Source: Rosistilla carotiformis
GTDB taxonomy: Bacteria; Planctomycetota; Planctomycetia; Pirellulales; Pirellulaceae
Reading direction: 5' to 3'
Assembly: GCF_007753095.1 (NCBI RefSeq)
Contig: NZ_CP036348.1
Location: 2,046,001-2,110,000, forward strand
Length of the DNA stretch: 64,000 bases
Shown: piece after piece, positions 1 through 64,000 of the stretch
Layout of the letters: each line of letters begins with the position of its first letter
How positions within the stretch are numbered: position 1 is the stretch's first letter
The notes under the pieces: model-generated
Seen by the model: only the letters and a program-made list of their open reading frames with translations
What the model was told of the DNA's origin: nothing
Database searches by the model: none
Program-made: the position numbers and the translations under genes

Positions 1-896
1 ATCGGCGTCATCAACGGTGCGACCAACATCGCCCCAATGATCACCGCGGCGGAATTCTGGACCAACCCGAACGCCGCCAGGCAGGTCGCGGCGCACATCA
101 TCGCCACAAATTCGAACTGCAGTGACGAATTGTCAGCCAGGTTCTCGGCCAGCTCCATCCGTGCCTCCCGCTCCATCGGTGGCGACCATTCGAAGATCTT
201 TTTCTCGATCGACGACCACGTATGCTCTACCCAGCTCATGCGATGTCGCAGGACCACGACCGTCGCGGGGATCCCCAGATCCAACAGCAGGCGGGCGACA
301 GAAAAATCACCATTGGGTTTCGTCGTTCGCTCAACTGCCGTGACGACCAAGTCGTTCGATTGTAAGTCGAGTTCCTCCAGCCGGCCGCTCAACAGTTCAC
401 GCCGCCGGGCGCTATCGGCTGAAGTTACCACCGAAACGTCTTCGAACAACAATTGACGTTCGGAGGGTGCGGGATTGGCGCGACAGATCCGGCCGATCGA
501 ATCCGATTCGTCGTTGAGTAATTGAACGATCCGTCCAACGTCCCCCGAAAACTCCGCCCCCGGATCCAACAGCATCGTGCGGCAGGGAGACCGCTCGAAC
601 AGATTGCAGAAAAAAGACTGCTGTTCGCCCGCGTAAGGGATCACAAACCAATCGACCTGCCGGCACTCCGACAACCGATGCAGCAGATCGGCCTCGTTTT
701 CCGTGACACACTGCACGCGACTCTCGGCAGCCAATTGTTCGCTGCATCGCGCCGCATAGGCCGCCAGCGAACTCTTCGCTTCGGCGATCACCCAGATCGT
801 GATCGTCGACGCAGGGCTGGAACCAAAATGCACCATCAGCGGCAGACAACGATCGAGCTGTTGGACGGAACTGGCAAGCAAAATCAATTGCGACAC
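1..896 (-). CDS. DUF389 domain membrane protein, C-terminus cut by window edge
   Basis: An open frame reads from a GTG at 896 leftwards through 298 codons without a stop and leaves the window. AGGGGAG lies 6 bases before the GTG, a good ribosome binding site that supports this start. The first ~230 residues are soluble with no motif I recognise. Around residues 263-298 the sequence turns hydrophobic and ends in QNSAAVIIGAMLVAPLMTPI, which matches the start of the membrane domain of DUF389 (TIGR00341-like) proteins. DUF389 proteins are multi-pass membrane proteins of unknown function. The long soluble N-terminus resembles a stress-protein-like region in other planctomycete DUF389 proteins, but that is inference. 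A shorter overlapping frame (412-903) on the same strand is a shadow. Confidence 0.8.
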   Translation of the reverse strand, partial: MSQLILLASSVQQLDRCLPLMVHFGSSPASTITIWVIAEAKSSLAAYAARCSEQLAAESRVQCVTENEADLLHRLSECRQVDWFVIPYAGEQQSFFCNLFERSPCRTMLLDPGAEFSGDVGRIVQLLNDESDSIGRICRANPAPSERQLLFEDVSVVTSADSARRRELLSGRLEELDLQSNDLVVTAVERTTKPNGDFSVARLLLDLGIPATVVVLRHRMSWVEHTWSSIEKKIFEWSPPMEREARMELAENLADNSSLQFEFVAMMCAATCLAAFGLVQNSAAVIIGAMLVAPLMTP

Positions 897-1128
897 AAAG
901 CAACTCCCCTGTAACGCGAGCCCGATGCTTGGCCCAATACCCCTAAAACGCCCAGCCAATCGCTTCACGAGTCGTTATTGACGCAAATTCTCCTTCGGTG
1001 AACAAGTGGCCTGGCCGATGAGATTTTCAACCGGTCTACCTGTTTTCTGTAAAGCGTCGTAGACTTGCGGACATTCGATAACCGTTCAACCTTCTTCAAA
1101 ACCTCATAATTGCCAGAGTCTAGCCGCC

Positions 1129-2739
1129 ATGATGCCAATGGAGAAACTCGTCGCGCTGTGTAAACGGCGTGGTTTCCTGTTCCAATCCAGTGAAATCTAC
1201 GGAGGGCTGCAAGGTTTTTGGGACTACGGTCCGCTTGGCGTCGAACTGAAGCGGAACGTCAAAGCCGCTTGGTGGCACGACATGGTCGGCGGCCACAACG
1301 AATTGGTCACGCCCCCCGGAGCCCCCAGCACGTATGAAATGACCGGCTTGGATTGCACGATCATCATGCATCCGCAGGTTTGGAAATGCTCGGGCCACTA
1401 CGATCTGTTCCACGATCACATGGTCGATTGCCGCGAGACGCGGAAACGCTATCGTTTCGACCAAGTCCGCGGTCGTTGGGTCGAGGCGAAAGATCAGAAG
1501 ATCTTTGTCACCACGACGGTGGAAGCCGACGAAGAGCAAGCCGATGTGCAGCGCCGGGCGTTGAAGTTCTTTAAGCTCCGCCCCAAAGATGCTGAATCGC
1601 TGAAGTACGATGGCGATTTCACAACGCTTGACAGCGTCCAAGAGCAGGAAAAGGTCTTGGGCCCCGACGCGAAGGAACTCGGCACGCTGACCGAGCCGCG
1701 GGAATTCAACCTGATGTTCAAGACGACCATCGGGGCACTCGGTGGCGAAGCGGATGCGGCTTTCCTGCGTCCCGAAACCGCGCAAGGCATCTTCGTCAAC
1801 TTCAAGAACGTTCTCGACAGCAGCCGGATGCGGTTGCCGATGGGGATCGCTCAGATCGGCAAGAGCTTCCGCAACGAGATCACGCCGCGGAACTTCACCT
1901 TCCGTTCGCGCGAGTTCGAGCAGATGGAGATCGAGTTCTTCTGTCACCCCGACGAATCGCACAAGTGGTACAGCTACTGGCGCGATCGCCGTCTGCAGTG
2001 GTACAAGGACATGGGGCTATCGAGCGACCGGTTGATCATGCGTGAACACGCTGCCAGCGAACTGGCCCACTACAGCGTCGGCACCGCCGATATCGAATAC
2101 GCTTTCCCCTTCATGGCCGAAGGAGAATACGGCGAATTGGAAGGGGTCGCCCACCGCGGCGACTTCGACCTCCGCAGTCACATGGAAGGCAAGTTGGATC
2201 CGAAGACCAAACCGATGGAAGTCGAAAAGAACGAGCATGGCCAACCGAAGCATCGCGGCAGCGGAAAAGACCTCAGCTACCGCGACGATCTGACGGGCGA
2301 AAAGTACATCCCGCACGTCGTCGAACCCTCGGCCGGTGCCGACCGGGCGACGCTGGCCTTCTTGTGCCAAGCGTTCAACGAAGATGAACAGCCCGACGAA
2401 AACGGCAAGATGCAAACCCGCACCGTGCTGAAATTCCACCCGCGGCTGGCACCGATCAAAGCGGCTGTCTTCCCGTTGGTGAAAAAGGACGGAATGCCCG
2501 AAAAGGCCAAGGAGATCTACGGCATGCTGAAAGAGAAGATGTCGACCTTCTACGACGAAAAGGCGGCGGTCGGTCGTCGTTACCGTCGCCAAGACGAAGC
2601 GGGAACTCCCTTCTGCATCACCGTCGACGGAGATTCGTTGAAAGAGGACACCGTCACGATCCGCGATCGCGATTCGCTGAAACAATGGCGTGTGGCGACC
2701 AAAGACCTGGTGGCCGAGCTGACCGAACGGCTCAGCTAA
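1129..2739 (+). CDS. glyS: Glycine--tRNA ligase, class II, single-chain type
   Basis: Cytoplasmic enzyme that charges tRNA-Gly with glycine. The 536-residue product is the alpha2 (eukaryote/Gram-positive-like) form, not the alpha2beta2 GlyQ/GlyS form. Class II signatures are visible: an N-terminal LVALCKRRGFLFQSSEIYGG, motif 2 region GIAQIGKSFRNEITPRNFTF (about residues 240-260) and FEQMEIEFF, then a C-terminal anticodon-binding segment with LAPIKAAVFPLVKKDG (about residues 443-460). Three possible starts (codons 1, 2 and 4) lie together and none has an obvious Shine-Dalgarno sequence; the first is used. The length is slightly above the usual ~460-500 residues because of an insertion around residues 120-175. 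It stands alone; the 5' side faces the DUF389 gene divergently across about 230 bases. Confidence 0.97.
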   Translation: MMPMEKLVALCKRRGFLFQSSEIYGGLQGFWDYGPLGVELKRNVKAAWWHDMVGGHNELVTPPGAPSTYEMTGLDCTIIMHPQVWKCSGHYDLFHDHMVDCRETRKRYRFDQVRGRWVEAKDQKIFVTTTVEADEEQADVQRRALKFFKLRPKDAESLKYDGDFTTLDSVQEQEKVLGPDAKELGTLTEPREFNLMFKTTIGALGGEADAAFLRPETAQGIFVNFKNVLDSSRMRLPMGIAQIGKSFRNEITPRNFTFRSREFEQMEIEFFCHPDESHKWYSYWRDRRLQWYKDMGLSSDRLIMREHAASELAHYSVGTADIEYAFPFMAEGEYGELEGVAHRGDFDLRSHMEGKLDPKTKPMEVEKNEHGQPKHRGSGKDLSYRDDLTGEKYIPHVVEPSAGADRATLAFLCQAFNEDEQPDENGKMQTRTVLKFHPRLAPIKAAVFPLVKKDGMPEKAKEIYGMLKEKMSTFYDEKAAVGRRYRRQDEAGTPFCITVDGDSLKEDTVTIRDRDSLKQWRVATKDLVAELTERLS

Positions 2740-2896
2740 AGCGTGACCGACGCGGGGGCATTTTGCCCGATCGAACAAATCACAGTAGCTACCTAAGGCG
2801 GTCCCCACCGCTTCCCTGTAGAATGCGAAGACCCGCATGGGGCGGCATGGGGCTGCCCCTGATCTGCTGTGATTTTGTTTTCGTATCGAGGACACC

Positions 2897-3691
2897 ATGA
2901 GCAACCAGCCCCCCAATCCATCGCTGCCGCCAAACGACCCCCACTATCAACAGTGGAATCCGCCAGCCAAAAAGAACAACACCGTGTTGATTATCGTGTT
3001 GGCTTTGGTGGGCCTGGGAGCGCTCCCCTGCTTAGGTATCTGTGCTGGTCTTTTGTTGCCCGCCGTCCAAGCTGCCCGCGAAGCGGCGCGGCGCGTCGAG
3101 TGCAGCAACAATATCAAGCAGATCGCCCTGGCGATGCATAATTATCACGATGCGTACCAGGCGTTTCCTCCTGCCTTCACTGTCGATGAAGCCGGGCAAC
3201 CGCTGCACAGTTGGCGAACGCTGATCCTTCCCTTCTTGGAACAGAAAGCCCTCTACGATCAAATCGATCTGAACAAACCGTGGGACGATCCTGCCAACCA
3301 GCAGGTCGCTTCCACGGTGATCAAAGTCTTCGGATGCCCTTCGGCCACCGATCATTCGGCCACCGGATACGTCGCGGTGGTCGACCCGAGTGGCGCCATG
3401 ACGGGGCCAGTGGGAACGCGTTTCCGCGACATATTGGATGGGTCCGCCAATACGATCCTCTTTGTCGAAGTCGGTTCGGAACATGCCGTGCCATGGATGA
3501 GTCCGCATGATATCGATCTCGCAACGTTTGAAAGCTTTGCGGGGCAGGATCGCCAGCTATCGAATCATCCTGGCGGGACGCATGTGAGCCTCTGCGACGG
3601 GGCCGTCCGTTTCTTGGCCAATTCAACCGATGCCGAAATACGTCGAAGCTTGATCACCAAAGCGGGTAATGAGCGGGTCACTTTGCCTTGA
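2897..3691 (+). CDS. DUF1559 family pseudopilin-like protein
   Basis: A 264-residue protein with a proline-rich N-terminus, a single membrane helix at about residues 33-55 and then the planctomycete DUF1559 signature: LLPAVQAAREAARRVECSNN followed by IKQIALAMHNYHD. The C-terminus has the usual H-x-DGAVRFL motif (HVSLCDGAVRFLANS). DUF1559 proteins are very abundant in planctomycetes and their N-terminal helix resembles type IV pilins; no enzymatic role is known. This copy lacks a classical GFTLVE prepilin site because the helix is preceded by PPAKKNNTVLIIV, so it may be membrane anchored rather than assembled. It is unlinked to the pilus island at 32-52 kb. AGGACACC lies just before the ATG. 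Confidence 0.88.
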   Translation: MSNQPPNPSLPPNDPHYQQWNPPAKKNNTVLIIVLALVGLGALPCLGICAGLLLPAVQAAREAARRVECSNNIKQIALAMHNYHDAYQAFPPAFTVDEAGQPLHSWRTLILPFLEQKALYDQIDLNKPWDDPANQQVASTVIKVFGCPSATDHSATGYVAVVDPSGAMTGPVGTRFRDILDGSANTILFVEVGSEHAVPWMSPHDIDLATFESFAGQDRQLSNHPGGTHVSLCDGAVRFLANSTDAEIRRSLITKAGNERVTLP

Positions 3692-4007
3692 TCTCGGCCT
3701 GGGCCTTTCGGCTGCAGAGGCACGATCTGGGAAGCGTGCTATCGTAGGGGCCCTTGGTCGCATGCAGCCCGTTCTGAGTGGGGAAAACGCTAACAAATGT
3801 CTTACAGGAGGGGGCTCGCACGCTGCCTAACGCCCCCACAGCGTGGCCGCTCAAGCGTTGAAAATCGCATTTGCAAAGGTGGTTTGGTGAGTGGTCATTA
3901 GTCGCAACGTCGAGAATCGTTTACAATGTCGACATGCAGCAACGGGAAGCCTTCTCTTTCCTCGCTCCCCATCGCCTACCATCCCTCTCCCACCCTAAAA
4001 TCATGCG
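3692..4007. other. Intergenic region, 316 bases, no gene seen
   Basis: No open frame with recognisable content. It contains an imperfect G-rich/C-rich pairing region near 3810-3845 (GGGGGCTCGCACGCTG against CCCCCACAGCGTGG) and an AT-richer stretch near 3855-3930 that could hold the promoter of the downstream cytochrome gene. Nothing here resembles a tRNA or a known small RNA. Confidence 0.4.
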
Positions 4008-4985
4008 ATGAAAAACAAGACACTCTCTGGGATCGTCCTGTGCTTGGCGATCCTTTCGAATCAACCGATCTTTGCCGCGGGCCCTTTAAATGACGATGGC
4101 CAAGTGATCGACTTCGCTCGCGATGTCGCGCCGATCTTGCGAACCAAGTGCCTCTCCTGCCACGGCCCCGACGACGCCAAGAACGATTTCCGTGTCGACG
4201 ATCCGGAGATCATGGCCGACTATATCGAAGCGGGCGATCACGAATCGAGTTCGCTGTACATCGATTACATCGTCGCTGAAGATCCCGACATGCTGATGCC
4301 GCCGGAATCCGAAGGGCCGATGTCCCCTGGGGAGATTGCGATTCTTCGGTTGTGGATCGAAGAGGGAGCGAATTGGCCCGAAGACGCGAAGGTTGTCCTT
4401 GCCGATCCGAACGCCGTCGACGTGGTCATCGTCGAACCGGTCCCGGTTCCCAGTAGCTTGGCGAGTCGCGTTTGGGCGTTCCAAGGGTATCTGCATCCTG
4501 CCACGGTCCACTTCCCCGTCGCGCTGCTCACCTTCGGCGCGATCTTTGTCGTGCTGGGATACAAGTGGCCACAACTCGCCCATCCGATTCCCTTCGCCTG
4601 CCTGTTGTGCGGTGCCCTCTCGGCGATCGCCGCGTCGGCAATGGGCTGGTCCTTTGCGGACCAAGAGGGATACGGCAGTTGGTCCAAGGGGCTGGAGGCT
4701 TCGATCTCGCGGCACCGTTGGACGGGCGTCGGTGTGACGATCACCTCGGTCGCGTTTGCCTTGATCGCGATCAAAGCCGAAATGAACGAAAACCTCCGTT
4801 TACGAAAGGTCTGGCAAATCGGTCTGTTGATCAGCGCCGGGATGGTTGGCCTGGTCGGTCACATCGGCGGCGAACTGACCTACGGCGAAGAGTTCTATCA
4901 CAAAGCCTTCGAGATCCTGTCCGGGACGAATTCGGAACTGCCGGTGATCGAAATCGAAACGGTTTCGACCGACGGCGAATCTTAA
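4008..4985 (+). CDS. PSCyt1 cytochrome c domain fused to DUF2231 membrane domain
   Basis: A 325-residue exported membrane protein. It opens with a signal peptide (residues ~1-24, MKNKTLSGIVLCLAILSNQ then an A-A-G region). A haem-binding CLSCHG (CxxCH) motif at about residue 48 follows within VAPILRTKCLSCHGPDDAKN, characteristic of the planctomycete cytochrome C domain PSCyt1. The second half, starting HPATVHFPVALLTFGAIFVV at about residue 163, is a four-helix DUF2231-type membrane domain; such domains are found in putative redox/haem-associated membrane proteins. The fusion suggests a periplasmic haem domain tethered to a membrane module, probably for electron transfer. The substrate is unknown. 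It precedes the ABC-2 permease gene by 81 bases and may share its transcript. Confidence 0.85.
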   Translation: MKNKTLSGIVLCLAILSNQPIFAAGPLNDDGQVIDFARDVAPILRTKCLSCHGPDDAKNDFRVDDPEIMADYIEAGDHESSSLYIDYIVAEDPDMLMPPESEGPMSPGEIAILRLWIEEGANWPEDAKVVLADPNAVDVVIVEPVPVPSSLASRVWAFQGYLHPATVHFPVALLTFGAIFVVLGYKWPQLAHPIPFACLLCGALSAIAASAMGWSFADQEGYGSWSKGLEASISRHRWTGVGVTITSVAFALIAIKAEMNENLRLRKVWQIGLLISAGMVGLVGHIGGELTYGEEFYHKAFEILSGTNSELPVIEIETVSTDGES

Positions 4986-5066
4986 AACCTCACGGTGGTT
5001 GGACCACCTCGCAACGGGGAATGCGTTGCGAGATCCGAAGGGCCCGACAGCGATAGGAAGAGCACG

Positions 5067-5930
5067 ATGGCTGAAGCTAACCAAGGCCCGCACTACGGAC
5101 GCGTCCTGCTGACGTTTGCCCGCAACAGCTTGGTCCGCGACATGACGTTTCGGGCCAACTTTTTGTTCCAGTGCATCAGCAGCGTCTCCTGGACGTTGAT
5201 GAACGTCGGCTTCTATTTGATCATCTTCCAGTACACCAATTCGATTGGTGAAGGGACCGGTTGGCACAAGCACCAGTTTTTCCTGTTCCTGGCGACAACC
5301 TGGTTCATCAACAGCCTGGTCCAAGCTTTTTTCATGCCCAACGCGGAAGAGTTCAGCGAATTGATCCGCACCGGCGGGCTCGATTTCGCCCTGCTCAAAC
5401 CGATCGACACCCAGTTCCTGGTCTCGTTCCATAAAGTCGACTGGTCCAGCCTGTCGAACTTTGCCGTCGGTCTGGTTCTGGCGGCGATTTCGCTCAGCTA
5501 CCTGATCACCGATCCCGTCGCTCCGCTGCAGATCACTGCCACGATGATCATCTTGTACCCGCTGTTCATCCTCTGCGGCGTCGCGATCATGTACAGCTTG
5601 ATGATCTCGTTATCGGCGACAAGCATCTGGCTGGGCCGCAACCAAACGCTCTACAATTTTTGGTTCTACATCACCAACTTCAGCCGCTATCCGATGGAGA
5701 TCTATCAGAACGGTTGGGGCTGGAGCCTGTGGGGGCTGTTCACGTTTGTGATCCCCGTGCTGGTCGTCGTGAACGTCCCGGCGCGGATCATTGCCAAGCC
5801 GTTGGATCCGCGGGCTGCCTGGGAATGGCCGCTGGCCGGATTCATGCTGTTTGCGACCGTCGTCTGCTTGGTCGCCAGCCGTTGGGTGTTCCGCAAAGCC
5901 TTGCTCAGCTACCGCAGCGCCAGCAGCTGA
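5067..5930 (+). CDS. ABC-2 family transporter permease (DUF990-like)
   Basis: A 287-residue integral membrane protein with about six hydrophobic helices (for example residues 39-60, 76-92, 130-150, 160-190, 230-250, 260-280). The pattern LTFARNSLVRDMTFRANFLF near the start and LDFALLKPIDTQFLVS around residue 108 fit the ABC-2 permease family once called DUF990. The start at 5067 is preferred over an in-frame start 24 codons upstream because AGGAAG lies 6 bases before it and the upstream extension is not conserved-looking. No ATP-binding partner gene is beside it in the window; related operons usually have an ATPase and a second permease. The missing partner could be encoded elsewhere. Confidence 0.82.
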   Translation: MAEANQGPHYGRVLLTFARNSLVRDMTFRANFLFQCISSVSWTLMNVGFYLIIFQYTNSIGEGTGWHKHQFFLFLATTWFINSLVQAFFMPNAEEFSELIRTGGLDFALLKPIDTQFLVSFHKVDWSSLSNFAVGLVLAAISLSYLITDPVAPLQITATMIILYPLFILCGVAIMYSLMISLSATSIWLGRNQTLYNFWFYITNFSRYPMEIYQNGWGWSLWGLFTFVIPVLVVVNVPARIIAKPLDPRAAWEWPLAGFMLFATVVCLVASRWVFRKALLSYRSASS

Positions 5931-5998
5931 GTGCTCGTTTAACCGCAATGGCGTTCAACGAAGGAGCCTCGGTCCGTCGCAAGAATTAGCGGCGTGAT

Positions 5999-6330
5999 GT
6001 AGTGGACGAGGTTACGAGCTGTTGATTACCCACAAGTCGCAACCACGCCGACGGCGTGGCAGCTATTAGCCGGTGGTTGAGCGAACGCGATACCACCGGA
6101 ATGACGCGAGACGCGAACGGCCGACCCCGAAGGTGGTCGCAGCGCAACTGCGCGGGATTCTGCGACCGCCTGCGCGGTCAGCGTGGCGAGTTCCGTCGAA
6201 ACCGTAGGTGGCGCTGCGCTTACCTACGGCTCATTGCTTGATTCCCTTCGGGAAATTTGTGGGTAATCAACAGGAGGTTACGAGTCCCAGCGATTTGGTC
6301 TGATGCATGGAAAAGGACTCGTCCACTACG
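5999..6330. repeat. Composite structured repeat, copy A, with 15-bp terminal inverted repeats
   Basis: The core, 6021-6271 (251 bp), is bounded by perfect 15-bp inverted repeats: gttgattacccacaa at 6021-6035 and its reverse complement at 6257-6271. Inside are at least five short hairpins, for example acgccgacggcgt, ccggtggt...accaccgg, gaccgcctgcgcggtc, ccgtaggtg...cacctacgg-like and ttcccttcgggaa. The core is flanked by an 11-bp direct repeat (gaggttacgag at 6008-6018 and 6274-6284). Outside that lies an outer inverted repeat, gtagtggacgag (5999-6010) and ctcgtccactac (6319-6330). A diverged copy in opposite orientation is at 30004-30313. Small open frames across it are not believed to be genes. 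The rest of 5931-6421 holds no gene that I can see. Confidence 0.85.
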
Positions 6331-6421
6331 CTTCGTTGAACGGTATGGCGTTTAACCGCGTGCCCAGCGGGCCGCGCGTAGTGGTCGGCTGCAGCATTGA
6401 CTCCAGCGCTTCGCGCATCTT

Positions 6422-7237
6422 CTATTTGACGGCGTTGATCGCGGCCAGCATCTCGCGGACGTAGCGATCGATCTCGCCTCGGACTTCGCCGCGGTTCTCC
6501 GCGTTGGCTTGAGCGATCCGACGCACGATCGCCGATCCGACGATCAGACCGTCGGCTACCGGGCCCAGCTTGGCGACGTGTTCGGGCTGGCTGATTCCAA
6601 AACCGATGCAGACAGGGACGTCGGTCTGTTCTCGCAACCATCCGACGTTGTCGATCAGTTGCGGCGGCAGTTCGTTTCGTTCGCCGGTGATCCCGGTCAC
6701 CGAGACGAAATACAAGAAGCCCGACGACGATTCGGCGATCCGCACCTGGCGCTGGCGAGGCGTGGTGGGAGTGACCAATTGGATCAGGTTGAAGTCGCGA
6801 TCGGCACACAGTTTCGAAAACTCCGCCGCTTCTTCGACCAACAGATCGGGGACGATCGCGCCGCAGAATCCAGCTTCTTGCGATTGTTCGATGTAGCGTT
6901 CCAGCCCCACGCGGTAGATGATCGCGTAACTGGCCATCGTCAGCGTTGGGATTGTGATCTCCGCCGCAACGCGCTTTCGCATCTCGAACAGCTGCTGCAA
7001 TCGAAAGCCCGACTCGAGCGCCCGTTGATAGGAGGCTTGGATCACGGGCCCGTCGGCGACCGGATCGCTGTAGGGGACGCCGACTTCACACGCCGCAACG
7101 CCCGCCTTACCAAAGTCTTTCAGCAGGTCGGCGGTGAAATCGAGATCGGGATCCCCGGCCGTGATGAAGGGGAGCAGGGCCTTGCGCCCCTCGGATCGTA
7201 ATTTGGCAAAGGTTTCGTCGAGCAACGACATGAACAA
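6422..7237 (-). CDS. trpA: Tryptophan synthase alpha chain
   Basis: Splits indole-3-glycerol phosphate into indole and glyceraldehyde 3-phosphate in the cytoplasm and passes indole to TrpB; last step of tryptophan synthesis. The 271-residue TIM barrel shows ITAGDPDL near the start, the catalytic pair in CEVGVPYSDPVADGP (Glu51 and Asp62 in this numbering) and the phosphate-binding GFGISQPEHV late in the protein. Starting at the third codon (ATG at 7231) would give the canonical numbering Glu49/Asp60, so that start is as likely. It lies 117 bases downstream of trpB on the same strand, so the two are probably cotranscribed. Confidence 0.97.
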   Translation of the reverse strand: MFMSLLDETFAKLRSEGRKALLPFITAGDPDLDFTADLLKDFGKAGVAACEVGVPYSDPVADGPVIQASYQRALESGFRLQQLFEMRKRVAAEITIPTLTMASYAIIYRVGLERYIEQSQEAGFCGAIVPDLLVEEAAEFSKLCADRDFNLIQLVTPTTPRQRQVRIAESSSGFLYFVSVTGITGERNELPPQLIDNVGWLREQTDVPVCIGFGISQPEHVAKLGPVADGLIVGSAIVRRIAQANAENRGEVRGEIDRYVREMLAAINAVK

Positions 7238-7354
7238 CTTTCAGCAGATGGAAAACGGCACACGATGGGTCTCCGTGCCGAAAAAGCTTTCGGCAACGGG
7301 GCGGCAGTATAATTCAAATCGGCCGGCGGCGGAATCCGCAGCGGCCGGCACCGG

Positions 7355-8599
7355 TTACCATTCCTCGCCGCGCAACCGCGCCAGCTCCATCGCATCCTTG
7401 TCGCCGCGCCCCGACAGACAGACGACCACGTTTTGCTCGGGGCCCATCTGAGCCGCCACTTCCATCGCCTTAGCGATCGCGTGACTGCTCTCTAGCGCCG
7501 GCAGAATCCCTTCGCTTTTGGCCAGCATATCGAACGCCTTCATCGCTTCGTCGTCGCGGCACTGGATATATTCCGCTCGGCCGGTATCCTTCCAGTAGCT
7601 GTGCTCCGGTCCGACGCCGGGGTAGTCGAGTCCCGCCGACATCGAATGGACATCGCAAGTTTGGCCGTCGTCGTCCTGCATCACATAGCTGTAACTGCCG
7701 TGCAGGACGCCGGGACGGCCGAAGGTCAGGGGCGAGGCGTGTTGGCCTGGCTCGCTGCTGCGTCCCCCGGCTTCGACGCCGACCAAGCGGACGCCGTCGT
7801 CGGCGACAAAAGGAGCGAAGATGCCCGCGGCGTTGCTGCCACCGCCGACGCACGCGACCACGCAATCGGGCAGCTTACCGTCGAAAGCTTCCAGGCTCTG
7901 GGCGCGGGCTTCGCGGCCGATCACCGATTGGAAATCGCGGACCATCATCGGGAAGGGATGCGGACCGATCACCGATCCAATGATGTAGTGCGTGTCTTCG
8001 ACGCTGCTCATCCAGTCGCGCATCGCTTCGTTGACGGCGTCGCGGAGTGTTCGCGAACCGCTTTCGACAGCTCGGATCTCCGCCCCAAGCAGTTTCATCG
8101 CAAACACATTCGGCTTCTGGCGGCGAATGTCTTCAGCCCCCATGTAGACCACACATGGCAAGCCAAAGTGAGCGCACGCGGTCGCGGTGGCGACGCCGTG
8201 CTGGCCGGCACCGGTCTCGGCAATCACGCGCGTCTTGCCCATCCGCAGCGTCAGCAGCGCTTGGCCTAGGGTGTTGTTGATCTTATGCGCGCCGGTGTGG
8301 TTCAGATCTTCGCGTTTGAGCCAGATTTGAGCACCGCCGCAGGATTCGGTCAGCCGCCGAGCAAAGTAGAGTGGCGAGGGGCGGCCGACAAATGTCTTCC
8401 ACAGCCCATCGAGCTCCTCTTGAAACGACGGATCCGCTTTCGCTTTGTCGTATTCCGCGACAAGTTCGTCCAATGCTCGGGTGAGTGTTTCGGGAACAAA
8501 ACGACCGCCAAACGAACCAAAACGGCCCGCCGAATCGGGAACAGATTGAGGGCTGAGTGCCTTGGGCAGGGTGCCTGACATATCGACTATCCAGTGCAT
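7355..8599 (-). CDS. trpB: Tryptophan synthase beta chain
   Basis: PLP enzyme that condenses indole with serine to give tryptophan, partner of TrpA. The 414-residue frame carries [15 protein letters not shown] near residue 26, the PLP lysine in [16 protein letters not shown] (Lys106), the glycine-rich phosphate site [12 protein letters not shown] and the late motif CLSGRGDKD. Length and motifs are those of the TrpB1 class that pairs with TrpA. A second ATG at 8581 (MSGTLPKAL) would remove six residues; neither start has a strong ribosome binding site, so the exact start is uncertain. It is divergent from mutM across about 210 bases, which must hold both promoters. Confidence 0.97.
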
Positions 8600-8811
8600 A
8601 AAATTGTTTCGAGAGCTTTCATCTATCCTACCCGTCAGCCCAAATGATCGACAACCGGAGGCGTGCGTTTGGCCGGGGCAAAGTGACCGACGAACCTATA
8701 TGAGTGCTCCGGGCACAGCGTAAGGTTCGGGTTTCAAAGTGAGCCGTTGGGCGAACGCCAAAGCCACAGCTCGCCAAACATTCGCGAATTCCCTACCACG
8801 AGACCCCTGCG

Positions 8812-9681
8812 ATGCCTGAATTGCCCGAAGTCGAAACGATGCGCCGCGGTATCCTGCCGATCGTGGGAGCCACGATTTCCAGCGTCCAGCGGCCGCCGTG
8901 CCATTGCCGGCCGATCTCGATCAAGCCGCGGATCGATCATTTGGACCGGCGAGCCAGCGGCCGAACGATCACCGACATCGATCGACTGGGAAAACGAGTC
9001 GTGATCCATTTGGACGATGGCCAAGCGATCGTGATCGAACCGCGGATGAGCGGCTTGGTGCTGCTGGCCGATCCGCCGGGGATCGAACATCTGCGGCTGA
9101 GGATCGAATTGGCAGGCGTCACGCATCGCGAGCTGCTGTTTTGGGATCGCCGCGGACTGGGGACCGTTCGGCTGCTGTCGACCGAGGAATTGCGGGCGTT
9201 GGTCACCGAGCGACTGGGGCCCGACGCGCTGCAGATCTCGGCCGACCAGTTGCGCGAGGCGCTGCGAGCCAGCCGACGAGCGATCAAGGTGGCGCTGTTG
9301 GACCAGAGCGTGGTCGCCGGAATCGGTAACCTCTACGCCGCGGAGATCTTGCATTTGGCTGGCGTCGACCCGCGCACGCGGTGCGATCAATTGAGCGGCC
9401 CGCAGTGGCAGCGGATCCAAGCGGCGATCGGTCAGATTCTGGAGACCGCGATCCGGCACGAGGGATCCACTCTTTCGGATGGCACCTACCGCAACGCGCT
9501 CAACGACCCGGGCAATTACCAGAGCCAACACCAGGTTTACGATCGCGCCGATCAAACGTGTTACCGGTGCGATCGAGGGCCGATCACGCGAATCGTGCAA
9601 GCTCAACGCAGCACGTTTTATTGCCCCACGTGCCAACAGAAACGAGGCCTGCACGAATCGTTGGCCGATTATCGATCCTAG
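8812..9681 (+). CDS. mutM: Formamidopyrimidine-DNA glycosylase (Fpg/MutM)
   Basis: Base-excision repair glycosylase/AP lyase that removes 8-oxoguanine and formamidopyrimidines. The product of 289 residues begins MPELPEVETMRRGI, giving the catalytic Pro2 and Glu3 after removal of Met, and this fixes the start. A beta-hairpin lysine is in LGKRVVIHL (Lys61). The H2TH region contains VAGIGNLYAAEIL, and a C-terminal four-cysteine zinc finger is seen in CYRCDRGPITRI...FYCPTCQ. All key elements are intact, so an active enzyme is expected. It is transcribed away from trpB. Confidence 0.97.
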   Translation: MPELPEVETMRRGILPIVGATISSVQRPPCHCRPISIKPRIDHLDRRASGRTITDIDRLGKRVVIHLDDGQAIVIEPRMSGLVLLADPPGIEHLRLRIELAGVTHRELLFWDRRGLGTVRLLSTEELRALVTERLGPDALQISADQLREALRASRRAIKVALLDQSVVAGIGNLYAAEILHLAGVDPRTRCDQLSGPQWQRIQAAIGQILETAIRHEGSTLSDGTYRNALNDPGNYQSQHQVYDRADQTCYRCDRGPITRIVQAQRSTFYCPTCQQKRGLHESLADYRS

Positions 9682-9752
9682 GTGCTCGTAAAGGACTGTG
9701 CATTCACTCACTTGCGCGTCGTCCAGGTATGGGGCTTGGACGGTGTGTATTT

Positions 9753-9770
9753 ACTCGCTTGCGTTTCGTG
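9753..9770 (+). repeat. 18-bp direct repeat, left copy
   Basis: The string actcgcttgcgtttcgtg occurs here and again, identical and in the same orientation, at 14466-14483. The two copies bracket the DUF1553 and sulfatase genes and each lies just outside the stop codon of one of them. Sequence after each copy is also related (an 'ggaacggg' / 'ggtaccggg' tail). It is probably a member of a dispersed short repeat family. Confidence 0.6.
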
Positions 9771-9793
9771 CTCGGAACGGGATGGGGCGACCA

Positions 9794-12751
9794 TCAGTAC
9801 ACATAAACGAACTCGTTGCTGTTCATCAGCACTAAACAAACATCGGCTAAGGCCCTTGTCTTTGGAGCCATTTCGCTTGGTTCGATATCGGGTTGGAAGT
9901 CGTCGATGGCGTGTCGCGTTTCGGTAAAACGGAAACGCTCGCCCGTGTTCTCCTCAACCGCTTCGCGGACGATTTCGTGCGCTGGCGGTTCGACCGGTTC
10001 CGCGGTCCCTGGCAGCATCGATTCGATCCGCTGCCAATGCTTCACCGATCGTTCGATCTCGTCCGCTGTCGCTTTGCGACCAAACAATCGCTGATAGATC
10101 ACGCGGATTGCTTCGGTCGGGGAGGAGGTGCTTTGCAACGTATCGCTTGCCAACGCCCGCGCGCGGGCGTGTGTGTTGCGGCTGTTAAACATCGCAAACA
10201 CCTGCGGCGTGACGGTCGATGTGTCGCGTCGCTCGCAGGAAAAGTCGGGCGATGGCGCGTTAAAGACTTCGAGTTCGGGCGTGACCAAGCCGCGAAGTTT
10301 TAAAACGTAGATCGAGCGGCGGTTGCGTTGGTGTGGCTTGGGATTTGGTGTCCATGCCGCAGCAAAGGTGCCCATCACCTGACGCGGTTGCAATGCGACC
10401 TCCGCATTGATGATCGGTCGACAGGGAATGCCACCGACCGCGGGATTTAACTCGCCACTGACACGCAGCATCGAATCGCGCAGCTCTTCCGCACTCAAGC
10501 GTCGTGGCAGGTAGACGGCATAGGCGTTGGACGCGCGGGCGAGTGCGTCGCGATCCAATGTTGGGGCGCCTTGCGTTCCACTTGCTTGCGTTGCCGGCGT
10601 GTATTGGGTGCTGCGGCAATAGGTGTCGGAATTCATGATCCTGCGGTGCAGGTTCTTGATCGACCAACCGCCAGCCACCAGTTCACCGGCTAACCAATCG
10701 AGCAATTCGGGATGCGTGGGACGCTTGCCCGTCGACCCAAAGTTATTGGGATTCCCCGCGATCGCACGACCAAAATGCCACTGCCAGATTCGGTTGGCAA
10801 TGACGCGCGTGGTGAGCGGATTTTTCGAGTCGGCGATCCAATCGGCCAGCGCCGTTCGGCGACCGTCGATCGTTTGCGGAATCGCTGCAGGTACCTGATC
10901 CTCGATCACGCTCAACACCCCCGCCGCGACAGGTTCACCCTCGGAAAACGGATCGCCACCGGTGTGGATCACCGATTTCTCCAGTTCACCGTGAGTGCGA
11001 TCCTTGGGAATTCGAAGCGGTTGGGAGACGGATGTCATCGATGGCGTGTGCCCGTTGTAGACCGAATGGGCAAAAGGTTGGTAGCGATCAAATTCCCACT
11101 GCAGCCGTTGCATGCCTTTGCGAGAGACGCGTTCGAGCCCAAATTGCTGCGGAGTGAAGCCGACGCGGACCGGTGGTATTTCCTGTGGATCGACTCCCGC
11201 AGACAACAAGGAGTTGCGAGCTGCAGCAAAAACACCGCGTCCCGAACGATTCTGTTTTACCTTGGCAACCGAATCGTTCCATCGCTGCTTCATCGTCGCC
11301 TTTTGCTCCGCGACGGTGGGCTGATCATCGGTGCGATCGTTCGCTGTGCGAAAGGGGACGATGTCGTCGTACCATTTTTCAGCATTCTCCAGCAGCAAAT
11401 CATCAAGCATTTGTTGCGTCCGGGTGTATTGTTTGTGTTGTTGATCCAAATAGGTCTTCTCTTCAAAACCGCTTAAGTTCTCCGTTTCCAAAAACGTCGT
11501 AGCTCGCTCTGCCAATTGTGTTGTCGCGAAGACGGCTTGGATACTGTAATAATCCCGCGTCGGGATCGGGTCGAACTTGTGATCGTGGCAACGACAGCAC
11601 TGCAGCGACTGGCCGAGAAACGTTTCGCCCACGCTGTTGGTCACGTCGTCGAGGAATCGCATTCGGGCGACCTTGGCGACTTCCATGCCGGTCAATTCCC
11701 AAGGGCCCATGCGAAGGAACCCCACGGCGACGACGCTTTCCGGGTCGTCGGGCTCGATCTCGTCCCCCGCGATCTGCTGGCGGATAAATTGATCGTAGGG
11801 TTTGTCTTCGTTAAACGATCGAATGACATAGTCGCGGTATCGCCAGGCGTTGCCCCGCTGGTAATCGTTAGCGAAGCCGGACGAGTCGGCGTAGCGCGTC
11901 ACGTCGAGCCAATGTTGGGCCATCCGTTCGCCGTAATGAGGTGAAGCGAGCAAGCGGTCGACGAGCGAGCGAAAGGCGGTTTTGTCATCCGCTGGGTCGC
12001 TGAGGAAGCAAGCGATCTCGTCGAGCGTCGGTGGTAGTCCGGTCAGATCGAAGGTCGCCCGCCGGATCAGCGTCCGGCGGTCCGCTCGTGGTGCGACGGC
12101 GATCCCGTCGGGCATCGCCAGGTCGATAAAGTGATCGACCTGGTCGCCTTTCGCAGTCGGAAAGGCTTCCTCGTTATTATCTCGCCACACCGGGGCTGCG
12201 ACCGGTTGGTAGGCCCACAGTCCCGCCGGATCGTATCGCCGGTTGGTCCAGTTGGTATCGAGCCCGCCGGATGTTTTGACCTTCACGCCGTCTTCGGCCG
12301 ACCACGTGTCGGCGTATTCCGCTTCGATTGCGAGCGCACGTTCATCCGAAGGCCAGCGGGCTCCCGTTTCAATCCAACGACCGAGCCACCGGAGCTGTTC
12401 ATCGCTGAGGGCTTCGCTTTCTTTGGGTGGCATCGCAGAGAATGTTTCCTCCTCTCGCGCCGCCGCCAAATAGATCGCACTCGCTTCGGGTTTCCCCGGC
12501 GAGATGCCCGCTGCGCCACTATCGCCTCCGGCCATTAATGGAGCGATCGCGCGAAAGTCGATTCCGCCTTCGATCGCCTCGGGATCCTGGCCGTGGCAGC
12601 CGAGACACTTCTCGCGAAACATCGGTGCAATTCGGCGGACAAAGAGGACTTCACTTTCGCCGGCAAGAACTTCAGGTGGTTTGTCCGCAGCGCTTGCCTG
12701 CGCGAGGAGGATCGCAATAAAAGCCAGCGATCGGATTGTTCGGGCGACCAT
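9794..12751 (-). CDS. PSCyt1-DUF1549-DUF1553 exported cytochrome-like protein
   Basis: A 985-residue protein, probably periplasmic or surface-attached. I place the start at residue 20 of the longest frame, where MVARTIRSLAFIAILLAQAS forms a convincing signal peptide. A CLGCHG haem motif follows at about residue 50 within the PSCyt1 domain. DUF1549 covers about residues 215-440 (contains FDLTGLPPTLDEI and HWLDVTRYADSSGF), and DUF1553 covers about residues 640-930 (contains NRIWQWHFGRAI). This domain string is a planctomycete hallmark and the genes are usually next to sulfatases or DUF1501 genes; a role in breakdown of complex polysaccharides is suspected but unproven. The partner here is the divergent sulfatase gene 204 bases away. 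Confidence 0.93.
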   Translation of the reverse strand: MVARTIRSLAFIAILLAQASAADKPPEVLAGESEVLFVRRIAPMFREKCLGCHGQDPEAIEGGIDFRAIAPLMAGGDSGAAGISPGKPEASAIYLAAAREEETFSAMPPKESEALSDEQLRWLGRWIETGARWPSDERALAIEAEYADTWSAEDGVKVKTSGGLDTNWTNRRYDPAGLWAYQPVAAPVWRDNNEEAFPTAKGDQVDHFIDLAMPDGIAVAPRADRRTLIRRATFDLTGLPPTLDEIACFLSDPADDKTAFRSLVDRLLASPHYGERMAQHWLDVTRYADSSGFANDYQRGNAWRYRDYVIRSFNEDKPYDQFIRQQIAGDEIEPDDPESVVAVGFLRMGPWELTGMEVAKVARMRFLDDVTNSVGETFLGQSLQCCRCHDHKFDPIPTRDYYSIQAVFATTQLAERATTFLETENLSGFEEKTYLDQQHKQYTRTQQMLDDLLLENAEKWYDDIVPFRTANDRTDDQPTVAEQKATMKQRWNDSVAKVKQNRSGRGVFAAARNSLLSAGVDPQEIPPVRVGFTPQQFGLERVSRKGMQRLQWEFDRYQPFAHSVYNGHTPSMTSVSQPLRIPKDRTHGELEKSVIHTGGDPFSEGEPVAAGVLSVIEDQVPAAIPQTIDGRRTALADWIADSKNPLTTRVIANRIWQWHFGRAIAGNPNNFGSTGKRPTHPELLDWLAGELVAGGWSIKNLHRRIMNSDTYCRSTQYTPATQASGTQGAPTLDRDALARASNAYAVYLPRRLSAEELRDSMLRVSGELNPAVGGIPCRPIINAEVALQPRQVMGTFAAAWTPNPKPHQRNRRSIYVLKLRGLVTPELEVFNAPSPDFSCERRDTSTVTPQVFAMFNSRNTHARARALASDTLQSTSSPTEAIRVIYQRLFGRKATADEIERSVKHWQRIESMLPGTAEPVEPPAHEIVREAVEENTGERFRFTETRHAIDDFQPDIEPSEMAPKTRALADVCLVLMNSNEFVYVY

Positions 12752-12955
12752 CCATGAAATAACGAGCTTCTGCTGTGTGCGGGTTTGGGGGGCGGATCGT
12801 CCGGACATATTCCTCGCCGCGCAGGCTGCTTTTGGTTGGATTAGAAAATCACCAGTAGTTTGAATTATGATCGATTTTACCTGCCCCGACCATACAATTG
12901 GGCTGGGGCGGCGAAGGCGACCATCGAAATCACTTTTCGAAAGCGACGGGTAACG

Positions 12956-14425
12956 ATGATGATCAAACGGACATTAATTTGGGCATGCAGCATCGCGATC
13001 ATTCTGGGCGTCTCCACGCCGCAGTCCGATGCGGATCAGGCGGCACGCGGTCGGAAGCCCCATATCGTCTTCATCATGGCCGACGATTTGGGCTGGTCGG
13101 ACGTCGGCTACAACGGCGCGGAGTTTTACGAAACGCCGAACATCGATGCGCTCTGTCGGTCGGGGATGGAGTTCACCGATGCATATCCTGGTGCTGCGAA
13201 CTGCATGCCCTCGCGGTCCTGCATCATGAGCGGAATGTATACGCCGCGGACGAAGATGTGGACTCCCGGAATGGTCTCCAAAGGAGAGCAGCGTTTCATG
13301 AAGTTGTTGGTTCCCAGCAGGCAGAAGCCAAAAGGAGACGGCAAGATCCCAACCGTTGGTAGCTTGGACCCCGAGGTCTTTTCGCTGGCCCGCTTGCTGA
13401 AACAAGTCGACTACAAAACGTTGCACCTGGGCAAGTGGCACCTCGGTTCAGGCAGCGGGCTCGGCTTCGACAGGAACGATGTCGACGGTCGGGGGGCTGG
13501 CTTGGAGAAGGATCACAAATTTTACGGCAACAAGAACGTCGCCCAGTGGCTGACCGATGCCGCGGTCGAATATATCGCTGAAAACAAAGACGATCCGTTT
13601 TTTATCTACCTGAACCATTTCGACGTTCACACGCCGATCAACGCCCGTGCGGCGGTCGTCGATAAATACAAGAAGAAGCTGGAATCGAAAAAGTGGAGCC
13701 GGAACTGGAACCCCGTTTACGCTGCGATGATCGAAGCGGTCGATACATCGGTGGGGCGGCTGTTGCAAGCGATCCAAGAGAACGGAATTCAGGAGGAGAC
13801 GCTGGTGATCTTTACGTCCGACAACGGCGGATATGGCGGCGCGACCTGGAACGTACCGTTAAAAGGCTCCAAGGGGGGATTCTACGAAGGCGGTATTCGC
13901 ACGCCGCTTTGCATGAGTTGGCCCGGGACGATCAAGCCGGGAACCGTCTGCGATACGCCGGTGACGGGTGTCGATTACATGCCGACGTTTGCCGAATTGA
14001 CGGGGGCGCCGCTGGGGACCGACCAGGCGTTGGACGGCGTCTCGATCGTGCCGCTGATGATGGGCAAGGCGATCGCCCCGCGCGCGATCTACTGGCACTA
14101 TCCGTTGTACCTGCATGGAAAAGTGCAGGTGAAGCCGGTCTACGGCACCGATCGGATGTATTGGCGAGGGACGCCTTGCAGCGTCGTCCGGATGGGCGAT
14201 TGGAAGCTGATGGAGTTTTTTGAGACCGGATCGATCGAGCTCTATAACCTGCGAAACGATTTGGGCGAAAGCACCGATCTCGCCAATCAACATCCCGACA
14301 AGGCGGCCGAGTTGTTGAAGCGGCTCAAAAAGTGGCAGGTCGAAACGCAGGCCGATATCCCCGGGACGCTCAACCCTGATTTCGATCCCGATTACGTGCA
14401 AGCGGTTAAAAAGAGAGCAAGGTGA
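12956..14425 (+). CDS. Sulfatase (arylsulfatase A family), exported
   Basis: Hydrolyses a sulfate ester, most likely on a sulfated polysaccharide. The start at 12956 is chosen because MMIKRTLIWACSIAIILGVS gives a signal peptide; an in-frame upstream start would bury it 32 residues in. Metal-binding IVFIMADDLGWSDVG lies near residue 40. The active-site Cys that becomes formylglycine is in NCMPSRSCIMSG (Cys about 83, C-x-P-S-R motif). LHLGKWHLG and FTSDNGGYGG complete the site. The protein has 489 residues, normal for the family. It is divergent from the PSCyt1-DUF1553 gene and the 204-base gap probably holds both promoters. Activity would need a formylglycine-generating enzyme, which is not in this window. 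Confidence 0.95.
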   Translation: MMIKRTLIWACSIAIILGVSTPQSDADQAARGRKPHIVFIMADDLGWSDVGYNGAEFYETPNIDALCRSGMEFTDAYPGAANCMPSRSCIMSGMYTPRTKMWTPGMVSKGEQRFMKLLVPSRQKPKGDGKIPTVGSLDPEVFSLARLLKQVDYKTLHLGKWHLGSGSGLGFDRNDVDGRGAGLEKDHKFYGNKNVAQWLTDAAVEYIAENKDDPFFIYLNHFDVHTPINARAAVVDKYKKKLESKKWSRNWNPVYAAMIEAVDTSVGRLLQAIQENGIQEETLVIFTSDNGGYGGATWNVPLKGSKGGFYEGGIRTPLCMSWPGTIKPGTVCDTPVTGVDYMPTFAELTGAPLGTDQALDGVSIVPLMMGKAIAPRAIYWHYPLYLHGKVQVKPVYGTDRMYWRGTPCSVVRMGDWKLMEFFETGSIELYNLRNDLGESTDLANQHPDKAAELLKRLKKWQVETQADIPGTLNPDFDPDYVQAVKKRAR

Positions 14426-14465
14426 GTGAGAACCGCCGGAGGCGTATCGATAGCGATGGGGGGGC

Positions 14466-14483
14466 ACTCGCTTGCGTTTCGTG
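14466..14483 (+). repeat. 18-bp direct repeat, right copy
   Basis: Identical to 9753-9770 (actcgcttgcgtttcgtg), 40 bases after the sulfatase stop codon and 18 bases from the end of the convergent amidotransferase gene. Confidence 0.6.
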
Positions 14484-14501
14484 TTGGTACCGGGGCGAGT
14501 T

Positions 14502-15083
14502 TTAAGTCCAGTTGAGGAAGCGGGTTAGCAGGGCGATGCCCGGTTCGGTCAAAAAGCTCTCGGGGTGGAACTGCCAGCCTTCGAGCTGAAATTTCTTATG
14601 CCGAACGCCCATGATCTGCCGCGTTCCGCCGGTGTCGGTCCAGGCGGAAACGATCAGATCCTCGGGAAGCGAATCGGGTTCGATCACTAGGCTGTGGTAC
14701 CGCGTGGCGACAAACGGCATCTCGATTCCTTCGAACAGACCGCCGTTATCGTGGTAGATCTGATCGGTTTTGCCGTGCATCAGCTCCGGGGCGCGGATGA
14801 TCTTGCCCCCCAAAGCTTGCCCGATCGATTGATGCCCCAGACAGACTCCTAACAAAGGGATCCGCCCGGCGAAGTGTTTGACCACATCGACGCTGATGCC
14901 CGCCTCGCTCGGGGTGCAGGGGCCGGGCGAGATCAGGATCCGCGAGGGCTTCAGTTGTTCCAGTTCCTCGATCGAAATCTGGTCGTTGCGACGAACCTGC
15001 ACATCGATCTGCGGTTGGATTTCGCCCAACCGCTGGACCAAGTTGTAGGTGAACGAATCATAGTTATCGATGACAACGACCAT
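14502..15083 (-). CDS. trpG: Anthranilate/aminodeoxychorismate synthase glutamine amidotransferase subunit
   Basis: Class I glutamine amidotransferase that supplies ammonia to a chorismate-using partner (TrpE or PabB). The 193-residue product starts MVVVIDNYDSFTYN, the typical beginning of the family; an in-frame ATG 11 codons upstream is less likely because the extension is atypical, and GAAGAAAG lies just before the chosen ATG. The catalytic cysteine is in LLGVCLGHQSIG (Cys81) and the His-Glu pair in FHPES near residue 171. No TrpE or PabB gene is nearby, so whether it serves tryptophan, folate or both cannot be settled from the window; pabA is an equally valid name. Confidence 0.93.
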   Translation of the reverse strand: MVVVIDNYDSFTYNLVQRLGEIQPQIDVQVRRNDQISIEELEQLKPSRILISPGPCTPSEAGISVDVVKHFAGRIPLLGVCLGHQSIGQALGGKIIRAPELMHGKTDQIYHDNGGLFEGIEMPFVATRYHSLVIEPDSLPEDLIVSAWTDTGGTRQIMGVRHKKFQLEGWQFHPESFLTEPGIALLTRFLNWT

Positions 15084-15384
15084 AGTGCTTTCTTCGTGCT
15101 TCGAACCGGCGACCAAGCTTGCGTCGCGTAAATTTTTTTCTGCCGACGTTCAGCCGCCCGGCGGTCAGTGGACGTTAACCGACCAACGCCAAGCTGGAAT
15201 TGCAATACCACTAAGCTGCAAAAAATCAAAACCAGCGATCTTGCCTAAACGGTCTTTGGCAATCTTTCCTTGGGACCGTATAATTTCATTCGGGTTCGCC
15301 AGATTTGTTGCCGCTTTGCTCGATGGCCGATCGGTGCGCGAACCCGTCTTTTACAAATCTACAACAAGTTTGAGAAGATGTAAC
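15084..15384. other. Divergent intergenic region, 301 bases, no gene seen
   Basis: It lies between the amidotransferase gene and the DUF2617 gene, which point away from each other, so it should contain both promoters. It includes AT-rich stretches (for example near 15130-15140 and 15255-15290). No hairpin with a T-tract and no convincing small open frame was seen. Confidence 0.4.
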
Positions 15385-15924
15385 GTGTTATCCGTCCGCC
15401 CCAAGATCGCCGAGCTTACATTTCAGGTATTCGGACGGTCGCTACATCCCGAACTGTTTGAATTCCATCGGTCGCGGCGGATCCAACGCGATGCCTTCCA
15501 TGCGGAGATCTCGATCACCAACTCCGGACATGTCGTCACCTGGCGCGGCAACGGGATCACGATCTCGGAAGTCGCAGCGTCGTCGCAACAGCTCCTGCCG
15601 ACTCGCCGTCGGTTGATGGAATACCCGCTCCGCGGTTCGCGAACCGACCGCGCCGAATGTCGATCGGGGGTCACCTATTCCACGCGTTTTACGCTTGAAC
15701 CGGTCGCTACCGATTTGTTCTGGACGATTCAAAAGCAATTGACCGCCGACGCGACCGAGGGCTTGCTGCATCGCTTCGATTCCAACGGACGAATCGCAAT
15801 GGGGGCGGTCAGCTATATCAATATCGAAACCCGTGCGCGATCGATGATGATCCAAGCGATCCACACATTTCCCGAGGACCAAGCGATCGTCAAAGTCGAA
15901 TCGACCTTTGCGATCGACGGCTGA
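15385..15924 (+). CDS. DUF2617 family protein
   Basis: A 179-residue protein beginning VLSVRPKIAELTFQVFGRSL, which matches how I remember DUF2617 proteins beginning in planctomycetes. The function of DUF2617 is unknown. The GTG at 15385 is preferred as start because GAGAAG lies 7 bases upstream and family similarity begins exactly there; the frame itself is open much further upstream, into the intergenic region. The protein is soluble, with no signal peptide or membrane segment. It runs towards the nqr operon, 561 bases away. Confidence 0.7.
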   Translation: MLSVRPKIAELTFQVFGRSLHPELFEFHRSRRIQRDAFHAEISITNSGHVVTWRGNGITISEVAASSQQLLPTRRRLMEYPLRGSRTDRAECRSGVTYSTRFTLEPVATDLFWTIQKQLTADATEGLLHRFDSNGRIAMGAVSYINIETRARSMMIQAIHTFPEDQAIVKVESTFAIDG

Positions 15925-16485
15925 TTGCCATCCTGCCCCGGAGCCTCCACGGCCGACGCAACCGCGACCAGCGAGCGATCGAGCATTCGCGGCCCATCGG
16001 TCGGTTCTCCAAAAGTGGCAAAAAATAATCGCCGCGTGGTCGTTGAGTGTCTGCAAACCCGGCGACTTCCTGCCCGTTAAAACTTCTTTGGGGGAGTTCT
16101 CTCCTCCGTTGCAACGCGTCCTGGACCCGCGTTCGAAAAAAGTCGAACCGCCTTCGCTGGGAAACTGACAATGTGGCGTTGTCAACCGCTAGCGACTGTG
16201 CAATAGTTTCCCTTGGAACGCATCATTGGCAACGCCCCGCGTGCTCTGGCTCGATCGTGAGTCAGGGAGAGCGACGAAAGCCTTTCCTTGCCGCAGTTGG
16301 CGTTACAGCCGCGATGATGTTCCGCTATGATACTCGCGTTGTTGCCTGGATATCGAAGCTCGAGGTGGACCCTTTCCGACTGCGAGTTTTCTTTAGCCCA
16401 CGGCTTGTGAATTTTTTCACAATAGGTTCCCGTCAACATAAATATACATAGGCGGTTCGCTCTCTCGAGGAATCGGTGACCGAGA
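15925..16485. other. Long leader/promoter region before the nqr operon
   Basis: 561 bases without a believable gene; a minus-strand open frame overlapping the DUF2617 gene enters it but has no recognisable content. The right-hand end is AT rich and holds the promoter and palindrome annotated separately at 16405-16444. A GAGGAA about 12 bases before the nqrA ATG may be its ribosome binding site. Confidence 0.45.
16405..16444 (+). promoter_or_regulatory. Possible nqr promoter overlapped by a palindromic operator
   Basis: A 7-4-7 inverted repeat, ttgtgaa-tttt-ttcacaa, occupies 16405-16422. Its right arm contains TTCACA (16417-16422), which with TAAATA at 16439-16444 forms a plausible sigma-70 promoter with a 16-base spacer. 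A regulator bound to the palindrome would cover the -35 box. The pairing of these elements is read from sequence only. Confidence 0.4.
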
Positions 16486-17823
16486 ATGACCACAATCACC
16501 AAAGGCTTGAACGTTCCGATCTCCGGCGAGCCCCAGCAGCTTGTCGAGTCGTCCCATGCGGTAACTCGCGTTGCCCTGTTGGGAGACGACTACATCGGCA
16601 TGAAGCCGACAATGCTCGTGAACGTCGGAGATCGCGTTAAGTTAGGCCAGCCCGTATTTACCGACAAAAAGACCGCTGGCGTCACCTACACCGCTCCCGC
16701 TGCGGGAACGGTTGTCGAGCTCAACCGTGGTGCAAAGCGTCGCTTTGAATCGCTGGTGATCGAGATCGAAGGGGACGACAGCGAAACCTTCGAAACGCCA
16801 AGCGATCTGAGCACCGCCACTGGCGAAGCGATCACGGAGGTCCTGACCGCTAGCGGTTTGTGGTCGGCGTTCCGCACTCGCCCCTTCGGCAAAGTGCCCC
16901 TCCCGGGCAGCCAGCCGCATTCGATCTTTGTTCAAGCGATCGACACGCATCCATTGGCTGCCGATCCTTCGGTTGTCATGCGTGGCAAGGCGGAGCAGTT
17001 TGCAATCGGGCTCAACGCGATCAAAAAGCTGACCTCTGGCAAAACATTTGTCTGCAAAAATCCCGACGCCGAGATCCCTGGTGCGAACGTCGATGGCGTC
17101 ACGCTCAGCGATTTCAGCGGACCGCACCCCGCCGGTCTGCCTGGAACCCACATCCATTTCTTGGATCCCGTCGGTCCCACCAAGACCGTTTGGTACATCG
17201 GTTATCAGGACGTGATCGCCATCGGTCACTTGTTCGAAACCGGCAAGCTCGATCCGACGCGGATCATCTCGCTGGCCGGGCCTTGCGTTGCCAAGCCGCG
17301 TTTGCTCGAAACCCGATTGGGAGCCGATCTGACTCAACTGACGGCCGGCGAACTCGAAGGGGACAACCTGCGAATCGTCTCGGGATCGGTTTTGGGTGGT
17401 CGCACCGCAACCGAACCTTGCATGTTCTTGGGGCGTTACCACACCCAGGTCAGCGTGCTGCAAGAAGGAAACGAACGGGAGTTCTTGGGCTGGCAAAAGC
17501 CTGGCTTCGAAAAGTTCTCGATCACGCGAGTGTTCGCTTCGGCCCTGACCCCAGGCAAGCGATTTGCGATGAACACCGGCACCCACGGCAGCGAACGGGC
17601 AATGGTCCCGATCGGGTCGTACGAACGGGTGATGCCGTTGGACATCCTGCCGACTCAGTTGCTGCGATCGTTGATCGTTCGCGACACCGAAGAGGCGCAG
17701 CAATTGGGCGCTCTGGAGCTTGAAGAAGAAGATCTGGCACTTTGCACGTTTGTCTGCCCAGGCAAATACGAATTTGGTGAGATCTTGCGAGAGAATCTGA
17801 CCACGATCGAAATCGAAGGCTGA
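16486..17823 (+). CDS. nqrA: Na+-translocating NADH:quinone reductase subunit A
   Basis: Peripheral cytoplasmic subunit of the sodium-pumping NADH:quinone oxidoreductase (Na+-NQR), implicated in quinone binding. The 445-residue protein begins [16 protein letters not shown] and contains [20 protein letters not shown] and [18 protein letters not shown], the usual biotinyl-lipoyl-like N-terminal region, and [17 protein letters not shown] later. Length matches the family (~445-450). It is the first gene of a complete nqrABCDEF operon. A 143-base gap separates it from nqrB, longer than the other gaps in the operon. Confidence 0.96.
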
Positions 17824-17966
17824 TACGGTCGGCCGCCGCCGAGTTCGGCTGGCGCAAGACAAAATGAAACGAAAGCCCAGCCCCAGGTGGTTGTCGCTTT
17901 CGAAATATTATTCGCGGCTAGCGTCACGTCGCTTCATCACTCACCACTAACGTAGCCCCTTATATC

Positions 17967-19325
17967 ATGAAAGCGCTGCGAGATTTTCTCGACCAGAAGG
18001 TCGAGCCTTGGTTCAAAAAAGGCTCACCGCTGGCAATGCTCCATCCGATGTACGAAGCGCCCGATACGTTTCTGTACACTCCGGGACACGTTGCCAAAGG
18101 TTCCACCCACGTCCGCGACAACATCGACCTGAAACGGATGATGATCATGGTCGTGGTCGCTTTGATTCCCTGCACGCTGTTTGCGATGTGGAACACCGGC
18201 TACCAGGCCAATCTGGCGATGGCCAAGATGGAATCGGCGGGCTACGAAATCTTGACCCCCGCGGAATACGAACTGGTCCCCAAGACCGAGGTTCCGCTTC
18301 GCAAGCTGGCCAAGACCGACTGGCACTACACGATCCAAACCGCGATCGGACTGGGGCGCGACCCAGGCAGCTTTGTCGACAACTTTGTCTTCGGCGCGTT
18401 GCACTTCCTGCCCGTCTACATCGTCTGCATGTTTGTCGGTGGTCACATCGAAGCCCTGTTCTGCGTCGTTCGCGGCCATGAAATCAACGAGGGCTTCCTG
18501 GTCACCGGCCTGCTGTTTCCGTTGACCCTTCCGCCAACGATTCCGCTGTGGCAGGTTGCCATCGGGATCGCCTTTGGCGTGATCGTGGGCAAAGAGGTCT
18601 TCGGCGGCACCGGCCGCAACTTCCTCAACCCCGCGCTGACCGCCCGTGCGTTTCTGTACTTTGCCTACGCTGGTGAGATCAGCGGCGACAAGGTTTGGAC
18701 CGCGGTCGACGGCTTCAGCGGTGCAACCAGCCTGGGTGCGATGGCGTCGGCGGTACCGGGAGCCGGAATGGCGCCCGTGACTGGCGAATTCGACGCAGCG
18801 GGCGAATTGGTTGCCGGAGGAATCGAAACCTCCTGGGGAACGCAAACGCTTTCCTGGTGGGACTGTTTCTTAGGAACAATCCAAGGTTCGATGGGCGAGA
18901 CAAGCGCTTTGGCGTGTTTGATCGGTGCGGCGATCCTGATCGCCGCAGGCATCGGATCGTGGCGAATCATGGCCGGCACCGTGGTCGGTGCGGTTGCAAC
19001 CGCAGCCTTGATGAACGCGGTCGGCAGCGACAAATACGCGATGTTCGAGATGCCACCGATGTGGCACTTGGTCGTCGGCGGGTTTGCCTTCGGTGCGGTC
19101 TTCATGGCGACCGATCCGGTCTCCGCAGCGATGACTAACGCCGGACGCTGGATATACGGCGTGCTGATCGGATTCATGACGATCCTGGTTCGCGTCGTGA
19201 ACCCCGCTTATCCCGAAGGGATCATGCTGGCAATCCTGTTCGCCAACGTGTTCGCTCCACTGATCGATTATTACGTTGCCCAAGCCAACATCAAACGGAG
19301 GGTCGCTCGTTATGCCACCTCGTGA
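17967..19325 (+). CDS. nqrB: Na+-NQR subunit B
   Basis: Large membrane subunit carrying a covalently linked FMN and part of the sodium channel. The 452-residue product shows about ten hydrophobic helices after a soluble N-terminus ([19 protein letters not shown]). The FMN-binding threonine is in the motif [12 protein letters not shown] (about residue 253). [17 protein letters not shown] and [20 protein letters not shown] are typical of NqrB/RnfD; the length and the partner NqrA favour NqrB. The last 14 bases overlap nqrC, indicating coupled translation. Confidence 0.97.
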
Positions 19326-20133
19326 TTCAATGACCAATACGGTTTTGGTCGCCCTGGTTCTATGTCTGGTTTGCTCCAGCTTGGTCAGCGTCGCCGCCGT
19401 CAAGCTCAAGCCGCTGCAAGAGATCAACAAAGCGCTCGACGTCCAGAAGAACATTCTCGACGCGACCGGGATGGCGATGGAGCAGTTGGGGATTCCGGCC
19501 AGCCAGCTGACCAAGACTCAAGTCGAAACGTTGTTCGAACAGATCGAGACCAAGTTGGTCGACATCGAAACGGGAGAATACGTCGAGTCGAACCCTGAGG
19601 AGATCAAATCATTTGATCCCCGCAAAGCGGCTCGCGACAAAGATGAAAGCACCGCGATCGGCGATACCGCTTACCCCATCGGACTCGGGCGCCGCGAAAC
19701 CGTCACCAAGGTCTACCTGGTCAAATCGGCTGATGGCCAATTGGCACAAGTCGTGTTGCCGATCTACGGCAACGGACTTTGGTCGACGCTCTACGGCTTC
19801 CTCGCCTTGGACAAGGACCTGCAGACCGTCAAAGGCATCACGTTCTACGAGCATGGCGAAACGCCGGGCTTGGGGGGTGAAGTCGACAATCCCGCCTGGA
19901 AGGCGGAATGGGAAGGCTTGAAAGTCTACAACGAAGAGGGGCAACCCGAGTTGGGCGTCAGCAAGGGCCCCGCGCCGCTGAACGACAACTACCTGGTCGA
20001 CGGCCTCAGTGGTGCGACGATCACCAGTCGTGGCGTCACGAATCTGGTTCGCTACTGGGTTAGTGAAGATGGGTTCAAACCGTATCTCGAGAAACTCAAA
20101 GCGGAACTTCCGCAAACGGGAGGGAAGTCATAG
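19312..20133 (+). CDS. nqrC: Na+-NQR subunit C
   Basis: Single-span subunit with a periplasmic domain carrying a second covalent FMN. I use the ATG at 19312 because GGAGGG lies about 10 bases before it; this overlaps the end of nqrB. An ATG at 19330 is possible. The 273-residue product has one N-terminal helix ([20 protein letters not shown]) and the FMN motif [11 protein letters not shown] (threonine about residue 236). [15 protein letters not shown] is also characteristic. Confidence 0.96.
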
Positions 20134-20760
20134 ATGGCTGCTCTAAAATCAAAAGACGTTTTGCTGGGACCGGTTTTCCATAACAACCCGATCGCCTTGC
20201 AAATCCTGGGAATCTGTTCCGCTCTGGCGGTCACCAACAAGATGAGCACCGCATTTGTGATGTGCTTGGCGGTGACCTGCGTGACGGCGATGAGCAACGC
20301 CGCGGTCAGTTCGATCCGAACTTATATCCCCAGCAACATTCGGATCATCGTGCAGATGACCGTGATCGCATCGCTGGTGATTCTGGTCGACCAAATGCTG
20401 AAGGCTTACCTGTTCGATATCAGTAAACAATTGTCAGTCTTCGTTGGTCTGATCATCACGAACTGTATCGTGATGGGACGCGCCGAAGGCTTTGCGATGA
20501 AAAATAGCGTCGGGATGAGCTTCCTGGACGGCATCGGCAACGGTCTCGGTTACAGCATGGTGCTGATGGTCGTTGCGTTTTTCCGAGAACTACTGGGCAA
20601 CGGATCGCTGTTCGGATACCAGGTCATGGAATTGACTCGCAACGGTGGTTGGTACAACCCCAACAACTTGATGTTGTTGCCGCCGAGTGCGTTTTTCCTG
20701 ATCGGGTTCCTGATCTGGGCGATTCGCGTCGCACGGCCCGAACAAGTCGAGGAGGCTTAA
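20134..20760 (+). CDS. nqrD: Na+-NQR subunit D
   Basis: Integral membrane subunit of 208 residues with six helices. It contains [18 protein letters not shown] near the start and [18 protein letters not shown] in the middle. Cys28 and Cys111 correspond to the two cysteines that, together with two from NqrE, hold an intramembrane iron-sulfur centre in the Vibrio enzyme. The gene begins immediately after the nqrC stop codon, with a strong GGGAGGGAAG ribosome binding site inside nqrC. Confidence 0.97.
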
Positions 20761-20761
20761 C

Positions 20762-21376
20762 GTGAACGAATCATTGATGACTATCTTTATGAAGGCTGTC
20801 TTCATCGAGAACTTGGCGCTAGCCTTCTTCTTGGGAATGTGCACCTTCTTGGCGATCTCCAAAAATGTGAAGACCGCCGTGGGCCTGGGCCTGGCTGTGA
20901 TCGTGATCCAATCGATCACCGTTCCCGCCAACAACTTGATCTACACCTACCTGTTGAAAGAGGGGGCGTTGGCACGCTTTCTTGGTAGCGAATATTCGAC
21001 GCTGAACTTGGAATTCTTGGGCTTCATCAGCTACATCGGCGTGATCGCCGCGATGGTCCAGATCCTCGAGATGGTGTTGGATCGCTTCTTTCCACCGCTG
21101 TACAACGCGTTGGGAATCTTCCTGCCGTTGATCACCGTGAACTGTGCAATCCTTGGCGGTAGCTTGTTCATGGTCCAACGCGAATACGATTTCGCGCAGA
21201 GCGTTACCTATGGTTTCGGCTCGGGCGTTGGATGGGCGTTGGCGATCGCCGCGCTTGCAGGAATTCGCGAGAAGATGAAGTATTCAGATGTCCCCCCGGG
21301 GCTTCGTGGCTTGGGAATCACTTTTATCACCGTCGGTTTGATGGCGATGGCTTTCATGGCCTTCGGCGGCATCTAA
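20762..21376 (+). CDS. nqrE: Na+-NQR subunit E
   Basis: Integral membrane subunit of 204 residues, homologous to Nqr[19 protein letters not shown] (Cys27) and [14 protein letters not shown] (Cys128) supply the other two cysteine ligands of the membrane iron-sulfur centre. [19 protein letters not shown] near the end is diagnostic. It starts one base after the nqrD stop codon. Confidence 0.97.
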
Positions 21377-21380
21377 ACAT

Positions 21381-21409
21381 CTACTGCGACGCATCAAGCG
21401 TCGCGGTAG
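21381..21409 (+). promoter_or_regulatory. Hairpin between nqrE and nqrF
   Basis: A near-perfect inverted repeat, ctactgcgacgc and gcgtcgcggtag with a 5-base loop and one wobble pair, lies just after the nqrE stop codon, followed by an AT-rich stretch that is not a clean T-tract. It could be an mRNA processing or stability element or a weak attenuator that lowers nqrF expression. Confidence 0.4.
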
Positions 21410-21466
21410 CGTTTAACTTTTTCAAATTTATGCATTCTGGAAACACTGGTAACGAGTAATTTCCCT

Positions 21467-22687
21467 ATGACCATTTTCTTCGGCGTATTGATGTTCACCG
21501 GGGTCATCTTCCTGCTGGTTGGCGTGATTCTGGGTGCAAAAAAGATCTTGGTCCCCTCGGGCGACGTCAAGATCAACATCAACGATCAAAAAGACATCAG
21601 CGTCCCCGCTGGCGGTAAATTGCTGGGCGCGTTGGCTGACGCGGGAATCTTCGTTTCCAGCGCCTGCGGTGGCGGTGGTACCTGTGCCCAGTGCAAGGTG
21701 AAGATCCTTGAAGGTGGCGGCGAGATCCTCGACACCGAACGCAACCATATCTCGAAAAAAGAAGCTGCCTGTGGCGAACGTCTGTCGTGTCAAGTTGCGG
21801 TTAAGCAAGACATGAAGGTCGAGGTGCCACACGAAGCCTTCGAGACCAAGAAATGGGAGTGCACGGTCCGCAGCAACAACAACGTCGCGACCTTCATCAA
21901 AGAATTGGTGTTGGAATTGCCCGAAGGGGAAGACGTTGCGTTTAAGGCGGGCGGTTACATCCAGATCGAGTGCCCACCTCACACGGTTCACTACAAAGAC
22001 TATGAAATTGAACCCAAGTTCCACGAGGACTGGGACAAGTTCAACATCTGGCGTTACACGTCGGTCGTCGAAGAGCCAGTGGTTCGCGCCTACTCGATGG
22101 CTAACTATCCCGGCGAAAAAGGGATCATCATGCTGAACGTGCGCGTCGCATCGCCGCCGCCACGCGCTCCAGAAGACACCCCGCCCGGTAAGATGTCTAG
22201 CTATATCTTCGGGCTCAAGCCTGGCGATAAGGTGACGATCAGCGGTCCTTATGGTGAGTTCTTCATCAAGGACACCGAATCGGAAATGGTCTACATCGGT
22301 GGTGGTGCCGGTATGGCTCCGTTGCGTAGTCACTTGTTCGAATTGTTCCGCAACCTGAAGACCGGCCGCAAAGTTAGCTACTGGTACGGTGGTCGTAGCC
22401 ATCGCGAATTGTTCTATGTCGATCACTTCCGCAAGATCGAAGAAGAGTTCCCGAACTTCAAGTTCAACATCGCCCTTAGCGAACCGTTGCCCGAAGACAA
22501 TTGGACCGGATACCGCGGCTTCATCCACCAGGTGCTCTACAACGAATATCTAAAGGACCACCCGGCTCCTGAAGACATTGAGTACTACATCTGCGGTCCG
22601 CCCATGATGAACGCTGCGGTCTTCAAGTTGTTGGACGACCTGGGCGTCGAAAAAGAAAACGTCGCTTACGACGATTTCGGCGGCTAA
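21467..22687 (+). CDS. nqrF: Na+-NQR subunit F (NADH dehydrogenase, FAD, 2Fe-2S)
   Basis: Entry point of electrons into Na+-NQR: oxidises NADH with FAD and passes electrons through a ferredoxin-type cluster. The 406-residue product has one N-terminal membrane helix (residues ~3-24) and a 2Fe-2S domain with Cys67, Cys73, Cys76 and Cys108 ([10 protein letters not shown]...LSC). The FAD-binding motif is RAYSMANYP, the NADH-binding loop is [15 protein letters not shown], and the protein ends in YDDFGG as is typical. All cofactor residues are intact. It is the last gene of the operon and is followed by a terminator. Confidence 0.97.
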
Positions 22688-22720
22688 AGTCCGAACTTGC
22701 CAAACCATGGATCCAATGCA

Positions 22721-22756
22721 ACAGAACCTCGAAGACATTCGAGGTTCTGTTTTTTT
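22721..22756 (+). terminator. Intrinsic terminator of the nqr operon
   Basis: A perfect 13-bp stem (acagaacctcgaa / ttcgaggttctgt) with a 4-base loop is followed directly by a run of T. It starts 33 bases after the nqrF stop codon. Confidence 0.92.
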
Positions 22757-22920
22757 ACCCTTGGCCGCTGGCGTAAACCGTCGGCACGAAGTGGGGTTTT
22801 CGTTTCGCGGCGGCATCACCGTGGCGCTACCGCAGAGGGGGCTTCACGGCCAACCGGCACGCCCTGCGCGCAAGAGCGCTGTCAACTTGCGGACCGATTC
22901 GCGGAGGGGACTGCAAAAAG

Positions 22921-23385
22921 CTAGCGGGCGGTATAGTCGGCCGCTTCGGGGCCGTCGGTGAAATGCAAGCTGTCGACTTCGCGACACGTCGTGACGGGGT
23001 CGGCCAGTTCGCGCCAACTGGCGACCTTCGGTTGATTCAGCGACCAACGCAGCCGAACGGCATGTCCTTCGACCCAGGCGGGGAATTCGACAGCGGCGTC
23101 GTCCCCCTCGACGATTTCCGCACCAATCGCAGTCAGCTCGCTGATGAAAGCGCGGATTTGGCGGCGGTCTTCATTCAGAGAGCGCCGCATCGCTTCGAGT
23201 TCTTCATGATAGGGCCCCGAACCGGAGTCGGGACGCGATGTCAACACTTCGTCGACGCGCGACTGCCGCGACCGTACCGCCTCACGCAGTTCCTTGATAT
23301 CCGACACGATCGCACGGACCAGGGGCAGGGTCTTATCGGCCTTTTCTGGGGTAAACCAGCGAGTTGCAGCAGCGGTGGTGGTCAT
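22921..23385 (-). CDS. DUF2203 family protein
   Basis: A 154-residue soluble protein, beginning RWFTPEKADKTLPLVRAIVSDIKELR in its first third (shown across residues ~9-34), then a helical charged middle and the segment VEFPAWVEGHAVRLRWSLN followed by VASWRELADPVTTCREVDSL. This order (LP-V start, FP-x-x-x-G, W-x-E-L) is that of DUF2203, whose function is unknown. It faces the nqr operon convergently. Confidence 0.8.
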   Translation of the reverse strand: MTTTAAATRWFTPEKADKTLPLVRAIVSDIKELREAVRSRQSRVDEVLTSRPDSGSGPYHEELEAMRRSLNEDRRQIRAFISELTAIGAEIVEGDDAAVEFPAWVEGHAVRLRWSLNQPKVASWRELADPVTTCREVDSLHFTDGPEAADYTAR

Positions 23386-23677
23386 GGCGGTTACGATTTC
23401 TTGGGGGGAGCCGGAAGTGAAAATCGTGGAGAGCCCTGTGGTTTCCCAACGGCTCCATTACCTATTATGTAAGACTAATCCGCAAGCCCCATTGGTTCCC
23501 TAGGAAACCGTGAGATTTTCGACTCAGCCAGCCCGAAACCTGATGGAACGTTACGGATGTTCGTTTGGTTCGGCAAATGCTGCCAGCCGAGTCGATTCGC
23601 GAATCACGAGACGAGTCTTGGCATTGTTTGCCTCGGCAACGCTGCGGTCAACCCAATCGCCTCTACCTTCCATTGTA

Positions 23678-24379
23678 ATGCTCGATCCAGTCCCTGACAC
23701 TTCAGTCGCTCCTCGATCGGCCGACTTTGCCACAACATCCCACGGCTTGGTACTGGTTCCAACGTTGGCGGAGCTAAATGGGATTCGGCAATCCTTGGGA
23801 AATCCTAGCGGCATCGTCTTTGAATTGTGCGGTTTTGGACCGATCGCGGCGGCGGCCCGAACCGCCAGCTTGCTTGCACAGCACCGTCCCAGCCGTGTTT
23901 ATCTCGTTGGAATTGCCGGAGCAGTAGGAACGCAGTTGTCCGTTGGCCAAGCGAGTGCCTTTGATCGCGTCAGTTGCTACGGGGTGGGGGCGGGCAGCGG
24001 AATTCGACATCAAAGTGCCGCCGAATTGGGTTGGAACCAATGGTCCCCCGAAGCGGGCGATTCGATCGTGATCGGTCCCCCGTCGCAACCATCCCGGCAT
24101 CTGGTGAGCGTCTGTTCGGCATCGGCCGACGCGGCCGACGTGCAGGCTTACCGCGGGCGTTTCCCCGACGCGCTGGCGGAAGACATGGAAGGCTTCGGTG
24201 TAGCGATGGCCTGCCATTTAAATCGTGTGGGGCTCTCGATCATCCGGGGTATTTCCAATGTGGCCGGGGATCGCGATAAATCGCGCTGGCGGATCGCAGC
24301 GGCGCTGAACGCTGCCGGTGAATTGTTGCGGCAAGTTATCGATCTCGACCGCTCAAACCAAGGAACGCATTGCGGATGA
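23678..24379 (+). CDS. mqnB: Futalosine hydrolase
   Basis: Nucleosidase of the futalosine menaquinone pathway that removes the purine base from futalosine. The 233-residue frame from the ATG at 23678 fits the family size; the frame stays open upstream to a GTG at 23510, but that extension is not recognisable. Phosphorylase-superfamily features are visible: FELCGFGPIAAAARTASLL, VYLVGIAGAVG, DALAEDMEGFGVAMAC (the Glu-Met-Glu-like base site) and IIRGISNVAGDRD. Its stop codon overlaps the ATG of mqnD by 4 bases, and mqnD is another enzyme of the pathway, which strengthens the call. Confidence 0.9.
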   Translation: MLDPVPDTSVAPRSADFATTSHGLVLVPTLAELNGIRQSLGNPSGIVFELCGFGPIAAAARTASLLAQHRPSRVYLVGIAGAVGTQLSVGQASAFDRVSCYGVGAGSGIRHQSAAELGWNQWSPEAGDSIVIGPPSQPSRHLVSVCSASADAADVQAYRGRFPDALAEDMEGFGVAMACHLNRVGLSIIRGISNVAGDRDKSRWRIAAALNAAGELLRQVIDLDRSNQGTHCG

Positions 24380-25218
24380 AAATTCGACTGGGAATATCAA
24401 CCTGCCCCAACGACACTTTCACGTTTCACGCTTTGATGGCGCGTCGGGTCGACTGGCGGGGCCTCGATTTTGAAATCGAACTGCTCGACATCCAACAGCT
24501 CAACGATCGCTTGTTCGCAGGCGACTTTGATGTCGCCAAAACCAGCTTCCACGCCGCGCTGCTGCTGGCCGGACAGACGGTGGTGCTGCCCAGCGGTTCC
24601 GCACTCGGGTTTGGCGTCGGCCCGTTGCTGCTTTCGGACCGCCAAGGGCACCGCCCCGGCTCGACCGCCGAAACGACGCTTTGTCCCGGACAGCACACCA
24701 CCGCAACGTTATTGTTTCAGTTGTTTTACCCCCAAACGACGCAGATCGAGCAGGTCGTCTTTTCGCAGATCATGCCGATGCTACGCACCGGCCAAGCCGA
24801 CTTTGGCGTCTGCATCCACGAGGGACGCTTCACTTGGCAAGACGAGGGACTTGGCCTGGTGGAGGATCTCGGCACGCGATGGGAATCGGAAACGGGATGC
24901 CCCTTGCCGTTGGGCGGCTTGGTCGCGCGGCGCAACTTGTCCGACGACACGCTCGCTCGCGTTCAGGGCGTGATCCACGATTCGCTCCGCTACGCGATGG
25001 CCGATCGCGGCGCGGCGATTCCCACGATGCGACGATATGCCCAGGAGTTCAACGACGACGTGTTGATGCAGCATGTCGACTTGTACGTCAACGACTGGAC
25101 GGTCGACTTGGGCCCCGTTGGCGGCAACGCGCTCCGCCAGCTTTCGCAGCGCGCGGCGGAAAGCGGAATCTTGCCTTGCGGCCTGCCGCCATTGCAGGTA
25201 TGGGATGGTTCGTGGTGA
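24376..25218 (+). CDS. mqnD: 1,4-dihydroxy-6-naphthoate synthase
   Basis: Last dedicated early enzyme of the futalosine pathway; converts cyclic dehypoxanthinylfutalosine to 1,4-dihydroxy-6-naphthoate. The 280-residue product begins MKIRLGISTCPNDTFTFHAL and contains FDVAKTSFHAALLL and DFGVCIHEGRFTW, all characteristic of MqnD and its periplasmic-binding-protein fold. The ATG at 24376 overlaps the mqnB stop (ATGA), so translation is likely coupled; a TTG at 24370 is an alternative start. MqnA and MqnC genes are not in the window. Confidence 0.95.
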   Translation: MKIRLGISTCPNDTFTFHALMARRVDWRGLDFEIELLDIQQLNDRLFAGDFDVAKTSFHAALLLAGQTVVLPSGSALGFGVGPLLLSDRQGHRPGSTAETTLCPGQHTTATLLFQLFYPQTTQIEQVVFSQIMPMLRTGQADFGVCIHEGRFTWQDEGLGLVEDLGTRWESETGCPLPLGGLVARRNLSDDTLARVQGVIHDSLRYAMADRGAAIPTMRRYAQEFNDDVLMQHVDLYVNDWTVDLGPVGGNALRQLSQRAAESGILPCGLPPLQVWDGSW

Positions 25219-25378
25219 TGGGGGGGCGATCGAGCCCCATGCGCGATCGAATCGACCGCGATTGCCACCGTAAAACTTCGTCCAACACCTTGCTTCGTTG
25301 CGGTGAATCGAGGACGATCAGAAATCGTTGCACATCGTCTCACGATCTCCCTCCCATGCGACCCCTCAGCGGCTTTCA

Positions 25379-27040
25379 ATGAGTCTATTTGTCTTTGGAC
25401 ACAAAAACCCCGACACCGATGCGATTTGTTCGGCGCTGGCTTATGCGAACCTGTTGAGGAAGACATCGCGGCCCGATGCAATTGCCTGCTGCTGTGGTCC
25501 GCCCAATAAACGGACCGAATTCGTGTTGCGACGGGCGGGGCTTGATACCCCGCGGATCGTGATGGATGTCCGCCCCGAAGTCGAAGATGTCTGCCGCACC
25601 GATGTCGTCACCGCGTGCGATACCGAAGTTTTTTCGGAGGTCTACGAACGGCTGAAACAGCATTCGCTGCGGGCGATTCCGGTCCTCTCGGGCAGCGGCG
25701 AACTGGTGGGGATCTTGAACTTGTTGGACCTCTTAGAATTGGTCTTTCAAGGCGACGACGACCCGGCCCAGTCGCGGATGGTCAATTCCAGTCTCAGCAA
25801 GATCTGCGAATGCCTGAAGGGACACTTTCAACATGTCAGCAACGCCGACATGCGGGAGGATTTTATTGTCAGCGTGGGCGCGATGAGCGCCCACGGCTTC
25901 ATCGAACACATCAAAGACTTTCCTTCCGAGAAACTGCTGGTCGTCAGCGGCGATCGGCCGACGATTCAATTGCCGGCACTGGAACGGGGTGTCCGTTGTC
26001 TGGTCGTCACCGGCGGCTACACGCTTTCGCCGGGACTGCTGGAACTGGCGAAGGCCAAAGATGTTTCGGTGCTCGTCAGTCCATTTGATACCGGCACCAC
26101 CACGGTCCGGATCAAAAGTGCGCGCGGGATCGCTTCGGCGATCACCGATCGCTTCATCAGCCTGTCGAACAAAGACACGATCGCCCATGCGCGGGCGAGC
26201 GTCGAACGGTCGCGACAGTCGATCTTCCCGGTCGTCGACGATTCGCAGCAACTGCGCGGTGTGCTATCGAAATCGGATTTGATCGATCCGCCGAAGCCAC
26301 AACTGGTGCTTGTCGATCACAACGAGATGGCGCAAGCGGTCGATGGCGCTGCCGACGCCGACATTGTCGAAGTCCTCGATCACCATCGCTTGGGCGGCAG
26401 TCTGCGGTCCAGCCAGCCAATCCGTTTTATCAATGAACCGGTTGGATCGACCTGCACCTTGGTGGCGATGCGGTATCGCGCCGCGGGGATCGAACCGAGC
26501 CCCGCTTATGCCCTATGCATGGCCTCGGGGATCATCTCCGACACGATCAAACTGCGGTCGCCGACGACCACCGACATCGACCGCGAGATTTACGATTGGC
26601 TGGCCAGTTTATGCACCTGCGACCTCGACGACTTTGCGCGCGATTTCTTCGAGATCGGATCGGCGCTACAGACCTGCACCCCCGAACAAGTTGTTGCCGA
26701 GGACTGCAAAGAATTCAGCGAAGCGGGACACCGGTTCTCGATTTCCCAAATCGAAGAACTCGGCTTTGGCCTGTTTTGGGACCGCCAGAAAGAGATCCGC
26801 AAAGCGCTCGAAGAACTCGCCACCCAGAAAGGGCTCGACTTTGCCGCCCTGCTGGTAACCGACATCAGTTCTTCGGGTAGCCTGTTGTTGATGTCCAGTG
26901 AACCGGCGTGTTGGGAAGAGATCAATTACCCGCGCGTCGGCCGCAATCTTTACAAGCTGGAAAATGTTGTCAGTCGCAAGAAACAATTACTGCCATTGAT
27001 CTGCAGCCTGCTCGACGCCCACCCCGAACCGATCGAATAG
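25379..27040 (+). CDS. CBS/DRTGG-containing manganese-dependent inorganic pyrophosphatase
   Basis: Cytoplasmic class II (DHH-family) pyrophosphatase hydrolysing diphosphate, here with a large regulatory insert. The 553-residue protein starts MSLFVFGHKNPDTDAICSAL (metal-binding H-x-NPDTDA). A CBS motif follows at about residues 70-125. About residues 140-245 look like a DRTGG domain (DRPTIQLPALERGVRCLVVTGG). A second CBS motif lies near residues 255-305 (SIFPVVDDSQQLRGVLSKSD). The DHH core then resumes with LVDHNEMAQA and VLDHHRLGG, and a DHHA2-type C-terminus ends the protein. In characterised relatives CBS-DRTGG inserts bind adenine nucleotides, so nucleotide control is likely. The ATG at 25379 is used; the TTG 17 codons upstream gives no family sequence. 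Confidence 0.9.
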   Translation: MSLFVFGHKNPDTDAICSALAYANLLRKTSRPDAIACCCGPPNKRTEFVLRRAGLDTPRIVMDVRPEVEDVCRTDVVTACDTEVFSEVYERLKQHSLRAIPVLSGSGELVGILNLLDLLELVFQGDDDPAQSRMVNSSLSKICECLKGHFQHVSNADMREDFIVSVGAMSAHGFIEHIKDFPSEKLLVVSGDRPTIQLPALERGVRCLVVTGGYTLSPGLLELAKAKDVSVLVSPFDTGTTTVRIKSARGIASAITDRFISLSNKDTIAHARASVERSRQSIFPVVDDSQQLRGVLSKSDLIDPPKPQLVLVDHNEMAQAVDGAADADIVEVLDHHRLGGSLRSSQPIRFINEPVGSTCTLVAMRYRAAGIEPSPAYALCMASGIISDTIKLRSPTTTDIDREIYDWLASLCTCDLDDFARDFFEIGSALQTCTPEQVVAEDCKEFSEAGHRFSISQIEELGFGLFWDRQKEIRKALEELATQKGLDFAALLVTDISSSGSLLLMSSEPACWEEINYPRVGRNLYKLENVVSRKKQLLPLICSLLDAHPEPIE

Positions 27041-27246
27041 CCAGCCACACGTTGTGCGGAGGCCTAACGGTCGCCGCATGCCACAGCGATACGATCCGCA
27101 GGGACAGAAAGCACGAACGCATCCGCACCTGCAGCATCGGGAAACGGCGATCCGTTTCCAGGAATGGTTCTGCAAACGGATCGACAAGGTCCCTGCGCAT
27201 GCCACCTACGGCGGCTTGATTCGCGACGGTCAACGCCCAGCAGCGC

Positions 27247-27720
27247 TTATGACTTCATGAACCGTTGCTCGATTTCCAACAACTTGGCCAATCGGCGGGC
27301 GTGACGTTCCGAGGGGGTGTAACGGGCTCCCAGGAACGCGCGGATGCACTCCATTGCTAGCTCGGGGCCGATGATCCGAGCTCCGATGCACAACACGTTC
27401 ATGTCGTCGTGCTCAACTCCCTGACGAGCCGAGTAGCAATCGTGGCACAACGCCGCTCGAATGCCTGGGATTTTGTTCGCCGCCACGCTGACTCCCACTC
27501 CGCTGCCGCAGACCAAGATCCCACGATCGGCTTTGCCCGAGCGAATCGCTTCCCCCACGGCGAGGGCGAAGTCGGGAAAGTCGCTGCTGGTTTCATCGTG
27601 AGCGCCACAATCGACGATCTGCAAATGCTGGTCGGTCAACGTTTGCGTGACGACCGACTTCAGCGGAAAGCCAGCGTGATCGCCACCGATGGCGTAAATC
27701 AGAGAAGATGCGTTACTCAT
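27247..27720 (-). CDS. rpiB: Ribose-5-phosphate isomerase B
   Basis: Interconverts ribose 5-phosphate and ribulose 5-phosphate in the pentose phosphate pathway. The 157-residue protein (usual size) has IYAIGGDHAGFPLK at the start, SSDFPDFA, the catalytic Cys71 in LVCGSGVGVSVAANK, and HDDMNVLCIGARI. These are RpiB/LacAB features; lack of a LacA/LacB neighbour favours RpiB. It is convergent with the pyrophosphatase gene and divergent from rpsA. Confidence 0.95.
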   Translation of the reverse strand: MSNASSLIYAIGGDHAGFPLKSVVTQTLTDQHLQIVDCGAHDETSSDFPDFALAVGEAIRSGKADRGILVCGSGVGVSVAANKIPGIRAALCHDCYSARQGVEHDDMNVLCIGARIIGPELAMECIRAFLGARYTPSERHARRLAKLLEIEQRFMKS

Positions 27721-28079
27721 GAGCGTTCGAAGCGATCCTGGTTCCGGTTTTGTGCGAAATAGATTGGAATAATGCCACTTCCTGGCTTGACGTCCGTTGT
27801 GGCATTTCGGTGATTCTGTTAGCCTTTCGGGTTGCTATCGCTGCTTTTTTCGCCAATCGCATGGGTCGATGGGCGGCAGCCTGCAGACACTCTAACCCCG
27901 CTGGGAATCGCGTTTTTACTTCACGCGGCCCGAAATGGCCAGTCGCGCTTCGATGAGGTGCGAAGATGCCATTTTTAACCACGCACGGTATAGCTTCTCC
28001 TGGAAGCTTCGTAAACCTGGCGCTCGATCAAAAGCCAGCCCCGCGATCGCGAATCCGACCCCCGGCAACTGAGTCTTTC
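27721..28079. other. Divergent intergenic region before rpsA, 359 bases
   Basis: Holds the promoters of rpiB and rpsA. The rpsA frame remains open for 38 codons upstream of the chosen start but that stretch has no S1 character. TTGACG near 27784 is a possible -35 box reading towards rpsA, without a clear matching -10. No gene is seen. Confidence 0.35.
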
Positions 28080-29852
<1,773 letters not shown>

Positions 29853-29935
29853 TTTTTCATCTTTCAACTTTCGGTTTTCGGATTCGGCTCTGCCCTTGGG
29901 CTCGAGCATCGCTTGATTCCAAACGCATGACACAG

Positions 29936-29967
29936 AAACACCCAGTCGAATCGGCTGGGTGTTTTTT
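29936..29967 (+). terminator. Intrinsic terminator after rpsA
   Basis: A 10-bp stem (aaacacccag / ctgggtgttt) with a 9-base loop is followed by a run of T on the plus strand. Confidence 0.88.
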
Positions 29968-30003
29968 GATGCGCCTCGTGAAGCATCAACACTAAAATTC
30001 AGG

Positions 30004-30313
30004 GTAGTGGACGAGGGCACGACTCCTTCTCTCGCCAAAGATGATGGGGACTCGTGACCTTCTGTGGATTACCCACAAATATCCCGGCAGGGATTCAAGC
30101 TATTAGCCGTAGGTAAGCGCAAGCGCCACCTACGGTTCCTAAATCCATCGCCTCGCTGACCGCGAAGGCGGTCACAGAATCCTATGCAGGTCGGGCTGCG
30201 ACCACCTGCGGGGTCGGATATCGCGTCGCTTTTCGTCATCCGGTGGTGTTCGCTGCGCTCGACCACCGGCTAATGACTTTAACGCTTTCGGCGTAGAGTG
30301 ACTTGTGTATAAC
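30004..30313. repeat. Composite structured repeat, copy B (inverted relative to copy A)
   Basis: Read on the minus strand this region aligns with 6021-6330 along its whole length. One terminal repeat, gtggattacccacaa (30064-30078), matches that of copy A; the other (about 30303-30313, ttgtgtataac) is decayed. The core is about 250 bp, like copy A. The outer flank gtagtggacgag at 30004-30015 corresponds to ctcgtccactac at 6319-6330. The same hairpins are present with changed but still pairing bases, for example atccctgccgggat here against ttcccttcgggaa in copy A. Together with the next hairpin and the rpsA terminator it fills the 650-base gap 29853-30502, which contains no gene I believe. Confidence 0.82.
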
Positions 30314-30402
30314 TGTCAGACGCATTCGCGTCCGGTTGCCCAAGGGAACCGGACGCGAATGCGTACCGGCTGATACCTGATATTGAAACACAGATTAGCC
30401 CC
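30314..30402. repeat. Dispersed hairpin repeat (ACGC..GCGTCCGG family), copy 1
   Basis: A perfect 18-bp stem, acgcattcgcgtccggtt (30320-30337) and its complement (30347-30364), with a 9-base loop. It is followed by ggctgatacctgatattg and then cacagattagccc. The same flank, inverted, occurs beside the related hairpin at 63264-63322. It abuts the decayed end of repeat copy B. Confidence 0.8.
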
Positions 30403-30502
30403 CTCGCGCCCCCCACGCGATTTGAATCCCCCGTGCAGGATGGTATCTTGGTGCCTACTCGGCGGAGGACCACCCGCCGGTTTCCTCTTTTGAAAGCGCC
30501 CC

Positions 30503-31687
30503 ATGAGTATCTCACGCCGCACCTTTTTCGTCTCTGCCGCAACCGCAGTTGCCGCGTCATCGATTGCCTCCGCCGCCCCCGCCCGACGGCGTGTCGCAGT
30601 GATTGGACACACGGGAAGAGGCGACTTTGGACATGGGCTCGATACGGTTTGGCACCAGATTCCCGAAGCGGAGATCGTTGCGGTGGCTGACGCCAATCAA
30701 GCGGGGCTGGCGCGTGAGTTGACCAAACTGCAGGTCGAACAAGGGTTTGGGGACTACGAAAAGATGCTGCAACAGGTGCAGCCCGAATTCGTTGCGATCT
30801 GCTCTCGCCATGCCGACCAACACCATGCGATGGCGCTGGCAGCGATCGAAGCGGGCGCACGCGGACTGTACATCGAAAAACCGATCTGCCGGACGCCGGC
30901 GGAAGCCGATACGCTGCTGGCCGCTTGCGCGAAACATTCCGCCAAGATCGCCGTCGCACACCGCAATCGCTACCACCCCGCCTTGCCGCAGATCCAACAG
31001 TTGATCGCCGAGGGCCGGATCGGCAACCTGTTGGAATTACGCGGTCGCGGCAAGGGGGACCACCGCGGTGGTGCAGAGGATTTGTGGGTGCTGGGCAGCC
31101 ACATACTGAACCTTGTCGACTACTTCACGGGCCCTCCGAAAAGCTGCTCAGCGGTGATGCTGCAAGAGGGGAGGCCGGTGACGGCGGCCGACGTACGTCC
31201 GGGAGCGGAAGGGTTGGGGCCGCTGGCCGGCAACGCCCTACACGCCCGCTACGAAACGGCCGCCGGCCCGATCGCCTACTACGATTCGGTTGCCAAAGAC
31301 GGCACCGCAGGGACCGCGTTTTGCCTCCAGTTATTGGGCAGCGAGGGGACGATCACGATCCACATGGACGGTCGGCCGTTGGCTTATTTGTGCGAAGGGA
31401 GTCCGTTTCGGCCGCCGAAGACGCCGCGGCAATGGCTGCCGATCAGCAGCGGCGGGGCGGGAGTGGCGGAGCCGAACCCCGAGGCGGTCGCCGATTCATC
31501 GCATCACATCACGGCAGTTCGCGATCTGATCGAAGCGGTCGACGAGAACCGTCGTCCATTGTGCGACATGCAAAACGCCGCGACGACGGTGGAGATGATC
31601 TGTGGCGTTTTTGAATCGCACCGCCAGGGAGGCGCCGCCGTCGAACTGCCGCTAAAAAACCGCGACAACGCACTGACAAAGCTGTGA
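30503..31687 (+). CDS. Gfo/Idh/MocA family oxidoreductase, Tat-exported
   Basis: NAD(P)-dependent sugar-type oxidoreductase; the substrate is unknown. The 394-residue product begins MSISRRTFFVSAATAVAASS, a Tat signal (S-R-R-T-F-F), so it is probably exported folded. The Rossmann fold follows (RRVAVIGHTGRGDFG), with ICSRHADQHHAMALAAIEAG and the family's lysine motif YIEKPICRTPAEAD (about residues 117-130). A second oxidoreductase of the same superfamily lies at 61644-63089. Planctomycetes carry many such exported paralogues. It stands alone, downstream of the repeats. Confidence 0.92.
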   Translation: MSISRRTFFVSAATAVAASSIASAAPARRRVAVIGHTGRGDFGHGLDTVWHQIPEAEIVAVADANQAGLARELTKLQVEQGFGDYEKMLQQVQPEFVAICSRHADQHHAMALAAIEAGARGLYIEKPICRTPAEADTLLAACAKHSAKIAVAHRNRYHPALPQIQQLIAEGRIGNLLELRGRGKGDHRGGAEDLWVLGSHILNLVDYFTGPPKSCSAVMLQEGRPVTAADVRPGAEGLGPLAGNALHARYETAAGPIAYYDSVAKDGTAGTAFCLQLLGSEGTITIHMDGRPLAYLCEGSPFRPPKTPRQWLPISSGGAGVAEPNPEAVADSSHHITAVRDLIEAVDENRRPLCDMQNAATTVEMICGVFESHRQGGAAVELPLKNRDNALTKL

Positions 31688-31757
31688 AGCCGTTCCGCCC
31701 TAAGACTGGGAAGCGAACATTTTGTAAGCCACCGAGCAATACACAAGGCTGCGCAAG

Positions 31758-31883
31758 CTAGTTGCGAACAATCTCCGAAACCGTCATCTGTTTGACATAG
31801 GTCTGCTACGGATCTTCGATCCGTAGCAGGATCTGAATCGCCTCGGGTGCCTGAGCAAACGGCGGATCGACACCAACCCCAAG
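31758..31883 (-). pseudogene. Decayed 3' end of a GspJ-like prepilin gene
   Basis: The minus strand reads VDPPFAQAPEAIQILLRIED then a TAG stop at 31808-31806, then QTYVKQMTVSEIVRN and a stop at 31760-31758. This lines up with the last residues of the intact neighbour at 31903-33876 (VPPFQSQPAAIQVTLRIED, then QIRQLTVSENL and stop), sharing PPF, AIQ, LRIED and TVSE. Only about 40 codons remain, directly downstream of the intact gene. It is best read as the remnant of a second, related gene or of an older 3' end displaced by recombination. A perfect palindrome (31803-31829) includes the internal stop. Confidence 0.6.
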
Positions 31884-31902
31884 CTACTGTTCGATTAATG
31901 GG

Positions 31903-33876
31903 CTACAGATTTTCCGAAACTGTCAACTGTCGAATCTGCCGACTTCTCTTGTCTTCGATTCGCAGCGTAACTTGGATGGCAGCGGGCTGCGATTGAAAAG
32001 GCGGAACTGCACTTCCCATCGCGTCGAGTTCACCCGCGATAGGTGCCCTAGGAACGGTGCCTGTCGGAATGGGCCAAACCATCGTGTTGTACGTAGTGTC
32101 AAATTCAAACGGGAAGCCTTCGGAATACTCCACAGACCACGTGTCAAACACAGGTTGATACCAACGTGCCCCCCCTGTGACCGTCGAGTATCCGTATTTC
32201 CCTGACAGCCGTAGTGATCTCATGTGGTCGAGGGCGCCGGTATTGTCGTCGTACACAGCTCCACTGAACTCCGACTCGAGGAGAAGGCGAGCATTGACAC
32301 CAACATTGGTCGGCATGGTTTGAATCATGGGATCCATCCGAGCCCGCACATTACCGCCACGCAACGTTGCGTAGCCCAGGTCGACAAATGCGCCACGAGA
32401 GATCAGCAGCGGATCGTTATTGGCTGCACCTGTCGGATGATTCTGCGCCGACCGGACAGCGATCGAACTATCGTCGGTTCCATCCCAATCGAGATTGGCA
32501 TCGAAGAAATACCGATATCCTGGATCGTTTGGCGTGATCAAGACGTCGTCGCTATTGGCTTCACCCATGAATTGCCATGAACCGGCTCCGGTCTGATTGT
32601 TTCCTGGATTGCCATCGTCTCCCGGCAGCATGACCAATGCTGTGCTGCGATCGAACAACTTTACGTCAAAACCAAGCATGTCGTCCAACACAACATCTTC
32701 GCCACGTCGGTCGCCGCCCCAGCCCGCGGGCATCGCGTACCCGTAGGTTGTTGTTTGACTGGTTAGATCCGCGGCCGTTTGTGGGACCTGATATTCTTGT
32801 TTGAGTCCCAAGGCGAAATCGGGAAGCAAGAAGCCTTGCAGAAGGTGTGGACTTCCAAACGCCCAGGCTGGGTTGGTGTTTGCTCGAGCGACTCCGGAGG
32901 CAGCGGGCGTTGGCAGTGCGGACAATGCACTGGGATTCCCCATCGCCAGCAACGGCAAAGTTGACTTGGCAACACCGGTGGTCGGCAATGGCATCCGAAC
33001 GTGCGCAAACCTATTTTCAGGCCGCGACAGGTCCTTCAACGAGTTCGCGCGAATCTCGGTTCGTGGTTGGTCCCAGCCAATTGAACCCGAAAGTGCTGAC
33101 TGTGTTATGCGCGAGACCGAGAGGTCGCACATTTGATGAATCTTGGCCATCCCCGTAAGCCATCCAGCAGTTGCAATATTGTTGGCCCATGCGCCAGCCT
33201 GATACGCTGCGGGCAGCTGGAGATAGGGTTCGCCCCAAGACATCGTGTTGTTGTTAAGATCGGGGCGGATCAGTAGCACTCGACGATGCAATTGCAGTCG
33301 ATTGGGGACCGGGACCGCGGTCGGCAACGTTCCACTAACGGGCAATGGTGGAATCGTATCGATCGAAAACGCTCCGCCGGTTTCGTTGTAGGTAGGACCG
33401 ATCCAGTAGATGATCTCCGCATACTCGGACCGGATCGTAACCGGTGTCATATCGGTTCCCGTCCCATCGGCGATAAACTTCGGCACGCTTCCGGTGAAGT
33501 AGGCGCCGGGAGGAGCTTGTGCGGTGAAGGCGATGTAGTCATCGAAATCGCCCCACTTTGAAACATCTTCGCGACCGATAGCCACCGAAGTCGTAACGTC
33601 GGCAACGGGCCCTTCGTAATAAACGAAGTAGCCGTCTTCTTGCCCGCGATCGAAGGAGATGTTTTGGACGGTGCGGTATTCGAGATCGTTCCGCAACTGC
33701 ATCGCGACGCCACGCAGTTTGGTGCTCAGGCCGACCTCAACCGTCGTCTCGCGAATCCGCGTTCCAATCACGCTAAATGTCTGCGCCAACCCTGCCATGA
33801 TCAGCAGGGTCACGGTCATCGCGATCAACATTTCGACCAGGGTAAAACCCCGCTGTTTTCTATCTTTGACAAACAT
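31903..33876 (-). CDS. Prepilin-type protein, GspJ/PulJ-like, large
   Basis: A 657-residue minor pseudopilin-like protein. The N-terminus MFVKDRKQRGFTLVEMLIAM is a class III prepilin leader: cleavage would fall after Gly10, leaving Phe1 and Glu5 of the mature protein, followed by a hydrophobic helix to about residue 33. After that, RGVAMQLRNDLEYRTVQNIS resembles the start of the GspJ region. The rest is a large secreted-type domain rich in Asp, Asn, Thr and Pro without recognised motifs. GspJ proteins are normally ~200 residues, so this is about three times longer. It is the last intact gene of the island, 5 bases after the GspK-like gene. Confidence 0.8.
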   Translation of the reverse strand: MFVKDRKQRGFTLVEMLIAMTVTLLIMAGLAQTFSVIGTRIRETTVEVGLSTKLRGVAMQLRNDLEYRTVQNISFDRGQEDGYFVYYEGPVADVTTSVAIGREDVSKWGDFDDYIAFTAQAPPGAYFTGSVPKFIADGTGTDMTPVTIRSEYAEIIYWIGPTYNETGGAFSIDTIPPLPVSGTLPTAVPVPNRLQLHRRVLLIRPDLNNNTMSWGEPYLQLPAAYQAGAWANNIATAGWLTGMAKIHQMCDLSVSRITQSALSGSIGWDQPRTEIRANSLKDLSRPENRFAHVRMPLPTTGVAKSTLPLLAMGNPSALSALPTPAASGVARANTNPAWAFGSPHLLQGFLLPDFALGLKQEYQVPQTAADLTSQTTTYGYAMPAGWGGDRRGEDVVLDDMLGFDVKLFDRSTALVMLPGDDGNPGNNQTGAGSWQFMGEANSDDVLITPNDPGYRYFFDANLDWDGTDDSSIAVRSAQNHPTGAANNDPLLISRGAFVDLGYATLRGGNVRARMDPMIQTMPTNVGVNARLLLESEFSGAVYDDNTGALDHMRSLRLSGKYGYSTVTGGARWYQPVFDTWSVEYSEGFPFEFDTTYNTMVWPIPTGTVPRAPIAGELDAMGSAVPPFQSQPAAIQVTLRIEDKRSRQIRQLTVSENL

Positions 33877-33881
33877 CAGGC

Positions 33882-36800
33882 TCAGTCCAAATTTCGTGAA
33901 TGAATAATGGCGCGTTTGGCCGATTCCCCGTCGCCTGGTTCGTAGCGAACAGGAATCGTGCGATCGATGATGTAGAACGATCGATAACGACGGTCCTCGC
34001 CAATATCGGCACCGTATTCGTCCGCAGGGTCACCATTGGCATCGATGTTGAACAAACCAATCGTTGTCCAAACGGCAAACACCTGGGAGTTCGAATCGGT
34101 CAGATTCGGCAATCGTGTGATGCCCAAATTGCGATGGAATTGGCTGCGCGTATTCGAAATGGCGCGTACCGTGTCGTCATCGTTGCGACGAAACAGCGGT
34201 TTGGTCGCCGAGGCTGGATCTGGACGCAAAAGTCCCGTGCTCAACGGAGTACCGTTTTGCATCGTCGTTGAATACGATGGTGTGTTAGTTGATGCGTCAT
34301 AGTTGATCACCAACGGCCCAATACCAGCAAACCCGGAAGGCTTAAAGGCTCCCGCAAATTGAGTCGGGCGTGTTCCGTCCAAATAGGGCGATACCGAAAC
34401 AGTAGACGTTGCTGGAACAGCATAGCCACGCCGACTTTCAATGTATGAACTCCAAAACGCAGGAGCGTCACTTTCAGTCTCAGCGGTTGTCGAATAGGGC
34501 TGCATCAGATCGAGAAACGTGCTTCGGCTCTGCAACGTATTCAGGTTGATCTTGCCAGCCCGACCTGCATTCGGTTTCCAGTTAAATGGCGGACGCAGGA
34601 TTTCGAACGGAACGAGATCGCGGAAGTCAAACACATTTGTGTAACTATTAACTTCAGGAGGCCAGGTCTGCGCCGCGCTTTGGATCGGACCAAGGTAATT
34701 ACCCGGATGAATCATTTCGTGCCGATAATCAAACGGATCGGGGGTTCCTACCCACTCGAGGATCCGACCGAAGTTGGGACTGTTGCTGAAATCAGGATCC
34801 GACGCTAAGTAATTGAACAAATGGCCGAACTCTCCACGATACACTTCGGGACCCTCCGGTGATCCGTTCGCTGTCGCGGCGGGGTTATAAGTGTCATACA
34901 TTGAATCGAGCATAGCAGCCGTCGAAAACTTTAGCATTAGCCGAGAACTACTGGTCATCGGAACATGCATGATTTCGTACGGCGATGCAAACGGCCGATT
35001 GTTCCACGTCATCCATGGAAACGGTCGGGTTGCCGGGGCACCTACATATCGCAATAGCTGACTCGACGGGCTACCCGGATTTTGAACCCAACGTGGTCCA
35101 AAGGATGCGTTCAAATACCCAAGCGTTGACGATGCTGTTCCCGCCGTAGGATTATCCTGCGGCCCACTGTTCAATATGTCGTGCGCGAAGTTCGATGTCG
35201 AAAGTGCGATTTCAGACGTTGTGCCCGGCACGCGGGTCCCGTACGAGTAGATGTTATTGTGCCCCATCCCCTCATTCAAAACCGAATCTGCGGCAGTGAT
35301 ATCCCCATCGCCGTTCGAGTCGTAGTGCCAAAAGTCGACTCCGTTTTTATAACGGGAGGCAAAACGTTCATCCGGCGCGGTTGTATACGGATTTGGATCC
35401 GAAGGATCAATCCAGCCTGGTGTCCCAGATTGGTCGTTTTCCTGCTTGTTCTTCTCTTCTCCGTTGAAAACGGTCAGATCCAACGGCATCCAATCGACCG
35501 TCAGGTAAGGGTTGGTGGTCGCGTTGTACGGCATGGTTGGATCGGCCAACCGCTGCAGGTACGCGGTCTTGTAATTCAACCGAGTTCCTGTCTTTTGCCC
35601 ATCCGTGAAATCGTTCGCGAGTGGCGCCCATGATCGCTCGTCAAACGGTTGGTCGGGCAAGCTGTTGGTTGGGGTTTCTTCATCGACATATGCGTCAAAT
35701 GGATACGTATTGTCCGAACCTACCAGTCGATATTGGGGTTCGGGATAGTAGGTCGTCTCCCATGGACCGGGTTCGGAAATGTTGACTCCAATTCGTTCCG
35801 GCGCTGTCGTTGCAGCATTCGCCCAGGTCGCAGGAACTGGCGCCGATGCGATGATTCCCACCACGTCGCGAATCTGTTCACTGTAAGTTGGCGTGATCAT
35901 GGCACCGGTGGTGTCTCTAGTTTCAATCGCGGTCGGGGTCAACGTGATCGATTGGGGACTCGCATAGCTGCTGTAGTTTAAGCCTACAGGTGTCGGAACG
36001 TTTTGAGCTCCGATTGCAGTAAACGTTCGAGAACCGATCACGGCATACTGCCCTCCTCCCAACAGAATCCCGTCAGGCGAATAAGTCGTGTCGGTGTTAA
36101 AGCTGTAGAACACCTTAGGCGTGCCACCAGCGGTTTTGGAATCGTCGGGAAGTGTAACCGCAGTCGGGTCTTGAGATGTCATCCAAATCACGCGGTCGAA
36201 CTTGAACGCAGGATCCTGCCGATATGGGAAGTGCGAAGTGGCATCGATTTTTGGAATGAACTGTTCCACATCAGCTGCTGCCAACAAGTCGTTTTTTGAG
36301 GCTGCAGAATCCTGCAAACGCGTGACCGGACTAACTTGAGGGTCATTGTTATCCGCGGTTGCATCCGAACTGTGGTTCGGGGTGATTCCAATTCGCCAAA
36401 CGGGATTGTTGTCGGGCGCTTTTGCCGACAGATTCAAATAACGCGTGTCGGGAACCGAGTCGGCATCGGTATCGACAGCTGTGTAGAGATCGCTTGGAGC
36501 AGCCCACGGGTTGGCTGGATCGGAGCTGGTGTCGAATTTTTGCGGCGATCGCGGACAAAACAATTCCAAGATCGTTGTCCCTTGGGGAATCCGATATTGA
36601 TCGACGTCATCATCGTTGTCCCCCCAGTCATCCATTGTAGGATCGGGCAGACGCTTACTCATGTCGCCCGAATCAAATTCCGAATCTTTGACTCGGCGAT
36701 CGTGGAAGTTGAGCGACTCGGTCAACAACAATTCCGCCGCTTCCATACCCCAGACGACGCCTCGTGGCGTTGCACTGCCATCGGGTTTTGTGTCGTTGGT

Positions 36801-39656
36801 TGTGTTTAGATCTCCGTCGACATCCCATCCGTCGTACGGATCGACGTCGTATTCGAATCCGGTCATGATGCTGTCGCCGTCGCGGAAGTCGACGACGTTC
36901 ACCGCCCACTGGGCCAAGCGCCATGCGCGATATTCGGCTTCGGTCGCCGCATGTCCAGTGGTTGTCGATCGATAATCAAAGGACGTATCCGTCGCTTCAT
37001 CACGGGTGACAAACATCGCCAAGCAGTACAGGTGACGCGCGAGAAGAGTGCGACTGTTCCGCGAGATCTCTTCCGGAGTCAAGTCGGCGGGCATGTTGCT
37101 GCCAGATCCAGTCGTCCATTGCGTGTTGACAATCGATCCAGACGTCGCATCGATCGCTGGATAAAACGATTCGATCGCAGCCAGAATCTCTTGCGGGTCA
37201 TCGACAACACCGTCGCCATCGGTATCGATTCCGTTGCCAATCGGACGGTTCAAATTCAGTCGTTGTCCCAATCGCAACTCGGGAGCAATCACCGACCAGA
37301 ATCGCATCTGTTCTTCATTCAGCGAACCTGAGGGGGTATGCCCCTTTTCCAGAATTCGCAAGAAGTGATTCGTCAACCAAGTGCTAGCGTTTTCGGTTGC
37401 CGAACTCCGCCATTCAGCCGGCATCGTGGTTGGTGGTAGTTCCAACGACTCGCTGCGGGTCGTGAACCCGCGACGCACGATATCCGCTCGGCTTGCCAAG
37501 TCGGTTTGGATGATCGACGTGAGGCGATCGGCGGCACTCTCGTCTCGATTCAGTACCACATCCAAATCGGCTTCGGAATAAGGAAGGTCCAAATAGACTC
37601 GGTATCGCGAAGCCATCTCGTAGGGATCGTTTTGTCGCTCATCCAACGTGCGAGAGTTGACTGGATACGCGGCGGAAACCGAAGACGGTTGCGTCACCGT
37701 CATCGAGAAACCATCGAAAAGAGGTTGCCCAAAAATTCCGATCGCTACCCGACCACGGCCCCATACATCCAGGGGACTACCGTAGTGCGAAACACCAAAA
37801 TGCGTCGTCGGACGACCTGTTTCGCGAAAGAATCCTGTAAGGTCGTTGTCTAACAGATAGTTTTGCGAGGACACTCCCGACTGCCCAGGAACGAAAGTCC
37901 CGTGACTGTCATCGTACCGGTCCCAAGCCAACCTCACTCGGGAGTTAGGAAGCGTTCCGACTTCCGTGGTTCCGTTTTTGTAGCCAAGTGGGATTTCGGC
38001 AGGCCCGTATCCAAAGCCAGATGGAACGTCGCCGACGGTTCGGGTTTCAGGAGTAGGGCTTGGATACGCGCCTGAGAGTCCCTGGGCAATGGCTCCCTCA
38101 ACGACTTTCGATACGTCCGCGTATCGTCCAGCATGATTGATGTCGATTCGACCACCGAGGTCTTCGATGCGCACGGCAACCATCGGTTTTACACGCGTCC
38201 CGTCGGGCATCGTTGCCGTTGGCAAGCCCCCGTCGATCCAAACACTGTCGTTGATGCCGTCACCGTCGTTGTCGACATCCCAGGGTCCAGTAGCGATCGC
38301 AGTCGCAAGGCTTTGAATATCCGCGGCGATCGTCGCAACCGATTGGCTGAAATCGATATCGACGTTTAACGCTGCTGCCCCACCGGAGAAACTGTCGTAC
38401 CTATCGTCTGCACCGTCGTTGTGCCGCAGCGGACGCAGATTGCATTGAACCAGCATCCGATGAATCGTCTGTAGTTGTGGTACTGTGAGCGAATTCAATG
38501 GTGTGTTGTAATAGTTCAACACATAGTTGATGATCGCGGGGCGGACAAACGATGGCGCGGGCAATTCGGTCGATGGAGCATCGACCGGAAAGTGTGCCAA
38601 GAACCAGTCGTTATAGTCGGGGACGTCAAAAGGTTCGTTAGCATCACCAAGCAAGTTTGGCGCGTTTGCCGTTGTGAGATAACTGCCGTAATTGCCCATC
38701 AAGGCGACCGAGGCATCGGCACCAAATGTTGCGTTAAGGTTTCTCGCTGTCTGGTTTAGATTGTACGTGCCGCTGCGACTCATCCAGCCCATGCCAGGGC
38801 CGTTCAGCCGGGTTCCATTGACGTAAAATTTGTAACCCACGTCATCGGATCCAACAGCCGCAGCATAGTACGGCGAATCGGGACCGGCTCCCCATAATTG
38901 ATTGGCGCCTTTGGAGTAGAACAAAACTGAGGGGTGACTTTGAGTGGTACTCGAGGGAAGATCGAGCCACTTAGAGAGCGTCTTGACTTCATCGTCGATG
39001 GTAATCAGATTCTCGAGGTAGGGTTCGACGTCGACAACAATGCGTCCGTTCAACCGGTATTCATCTTCGATGTCGTCCGTCCCTGCGCCCGCCACGCCTC
39101 TGTGATCGCCAAAGTACCGTACAATCAACAACGGCAAACCCTCTAACGGGCCTTCCTCAAAAGTTAGCACCCGACCGTTAAAATGATCGTCGAGCGCAAA
39201 ACGAGCTCCTAGGTACAAGCGAGTGGAGAAGCTGACGTACTTCTTTCCCAAGTGAGGCATGGGACGGACTGCATCACGGCGTGCAGCCGACCAACTGCCA
39301 AGCCCAAATGCTGACGGTTCCAAGCAACGAAGAACCGTGTTGCCGCTAATCTGGTACGTAGGGTTATCTGGTGACAACGCGCCACGATAGCCATAGTAGT
39401 CTCCCAACATGTCGTGTCCCCAGAACGCGCTGCCGGGGGCAGCACTTCCCGCGAGCACTTGTTCGATCGTTCGTTCCCGGAAAACTTGGGGATCAAACGA
39501 ACTCGACTCTCTACGTGCGATCGCTTCGGATGCGTACCGCGATTGAGATGTAAACAGCAGGAACGTCATGGCCAGGATGCTGAACAACGCCAGCATGCCG
39601 AGCACAACCAACAGGATGATTCCTGAACGTTTCGAGGGTTGTACGATGCGAGTCAT
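33882..39656 (-). CDS. Giant GspK/PilX-like pseudopilus protein with acidic DxDxDG loops
   Basis: A 1924-residue protein; typical GspK is ~300-350 residues. The N-terminus MTRIVQPSKRSGIILLVVLG has a prepilin-like Gly12 followed by a hydrophobic helix without Glu5, as in GspK. Two GspK-like core motifs appear: GGRIDINHAG near residue 507 and RAGKINLNTLQSR near residue 1703, so a GspK fold may be interrupted by, or duplicated around, large inserts. Acidic calcium-type loops occur near residues 460 (DNDGDGIND), 814 (DTDGDGVVDD), 945 (DVDGDLNTTND), 1063 (DTDADSVPDT), 1450 (DSNGDGDITAADS) and 1880 (DANGDPADE). It lies between the GspI- and GspJ-like genes, the usual order for a pseudopilus tip set. 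The role is inferred from position and motifs. Confidence 0.72.
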   Translation of the reverse strand: MTRIVQPSKRSGIILLVVLGMLALFSILAMTFLLFTSQSRYASEAIARRESSSFDPQVFRERTIEQVLAGSAAPGSAFWGHDMLGDYYGYRGALSPDNPTYQISGNTVLRCLEPSAFGLGSWSAARRDAVRPMPHLGKKYVSFSTRLYLGARFALDDHFNGRVLTFEEGPLEGLPLLIVRYFGDHRGVAGAGTDDIEDEYRLNGRIVVDVEPYLENLITIDDEVKTLSKWLDLPSSTTQSHPSVLFYSKGANQLWGAGPDSPYYAAAVGSDDVGYKFYVNGTRLNGPGMGWMSRSGTYNLNQTARNLNATFGADASVALMGNYGSYLTTANAPNLLGDANEPFDVPDYNDWFLAHFPVDAPSTELPAPSFVRPAIINYVLNYYNTPLNSLTVPQLQTIHRMLVQCNLRPLRHNDGADDRYDSFSGGAAALNVDIDFSQSVATIAADIQSLATAIATGPWDVDNDGDGINDSVWIDGGLPTATMPDGTRVKPMVAVRIEDLGGRIDINHAGRYADVSKVVEGAIAQGLSGAYPSPTPETRTVGDVPSGFGYGPAEIPLGYKNGTTEVGTLPNSRVRLAWDRYDDSHGTFVPGQSGVSSQNYLLDNDLTGFFRETGRPTTHFGVSHYGSPLDVWGRGRVAIGIFGQPLFDGFSMTVTQPSSVSAAYPVNSRTLDERQNDPYEMASRYRVYLDLPYSEADLDVVLNRDESAADRLTSIIQTDLASRADIVRRGFTTRSESLELPPTTMPAEWRSSATENASTWLTNHFLRILEKGHTPSGSLNEEQMRFWSVIAPELRLGQRLNLNRPIGNGIDTDGDGVVDDPQEILAAIESFYPAIDATSGSIVNTQWTTGSGSNMPADLTPEEISRNSRTLLARHLYCLAMFVTRDEATDTSFDYRSTTTGHAATEAEYRAWRLAQWAVNVVDFRDGDSIMTGFEYDVDPYDGWDVDGDLNTTNDTKPDGSATPRGVVWGMEAAELLLTESLNFHDRRVKDSEFDSGDMSKRLPDPTMDDWGDNDDDVDQYRIPQGTTILELFCPRSPQKFDTSSDPANPWAAPSDLYTAVDTDADSVPDTRYLNLSAKAPDNNPVWRIGITPNHSSDATADNNDPQVSPVTRLQDSAASKNDLLAAADVEQFIPKIDATSHFPYRQDPAFKFDRVIWMTSQDPTAVTLPDDSKTAGGTPKVFYSFNTDTTYSPDGILLGGGQYAVIGSRTFTAIGAQNVPTPVGLNYSSYASPQSITLTPTAIETRDTTGAMITPTYSEQIRDVVGIIASAPVPATWANAATTAPERIGVNISEPGPWETTYYPEPQYRLVGSDNTYPFDAYVDEETPTNSLPDQPFDERSWAPLANDFTDGQKTGTRLNYKTAYLQRLADPTMPYNATTNPYLTVDWMPLDLTVFNGEEKNKQENDQSGTPGWIDPSDPNPYTTAPDERFASRYKNGVDFWHYDSNGDGDITAADSVLNEGMGHNNIYSYGTRVPGTTSEIALSTSNFAHDILNSGPQDNPTAGTASSTLGYLNASFGPRWVQNPGSPSSQLLRYVGAPATRPFPWMTWNNRPFASPYEIMHVPMTSSSRLMLKFSTAAMLDSMYDTYNPAATANGSPEGPEVYRGEFGHLFNYLASDPDFSNSPNFGRILEWVGTPDPFDYRHEMIHPGNYLGPIQSAAQTWPPEVNSYTNVFDFRDLVPFEILRPPFNWKPNAGRAGKINLNTLQSRSTFLDLMQPYSTTAETESDAPAFWSSYIESRRGYAVPATSTVSVSPYLDGTRPTQFAGAFKPSGFAGIGPLVINYDASTNTPSYSTTMQNGTPLSTGLLRPDPASATKPLFRRNDDDTVRAISNTRSQFHRNLGITRLPNLTDSNSQVFAVWTTIGLFNIDANGDPADEYGADIGEDRRYRSFYIIDRTIPVRYEPGDGESAKRAIIHSRNLD

Positions 39657-39715
39657 GAGATGCCTCTGTACGGAAAGTTCACACGGAGAAAAGGAGACGA
39701 GAGGAGTTTGTAAGT

Positions 39716-40942
39716 TTACAGCGTGATTTCGATTTCTTTGACGGCGATCGCGTTTTCGACGATCGTCATGTGCGTCGCGTTTGACGTCATATCAGGTTGT
39801 GGCCAATCGGGACCGACCAGCGATACAGTTCGCTTCCAACCGCCAGTGAAACTTGTCGAAGGAGATGGCTCGGATACGTTATTGACTTCATACCAAACGT
39901 GTACGGCTGGTAGAGATGGATTGAAATTGCGTTGCGACAACATTACCCACTGTCCCGCCTTGATCGAATCGTTCATGTCGGTCGATGCTTCGACCGTAAC
40001 CGATCCGCCCAGACCTCCAACAAAGCCGATTGCTCCGGTTATCAACGCAAGTCGTTCGTTGGTCGCGTTCGATTCGGCATCTGCACTGACTGCGTAATTC
40101 AGCGGCGATGTAGAGGTCAGCGGGTTGCTTGGATGGGGAACAAACACACGGTCGCGAATGATCACCACCGACAACTTCATCGCACCGGCGGCAATCACGG
40201 AATTCGATGGCGTCACCGTTGCAATCCATGAATAGTGCCCCTCGGCCAGCCGTCGCACTGCGATGTTCGACGCAGCACCAACCTGAGATGTGTACGCGAT
40301 TTGTTGTGGGTAGAGAGTTGGATCGTCAGGAAATTCCATTGAGAGCGAGTCGTCGTTCTGAAACACGCTTTGGATCGCGCCGCCAATTCGCCGCGAAAGT
40401 GCTGGGCTGCCTGTGATGATCTCGGGAAAAACTCTCCATAACCGGGGGAACTGATTTGGATCGCCCGTTGGCATCGCTGTAGCGTTGGGCGAAACGGCTG
40501 GCGAGTAATCGGAATCGTAGTACGGAAACACGCCCGCGTGGAAACCGTTGACACTCCCGCTGGTATCGCGATAGGAGAGTGCATGGTTCAAAAACCATGG
40601 GTCGATACAAAACGATGGTGTGGTCCCAACCTGAAAACCGGCTGCGGGGAAATTTCCGGGCTCCCGCCGCGGCCGATTGCGCAAATAATCGGAACCTAGC
40701 CCCGGAGTTTCATCGTTTACAAAAACCAAATCTTTGGGTTCGAGGAACTTCGACGAATTGATCAATGCAACAGCATGCGATGCATAGACCGTGCCGATAT
40801 CGTTCTCGAGCGTTTGACGAGCGTAGTTCGCAGCGACGGGGATTACCGAAGCGATTCCCAACAAGCCAATCAACATGACTCCCATTGCGAACATCACTTC
40901 GATCAGCGTAATGCCGTTGCGTTTCTGAGTGGATTTTGACAT
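39716..40942 (-). CDS. Prepilin-type protein, GspI/PilV-like
   Basis: A 408-residue minor pseudopilin candidate. The leader MSKSTQKRNGITLIEVMFAM would be cut after Gly10, leaving Ile1 and Glu5, and is followed by a helix ending near residue 33 and the region ARQTLENDIGTVYASHAVAL. The I-T-L-I-E-V start resembles the GspI/PilV class. The C-terminal part is large, low in charge and of unknown function. It starts 15 bases after the GspH-like gene and is followed by the GspK-like gene after 59 bases. Confidence 0.82.
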   Translation of the reverse strand: MSKSTQKRNGITLIEVMFAMGVMLIGLLGIASVIPVAANYARQTLENDIGTVYASHAVALINSSKFLEPKDLVFVNDETPGLGSDYLRNRPRREPGNFPAAGFQVGTTPSFCIDPWFLNHALSYRDTSGSVNGFHAGVFPYYDSDYSPAVSPNATAMPTGDPNQFPRLWRVFPEIITGSPALSRRIGGAIQSVFQNDDSLSMEFPDDPTLYPQQIAYTSQVGAASNIAVRRLAEGHYSWIATVTPSNSVIAAGAMKLSVVIIRDRVFVPHPSNPLTSTSPLNYAVSADAESNATNERLALITGAIGFVGGLGGSVTVEASTDMNDSIKAGQWVMLSQRNFNPSLPAVHVWYEVNNVSEPSPSTSFTGGWKRTVSLVGPDWPQPDMTSNATHMTIVENAIAVKEIEITL

Positions 40943-40957
40943 AGGGCTTATCCGTGA

Positions 40958-42232
40958 TTAGATCTTTTCTCGCGACACGTGCATCAGGGCTGAAATGCCG
41001 TTGTGCATTTCAGCTGGCGTTTTTTCAGCTGCCTGCAGGCCGCTGTCTCGCACGCTGGCGATCGGATTAGGAGTCTGAGTGGTCACTTCTCCAGAAACAC
41101 CATTGATGACAACCCAGACCGATTGCAGGTCAAAGGCTGTGGCTTGTTCCTTGGAACTAAGCGACATCGGGTCGGCGACGTCGGTTAACCCTTCTCGCCC
41201 GACCATCAGGTAGATATCGGAGTTCACCAAGTGATGCTGCATTCGGATAGCTTTCGAGCCTGGAGCCCCATATAACTCGCCATAGATGACCGAATAAACC
41301 GTTCCGTTAGGAGCAAACAGAATGTAGATGTCGCCGTACGGATAAGTCCGAGCGGACGCCACTACCGGAGAAGTCCCCGCCGTGTCGTACGCTGCAGTCG
41401 ATGTTGCACCGCGAGTGAGATCGTATCGATGCTCGATTTCCATCGGTGAAAACTGGCATGCCGACAGACGTTGATGACTCCCAAACGCTGTGCCGTAATC
41501 TTTCACCGAGGCATCGCCGCGACGATATCCCGAAAAGGTGAGGTCGATCATCGTCCCGGTCTGCAAGTACAACGGCAACGATGCGGTCTCGCGAAATCGA
41601 GAGATCGAATAACCTCGTGTTGCACTGCTGCCAGCACCCACCGCTACATCGGAGACGACCGATGGATCGACAGGTACGACTTGAAGACTGACGAGGTTGG
41701 CCGGTGTCGATGAATCATATGTCACTTGACGGATTTGAAAGTTGACGTCGGAGTCGTCGAACTGAATCGTATCGCCAACGACAACAAAACCAGGAGGCGG
41801 CGTTCGAATGACGTCGTTACCGTAGACCGGATCCGTCCCATCGGTATTGGGGAACTGCACGATCCGAATCGAGGCATCATAAGTACCCGGAGGCGTAATA
41901 AGTGCAAAGGCATCGGATTCGTCGCCCGAGTAAGACGATGCCAACCGACAGTATCGCAACTCGATACTGCGGGCACTTTCGAATCCGCTGATCCCCGATC
42001 GCTTGATCACGACTCCGTAGGGCTTGCCGGTGTTCACGGCACGCGCTCGCGCGGTGTCGAGATAAGAACGAACCAGCGACGCGGTGCGGGTTGCTTTCTG
42101 ATCGCGAAGCTGGTCGCGGACCGTCGGCAAAGCGATCGCTGTCACCAAGGTGATGATCGACACAACGATCAACAGCTCGACCAGCGTAAAGCCGATTCGG
42201 AAATTTCGTCTTTGTTGTTGCATCTGAGACAT
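40958..42232 (-). CDS. Prepilin-type protein, GspH/FimT-like
   Basis: A 424-residue minor pseudopilin candidate. Its leader ends RRNFRIG and the mature protein would begin FTLVELLIVVSII with Glu5. The following RDQLRDQKATRTASLVRSYL and DTARARAVNTGKPYGVVI resemble the start of the GspH/FimT domain, in which residues after the helix fold into a beta domain. It is about twice the usual length. The stop of the preceding GspG-like gene lies 3 bases upstream of its start codon. Confidence 0.82.
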   Translation of the reverse strand: MSQMQQQRRNFRIGFTLVELLIVVSIITLVTAIALPTVRDQLRDQKATRTASLVRSYLDTARARAVNTGKPYGVVIKRSGISGFESARSIELRYCRLASSYSGDESDAFALITPPGTYDASIRIVQFPNTDGTDPVYGNDVIRTPPPGFVVVGDTIQFDDSDVNFQIRQVTYDSSTPANLVSLQVVPVDPSVVSDVAVGAGSSATRGYSISRFRETASLPLYLQTGTMIDLTFSGYRRGDASVKDYGTAFGSHQRLSACQFSPMEIEHRYDLTRGATSTAAYDTAGTSPVVASARTYPYGDIYILFAPNGTVYSVIYGELYGAPGSKAIRMQHHLVNSDIYLMVGREGLTDVADPMSLSSKEQATAFDLQSVWVVINGVSGEVTTQTPNPIASVRDSGLQAAEKTPAEMHNGISALMHVSREKI

Positions 42233-42235
42233 CGC

Positions 42236-43378
42236 CTAAAGCTCCGAACTGATGATGTTGTCAACCGCAGCGTCGTATCCGTCGCCATCCAGATCCGCCC
42301 TTGAACCAACGCCCTCGAAACCACCCTTCGTGTAATCGTTGTCCGCGTCCGCTAAATCTGTGTTGACGTAATAAGGATCAATCTCGTTCAGGCCACCAAA
42401 AACGATGCGAAACTGTGCGCCGACATAACTAATTTCCACTGTAGAATTAGGGTCTGTTCCGTTAAGGAAACGGGTGTCGAACTCACCATCAGGTCCTGCC
42501 GACACGACTAGTGGTTGAAGATTAAACGGATCGGGAAAGCTAGTGTCACGATAACGCAAGCTTCCATTGAGCAAATCGAAACCGTCTGGACCAAAGTCTG
42601 TGACGGGATCGGTCTCACTGATGCCAACCCAATAACCAGCTGGCCAACGCGCCCAGGCGATTGGAGTCCCCCAAGGGTCGACGATCTCGGGCATGCTGTC
42701 GCCATCGGTATCGGCGATCTCCGAGGGACGAAACGCATCGAGCGCAGGGCGACCGGCAAAGTTCATCGCCGAAAGGATCAGATACAAACACTCAGCCGAC
42801 TGATGTTCGCGAGTCCACAGGTCATCATCGGTAGTCGATGGCGGCAAAGGGTCCATCCCCCCCGGAAAAACATCGGCATAGACCGCCGACGCGGGAAGTT
42901 TCCCCAACGCGACGTACGTCTGTACGACTCGTTCTCGGTAGATATCGAACAAGGGGACTGTTACTGAATCTGCTGTTGCGGCTGCATAGGTTCCCGGGGC
43001 CGTCCGAACGGCGGTTACCCAGGTTTGGGCTGGACTTGCCAAGTCGGTTATCCGGTCAGGCATCTCAATACGCATGCGATCGCGTAACAATGCTAAACGG
43101 ACGCGTGCTCTCTCCCTAGATGCTTGTCTTTGCTTCGTGCCACCAATGGATACAGGCATTTGCATGACCATGTAGTCATCCCAGCGATGCAACAGAATCT
43201 CGCGAATCTTGGCGACTTGCAATTTCGCGCGGGCACGTCGGGCGTCGCCTTGAGCACTGCTAAGTGCCATGCCAATCATCGTCGCCATAATCCCAAGCAG
43301 CGAGATGGCGACCAATAACTCAACAAGTGTAAAACCACGTCGTGGCCGGATATTGGAGATTTGTTGGCGAACTATCAT
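42236..43378 (-). CDS. Prepilin-type protein, GspG-like
   Basis: A 380-residue pilin-like protein. I start at the ATG at 43378 because that places a 15-residue leader (ending RPRRG) before FTLVELLVAISLLGIM; the longer frame would put 36 unlikely residues in front. The helix is followed by SSAQGDARRARAKLQVAKIR, a typical alpha1-C region. A DTDGDSMPEIVDPWG segment in the second half resembles the calcium loop and 'DPWG' motif of GspG major pseudopilins, and ADLDGDGYDA lies at the end. It begins 4 bases after the stop of the previous gene. Confidence 0.82.
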   Translation of the reverse strand: MIVRQQISNIRPRRGFTLVELLVAISLLGIMATMIGMALSSAQGDARRARAKLQVAKIREILLHRWDDYMVMQMPVSIGGTKQRQASRERARVRLALLRDRMRIEMPDRITDLASPAQTWVTAVRTAPGTYAAATADSVTVPLFDIYRERVVQTYVALGKLPASAVYADVFPGGMDPLPPSTTDDDLWTREHQSAECLYLILSAMNFAGRPALDAFRPSEIADTDGDSMPEIVDPWGTPIAWARWPAGYWVGISETDPVTDFGPDGFDLLNGSLRYRDTSFPDPFNLQPLVVSAGPDGEFDTRFLNGTDPNSTVEISYVGAQFRIVFGGLNEIDPYYVNTDLADADNDYTKGGFEGVGSRADLDGDGYDAAVDNIISSEL

Positions 43379-43382
43379 GGGA

Positions 43383-44528
43383 CTACTCCAGATCCGATTC
43401 GAGGGTCGTCGATGAGAAGTTCGTGACGTTGTCTTCCTGGAAATTGGTTGGGTCGGGTGTGTAGAGGTAGTTGCCAACACCAGCAACCAATCCGGAATTC
43501 AAATTGAACCCGGTACCGGCAGGGAAGATATAAGCCATCGCTGGTGCGCTCGGGTCACCACCGTAGTGTTCGTCCTGCCCACCACTGACGATCTGGAAGC
43601 TGTCTCGATTGACAAAAAACAGTCCATCGTCAGGAATTGAACTCGTCGTGCCGGTGTTCACCAGCAGTGACTTGTAGGGCTTAGCAACACCCACGGAGCC
43701 TGCCGTAGGCTGGTAGACGTTTACAGCACGCGACGTTGTACCAAGACTGTATGTTCGCGAATCGAAGTAGACGAAAGGCAAAGAGGTTTCGTCATTCCTG
43801 CGGCGATAGACGGGGAAAAGGTCGGCGGTCACACCCGACGGAGCGGCCGGCGTGGCGTTGGGTGCAACCGTTGCACCCAGTGCCGCCGTGGAAGTATTCC
43901 AATAGAGCCCTTCGTCGGTCGAATAACCGAACACACCGTTCAGTCCCATCGTTAGGCGAACCTCGTCAAACTCGAACAGTCGGTTGTCTCGCGATGTGTT
44001 GTAGTGATAGGAATCCAAGTCGTCGACGTTGCCGGTCCCAACATAAACAAACGGACCGCCGCTTCCAGAAAAAGGAAACCGTGGATCGCTACTGAAACCG
44101 CCCAATGCAAACACCAGTGCTTCGGCACGATCGATGCCGTTGATCTGGAATGTCGTGGAATCGGTTGGATCGACAAAACACGCTTGGGATAGTAACCCCA
44201 TGTCCTTAGCTGAGATCTTAGGAAAGGCGGTTCGATAGTGTCGCTGCACGACGGCCCAATCGGAGAAATCGGGAGGATAGTCGCCGTACTTGTCTCGATA
44301 GGCCTCCAATGCGAGCTCAACGTTCGTCAGTTCCACTTTCAACGCGCTGTCAATCATCCGGCTTCGCGCCGACACGACGCCGGCGGTCACCAAGCTCGCC
44401 AAAATGCCGATGATGATGATGACCACCAACAGCTCGATCAACGTGAACGCTGTGCGGGGGGGCTTGGTTCTGGGGCGGAGGGGATGGGACATGCGTTTTA
44501 CCTGTGCCTGTGCCTGTTGCGTTTGCAT
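43383..44528 (-). CDS. Prepilin-type protein, GspG-like, with Ala at the cleavage site
   Basis: A 381-residue pilin-like protein. The ATG at 44528 is chosen because GAGGAAA lies 8 bases before it; an internal ATG at 44492 would give a shorter leader. The cleavage region reads PPRTA then FTLIELLVVIIIIGILASLV, so the residue before the cut is Ala, not the usual Gly. Glu5 is present. LTNVELALEAYRDKYGDYPP is the classic region after the pilin helix, including the 'YP' seen in GspG. It heads the run of prepilin genes and is separated from pilC by ~350 bases. Confidence 0.82.
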   Translation of the reverse strand: MQTQQAQAQVKRMSHPLRPRTKPPRTAFTLIELLVVIIIIGILASLVTAGVVSARSRMIDSALKVELTNVELALEAYRDKYGDYPPDFSDWAVVQRHYRTAFPKISAKDMGLLSQACFVDPTDSTTFQINGIDRAEALVFALGGFSSDPRFPFSGSGGPFVYVGTGNVDDLDSYHYNTSRDNRLFEFDEVRLTMGLNGVFGYSTDEGLYWNTSTAALGATVAPNATPAAPSGVTADLFPVYRRRNDETSLPFVYFDSRTYSLGTTSRAVNVYQPTAGSVGVAKPYKSLLVNTGTTSSIPDDGLFFVNRDSFQIVSGGQDEHYGGDPSAPAMAYIFPAGTGFNLNSGLVAGVGNYLYTPDPTNFQEDNVTNFSSTTLESDLE

Positions 44529-44789
44529 CACTGGGTTTCCTCGTTCGGCCTCCGGGACGGTCCGTCGTTGGCAAGCTGCGGTTGGGGCCATCGATTAGGT
44601 CCACAGCTTGTGTCCAAGTCCACCAACGGTCGCGCTTTCGCTCGCTCGCCGATGCCTTAAACCGTTCTCTGTTTCTTTGACTTCACTTCCACGGGGCCCT
44701 CCCGCCTGCCGGCGATCAGCCCCGTCGCCCCTCCCGCGTCGGTTCAATCAACAGCGGTTCGCGGCGGCTTGGAATTTGCAACTTTTGGG

Positions 44790-44862
44790 TAAGCCTCCGA
44801 CGGGGCCGGAGGGCTACCTTGATTTCGTTTGTCCTAGGCGCCCCCGACGGAGTCGGAGGGCT
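44790..44862. repeat. Pair of related CCTCCGAC hairpins
   Basis: Two short imperfect hairpins of related sequence, cctccgacggggccggagg (44795-44813) and cccccgacggagtcggaggg (44841-44860), lie between pilC and the first prepilin gene. Neither has a T-tract in the minus-strand direction, so they do not look like a standard terminator. They probably belong to a dispersed repeat family. Confidence 0.5.
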
Positions 44863-44882
44863 CGGTTTTCTCTTCGTTCGAC

Positions 44883-46322
44883 TTAGCCCAGGCTGCTGAT
44901 CAGCGAGACGAGGGGCATAAACAGGCTGACGACGATAAAGCCGACCACCAGGCCGAGGAACACGATCAACAACGGTTCCATCAACGCCATCATGCCGTCG
45001 GTCATTACGCGGACTTCTTCGTCGTAGGTATCGGCAACTTTGTAGAGCATCGTGTCCAGTTCGCCCGTCTCTTCACCCACGTCGACCATGTTGACCACCA
45101 GGTCGTCGACGACGCGCTCTTTCATCTTCATCAGGTACCACAAGACGGCGAACGTACATCCGCCGGCTGTGCCGCCAAACGCGATGCTTCGCAGCGTCTG
45201 GACCATCTCGGGGTTTTCACCCAGCTTGGTGTAGTTGGCGGTCAACGCGACCGACATCAACATGATCCCTGGAAACGCGCCCAAAAACGCCCAGAAGAAG
45301 GCAGCCATCGGGTGGAAACCAGGGGTGCTGTTTTCGGCCAGCGGTTTGCTGATCACTTCGCCCTGTCGGATCGATTCGGTGACTTTGGCAAACAGCCGCT
45401 CAAACATCGCGTTGCCGGAGGTCTCGCGGGTGATGTTGAGCGCCTCGAGAATCGGCACGCCGCTGGAGACCAACGTTCCCAGCGTTCGCGTCGTCCGGGC
45501 CAAAATGTTCTTTTCCAACAGGCCGCCGAAGATCGGGGCTTTGATGATGAACATGTCAAAGCCCATCCGCCCCTGTTTAAACTTGCGTATCAATTTCACG
45601 ATGATGAACATACAGATCGGGATCACAACGATCAGGAACCCGTACCGCACGATGTAGTTCGACAGCGCGATCAACAACAGCGTCGGCGCGGGCAGCTCCA
45701 GATCAAACTCTTCGAACATCTGTTCGAACGTCGGCACGATCTTGATCATGATGAAGGTCACGATCGCACAAGCGACGAAGACGACGACGCAGGGATAGAT
45801 CAACGCACCTTTGACTTTTCGTTTCAGCGATTCAGCCCGTTCCATAAAGTCGGCCAACCGCTGCAGGATCGTCTCCAACGCACCACCGGCCTCACCCGCT
45901 TTGATCATGTTGACGTACAAGCGGTTGAAGACCTTCGGACTCTTGGCCATCGCTTCGCTCATCGTCGAACCGCTCTCGATCTCTTCGCAGGTATCCAGCA
46001 GGGCGTTCTTCAGTTTGCCCGGCTTGGCGTTCGCTTCAAGGATCTTCAGACTGCGCAGGATCGGCAGCCCCGAATCCTGCAGGATCGACAACTGCCGCGT
46101 GAACATCGCGATATGTTTGGTCTTGGCGCCACCAAAGCCGCCTCCCCCGCGACGCTTCTTCTTCGCGGCGGCTTTGGCCGCTTGCTTCTTGACGGAGATC
46201 TTCGTGACGAAGTATCCCATCTGGCGAATGGTGGTTTGCGCCTCTTCTTCGTTCTGCGCATCGATCTCGTCCCGGATCTCTTGCCCGGTGGCGTCCATCG
46301 CTTCAAATAGATAGATAGGCAT
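44883..46322 (-). CDS. pilC: Type IV pilus / type II secretion inner-membrane platform protein
   Basis: GspF/PilC-family polytopic membrane protein that connects the cytoplasmic ATPase to the (pseudo)pilus. The 479-residue product begins MPIYLFEAMDATGQEI. A basic linker rich in Lys, Ala and Gly follows (residues ~47-68), then two GspF domains: first FTRQLSILQDSGLPILRSLK (residues ~75-94) with MIKAGEAGGALETIL, second RTLGTLVSSGVPILEALNIT with VDVGEETGELDTML. Three hydrophobic segments lie near residues 175-195, 220-245 and 445-475. It lies about 100 bases after the pilB gene. The name could equally be gspF. Confidence 0.94.
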   Translation of the reverse strand: MPIYLFEAMDATGQEIRDEIDAQNEEEAQTTIRQMGYFVTKISVKKQAAKAAAKKKRRGGGGFGGAKTKHIAMFTRQLSILQDSGLPILRSLKILEANAKPGKLKNALLDTCEEIESGSTMSEAMAKSPKVFNRLYVNMIKAGEAGGALETILQRLADFMERAESLKRKVKGALIYPCVVVFVACAIVTFIMIKIVPTFEQMFEEFDLELPAPTLLLIALSNYIVRYGFLIVVIPICMFIIVKLIRKFKQGRMGFDMFIIKAPIFGGLLEKNILARTTRTLGTLVSSGVPILEALNITRETSGNAMFERLFAKVTESIRQGEVISKPLAENSTPGFHPMAAFFWAFLGAFPGIMLMSVALTANYTKLGENPEMVQTLRSIAFGGTAGGCTFAVLWYLMKMKERVVDDLVVNMVDVGEETGELDTMLYKVADTYDEEVRVMTDGMMALMEPLLIVFLGLVVGFIVVSLFMPLVSLISSLG

Positions 46323-46423
46323 AGGGGAGGTCTATAGTTTGAAGGGTGAAGTAATTGGGTTTCGGGTGGCGTGCTATGGAAATGCCTGGCGTCGTAGGCC
46401 GCTGGCGGTGGTGTTGCGACCGG

Positions 46424-48136
46424 TCAGTGGTCGACGGTTTCGCGAACGACTTCTTCCAGCGACGTGACCCCTTTGTAGGCCAGCCCCATGCCGAAGGCGC
46501 GGAGCGTGGTCATGCCGTTGGATTCGGCGACGTCGCGAATCTCGTCGGTCGATGCGTTGGCCATCACCATCTCGCGGATCGTATCGTTCATGATCATCAA
46601 TTCGAACAGCCCCACCCGGCCCTTGTAGCCGGTGTTGTTACATTTATCGCAGCCGCTGCCGCGGTAGAATTTGTGTTCGGCGACGTCTTGAGCCGACATC
46701 CCGATCTCGGCCAACAGGTCCAGCGACGCCGGCGCTTCTTCGCGACACTGGGTGCAGATCCGGCGAACCAACCGCTGCGCCAAGATCGCTTCCACCGTGG
46801 CGGTTAACAGGAACGTCGGCACGCCCATGTCTTTCATACGGGTGATCGTGCTGGGGGAATCGTTGGTGTGCAGGGTGCTGAAGACCAAGTGACCTGTCAG
46901 TGCCGCTTGCACGGCGATCTCAGCCGTCTCCAGATCGCGAATCTCACCGACCAGGATCCGGTCGGGATCCTGCCGTAGGATCGCCCGCAGACAACTGGCA
47001 AACGTGACTCCCGATCCAACGTCGATCGGGATCTGGATGATTCCATCGATGTCGTATTCCACCGGATCTTCGGTCGTGATGCATTTTTCGTCGATCGTGT
47101 TCAGTTCGGACAGGGCCGAATAGAGCGTCGTCGTCTTGCCGCTACCCGTCGGTCCGGTGACCAAGATGATGCCGTTGGGTTTTTCGATCGCTTTGCGAAA
47201 CGGCACCATCACGGTGTCGTCCATGCCGACATTTTCGAGACTCAACGAAACGACCGAGCGGTCGAGGATCCGCATAACCGTCGATTCGCCAAACATCGTT
47301 GGCATCACGCTGACGCGAAGGTCGACCGGGTGGCCACCGACCATCAATTCGATCCGGCCGTCTTGCGGCATCCGGCGTTCGGCGATGTCCAGGTTCGCCA
47401 TCACTTTGATCCGCGTGGTGATCGCGAAAGCCAAGTGGCGCGGCGGTGGGACCATTTCGTAAAGGACCCCTTCGGCTTTGATCCGGATGCGGAATTCATC
47501 TTCGAAGGGTTCAAAGTGGATGTCGCTGGCGTGGTCTTTGATCGCCAACAGCAGGACCATGTTCAGCAGCTTGCGGACCGGCGCCGAGTCGGCCAACGCT
47601 TCGGCATCGGTAATGTTGAACTTGTCGGACTCCAGCGCCGAGATCGCCGCCTTCAAGTCGTCGTCGTCCTCGAGCGCCGCGATCACCTTTTCGACGCTTT
47701 CGGATTCGCTGTCGAAGTACCGCGTCATCGCGGTCATGATGTCCCGTTCGGTCGAGACGGCCATCCGGATGTCGTACCCCAGGAAGGTTCGCAGTTCATC
47801 CTGAATCGAAAGGTTTTGCGGATCGCAGGTGGCGACGGTCAGCGTGCTGCCGTCGAATTTGACGGGGATCACGCGGTACAGCTGGGCCATCGTCTCGGTG
47901 ACCATCGCCAGCACTTCCGGCGGCAGTTCGACATCCTGCAGCTGAACCGTCTGCATGTTCATCTGCTCGGCCAAGCCCTGGGCCACCTGTTCGTCGGTGA
48001 CCAGTCCCATGTCTTCCGCGATCCGCCCTAACAACGCGCCCGGTTGCTGTTGCTGCTCCTCCAGCACCACCTCCAACTGTTCGTCGGTGAGGAAGCCAAG
48101 GTCGACGAGGATCTGTCCGATTTTTCGTGTAGCCAC
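46424..48136 (-). CDS. pilB: Type IV pilus / type II secretion assembly ATPase (PilB/GspE), first copy
   Basis: Hexameric cytoplasmic ATPase powering (pseudo)pilus extension. The 570-residue protein has an MshEN N-terminal domain (KIGQILVDLGFLTDEQLEVV), then the ATPase core: Walker A GPTGSGKTTT near residue 329, Asp box TEDPVEYDIDGIIQIPID, Walker B LRQDPDRILVGEIRD, His box TGHLVFSTLHTNDSPSTITR. A four-cysteine zinc motif lies in CTQCREEAP...CDKCNNTGY. These mark extension (PilB/GspE) ATPases rather than PilT. It lies 61 bases after pilT and just before pilC. Confidence 0.95.
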   Translation of the reverse strand: MATRKIGQILVDLGFLTDEQLEVVLEEQQQQPGALLGRIAEDMGLVTDEQVAQGLAEQMNMQTVQLQDVELPPEVLAMVTETMAQLYRVIPVKFDGSTLTVATCDPQNLSIQDELRTFLGYDIRMAVSTERDIMTAMTRYFDSESESVEKVIAALEDDDDLKAAISALESDKFNITDAEALADSAPVRKLLNMVLLLAIKDHASDIHFEPFEDEFRIRIKAEGVLYEMVPPPRHLAFAITTRIKVMANLDIAERRMPQDGRIELMVGGHPVDLRVSVMPTMFGESTVMRILDRSVVSLSLENVGMDDTVMVPFRKAIEKPNGIILVTGPTGSGKTTTLYSALSELNTIDEKCITTEDPVEYDIDGIIQIPIDVGSGVTFASCLRAILRQDPDRILVGEIRDLETAEIAVQAALTGHLVFSTLHTNDSPSTITRMKDMGVPTFLLTATVEAILAQRLVRRICTQCREEAPASLDLLAEIGMSAQDVAEHKFYRGSGCDKCNNTGYKGRVGLFELMIMNDTIREMVMANASTDEIRDVAESNGMTTLRAFGMGLAYKGVTSLEEVVRETVDH

Positions 48137-48197
48137 AGGTCTTCGGCTTGAGGTTCGAGGAATGAAAAGGGAACTTGTTTATTCGTTTGCTCGTGTG

Positions 48198-49304
48198 TTA
48201 TTCAGGCGAGGACTCGCCGTCTTCGCCGCCGCCTTCGCGCCGGGCTTCGACGATCCGCTTGGCCAAGTCGTCCGGACGGTGCGATTTGCCGAGCACGTCT
48301 TCGACGGTGACCAGCCCACCGGCCCACAGGTTGTAAAGCGCGTCGTCCATCAACTGCATGCCAAACTTGGCACCGGTTTGGATCGCCGAATTGATCCGGA
48401 AGGTTTTGTTCTCGCGGATCAGGTTGGCGATACCTGGGGTGACGATCAATGTCTCGTAAGCAGCACAACGGCCGCCGCCGATTTTCGGCAACAGCGTCTG
48501 GGCGACCACACCGATCAGCGACGAAGCCAATTGGGTGCGGACCTGGTCCTGCAAGTTACCTGGAAAAGCGTCGATGATCCGGTTGACGGTTCCCTGAGCA
48601 CTGTTGGTGTGCAGGGTGCCAAACACGATGTGACCGGTTTCGGCGGCACTGATCGCCGCTTCGATCGTCTCCAGATCGCGAAGCTCGCCGACCAGGATCA
48701 CGTCGGGATCCTGCCGCAATGCGCGGCGGATCGCTTCGGAGAAACTGGGCACGTCGACGCCGACTTCGCGTTGATTGATCGTGCTTTCAATATGTTCGTG
48801 GTAGAACTCGATCGGATCTTCAATCGTGATGATGTGATGATCGACGGTCTCGTTCAGGTAATTGATCAGACTGGCCAGTGTCGTACTCTTGCCGCTACCG
48901 GTCGGCCCGGTCACCAAGAACAGCCCGCGGGGGCGTTGCACCAGTTTGATGATCGCTTCGGAGAGCCCCAGTTGTTCGGGAGTCAATTTGTCGTTGGGGA
49001 TCTGCCGCAGCACCATCGAGATGAAGCCGCGCTGCTTGAAGACCGAGACGCGAAACCGCGCCATGTCGCCAAAAGCGAACCCAAAGTCGGTGCTACCGGT
49101 CTCCTGAAGCTCACGCTGACAGCGGTCCGGCGTGATACTTTTCATCAACGCCACAGTGTCTTCGGCCTCGAGCACCTTGGTCTCCAGTTTCCGCATCCGG
49201 CCATGCAGTCGAAAAACGGGAGGTTGGTTGACCACGATGTGGATGTCGCTGACACCTTGCTTTACCGCTGCCTGCAGCAGCTTATCAATCAGAACGGTTG
49301 CCAT
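48198..49304 (-). CDS. pilT: Twitching motility / pilus retraction ATPase PilT
   Basis: Retraction ATPase of type IV pili. The 368-residue product (typical PilT size) starts MATVLIDKLLQAAVKQGVSD from the ATG at 49304; the frame runs 21 codons further upstream but that stretch is not PilT-like. It has Walker A GPTGSGKSTT near residue 137, Asp box TIEDPIEFYHEHIESTINQR, Walker B LRQDPDVILVGELRD and His box TGHIVFGTLHTNSA, and lacks the zinc motif, which separates it from PilB. Presence of PilT points to a dynamic pilus, or at least a retractable pseudopilus, rather than a pure type II secretion system. Confidence 0.95.
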   Translation of the reverse strand: MATVLIDKLLQAAVKQGVSDIHIVVNQPPVFRLHGRMRKLETKVLEAEDTVALMKSITPDRCQRELQETGSTDFGFAFGDMARFRVSVFKQRGFISMVLRQIPNDKLTPEQLGLSEAIIKLVQRPRGLFLVTGPTGSGKSTTLASLINYLNETVDHHIITIEDPIEFYHEHIESTINQREVGVDVPSFSEAIRRALRQDPDVILVGELRDLETIEAAISAAETGHIVFGTLHTNSAQGTVNRIIDAFPGNLQDQVRTQLASSLIGVVAQTLLPKIGGGRCAAYETLIVTPGIANLIRENKTFRINSAIQTGAKFGMQLMDDALYNLWAGGLVTVEDVLGKSHRPDDLAKRIVEARREGGGEDGESSPE

Positions 49305-49939
49305 ACCTAGGTAGTTCCTCGCGCTGTGGCGAATCGGTCCACGCGTCAGTGGTGAACCCATCAACAATCGACGCCCCCAAATGGGGCTCTGCTATAACTT
49401 CACGATCTTCGATTTGAACGGTTGACGATGTCTCGGCGTTGGAATCGCCGGAATATAAAACGAGTCTGATTGCCCGCGATCGCAATTAAAAGCGAATGTC
49501 GGATCAACCAAAGGAATGTTGGATTATTAGATAAGCAGCCATGTCGGCTGTGGTGGTATTATCACCTCGGGCAACCGGTTAGACAAAGAAACGGATCCCA
49601 GCTGCGATTTTTGAGCTGCGGAGCCCAACGCTGAGGATCCCCCTAAAAGAACCAAGCTGGCGGCATCGCGATGGAGCGATCGGACGGATCGTGCCCCGCA
49701 ATTTCCGTCCGCTGCCAGGCCGCCCCTGTCGTCTGGGCAGCAAATCCGCTGCAACCGGAAACCGAACCGCCTGGGGGTTGCGAAAAAGAAGGCCAATGCG
49801 AATTAAGTCGCCATTGGCGATGCGAGCTGGATGGGCGTCTGCGCCGCTCCGCCCGAGCCAACCTGCCCCCGTCGCACCCTCCGGCTGGTCGCCGGAGCGG
49901 CGAGGGGATCGTCGTCGCAAACGCTAGCAATTTCGCGGA
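49305..49939. other. Intergenic region between the second pilB and pilT, 635 bases
   Basis: No gene is recognised. A few minus-strand frames of 60-115 codons exist but have no motif, start signal or biased composition. An AT-rich stretch near 49495-49560, and TTTATATTCC (minus strand, near 49450-49460), may mark the promoter for pilT. Confidence 0.4.
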
Positions 49940-51694
49940 CTAGAAGTCTTCGGTAAGCAGCTGCTGGATCGCCAAGTGATCCTGTTCGGTCTTCTTTGCG
50001 ACCCGATAAACCTCTTCAAACGTGGTGATTCCACGCATGATCTTACGGATTCCGTCGGCATACAGCGTGGTCATGCCGTTTTCGATCGCCGCTTTGCGGA
50101 TATCCTGCGAACTGCGGGCCTGGAACATCATCTCGCGGATCGTGCTGCGGACCAGCATCAGTTCGTAAATACCGATCCGGCCACGGTATCCACTTCGCTG
50201 GCAATGGGCGCATCCTTTGCCCTTAACGAATTCCGCCTTCTTCGCCAATTCCGGCGGGATGCCGGCGTCGCGGATCAGGCTCTCTGGCGGCTTGTAACGT
50301 GTCTTACATCGCGGGCAAACCGTCCGCACCAGCCGCTGGGCGAGGACCGCAATCACACTGCTTGCCACCAGATAGGATGGTACACCCATGTCCATCATCC
50401 GTGTCGCAGCACTGGGCGCATCGTTCGTGTGTAGAGTACTGAATACCAAGTGTCCAGTGAGAGAAGCCTGGATTCCCATCGAAGCGGTCTCGTTGTCACG
50501 CATTTCTCCGACCAGGATGATGTTGGGTGCCTGCCGCAACATGGCCCGAATGATCAGCGCGAAATCGAGTCCGATGTTGTGCCGCACCTCGCACTGATTG
50601 ATCCCCTGCAGGTAGTATTCGACCGGGTCTTCCGCGGTGATGATCTTGCGGTCAGGGCGGTTCAGCGCGTTGAGCGATGCATACAGGGTGGTCGTCTTTC
50701 CCGACCCCGTTGGGCCGGTAACGAGGATGATGCCGTTGGGGCGTTTGATCAGCGATTGGAAATTGCGGAAGTCGCGCTCGGCGAGACCTAGCTGGCGAAT
50801 ACCCACCTTAATGTTGTCGCGGTCCAACAGTCGCATGACCGCCGATTGCCCGTGGTTGGTGGGGATGATGCTGACCCGCAAATCGAGTTCTTTATCCCCC
50901 ACGGTGATCTTGATCCGCCCGTCCTGCGGTTTCCGCTTCTCGGCGATATCGATTTTGGAGAGGATTTTGATGCGGGACATCAACGCCATCAGCATCCGGC
51001 GGGGGGGGCTATCCCGCTCAACGAGCCGGCCGTCGATCCGGTAGCGGATCCGCACGCGATCTTCAAACGGTTCGACGTGGATGTCCGAAGCCCGCAACTG
51101 CACCGCTTCGGCGATCATCAGGTGCACCAATTTGACGACAGGCGGGCTGGCTTCGTCGAAGATCTCGTCGACATCCCCCCCCGAATCCTCTTCGGTCTCG
51201 GTGAAGTCGATCGCTGTATCGGTAAATTCCTGCAACATCGAGTCAGCCGATTCACCTTCGACCTGACCGTAATAGCGGTTGATCGCTTCTTGAATCGAGG
51301 TCTTCGGGGCGAGCGCCGTTTCGACTTTACGGTTCAGAATGAACCGCAATTTTTCGACGGTCTCGAGATCGAAGGGGTCGCTGATCAGGACTTTAAGAAC
51401 ATTCTCATCCCCCCCGATCGGCAGGACGTTGTTTTCACGGGCGACCGATTCGGGGACCAATTCGATCACGGTCTCGTCGATTCGCACTTCGCTGAGGTTG
51501 ATGTATTCGAGCTTGTGAAAGTCGGCTAGCGCCTTGGTCGATTCCTCCGGCGTCGCATACCCCAGTTTGTCCAGGGCTTCACTGATGTGCAGCCCCGAAT
51601 CGCGGGAGATTTGCAACGCTTCGTTGAGTTGGTCGATGCTGACGATGCCCCGTTGGAGCAGGAGGTCGGTGAAGTTGCGTTTTGGGCCAGCCAT
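49940..51694 (-). CDS. Type IV pilus / type II secretion assembly ATPase (PilB/GspE), second copy
   Basis: A second PilB/GspE-type ATPase of 584 residues, starting MAGPKRNFTDLLLQRGIVSI at the ATG at 51694; the upstream open extension is not family-like. It has an MshEN-type N-terminus (LNEALQISRDSGLHISEALD), Walker A GPTGSGKTTT near residue 327, Asp box TAEDPVEYYLQGINQCEVR, Walker B LRQAPNIILVGEMRD, TGHLVFSTLHTNDAPSA and a four-cysteine zinc motif (CPRCK...CAHCQRSGY). Its overall sequence differs clearly from the copy at 46424-48136, so it is not a recent duplicate. The two may power different machines or act at different steps. Confidence 0.93.
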   Translation of the reverse strand: MAGPKRNFTDLLLQRGIVSIDQLNEALQISRDSGLHISEALDKLGYATPEESTKALADFHKLEYINLSEVRIDETVIELVPESVARENNVLPIGGDENVLKVLISDPFDLETVEKLRFILNRKVETALAPKTSIQEAINRYYGQVEGESADSMLQEFTDTAIDFTETEEDSGGDVDEIFDEASPPVVKLVHLMIAEAVQLRASDIHVEPFEDRVRIRYRIDGRLVERDSPPRRMLMALMSRIKILSKIDIAEKRKPQDGRIKITVGDKELDLRVSIIPTNHGQSAVMRLLDRDNIKVGIRQLGLAERDFRNFQSLIKRPNGIILVTGPTGSGKTTTLYASLNALNRPDRKIITAEDPVEYYLQGINQCEVRHNIGLDFALIIRAMLRQAPNIILVGEMRDNETASMGIQASLTGHLVFSTLHTNDAPSAATRMMDMGVPSYLVASSVIAVLAQRLVRTVCPRCKTRYKPPESLIRDAGIPPELAKKAEFVKGKGCAHCQRSGYRGRIGIYELMLVRSTIREMMFQARSSQDIRKAAIENGMTTLYADGIRKIMRGITTFEEVYRVAKKTEQDHLAIQQLLTEDF

Positions 51695-52268
51695 GAAATC
51701 CCTCGTAGCGTTTCGGATCCGATGAGCGACGGTGCACTTGCACAAGACGAGCGCCCGGAGTGTGCTTCGTGGGCAGCAAGTGTGAAGCCGTCGATTGTGT
51801 TTTGCTTGATTTGCGCGTGGCCTCAACGAGGCCTTGTTGCTGGGAGCTGCCGCATTCGCCGATCGCTGGGCGTCAACGCGCTCCCCCGCCGCTAGGCGGA
51901 ACGTGTACTGTGGTCTATTGTACAGAGGAGAACCCGATCGGTTGCGTGGTTTTTCGCCACCACAAATCAGTTTTCCAAAGTAGGATCGGCGTTTTCAACC
52001 GCCGCCGGTAAGCTCGATTTCACGGCCCCTGCCAACGGACACGCCCCAGCGGTTCCCATTCTCTCAATCCCCCCCCCACCGAATGAAATGCGGCGTCGGC
52101 GGCGGAAAGGTTCACTCGGAGGCGCAGAGCGCACGGAGGAGACGTCGCCTTCAAACCAAATTGCGCAGGTTCTGCTGCCAAGCAATACCTCTGCGCTCGC
52201 AGCGCCTTTGCGTTTGAACCAGTCCCGCCGTTTCAACGCAGGACGCGGCGCACCGTTTGCCCGAAGCG
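51695..52268. other. Intergenic region with an inverted GCAGAG-type repeat, 574 bases
   Basis: No gene seen. About 52110-52216 holds a diverged inverted repeat: ggaggcgcagagcgcacgga on the left and tacctctgcgctcgcagcgc then ctttgcgtttgaa on the right. This spaced CGCAGAG pattern resembles the CACAGAG pattern around the GxxExxY gene at 58.7 kb. The promoter of the second pilB must lie near 51700-51950. Confidence 0.45.
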
Positions 52269-53384
52269 CTACCGGACGCGACGGGTGGTGACCAGAAGGT
52301 CGCCTTCGATCGTTTCGACCTGCAGCGGTTCCAGGCTTGGCGATTGGGCGATCTGCGATAGACCGACGCCTCCCAGCGGCCCTGGAGCGGTCGAGCCGCC
52401 AACCAACTTGGGAGCGATGAAGATCTGGTACTCGTCGATCGCGTCGACTTCAAAAAAGCTGGCCAAGACTCCCGCGCCCGCTTCCAACAGAATATTGGTC
52501 ATCCCTTGGTCGTGGCACCACGCCATCAGTTGCTCGACGCCGCCGGTACGGGTTCCCGATGCGTTGACGATCACACCGCAGCCCGTGTTCCGCAACGCGT
52601 CGATTCGATCTTGCGGTGCCGCAGCGCCAACCATGACGTGCAACCCGGCAAGCGACTGGGTCTTGATGAGTGTGGAATCCAGAGGCACCTGCGCCCGATC
52701 ATCCATTACGATGCGGGCGGCAGTTCGCGGGCCCGGTGGCCGCGCGGTCAACGTGGGGTCGTCGGCTAGAACACTGCCGATTCCGGTCACGATCGCATCG
52801 ACTTGGCCACGCACTTGGTGCACCCTTCGACGGCTCGCCTCGCCACTGATCCACTGGCTGTTGCCGCAGTGGGTCGCAATCTTGCCATCCAAAGTCATCG
52901 CCCACTTGGCGATCACCCACGGCTGTCGCTGACGGATGCGTTTGATGAACGGAGCGTTCAGGCGATTCGCTTCCGCTTCACAAACACCAACTTCGACCTC
53001 GATCCCGGCGGCCCGGATCTGCGCGATCCCACGACCTGCCACTTCGGGGAACGGGTCGACCGCGGCCACGACCACGCGCCGCGGGCGGGCGGCGATCACC
53101 GCGTCGCTGCATGGCGGCGTCTTACCGGTATGGCAACATGGTTCCAGCGTCACATACCAAGTCGCCCCGGCCGGATCACATCCGGCGGGCAACGCAGAGA
53201 GAGCTTCGCGTTCGGCGTGCGGACCGCCGAACTTTTGATGAAACCCTTCGGCCAGGGCGACGTGATCGCGAACGATCACACAGCCGACCATCGGATTGGG
53301 TTCGACACGCCCCTTCCCTTGAGCGGCTAATGCAAGCGCATGACGCATCCATTGCTGATCGTCGGGAGGGGGGGCTTGGGTCAT
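52269..53384 (-). CDS. ribD: Bifunctional riboflavin deaminase/reductase RibD
   Basis: Catalyses the second and third steps of riboflavin synthesis: deamination of the pyrimidine and reduction of the ribosyl side chain. The 371-residue protein has an N-terminal zinc deaminase domain with GPHAERE (His56, Glu58) and [13 protein letters not shown] (zinc Cys83 and Cys92). The reductase domain begins near residue 150 with [19 protein letters not shown] and includes [20 protein letters not shown] with [11 protein letters not shown]. The ATG at 53384 overlaps the rhlE stop codon by 4 bases (ATGA), so translation is probably coupled. Riboflavin feeds FMN/FAD enzymes such as Na+-NQR in this window, but there is no regulatory link in the sequence. 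Confidence 0.95.
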
Positions 53385-54796
53385 ACCACTTCGGCCCACA
53401 TGCTTGCGGGACGAGGACGTTTGCCCTTAGGCTTTGGCTTCGCGGCAGCTTTTGCTGCAGCGATGGTCGCCGACGCACCGTTTTGTGGTGCGTTTGCGGC
53501 AGCGGCAGCGGCGGGCAGTTTATTCGAGCGTGGTTTGTTCGCACGCGGCTTGCCCGAGCGCGGTTGTTGGGACGCCGCGGTGCCATTGGACGCACCGGCA
53601 TTCCGTCGCGAACCACCCGGGCGACGCGTGGTCGACCGCATTTCGTGACGCTCGGCGGCCGTGACCGGCTTGGGCTGTTCGCCACTGACCTGCAGCTTTT
53701 GCCCAATCAATTTCTCGATCGCGTGCAATTCGCCACGTTCGGCAGCGGTGCAGAACGAGATCGCCAGCCCTTCGGCTCCCGCACGCCCGGTCCGACCGAT
53801 GCGATGCACATAGGATTCTGGTTCGGTTGGCAGATCAAAATTCACGACGTGTGTGACCCCGTCGATATCGATTCCGCGTGCGGCCACGTCGGTGGCGACC
53901 AATACTTGGACCTGGCGACGACGGAAGGCATCCAAAGCCCGCTGGCGTGCGCCTTGGGATTTGTTGCCGTGGATCGCAGCCGATGAAATCCCGCTCTTGA
54001 CAAGTTTTTCCGCCAACGTGTTGGCGCCACGCTTGGTCCGCGTGAAGACGATCGCGCGGTCGACATCGTCGCCCGAGAGGATCTTACGCAGCATCGATTG
54101 CTTGTCGTTGCGTTCGGCATGGATCACGCGCTGTTCGATGCGTTCAACGCTTGTCGTCTTAGGAGTTACGTTGACGCTAACCGGATCGCGCAACAAACGC
54201 TGGGTCAGTTCGACGATCTTCGGCGGCATCGTGGCCGAGAAGAAGAGCGATTGGCGTCGTGCGGGCAGTTTGGCGACGATCCGCTTCAGGTCGGGCAGGA
54301 AGCCCATGTCGAGCATCCGGTCGGCTTCGTCGAGCACAAAGACTTCCAAGCGATCCAAATGGATATGCCCTTGGTTCATCAAATCCAACAAACGGCCGGG
54401 CGTTGCCACGAGAACGTGGACGCCACGTTGCATGTCGCGAACTTGTTTGTGCTGACCGACGCCGCCGTAAACCAAAGCGTGGCGAAGCTTCAGGTGCTTG
54501 CCGTAGGTCTCAAAGCTGTCCCCGATCTGGATCGCCAGTTCGCGTGTTGGAGCAAGAACCAGCACACGCGGCCGTCCGGGCTGCGTTTGTCCGGGATTGG
54601 CACCCAAACGGTTCAGGATCGGCAGCGCAAAGGCGGCGGTCTTGCCGGTGCCGGTCTGGGCGCATCCCAGCACGTCGCGCTGGTCGAGTGCCGCAGGGAT
54701 CGTTTGCGCTTGGATCGGTGTGGGAATTTCGTAGTTTTCTTCGGCCAAAGCGCGTTGCAAAGGAGCGATCAGGTCGAGTTCTTGGAAAGTTTTCAA
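53381..54796 (-). CDS. rhlE: DEAD-box RNA helicase, RhlE type
   Basis: ATP-dependent RNA helicase for RNA or ribosome remodelling. All family motifs are present: [13 protein letters not shown] (Q motif), [16 protein letters not shown] (motif I), PTRELAIQ (Ia), [12 protein letters not shown] (II), FFSATMPP (III), and [10 protein letters not shown] (VI). A basic tail rich in Pro, Ala, Lys and Arg follows from about residue 385. I favour the TTG at 54796 (giving M-K-T-F-Q-E-L) because family similarity begins exactly there and TTAGGA lies 6 bases upstream; an ATG at 54838 would add 14 residues without a ribosome binding site. The stop overlaps ribD. A long untranslated leader probably precedes it. 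Confidence 0.92.
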
Positions 54797-55423
54797 AGTG
54801 GTTCCTAACAAGGATGTCACGGAACAGTCGCTGGGCATTGGAGCCGCAAGGCGGTCGGTCCGTGGGTTCGCGCCGTCAAATTCGGCAGCGAAGGGTGTGT
54901 CTGAATGAAACCGCAAAGGTTGCGGTCGATGCGACAAACTTGGAACGCGGGCGGCATTTCTGGAACCGGCGGGCAAGCCAACGCATTTGCCGCACGCGCG
55001 GCGATTCTGGACAAACAAGAAAGTCACAGAATTTTGCGTCCAGTGTGGACGCGAGCGACGATCCAGAGCGGTTTACATCAACCGATGGAGGTCACCGTAT
55101 GCGGAGTGCGGCGAATTTGCCGACACGCGTTTGGCAGGGTTTGCAGGAGCATCCAGCCCCATCGCAGCAGATCCTGTTGGCCCGGAAAACGTTTTCAATT
55201 CAGATGAACAACGCTACTCGTTTGTTCCGCGGCCAGCGAGCGAACGCTCCGTGGGGAGCGGTCGTCTGCGAAAAGAGTACACCAAGAACAACGATTCTGC
55301 AAGCTGGAAAGGGCGGTTTGGGTAAACGGGTTGGTTGGGAAGGACCATAAACTCGCATTGGTTGGATTCCGCAGACCTCGGGCCCCGACGGCTCGCCTGC
55401 AATCCAGTCGGCCGAGGCAATCG
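54797..55423. other. Long intergenic leader of the rhlE-ribD pair, 627 bases
   Basis: No believable gene on either strand. It lies between the DUF6702-like gene and rhlE, all on the minus strand. If the candidate promoter at 55274-55302 is used, the rhlE mRNA would have a leader of about 470 bases. Long leaders are known for some cold-regulated helicase genes, but no specific motif was identified. Confidence 0.4.
55274..55302 (-). promoter_or_regulatory. Candidate sigma-70 promoter for rhlE
   Basis: On the minus strand TTGCAG (55302-55297) and TACTCT (55279-55274) are separated by 17 bases, with TG directly before the -10 box. It is the best promoter-like match that I see in this gap. Confidence 0.4.
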
Positions 55424-55948
55424 CTAATTATCGGCTGGCAATTGCGGGACAACCATTTCCCACTTGGCTTGGGGGCCGTCGCGGCGAAGTGTTTGATTCG
55501 GATCGGCCTTGGTGAAACGGAGCGTCTGTTTTTCATTCGCTCCCATCAACAGTAGGGTGTTGACCTGCGTCGAAGCGATTTCGTGCAACATCCGATGGCT
55601 GATCCGCAGTTCGCGCGAAGCCGCATCGGGTTGCAGTTCCAGGTAAACCCAGACGTATTTGGTTTCGTTCTCCATCCCCACCCAGTGCCACTGCGCGGGG
55701 CGATCCTGGCCGTCGACGGCGGTGAACTTGGCTTTCACGTAGGCCATGATCGCGGCTTGCAACTGGTCGCGATCCGTCGTTTCCAGGTCGATCCGTTTGC
55801 CAGCGTGCTTCGATAACGCAAGCTGGAAATCGCGAGGCTCCAGTCGGATCGCAATTTCGAATCGCCCCGACTGCGGATTCCATTCCCCTTCCGCCAAACT
55901 GACGTGAAACGGATGCATCAACATCGATAACAATAGAGGAAGGATCAT
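55424..55948 (-). CDS. DUF6702-like exported protein
   Basis: A 174-residue protein starting MILPLLLSMLMHPFHVSLAE. The short hydrophobic start followed by HPFHVSL-E resembles the beginning of DUF6702 proteins, small exported proteins of unknown function that often sit next to M1 peptidases. The remainder is beta-rich-looking with a WVYLELQP segment near the middle and ends with VVPQLPADN. Its ATG overlaps the stop of the M1 peptidase gene (ATGA, 55948-55945), so the pair is almost certainly cotranscribed and translationally coupled. The family call is from memory of the motif and moderately sure. Confidence 0.7.
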   Translation of the reverse strand: MILPLLLSMLMHPFHVSLAEGEWNPQSGRFEIAIRLEPRDFQLALSKHAGKRIDLETTDRDQLQAAIMAYVKAKFTAVDGQDRPAQWHWVGMENETKYVWVYLELQPDAASRELRISHRMLHEIASTQVNTLLLMGANEKQTLRFTKADPNQTLRRDGPQAKWEMVVPQLPADN

Positions 55949-58440
55949 TCGGCCGCCTCCGCAGTTGCAGGTTGGGGTGCGGGCTTCGATGCCGCAGCCG
56001 GCTTGGCTGTTTCGGCTTTGGCAACAGGCTTCTTCTCCGCAGCCTCTTCTTCGCTCGACTCTTTCCCCTTGTCAGCGTCCGACTTCTTCTTTGCTTCGTT
56101 TGCCTTTCGCATCGGGTTGGACGATTTCTTGTCCTTGTACAACTTAAATCGGCTGGGGACGATCCGCGGCGGATAGAAGTTGTTCGACGCATCGGTGTCG
56201 GCCAACTGGTGTCGCGGATCGAGCTCGATTCGGTCGAGTTCCTTGTCGGTGATCACCAGTTTGGAAACCGTCTTGTTGTTCGTTCGCCAGATCTCCGCCG
56301 GAATCTCCAACATCTGTTTCGATCCGTCGGTGTAGCGGATCTCGGCGATGATCGGCATCACCAGACCGCCAACGTTTTCAAAGGTCAGGACGTAGAAGTT
56401 CGTCTTGCGACGGATCAGTTGTTTCTCTTCGGCGTTCAGGCTTTCGACAAACTTCTGAAACGCTTTCCGCGAATCCTCGGTGACTTCCAGTTCGTCGAAG
56501 TCGTTGTAAAAGTCTTTCAGGCCAGGGAACAGATCGATCCGTTTTTGCAGCGGTTCGTTCCGCTCAGCCGACAGCGATGGCCGCCGCTTATCTTTTTCCT
56601 GACGCTTGCGTTCGGCCTCTTCATCGGGATCGGAGCTGTCGATCTGATACAGCTTGACGTCGCGGATCGCGAGATCGACGTGGTCGGTGCTGTAAAACCA
56701 TCCGTTCCAAAACCAATCCAGGTCGACTCCCGAAGCATCTTCCATCGTGCGGAAGAAATCGGCCGGCGTGGGGCGTTTGAATTTCCAGCGACGGGCGTAT
56801 TCGCGGAAGGCAAAATCGAACAGCTCGCGGCCCAGGATCGTTTCTCGCAAGATGTTCAGCGCCGTCGCCGGTTTGCCGTAGGCGTTGCTGCCAAACTGCA
56901 GGATCGATTCGCTGTTGGTCATGATCGGCACCTGGCCGCTGCTGCGCATGTAACCGGTGATATCCTCCGGCTCCCCTCGCTTGCTCGGGTAATCCTCTTC
57001 CCATTCCTGTTCGGCGAGGTACTGCAAAAACGTATTGAGCCCCTCGTCCATCCAGGTCCATTGCCGTTCGTCGCTGTTGACGATCATCGGGAAATAATTG
57101 TGCCCGACCTCGTGGATGATCACCGAGATCAATCCGTATTTGGTCCGGGCGGTGTAGGTCTTATCCTCCTCCGGTCGCGGCCCGTTGAAACAGATCATCG
57201 GATACTCCATCCCGTAGACCGGACCGTTGACACTGATCGCGATCGGGTAGGGGTAATCGAAGGTGTAGCGGCTGTAGACGTCCAACGTGTGGATGATCGC
57301 GTGTGTCGAATACTTGCTCCACAACGGTTCGGCTTCGTTCGGATAATACGACATCGCCATCACGGGGTTCTCGTTTTGGTCGTGACCTTGAGCGTCCCAG
57401 ATGAACTTGCGACTGCTGGCCCATGCGAAATCGCGAACGTTTTCAGCATGGTAGACCCAGGTCTTGTCCTGCTTGCTGCGATCCTTCTGATTCTTCAAAG
57501 CTTCTTCAGGCGTGACGACGAAGACAGGTTCTTTGGCGGTCTTCGCCTTTTCCAGCCGCTCCCGCTGCGTTTCGGTGAGCACTTCTTCGCCGTTTTGCAA
57601 CACGCCGGTCGCCGCGACGATGTGATCTTCTGGAGCGGTGATCCGGACCTCGAAATCGCCTAGCTCCAGCGTGAACTCACCGCGTCCCAAGAACTGTTTG
57701 TTCTGCCAGCCTTCGTAATCGGTGAACGCGGCGACGCGTGGATACCAGTGCGCGATCTCGTAGATGTAGTTGCCATCTTTCTCGAAGAACTCGTACCCCG
57801 TCCGGGCGTGAATTAGTTTGCTGTCGTTAATCAAGTAGTCGAAGCGAATTTTGACGGTCGTCGATTCGCCAGGCGGCAGTGGCGTGGGCAGATCGATCCG
57901 CATCATCGTCTTGACGATCGTGTATTTCAGCGGTCCGCCCTCGGCATCGGTCACGCCGTGGATCTTGAAGCCTCCTTCAAACGATTCCCGTGCAAGGAGC
58001 GATCGAATCGTATTAAAGGATGCGCGGTCGGAGAGATTCGGTGCCGTCGCGGTTGCGATCGCGTCGGATCCCGGTTCAAAGATGTTCTGGTCCAATTGGA
58101 TCCACAGGAACCCCAGCGGCTCGGGAGCGTGGTTGTGGTAGTGGATCGTTTCGCTGCCGGTGATCTTCTGGTTCTGGTCGTCTAACCGCACGTCGATCTT
58201 GTAGTCGGCTCGCTGCTGCCAATATTCCGGGCCGGGCATTCCCGATGCGGAGCGGTATTTATTGGGCGTTGGCAGCCACTGGTCGATCTGCCGAAAATCA
58301 TCGGTCTGACCGTATTTATTGTTCGGCCGCGGTTGAGCTTGGCTGGCTACCGGTTCGATGGCAGCGTGGGCAATCAAAATCGCCAAGGCCAGGATGGGAA
58401 GAGAGGATCGTCGAAAGAACACGACCATGGAGAGTCTCAT
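55945..58440 (-). CDS. M1-family zinc metallopeptidase, exported
   Basis: An 831-residue gluzincin peptidase, probably an aminopeptidase acting in the periplasm. I use the ATG at 58440: MRLSMVVFFRRSSLPILALA gives a signal peptide; an ATG at 58428 is also possible. The zinc site is IIHEVGHNYFPMIVNSDERQ followed by WTWMDEGLNTFLQYLAE, giving HExxH near residue 444 and the third ligand Glu about 22 residues on. This is a leukotriene A4 hydrolase/tricorn-factor-like M1 domain. The N-terminus (DYKIDVRLDDQNQKITGSET) matches the usual beta-saddle. The last ~60 residues are a low-complexity Lys/Glu/Ala/Pro tail. It overlaps the downstream DUF6702-like gene. Confidence 0.92.
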   Translation of the reverse strand: MRLSMVVFFRRSSLPILALAILIAHAAIEPVASQAQPRPNNKYGQTDDFRQIDQWLPTPNKYRSASGMPGPEYWQQRADYKIDVRLDDQNQKITGSETIHYHNHAPEPLGFLWIQLDQNIFEPGSDAIATATAPNLSDRASFNTIRSLLARESFEGGFKIHGVTDAEGGPLKYTIVKTMMRIDLPTPLPPGESTTVKIRFDYLINDSKLIHARTGYEFFEKDGNYIYEIAHWYPRVAAFTDYEGWQNKQFLGRGEFTLELGDFEVRITAPEDHIVAATGVLQNGEEVLTETQRERLEKAKTAKEPVFVVTPEEALKNQKDRSKQDKTWVYHAENVRDFAWASSRKFIWDAQGHDQNENPVMAMSYYPNEAEPLWSKYSTHAIIHTLDVYSRYTFDYPYPIAISVNGPVYGMEYPMICFNGPRPEEDKTYTARTKYGLISVIIHEVGHNYFPMIVNSDERQWTWMDEGLNTFLQYLAEQEWEEDYPSKRGEPEDITGYMRSSGQVPIMTNSESILQFGSNAYGKPATALNILRETILGRELFDFAFREYARRWKFKRPTPADFFRTMEDASGVDLDWFWNGWFYSTDHVDLAIRDVKLYQIDSSDPDEEAERKRQEKDKRRPSLSAERNEPLQKRIDLFPGLKDFYNDFDELEVTEDSRKAFQKFVESLNAEEKQLIRRKTNFYVLTFENVGGLVMPIIAEIRYTDGSKQMLEIPAEIWRTNNKTVSKLVITDKELDRIELDPRHQLADTDASNNFYPPRIVPSRFKLYKDKKSSNPMRKANEAKKKSDADKGKESSEEEAAEKKPVAKAETAKPAAASKPAPQPATAEAAE

Positions 58441-58754
58441 CAAGTAGGTGGGAAGGCATGGTGCAAAGCAGCGTCTGTACAATCATAGTACAACGAACAC
58501 GGGGCGGGGAACGGAAAGCATCCCCCACACGCCCAGCTTATCTCTTTCGTCCACCCACGCCGGCACCAGCGCAGGTTTAGCGGTCGCGATACGGGCCTTG
58601 CCGCAGCAAAACGCGTCTTCAATGCATCGACTGAGGCTCAAATAGCCTGAGGTCAAACCTCCAAAGGAAGGTCGTGCGCATCGCGTCTACCGAAATCAAC
58701 GGCTTGTGCACGCATACGTTCTAGCCACAGAGATCACAGAGGACACAGAGCACG
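58441..58754. other. Divergent region before the GxxExxY gene, 314 bases
   Basis: No gene. The last 30 bases carry gccacagagatcacagag followed by gacacagagcacg (58724-58754), three spaced CACAGAG motifs that reach the ATG of the GxxExxY gene and match the starts of the units in the tandem array beyond that gene. Confidence 0.5.
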
Positions 58755-59120
58755 ATGAGCGATGACCTGACAGAGAAGATAATTGGGGCCGCGATTGAGG
58801 TGCATCGTGTTTTGGGCCCGGGGTTACTGGAGTCTATCTACGAGGAAGCACTTTGTTATGAACTCCACATACGTGGCATCGCATGCGAACGACAAAAAGA
58901 AATCGATGTGATGTATAAGGGACACATCATCAAGGGACAAAAGCTTGATCTAATGGTTGAGGGTGAGGTGGTCGTGGAATTGAAAGCGGTCCAAAAGCTT
59001 CCCGACGTGGCTACGGCTCAAACGTTGTCCTATCTCAAATCCACTGGATTGAGGCGGGCACTACTCATGAATTTCGGTCAGGCGAGGCTTGTTGACGGCA
59101 TAAAGCGACTTTCTCTGTAA
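58755..59120 (+). CDS. GxxExxY protein, PD-(D/E)XK-like
   Basis: A 121-residue protein of the GxxExxY family (TIGR04256-like). The name motif is G23-L-L-E26-S-I-Y29. Asp65, Glu75 and Lys77 in LDLMVEGEVVVELKAVQ form a D...ExK pattern like the PD-(D/E)XK nuclease superfamily; nuclease activity has not, to my knowledge, been shown. Family members are scattered singly among bacteria. The start is clear because family similarity begins at the ATG. The gene is immediately preceded by spaced CACAGAG motifs and followed 45 bases later by eight tandem repeat units carrying the same motif. Composition is more AT rich than the neighbours by eye, which suggests transfer as a unit with the repeats. Confidence 0.92.
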   Translation: MSDDLTEKIIGAAIEVHRVLGPGLLESIYEEALCYELHIRGIACERQKEIDVMYKGHIIKGQKLDLMVEGEVVVELKAVQKLPDVATAQTLSYLKSTGLRRALLMNFGQARLVDGIKRLSL

Positions 59121-59164
59121 AATCTGCCATACCAGGAATATGCCTCGATCGCAGGTGCCATCGA

Positions 59165-60138
59165 GCCACAGAGGGCACCGAGAACACAGACGGTCACCAG
59201 ACAAAAACTCATTGGCCTCTGAGTCCTCTGTGGCAAGCTTCGAGTATTTATTCTGCCGCACAAGAATGACGCCGCCACCGCCGACGTGACTGTGAGCCAC
59301 AGAGGTCACCGAGAACACAGAGGATCACCAGACAAAAACTCATTGGCCTCTGAGTCCTCTGTGGCAAGCTTCGAGTATTTATTCTGCCGCCCATGAATGA
59401 CGCCGCCACCGCCGACGTGACACTGTGGGCCACAGAGGGCACCGAGAACACAGAGGATCACCAGACAAAAACTCAGTGGCCTCTGAGTCCTCTGTGGCAA
59501 GCTTCGAGAATTTATTCTGCCGCACATGAATTGCGCCGCCACCGCCGACGTGACACTGTGAGCCACAGAGGTCACCGAGAACACAGAGGATCACCAGATA
59601 AAAACTCAGTCGCCTCTGAGTCCTCTGTGGCAAGCTTCGAGAATTTATTCTGCCGCCCATGAATTGCGCCGCCACCGCCGACGTGACACTGTGAGCCACA
59701 GAGGGCACCGAGAACACAGAGGATCACCAGACAAAAGCTCAGTGGCCTCTGAGTCCTCTGTGGCAAGCTTCGAGAATCTATTCTGCCGCACATGAATGAC
59801 GCCGTCACCACCGCGTAACTGTGAGCCACAGAGGGCCACCAGACAAAAACTCAGTGGCCTCTGAGTCCTCTGTGGCAAGCTTCGAGAATTTATTCTGCGG
59901 CACATGAATGACGCCGTCACCACCGACGTGACTGTGAGCCACAGAGGTCACCGAGAACACAGAGGGTCACCAGACAAAAACTCATTGGCCTCTGAGTCCT
60001 CTGTGGCAAGCTTCGAGAATTTATTCTGCGGCACATGAATGACGCCGTCACCACCGACGTGACTGTGAGCCACAGAGGTCACCGAGAACACAGAGGATCA
60101 CCAGACAAAAACTCAGTGGCCTCTGAGTCCTCTGTGGC
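59165..60138. repeat. Eight-copy tandem array, ~131-bp unit, CACAGAG inverted arms
   Basis: Units begin with gccacagag at 59165, 59296, 59429, 59562, 59695, 59825, 59938 and 60069; spacings are 131, 133, 133, 133, 130, 113 and 131. Each unit has a ~70-bp block bounded by gccacagagg and its complement cctctgtggc, then a ~60-bp linker beginning aagcttcgag and ending near gtgactgtga. The sixth unit lacks about 20 bases of the left arm region (the gagaacacagaggatc part). The eighth ends with the right arm at 60138 and has no linker. Minus-strand frames of 60-112 codons through it are repetitive artefacts. The units differ at scattered positions, so the array is not freshly amplified. Confidence 0.93.
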
Positions 60139-60261
60139 ACGTTACCAATAACTGCAATCGCGTCATACCGAATCGAATGGGACCGATGGCCACTGCAATT
60201 CAAAATGGCCCAGCAGACGGCACAACGGCTACGCGCTTCGTACATCCGAACAAGCAGCGAC

Positions 60262-61506
60262 TCAGGCCGAAACCTCCGACCACAACCGCAACAATTCCTG
60301 CAGGTGCTCGACCGCCTGGATCATCTCTTCCAGGCATGCGAATTCGTGTAGCGAATGGATCGCGTGCTGACCGCTGGAGAGGTTTGGCGTCGGCAGCCCC
60401 TTCTCCGTCAACGCCGAACCATCGGTCCCGCCGCGGATGATGCTGCGTCGGACCGGGCGGCCCAGGTTTCGGAACGCCTGCTCCGCCAGATCGGCCACCC
60501 GCGGATTCTCTCGCAAACCGTCGGCCATGTTGCGGTATTGCGGTTTGACTTCGACGCGGACCGCGAGACCGGGATATTGCTTTTCAGTCGCCGTTGCCGC
60601 TTGCCGCAGTCGATCGGCGTATTGAGTCAGCTCCGCCGTATCGAAGCTCCTCAACAGCACGCGTAATTCCGCCCGGCCGACGCCACCTTCGATCTCATAC
60701 GGATGGATGAATCCGTCGCGGCCATCGGTCGATTCGGGAGATAGCGAATCGTCGGGCAACTGCTGCAGAAAGAAGCCCGCCGCGCGCGTCGCGTTGACCA
60801 TCCGCCCTTTGCCGATCGACGGATGGATGTTCCGCCCGGTAAAGGTGACCCGCACCCCATCGGCCGAAAAAGTTTCGACGTCCAAATCTCCCGCTCCGCC
60901 ACCGTCCAACGTGTAAGCGGCGACGGCATCCAATTGAGCCAAGTCGATCTTGTCGGTGCCGTGTCCGATTTCTTCGTCGCAGCTGAACAAGATCTTGACC
61001 GGACCGTGGGGCAGTTGCGGATTTTCGATCAGCGTCGCCACCAATTCCATGATGATCGCCACGCCCGCTTTGTCATCGCCTCCCAACAGCGTCGTGCCAT
61101 CGGTGGTGATCAAGGTCTTGCCGACCAGATCGGCCAGTTCGGGACAGTCGGCGACGCGGATGACTTGATTGTCTTCGGGCAGCGGAATATCGCCTCCCTG
61201 ATAAACGATCACCTGCGGCTTCACATCGTCGCCGGGAGCTTCGGGCGATGTATCGACATGGGAGTTCAGTGCGATCGCCGAAGCGCCAGCGACGTTTGCT
61301 GGGACCGTTCCCCAGACCAAACCGTGGTCGTCCATGTGCGCATCGGCTACGCCCAGTTCTACCAATTGCTCCGCCAACACGCGGCTCAAATCCTTCTGCT
61401 GCGGACTGCTGGGATAGGTCTCGCTGTGCGGGTCGGCCGCAGTGCCGATCTGAACATATTGCAGGAAACGTTGCAGCAGACGCTCGCGGTTAACAGGAAC
61501 AATCAT
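60262..61506 (-). CDS. pepT: Peptidase T (tripeptide aminopeptidase)
   Basis: Cytoplasmic M20B zinc peptidase that removes the N-terminal residue from tripeptides. The 414-residue product has NSHVDTSPEAPG (metal His83, catalytic Asp85), LITTDGTTLLGGDDKAGVAI (bridging Asp), ILFSCDEEIGHGTDKI (catalytic Glu pair), HPSIGKGRMVNA in the lid domain and a C-terminal RGGTDGSALTEKGLPTPNLS. These are PepT hallmarks and all metal ligands are present. It lies 123 bases beyond the tandem array. Confidence 0.95.
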   Translation of the reverse strand: MIVPVNRERLLQRFLQYVQIGTAADPHSETYPSSPQQKDLSRVLAEQLVELGVADAHMDDHGLVWGTVPANVAGASAIALNSHVDTSPEAPGDDVKPQVIVYQGGDIPLPEDNQVIRVADCPELADLVGKTLITTDGTTLLGGDDKAGVAIIMELVATLIENPQLPHGPVKILFSCDEEIGHGTDKIDLAQLDAVAAYTLDGGGAGDLDVETFSADGVRVTFTGRNIHPSIGKGRMVNATRAAGFFLQQLPDDSLSPESTDGRDGFIHPYEIEGGVGRAELRVLLRSFDTAELTQYADRLRQAATATEKQYPGLAVRVEVKPQYRNMADGLRENPRVADLAEQAFRNLGRPVRRSIIRGGTDGSALTEKGLPTPNLSSGQHAIHSLHEFACLEEMIQAVEHLQELLRLWSEVSA

Positions 61507-61583
61507 CGGCGGATTCGGGTGGTTGGAAACGGTGGGGAAATCATGGGACTCATCAAAACGGAATCAGGCGATGAGTATACAAG

Positions 61584-61618
61584 AAACGGGGCCCCAGAAT
61601 AATCCTGAGGCCCCGTTT
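61584..61618 (-). terminator. Hairpin between the Gfo/Idh gene and pepT
   Basis: An inverted repeat of about 10-11 bp (aaacggggcc and ggccccgttt with a loop of about 13 bases) lies 25 bases after the stop of the Gfo/Idh gene. The tail in the minus direction is only TTTCTT, so it may be a weak or factor-assisted terminator. Confidence 0.6.
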
Positions 61619-61643
61619 GCGTTTTTCCAATGTCACACCAAGC

Positions 61644-63089
61644 CTACGCTTGGATCGTTGGCACTTCGTACCCTTCGCGGTATTTCCGTTTCAAGAAGGC
61701 GTTTGCCGCATCGGCATCGTCGCCAACAAACTGCTCCGTCTTCTCGTCGATCGTCAACAGATGGCTCATCTGAATCGCGCTGTTGTCCAACGACAGGTCG
61801 TGCGATTTCAGATGCTGATCCATCTCGCAAATCAAATCATTCCACTGGGGCAATTCGACCGCTGCGGCATCTTTCTGCGAGAACGGTCGGCCGGCGCGGA
61901 ACGCGATGTTGGCCAGATTGCACCATCCGGTGCTGTCGTTTCCGACGGCGACATCGGTCTTCAACAGGCTGCGATCGTGGCTGCGCACCGCATCGATGAA
62001 GTTCGCTTGATGCAACACGTTGCCCCCCGATCCCTTGAAGCTGGCAAGCTTTCTCCCATCGGCATCATACGCTTGAGCGCGGCCGCGTTGGCCTTCCAAT
62101 CGGCCTCCTTCGCAATAGACGACGTATCCGCTGCCCGGTCCCGGATGCTCTGGACTCTTTTTAACGCCTGGTTCATTAGGAAGATTCGACAGGCCGATGA
62201 CGACCGGAATCGATCCGGTGTCGAAATACGCAAAGTGAACGTTGGGTGTTTGCCCCGCATCGTCCAGGACCACGCGTCCGCCGCCGCCAAGAATTTGCTT
62301 CGGCAACGCGACCCGGTCTTGGAAGACGTTATTGCGAACATCGTCCAGGACGTGGACACCCCAGTTGCCCATCTCGCCCGATCCGGTGTTCCAATCCCAG
62401 TGCCAATCGTACTGCAAATTATTGCGGAAGATCGGTTCGTCTTGGGCTGGCCCCAGCCACAGATCATAAGCGACCGACTTGTCGATCGGCAGCGGCTCTG
62501 TCCGGCGCCCGATCGAACCTCGCAGACCGTAGCGGTTGACGCGGACCGCTTGGATCGCTCCCAACGCTTTGTCGTCGTGCAAGTACTTTTGAATCTCCGC
62601 CTGCATCGGATCCGAACGCTGCTGCGTTCCGACCTGGCAGATTCGATCGTACTTCCGCGCCGCCGCGACGGTCTGCCGACCTTCCCACTGGCTGTGCGAC
62701 AACGGCTTTTCGACGTACACATCTTTGCCCGCTTCCATCGCCCAAATCGTGGCCAGGCAGTGCCAGTGGTTGCAGGTGGCGACGACGACCGCGTCGATGC
62801 TGTCCGAGGCGATCAGATCGCGAAGGTCTTTCCAAGTTTGCGCTTTGGGAAACCTTCGGCTGGTGCGGCTCAAGCGAGCCTGATCGGGATCGCAAAGACC
62901 GGCGATGTTGACCCCGGGGACTTTTTCGAAGTAGCCCATCAATTCGTTCGATCGTCCGCCACAGCTGATGAAGCCAACGTTGATTTCGTCGTTAGCCAGG
63001 GCTGCGGTCGCGCGGCGACCGGGGAGCGTCGCGACAGCGCCGGCAGCGAGCCCAGAAGCGACAAACTGTCGTCGTGTTGCTTGAGTCAT
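61644..63089 (-). CDS. Gfo/Idh/MocA family oxidoreductase, Tat-exported (second)
   Basis: A 481-residue NAD(P)-dependent oxidoreductase of the planctomycete exported type. It begins MTQATRRQFVASGLAAGAVA, a Tat signal with R-R-Q-F. The Rossmann segment is INVGFISCGGRSNELMGYFE, then VVVATCNHWHCLATIWAMEA and the lysine motif DVYVEKPLSHSQWE (about residues 134-147). ENRQ-type motifs are replaced by QVGTQQRSDPMQ, common in this subgroup. The substrate is unknown, probably a sugar derivative. It shares only the superfamily with the copy at 30.5 kb. The DUF1080 gene on the other side of the repeats is a frequent companion of such oxidoreductases. Confidence 0.93.
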   Translation of the reverse strand: MTQATRRQFVASGLAAGAVATLPGRRATAALANDEINVGFISCGGRSNELMGYFEKVPGVNIAGLCDPDQARLSRTSRRFPKAQTWKDLRDLIASDSIDAVVVATCNHWHCLATIWAMEAGKDVYVEKPLSHSQWEGRQTVAAARKYDRICQVGTQQRSDPMQAEIQKYLHDDKALGAIQAVRVNRYGLRGSIGRRTEPLPIDKSVAYDLWLGPAQDEPIFRNNLQYDWHWDWNTGSGEMGNWGVHVLDDVRNNVFQDRVALPKQILGGGGRVVLDDAGQTPNVHFAYFDTGSIPVVIGLSNLPNEPGVKKSPEHPGPGSGYVVYCEGGRLEGQRGRAQAYDADGRKLASFKGSGGNVLHQANFIDAVRSHDRSLLKTDVAVGNDSTGWCNLANIAFRAGRPFSQKDAAAVELPQWNDLICEMDQHLKSHDLSLDNSAIQMSHLLTIDEKTEQFVGDDADAANAFLKRKYREGYEVPTIQA

Positions 63090-63235
63090 GTCTAAAAGTC
63101 CTTTTGATAAAAAAGAGCGTTAGGGAAGATAAGAAGCAGCTATCCGCCGGTGGCGGTCCACTATCGGACACTGGCGAGTTTCTATAATAACCAATCTCGG
63201 TGTGTTTCGCCCACCTAGAATGTCGCCTGGACAGG

Positions 63236-63352
63236 GCAATTCAGTGTTTCAATTTGAGGTATCAGCCGCCACGCGTTAGCGTCCGGTTTACCTGGAGAAC
63301 CGGACGCTAACGCGTGGCGGCTAGTTTGCCTATGCACAAACACTGATTAGCC
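63236..63352. repeat. Dispersed hairpin repeat (ACGC..GCGTCCGG family), copy 2
   Basis: A perfect 25-bp stem, 63264-63288 with 63298-63322 (contains acgcgttagcgtccggtt), loop of 9 bases. Flanks match the copy at 30320-30364: cagtgtttcaatttgaggta on the left is the complement of the flank after copy 1, and caaacactgattagccc on the right repeats its end. Confidence 0.82.
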
Positions 63353-63406
63353 CTGGTCGCCAGGGAAGGGCAATTGAGCTTTCCGAACAAGAACGCCAAA
63401 GGAAAT

Positions 63407-63465
63407 GGTAACCCGACGCGTCAGCGGGGCACCGCGTGAATTCCTCGCTGACGCGTCGGGTTACC
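63407..63465. repeat. Long hairpin repeat, ACCCGACGCGTCAGCG
   Basis: A perfect 20-bp stem (ggtaacccgacgcgtcagcg, 63407-63426, with its complement at 63446-63465) and a 19-base loop. It is unrelated in sequence to the hairpin 85 bases to the left. Together the two fill most of the 525-base gap 63090-63614, in which no gene is seen. Confidence 0.8.
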
Positions 63466-63614
63466 AAGAATGCCTATCTTGAAACAGCGATCTGCCGTGA
63501 GGATGTAGCTGGCTGGTGGGTTAAGTACAATCGGAGGCTCTCCTGCCCACCTCGAGCTGGCGGCTGCCTGATCGCCGGCAACCCGATCTCCCTTCCTTTG
63601 ATTTGAGTCGAAAC

Positions 63615-64000
63615 ATGCATCGCAGCTGGATTGTCGCTCTCGTATTGCTGCTCGCCCCCACAGCGAACCTCTGGTCGCAACAGAAGGACGACGGTTTTGT
63701 CCCAATGTTTAACGGCAAGGACCTGTCGGGCTGGCAACTGGTCAACACCGATCCCCGCACCTGGTCGGTCGAAGATGGGATGCTGATCTGCAGCGGGAAA
63801 CCGATCGGCGAACTGCGGACCGATCGGATGTATCAGAACTTCATCATGGAAGTCGAGTGGCGGCACATGGTTCCCAAAGGGAACGCCGGAATCTTTGTCT
63901 GGGCCGATGATATCACCGCCAAGGGACAGCCGTTTCATCGCGGGATCGAAGTCCAGATCCTCGAGAACGCCTACGGCAAAGCCGATTGGTTCACCACACA
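63615..64000 (+). CDS. DUF1080 (3-keto-disaccharide hydrolase) domain protein, C-terminus cut by window edge
   Basis: The frame opens at the ATG at 63615 and runs 128 codons to the window edge without a stop. MHRSWIVALVLLLAPTANLW is a signal peptide. VPMFNGKDLSGWQLV at about residue 29 and WSVEDGMLICSGKPIGELRT then FIMEVEWRH and GNAGIFVWAD are the diagnostic order of the DUF1080 fold (a laminin G/concanavalin-like jelly roll). Some members hydrolyse 3-keto-glycosides formed by oxidoreductases, which would fit the exported Gfo/Idh protein nearby, though the two genes are divergent and separated by repeats. Confidence 0.9.
   Translation, partial: MHRSWIVALVLLLAPTANLWSQQKDDGFVPMFNGKDLSGWQLVNTDPRTWSVEDGMLICSGKPIGELRTDRMYQNFIMEVEWRHMVPKGNAGIFVWADDITAKGQPFHRGIEVQILENAYGKADWFTT

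Follow-up and report, generated by a model that had tools for sequence, protein, structure and literature searches.

The GxxExxY gene and its flanking repeats

The window, by which we mean the whole 64,000-nucleotide stretch of DNA analysed (G000:C1:2046001-2110000), comes from the 7.44-Mb single-contig genome of Rosistilla carotiformis, here called G000. Between two long ORFs lies a small gene of the GxxExxY family, with spaced copies of the word CACAGAG just before its start codon and an array of palindromes behind it. The features, numbered by position in the window, are as follows:

58724..58750, + strand: 5' arm, GCCACAGAG-AT-CACAGAG-GA-CACAGAG, three words at 9-bp spacing, ending 4 bases before the ATG
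58755..59120, + strand: GxxExxY gene, a 121 amino acid PD-(D/E)XK nuclease-like protein
59163..60139, no strand: tandem array, each period made up of a palindrome and a local spacer of 60-63 bp (TRF, period 131-133)
59165..59234, no strand: palindrome unit 1, with three words, a loop, and the three words again in inverted orientation
59296..59365, no strand: palindrome unit 2, the window unit whose single-strand folding was tested
59429..59498, no strand: palindrome unit 3
59562..59631, no strand: palindrome unit 4
59695..59764, no strand: palindrome unit 5
59825..59876, no strand: palindrome unit 6, internally truncated to about 52 bp
59938..60007, no strand: palindrome unit 7
60069..60138, no strand: palindrome unit 8

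The words of the 5' arm start at 58726, 58735, and 58744, the first of them inside GCCACAGAG, which itself starts at 58724. The array starts 44 bases past the GxxExxY stop; seven of its eight palindromes are full length (70 bp) and one is shortened, with start-to-start distances of 113-133 bp. CACAGAG occurs 26 times in the window, and 25 of these copies lie at 58726-60136, versus a mean of 5.78 and a largest value of 12 for the whole window in 100 dinucleotide shuffles. The original prediction of three CACAGAG words before the ATG and eight units downstream was thus correct. It also gave each unit a second copy of the word about 20 bases on; this copy is present, 18 bases on, but it is really the third word of the arm, is intact in six of the eight units, and follows a middle word that has diverged to CACCGAG. 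The outer half of unit 8 would correspond to the position of the 3' arm in a simple unit. At the window, as in G158 and G169, the 5' arm is present and palindromes or direct copies replace the simple 3' arm. A search of positions 58400-60400 against Rfam found no known RNA family above its gathering score.

The window protein is a member of TIGR04256 (138.8 bits, E 9.9e-41; curated cut-off 35 bits) and of PF13366 (PDDEXK_3; 137 bits, E 4.7e-40; cut-off 22 bits), library entries that offer a name and a superfamily, but neither an element nor a function. Its sequence contains the pattern E26, D65, E75-x-K77, and Q89-xxx-Y93, the last of which we take to be the QxxxY motif of the RecB/Cas4/lambda-exonuclease branch, and E26, D65, E75, K77, Q89, and Y93 are invariant or nearly so in GxxExxY proteins. 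The D...ExK nuclease pattern first noticed in this one protein corresponds to D65, E75, and K77, and the six residues would fit an active nuclease of that branch. An AlphaFold2 model had a mean pLDDT of 95.6; its top Foldseek matches were 4ic1 (SSO0001, presumably a Cas4), LHK-Exo, lambda exonuclease, and MGME1, at E 0.001-0.05. The fold likeness is modest, no match to the model falling below E 0.001, and a PDB sequence search gave no match. Taking the strong motif and the modest fold match together, we regard the GxxExxY protein as a predicted PD-(D/E)XK nuclease of the RecB/Cas4/lambda-exonuclease branch.

GxxExxY matches were present in 70/149 sampled genomes of the window's phylum. No link of PDDEXK_3 to repeats was found in 5.39 million open papers, most subscription papers lying outside that scope, and six 15-mers of the words were absent from them; nor did they yield an account of the arm-gene-arm layout, except for a paper on Coxiella (PMC4990558) discussed below. 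In PMC8934634, a GxxExxY gene is reported to adjoin a reverse transcriptase.

Word arrays beside other GxxExxY genes

The search of 149 genomes of the phylum supplied 110 GxxExxY loci. By eye, many GxxExxY genes have about three 7-nt words near the start and the same words inverted just past the stop, at a spacing of 8-10 bp. Comparing the two flanks of 111 genes (2/113 were left out because of short flanks) gave a median inverted match of 21; mismatched flanks had a median of 10 and random positions of the same locus one of 12. In all, 53/111 genes exceeded the 99% level of the random same-locus positions, versus 12/1101 mismatched pairs. Among 80 further loci from a wider genome-contig scan, in which 18 phyla were named, two of them archaeal, 38 passed the 99% level, and 49 scored 17 or more. 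Direct repeats were considered as element ends as well and were rejected, being weaker than inverted ones (median 12 vs. 21).

Iterated 7-nt words stood beside 144/192 genes, above the 99% level of simple shuffles, in a test that relied on a word pattern learnt from those very loci; 48/192 genes had no array above this threshold. When no word was preset, inverted iterated 7-mers were found on both sides of 138/186 genes (6/192 were left out), and 115/186 scored at least 4, versus 14/372 and 0/372 for block shuffles. Mismatched flanks were positive in 59/186 cases because common words recur between genes. The arrays are specific to the gene: only 5/30 ParE toxin genes were positive, and none scored 4 or above. 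Own-genome duplicates and a weak match at 1947 kb were left out, as was, from the word test on, a 269 amino acid gene at 816 kb. Within the window's own family, 17/29 loci passed the word-test threshold and 12/29 fell below it. Searching GxxExxY flanks for a shared motif, as had been proposed, was therefore positive in both the inverted and the word test. The motif itself, put forward as CACAGAG/CGCAGAG, survives in that iterated words do flank the genes, but it is a family of words that differs by gene and tracks the protein; the observation of flanking words is more general than was first claimed.

The gene at 816 kb (L007, G000:C1:816381-816707), a longer GxxExxY relative, shows no visible word arrays; downstream of it, a 14-bp direct repeat, GGATGATGTTGGCA, occurs in many copies.

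Words vary from gene to gene, and this variation follows the protein tree. Among the 144 genes, it was CACAGAG in 47, CACGGAG in 13, CGCAGAG in 12, and CGCAAAG in 7; CGCAGAT, CACAGAT, and CGCCAAG were rarer, at six each, and CACGAAT, CATGAAG, and ACAGGAT were also seen. Pairs of genes shared an identical word in 3% of cases at 30-40% protein identity, in 22% at 50-60%, and in 83% of the 36 pairs above 70%. The Mantel correlation of word with protein similarity (one of the 144 genes was dropped by length) was -0.33, the most extreme of 1000 permutations reaching -0.16. On the protein tree, the last base of the word changed 16 times, versus 34-38 in 100 shuffles, and the whole word changed 75 times, versus 89-96; positions 2, 4, and 5 followed a pattern like that of the last base. 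Gly115 accompanies 97/105 words ending in G and 0/21 ending in T, a link that may reflect one deep split, there being two informative pairs. No residue-to-base association survived correction for 792 tests. The best was G at word position 5 with Thr6 (supported by 10 pairs and contradicted by none, with 10 more showing no difference; p 0.002 uncorrected), and residues 2, 3, 6, and 7 accounted for six of the nine best, likewise uncorrected; the N-terminal helix may carry the word code. The word differs between elements as if each bore its own address code.

We think it somewhat more probable than its opposite that the GxxExxY gene and its two arms constitute a compact selfish element whose protein recognises its own iterated ends. 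The ends, distribution, and derivatives of the unit bear on this reading.

Ends, spread, and gene-less copies of the unit

The units have sharp ends. In 62 genes with three words per arm, identity between the two arms is 0.92-0.99 at six of the seven word positions and 0.76 at position 4; it is 0.58 in the spacers, drops to 0.38-0.39 once six to seven nt outward of the first word, and is about 0.33 further out, and the unit edge reads roughly TTnACC. Units with two or more words per side, 123 in all, span 405-726 bp (median 462 bp), leaving room for little besides the gene. A target-site duplication was not detected in these units at offsets of 0-8 nt and lengths of 2-14 nt (mean identity 0.12-0.36), and exact repeats of 5 nt or more at the unit edges occurred in at most 1/123 at each of offsets 4-6.

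Word spacing is equal on both sides in 57/62 genes with three words per arm. Because spacer identity is also above background, pairing of the arms may matter too, and one could suppose that they pair in the transcript as a long stem, kept for RNA processing by, for example, RNase III. The Coxiella 23S intervening sequence (IVS) offers a precedent, being described in PMC4990558 as a 428-nt insert with a 28-bp terminal stem that is excised by RNase III. Single-stranded DNA folding is in keeping with such a stem in 4/4 palindromes (one window unit and three elsewhere in the genome), with z-scores of -3.9 to -6.2. However, spacer identity is well below that of the words, and position 4 often differs between the arms, so it is the words that are kept rather than a perfect stem; furthermore, pairing alone explains neither three copies per arm nor the covariation with the protein. 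We consider RNA processing an improbable account of the arms.

Units also appear to have moved between lineages. Three loci from three genera of the window's family (L277, L279, and L284) are 78-81% identical over 431-433 bp, outer edge to outer edge, and their flanks have no mutual match at E 1e-3. The eleven closest relatives of the window protein (L187-L197; 61-80% protein identity) all have a CACAGAG-type arm upstream, no more than 80 nt away in nine of them and further off in L188 and L197. An inverted arm lies behind the gene in 9/11, the others being L194, which has a direct copy, and L197, where the contig ends. Together with the window, these form a 12-member clade (support 96 in a quick tree) in which all members have the window's word and which spans seven phyla: Planctomycetota, Pseudomonadota, Nitrospirota, Myxococcota, Fidelibacterota, Hydrogenedentota, and Spirochaetota. 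We read this distribution as probable horizontal spread. L190 and L192, both from Fidelibacterota, have a downstream flank in common.

Carriage as phage or plasmid cargo was rejected, as relatives are nearly absent from such records: a pattern-based scan of viral contigs found one, 50,697 phage records held none, and 8/72,556 plasmid records had relatives, all below 60% identity. The 3.3-kb locus L193, from a Deltaproteobacteria MAG, has several CACAGAG-type arms in addition to the GxxExxY unit's own; stretches at 13-180 and 2140-2301 show short similarities to arms found in other loci.

Palindromes built on the window's word are also numerous elsewhere in G000. At the loci selected by motif, they are mostly in tandem arrays, each array having a spacer particular to its location and a period of its own, for example, 131-133, 156, about 293, about 350, or 523 bp. 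Matches to a palindrome model on both strands numbered at least 105 in G000, at least 71 in the sister species G150, and at least 6 in the sister G149; these are lower bounds, as 150 candidates per genome were scored (78 in a survey of 60 genomes of the family, where every one of the 78 from G000 matched). The window's type of gene is missing from G149, whose GxxExxY matches are one gene 37% identical to the window's and one longer relative. Co-occurrence across the 60 family members is weak, GxxExxY genes being present in 16/18 genomes with palindromes versus 26/42 without. According to the original prediction, the link between gene and repeat would be coincidental if the array were just as frequent far from such genes; arrays far from GxxExxY genes do occur in G000, but they are to be expected of non-autonomous copies.

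Comparison of the sister species shows that the copy number of the array has changed. G150 has the GxxExxY gene and flanks at 97% identity and three palindrome units before the same right flank. The orthologous gap in G149 has neither gene nor array; it is short and filled with unrelated sequence rather than being a clean empty site. The eight-copy array tied to the gene in the original prediction is real here, but it reflects tandem amplification, at this place, of a palindrome without a gene and is not a general rule. A clean empty site for a gene-bearing unit was sought at the window and two other sites, and flanks were rearranged at all of them. Among the loci compared, no genome yielded nearly identical copies of a unit at unrelated sites; the most similar pair within a genome (L077/L079) is 85% identical over 461 bp, and the similarity continues beyond the unit.

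At G000:C1:717.7-719.5 kb (L006), three extra 523-bp units are present where both sisters have a plain single site. Each unit consists of 332 bp containing the palindrome and 191 bp of the 3' end of the adjacent gene (gene end judged by eye), so the gain is real but is a tandem duplication that includes host DNA. The gene concerned is moaA-like by eye. At three other places in G000 (L014, L015, and L016; C1:6.79, 6.96-6.98, and 7.35 Mb), palindromes are interleaved with other short palindromic repeats, for example, CTCCCGAAGGGAG and CCCCCGTCGGGGG, suggesting that several repeat families have piled up there.

Inspection by eye also found decayed units. In L317, both arms and both gene ends of a GxxExxY unit are kept and the middle is lost, and in L324-L328, remains of the gene lie close to a palindrome; internal deletion is thus a plausible origin of gene-less palindromes. 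The genomes G163 and G200 (L316-L334) have 18 and 22 GxxExxY matches, respectively, many of them fragments and some near palindromes; they look like a graveyard of GxxExxY units.

In 62 genes, a median of 22 nt separates the upstream arm from the start codon, a closeness that might be anticipated if the words were autoregulatory sites of a chromosomal nuclease gene, with the inverted 3' copy serving as a terminator or convergent operator. Ordinary regulation of that kind would not predict sharp symmetrical ends, horizontal spread as a unit, or scattered gene-less copies, and we judge it very improbable.

A second family and the nature of the units

The 23S-IVP family (PF05635) is a four-helix bundle and not a nuclease family. 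Nevertheless, among 45 IVP genes of the same phylum (the preset-free test left out L141, L145, L154, and the partial match L153 and covered 45 of the 46 genes given to it), inverted iterated words occurred on both sides in 32/45 and scored at least 4 in 23/45. Shuffles were positive in 2/90 cases and scored at least 4 in 0/90; the corresponding values for mismatched flanks were 7/43 and 2/43. In the flank-match test, 9/27 passed; L141, L145, and L154 were left out of the 30 because of short flanks. The IVP words are mostly contiguous heptamers such as GTGTCTG, TCGGGAA, and CAAGAGT (loci L127-L156 and L336-L355), apparently the layout of rRNA intervening sequences. In L142 (G034:C1:102071-102376), an IVP gene has GxxExxY-type arms, with GGCACGGA repeated at a period of 8, possibly through exchange of ends between the two kinds.

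PMC4990558 describes three tandem heptamers (GACAGAT) before the S23 ORF of the Coxiella IVS and ascribes the scattered distribution of IVSs to horizontal transfer. On this description, the Coxiella IVS looks like one case of a wider layout common to two unrelated proteins. GxxExxY units have a small ORF between inverted terminal word arrays and resemble the 23S rRNA IVS (S23p/IVP) in their length of ~430 bp, single small ORF, terminal inverted repeats, and iterated words before the ORF. They differ in that IVSs lie inside rRNA genes and carry the S23 ORF, whereas the window unit lies outside rRNA genes, between ORFs, and encodes a nuclease fold; GxxExxY words also mostly have an 8-10 bp period with free spacers.

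Since a non-nuclease family has the same layout, the nuclease may not be the mover of the element. The inverted arms could be the real mobile ends and the small protein an end-binding helper or cargo, with movement being due to host replication and repair (template switching or single-strand annealing) or to an unseen enzyme. Both the layout common to two unrelated families and the palindromes that ride in tandem amplifications with host DNA, as in the three 523-bp units added at 718 kb in G000, are consistent with this account. However, the words differ by family (mostly an 8-10 bp period vs. mostly contiguous heptamers) and follow the GxxExxY phylogeny. The protein is hence no arbitrary passenger, and we regard a purely auxiliary protein as unlikely, though less so than RNA processing or autoregulation.

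The reading that we favour remains that of a selfish element of ~460 bp, made up of three words, a small nuclease gene, and three inverted words. Its protein would most likely bind the word arrays that flank its own gene on either side and, being of the RecB/Cas4/lambda-exonuclease type, may cut or process DNA there. Repair or strand invasion, rather than a classical transposase, would then carry copies of the element and of its gene-less palindromic derivatives to new places; the GxxExxY protein would be the cause of this movement, and divergence of protein and word together would give rise to several element types per genome.

The arrangement had been likened to REP/RAYT systems, in which, according to PMC8266576, the repeat and the RAYT protein evolve together and RAYTs belong to the HUH enzymes, their substrate being the single-stranded hairpins of REPs. 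The likeness to these systems (TnpA-REP, REPINs) extends to a gene beside its own repeats, scattered gene-less palindromes related to the gene's flanks, and coevolution of repeat and protein. The gene, however, is no RAYT: the window protein matches PF13366, and its structural model is PD-(D/E)XK-like rather than that of an HUH/Y1 transposase, and GxxExxY units further differ in having iterated-word ends and in occurring in many phyla. By analogy, REP/RAYT may be a good description of how the GxxExxY unit works, but membership fails on the enzyme. MITEs and insertion sequences have inverted ends and internally deleted derivatives in common with GxxExxY units, but the latter have no detected target-site duplication and no room for a known transposase beside the 121 amino acid protein.

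Mirror-image word sets, covariation of word and protein, and gene-less copies are together suggestive of miniature selfish DNA elements that form a class so far overlooked. More tentatively, at somewhat less than even likelihood, GxxExxY and IVP may be two lineages of one unrecognised class of this kind, in which a protein of ~120 amino acids reads an evolvable word of ~7 nt at its own inverted ends; rRNA IVSs would be those members that inserted into 23S genes, and the REP-like palindromes of environmental bacteria would in many cases be what is left once the gene is lost. If this is true, the widespread GxxExxY family, for which the libraries hold no function, would gain a testable role in the recognition of its own ends, and a nuclease-based, transposase-free kind would be added to the known miniature elements. 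It would also account for a stock of short palindromic repeats and tie these to the puzzle of rRNA intervening sequences, and it would provide a naturally occurring set of small, putatively sequence-specific DNA-binding proteins, the targets of which can be read from the flanks of their genes.
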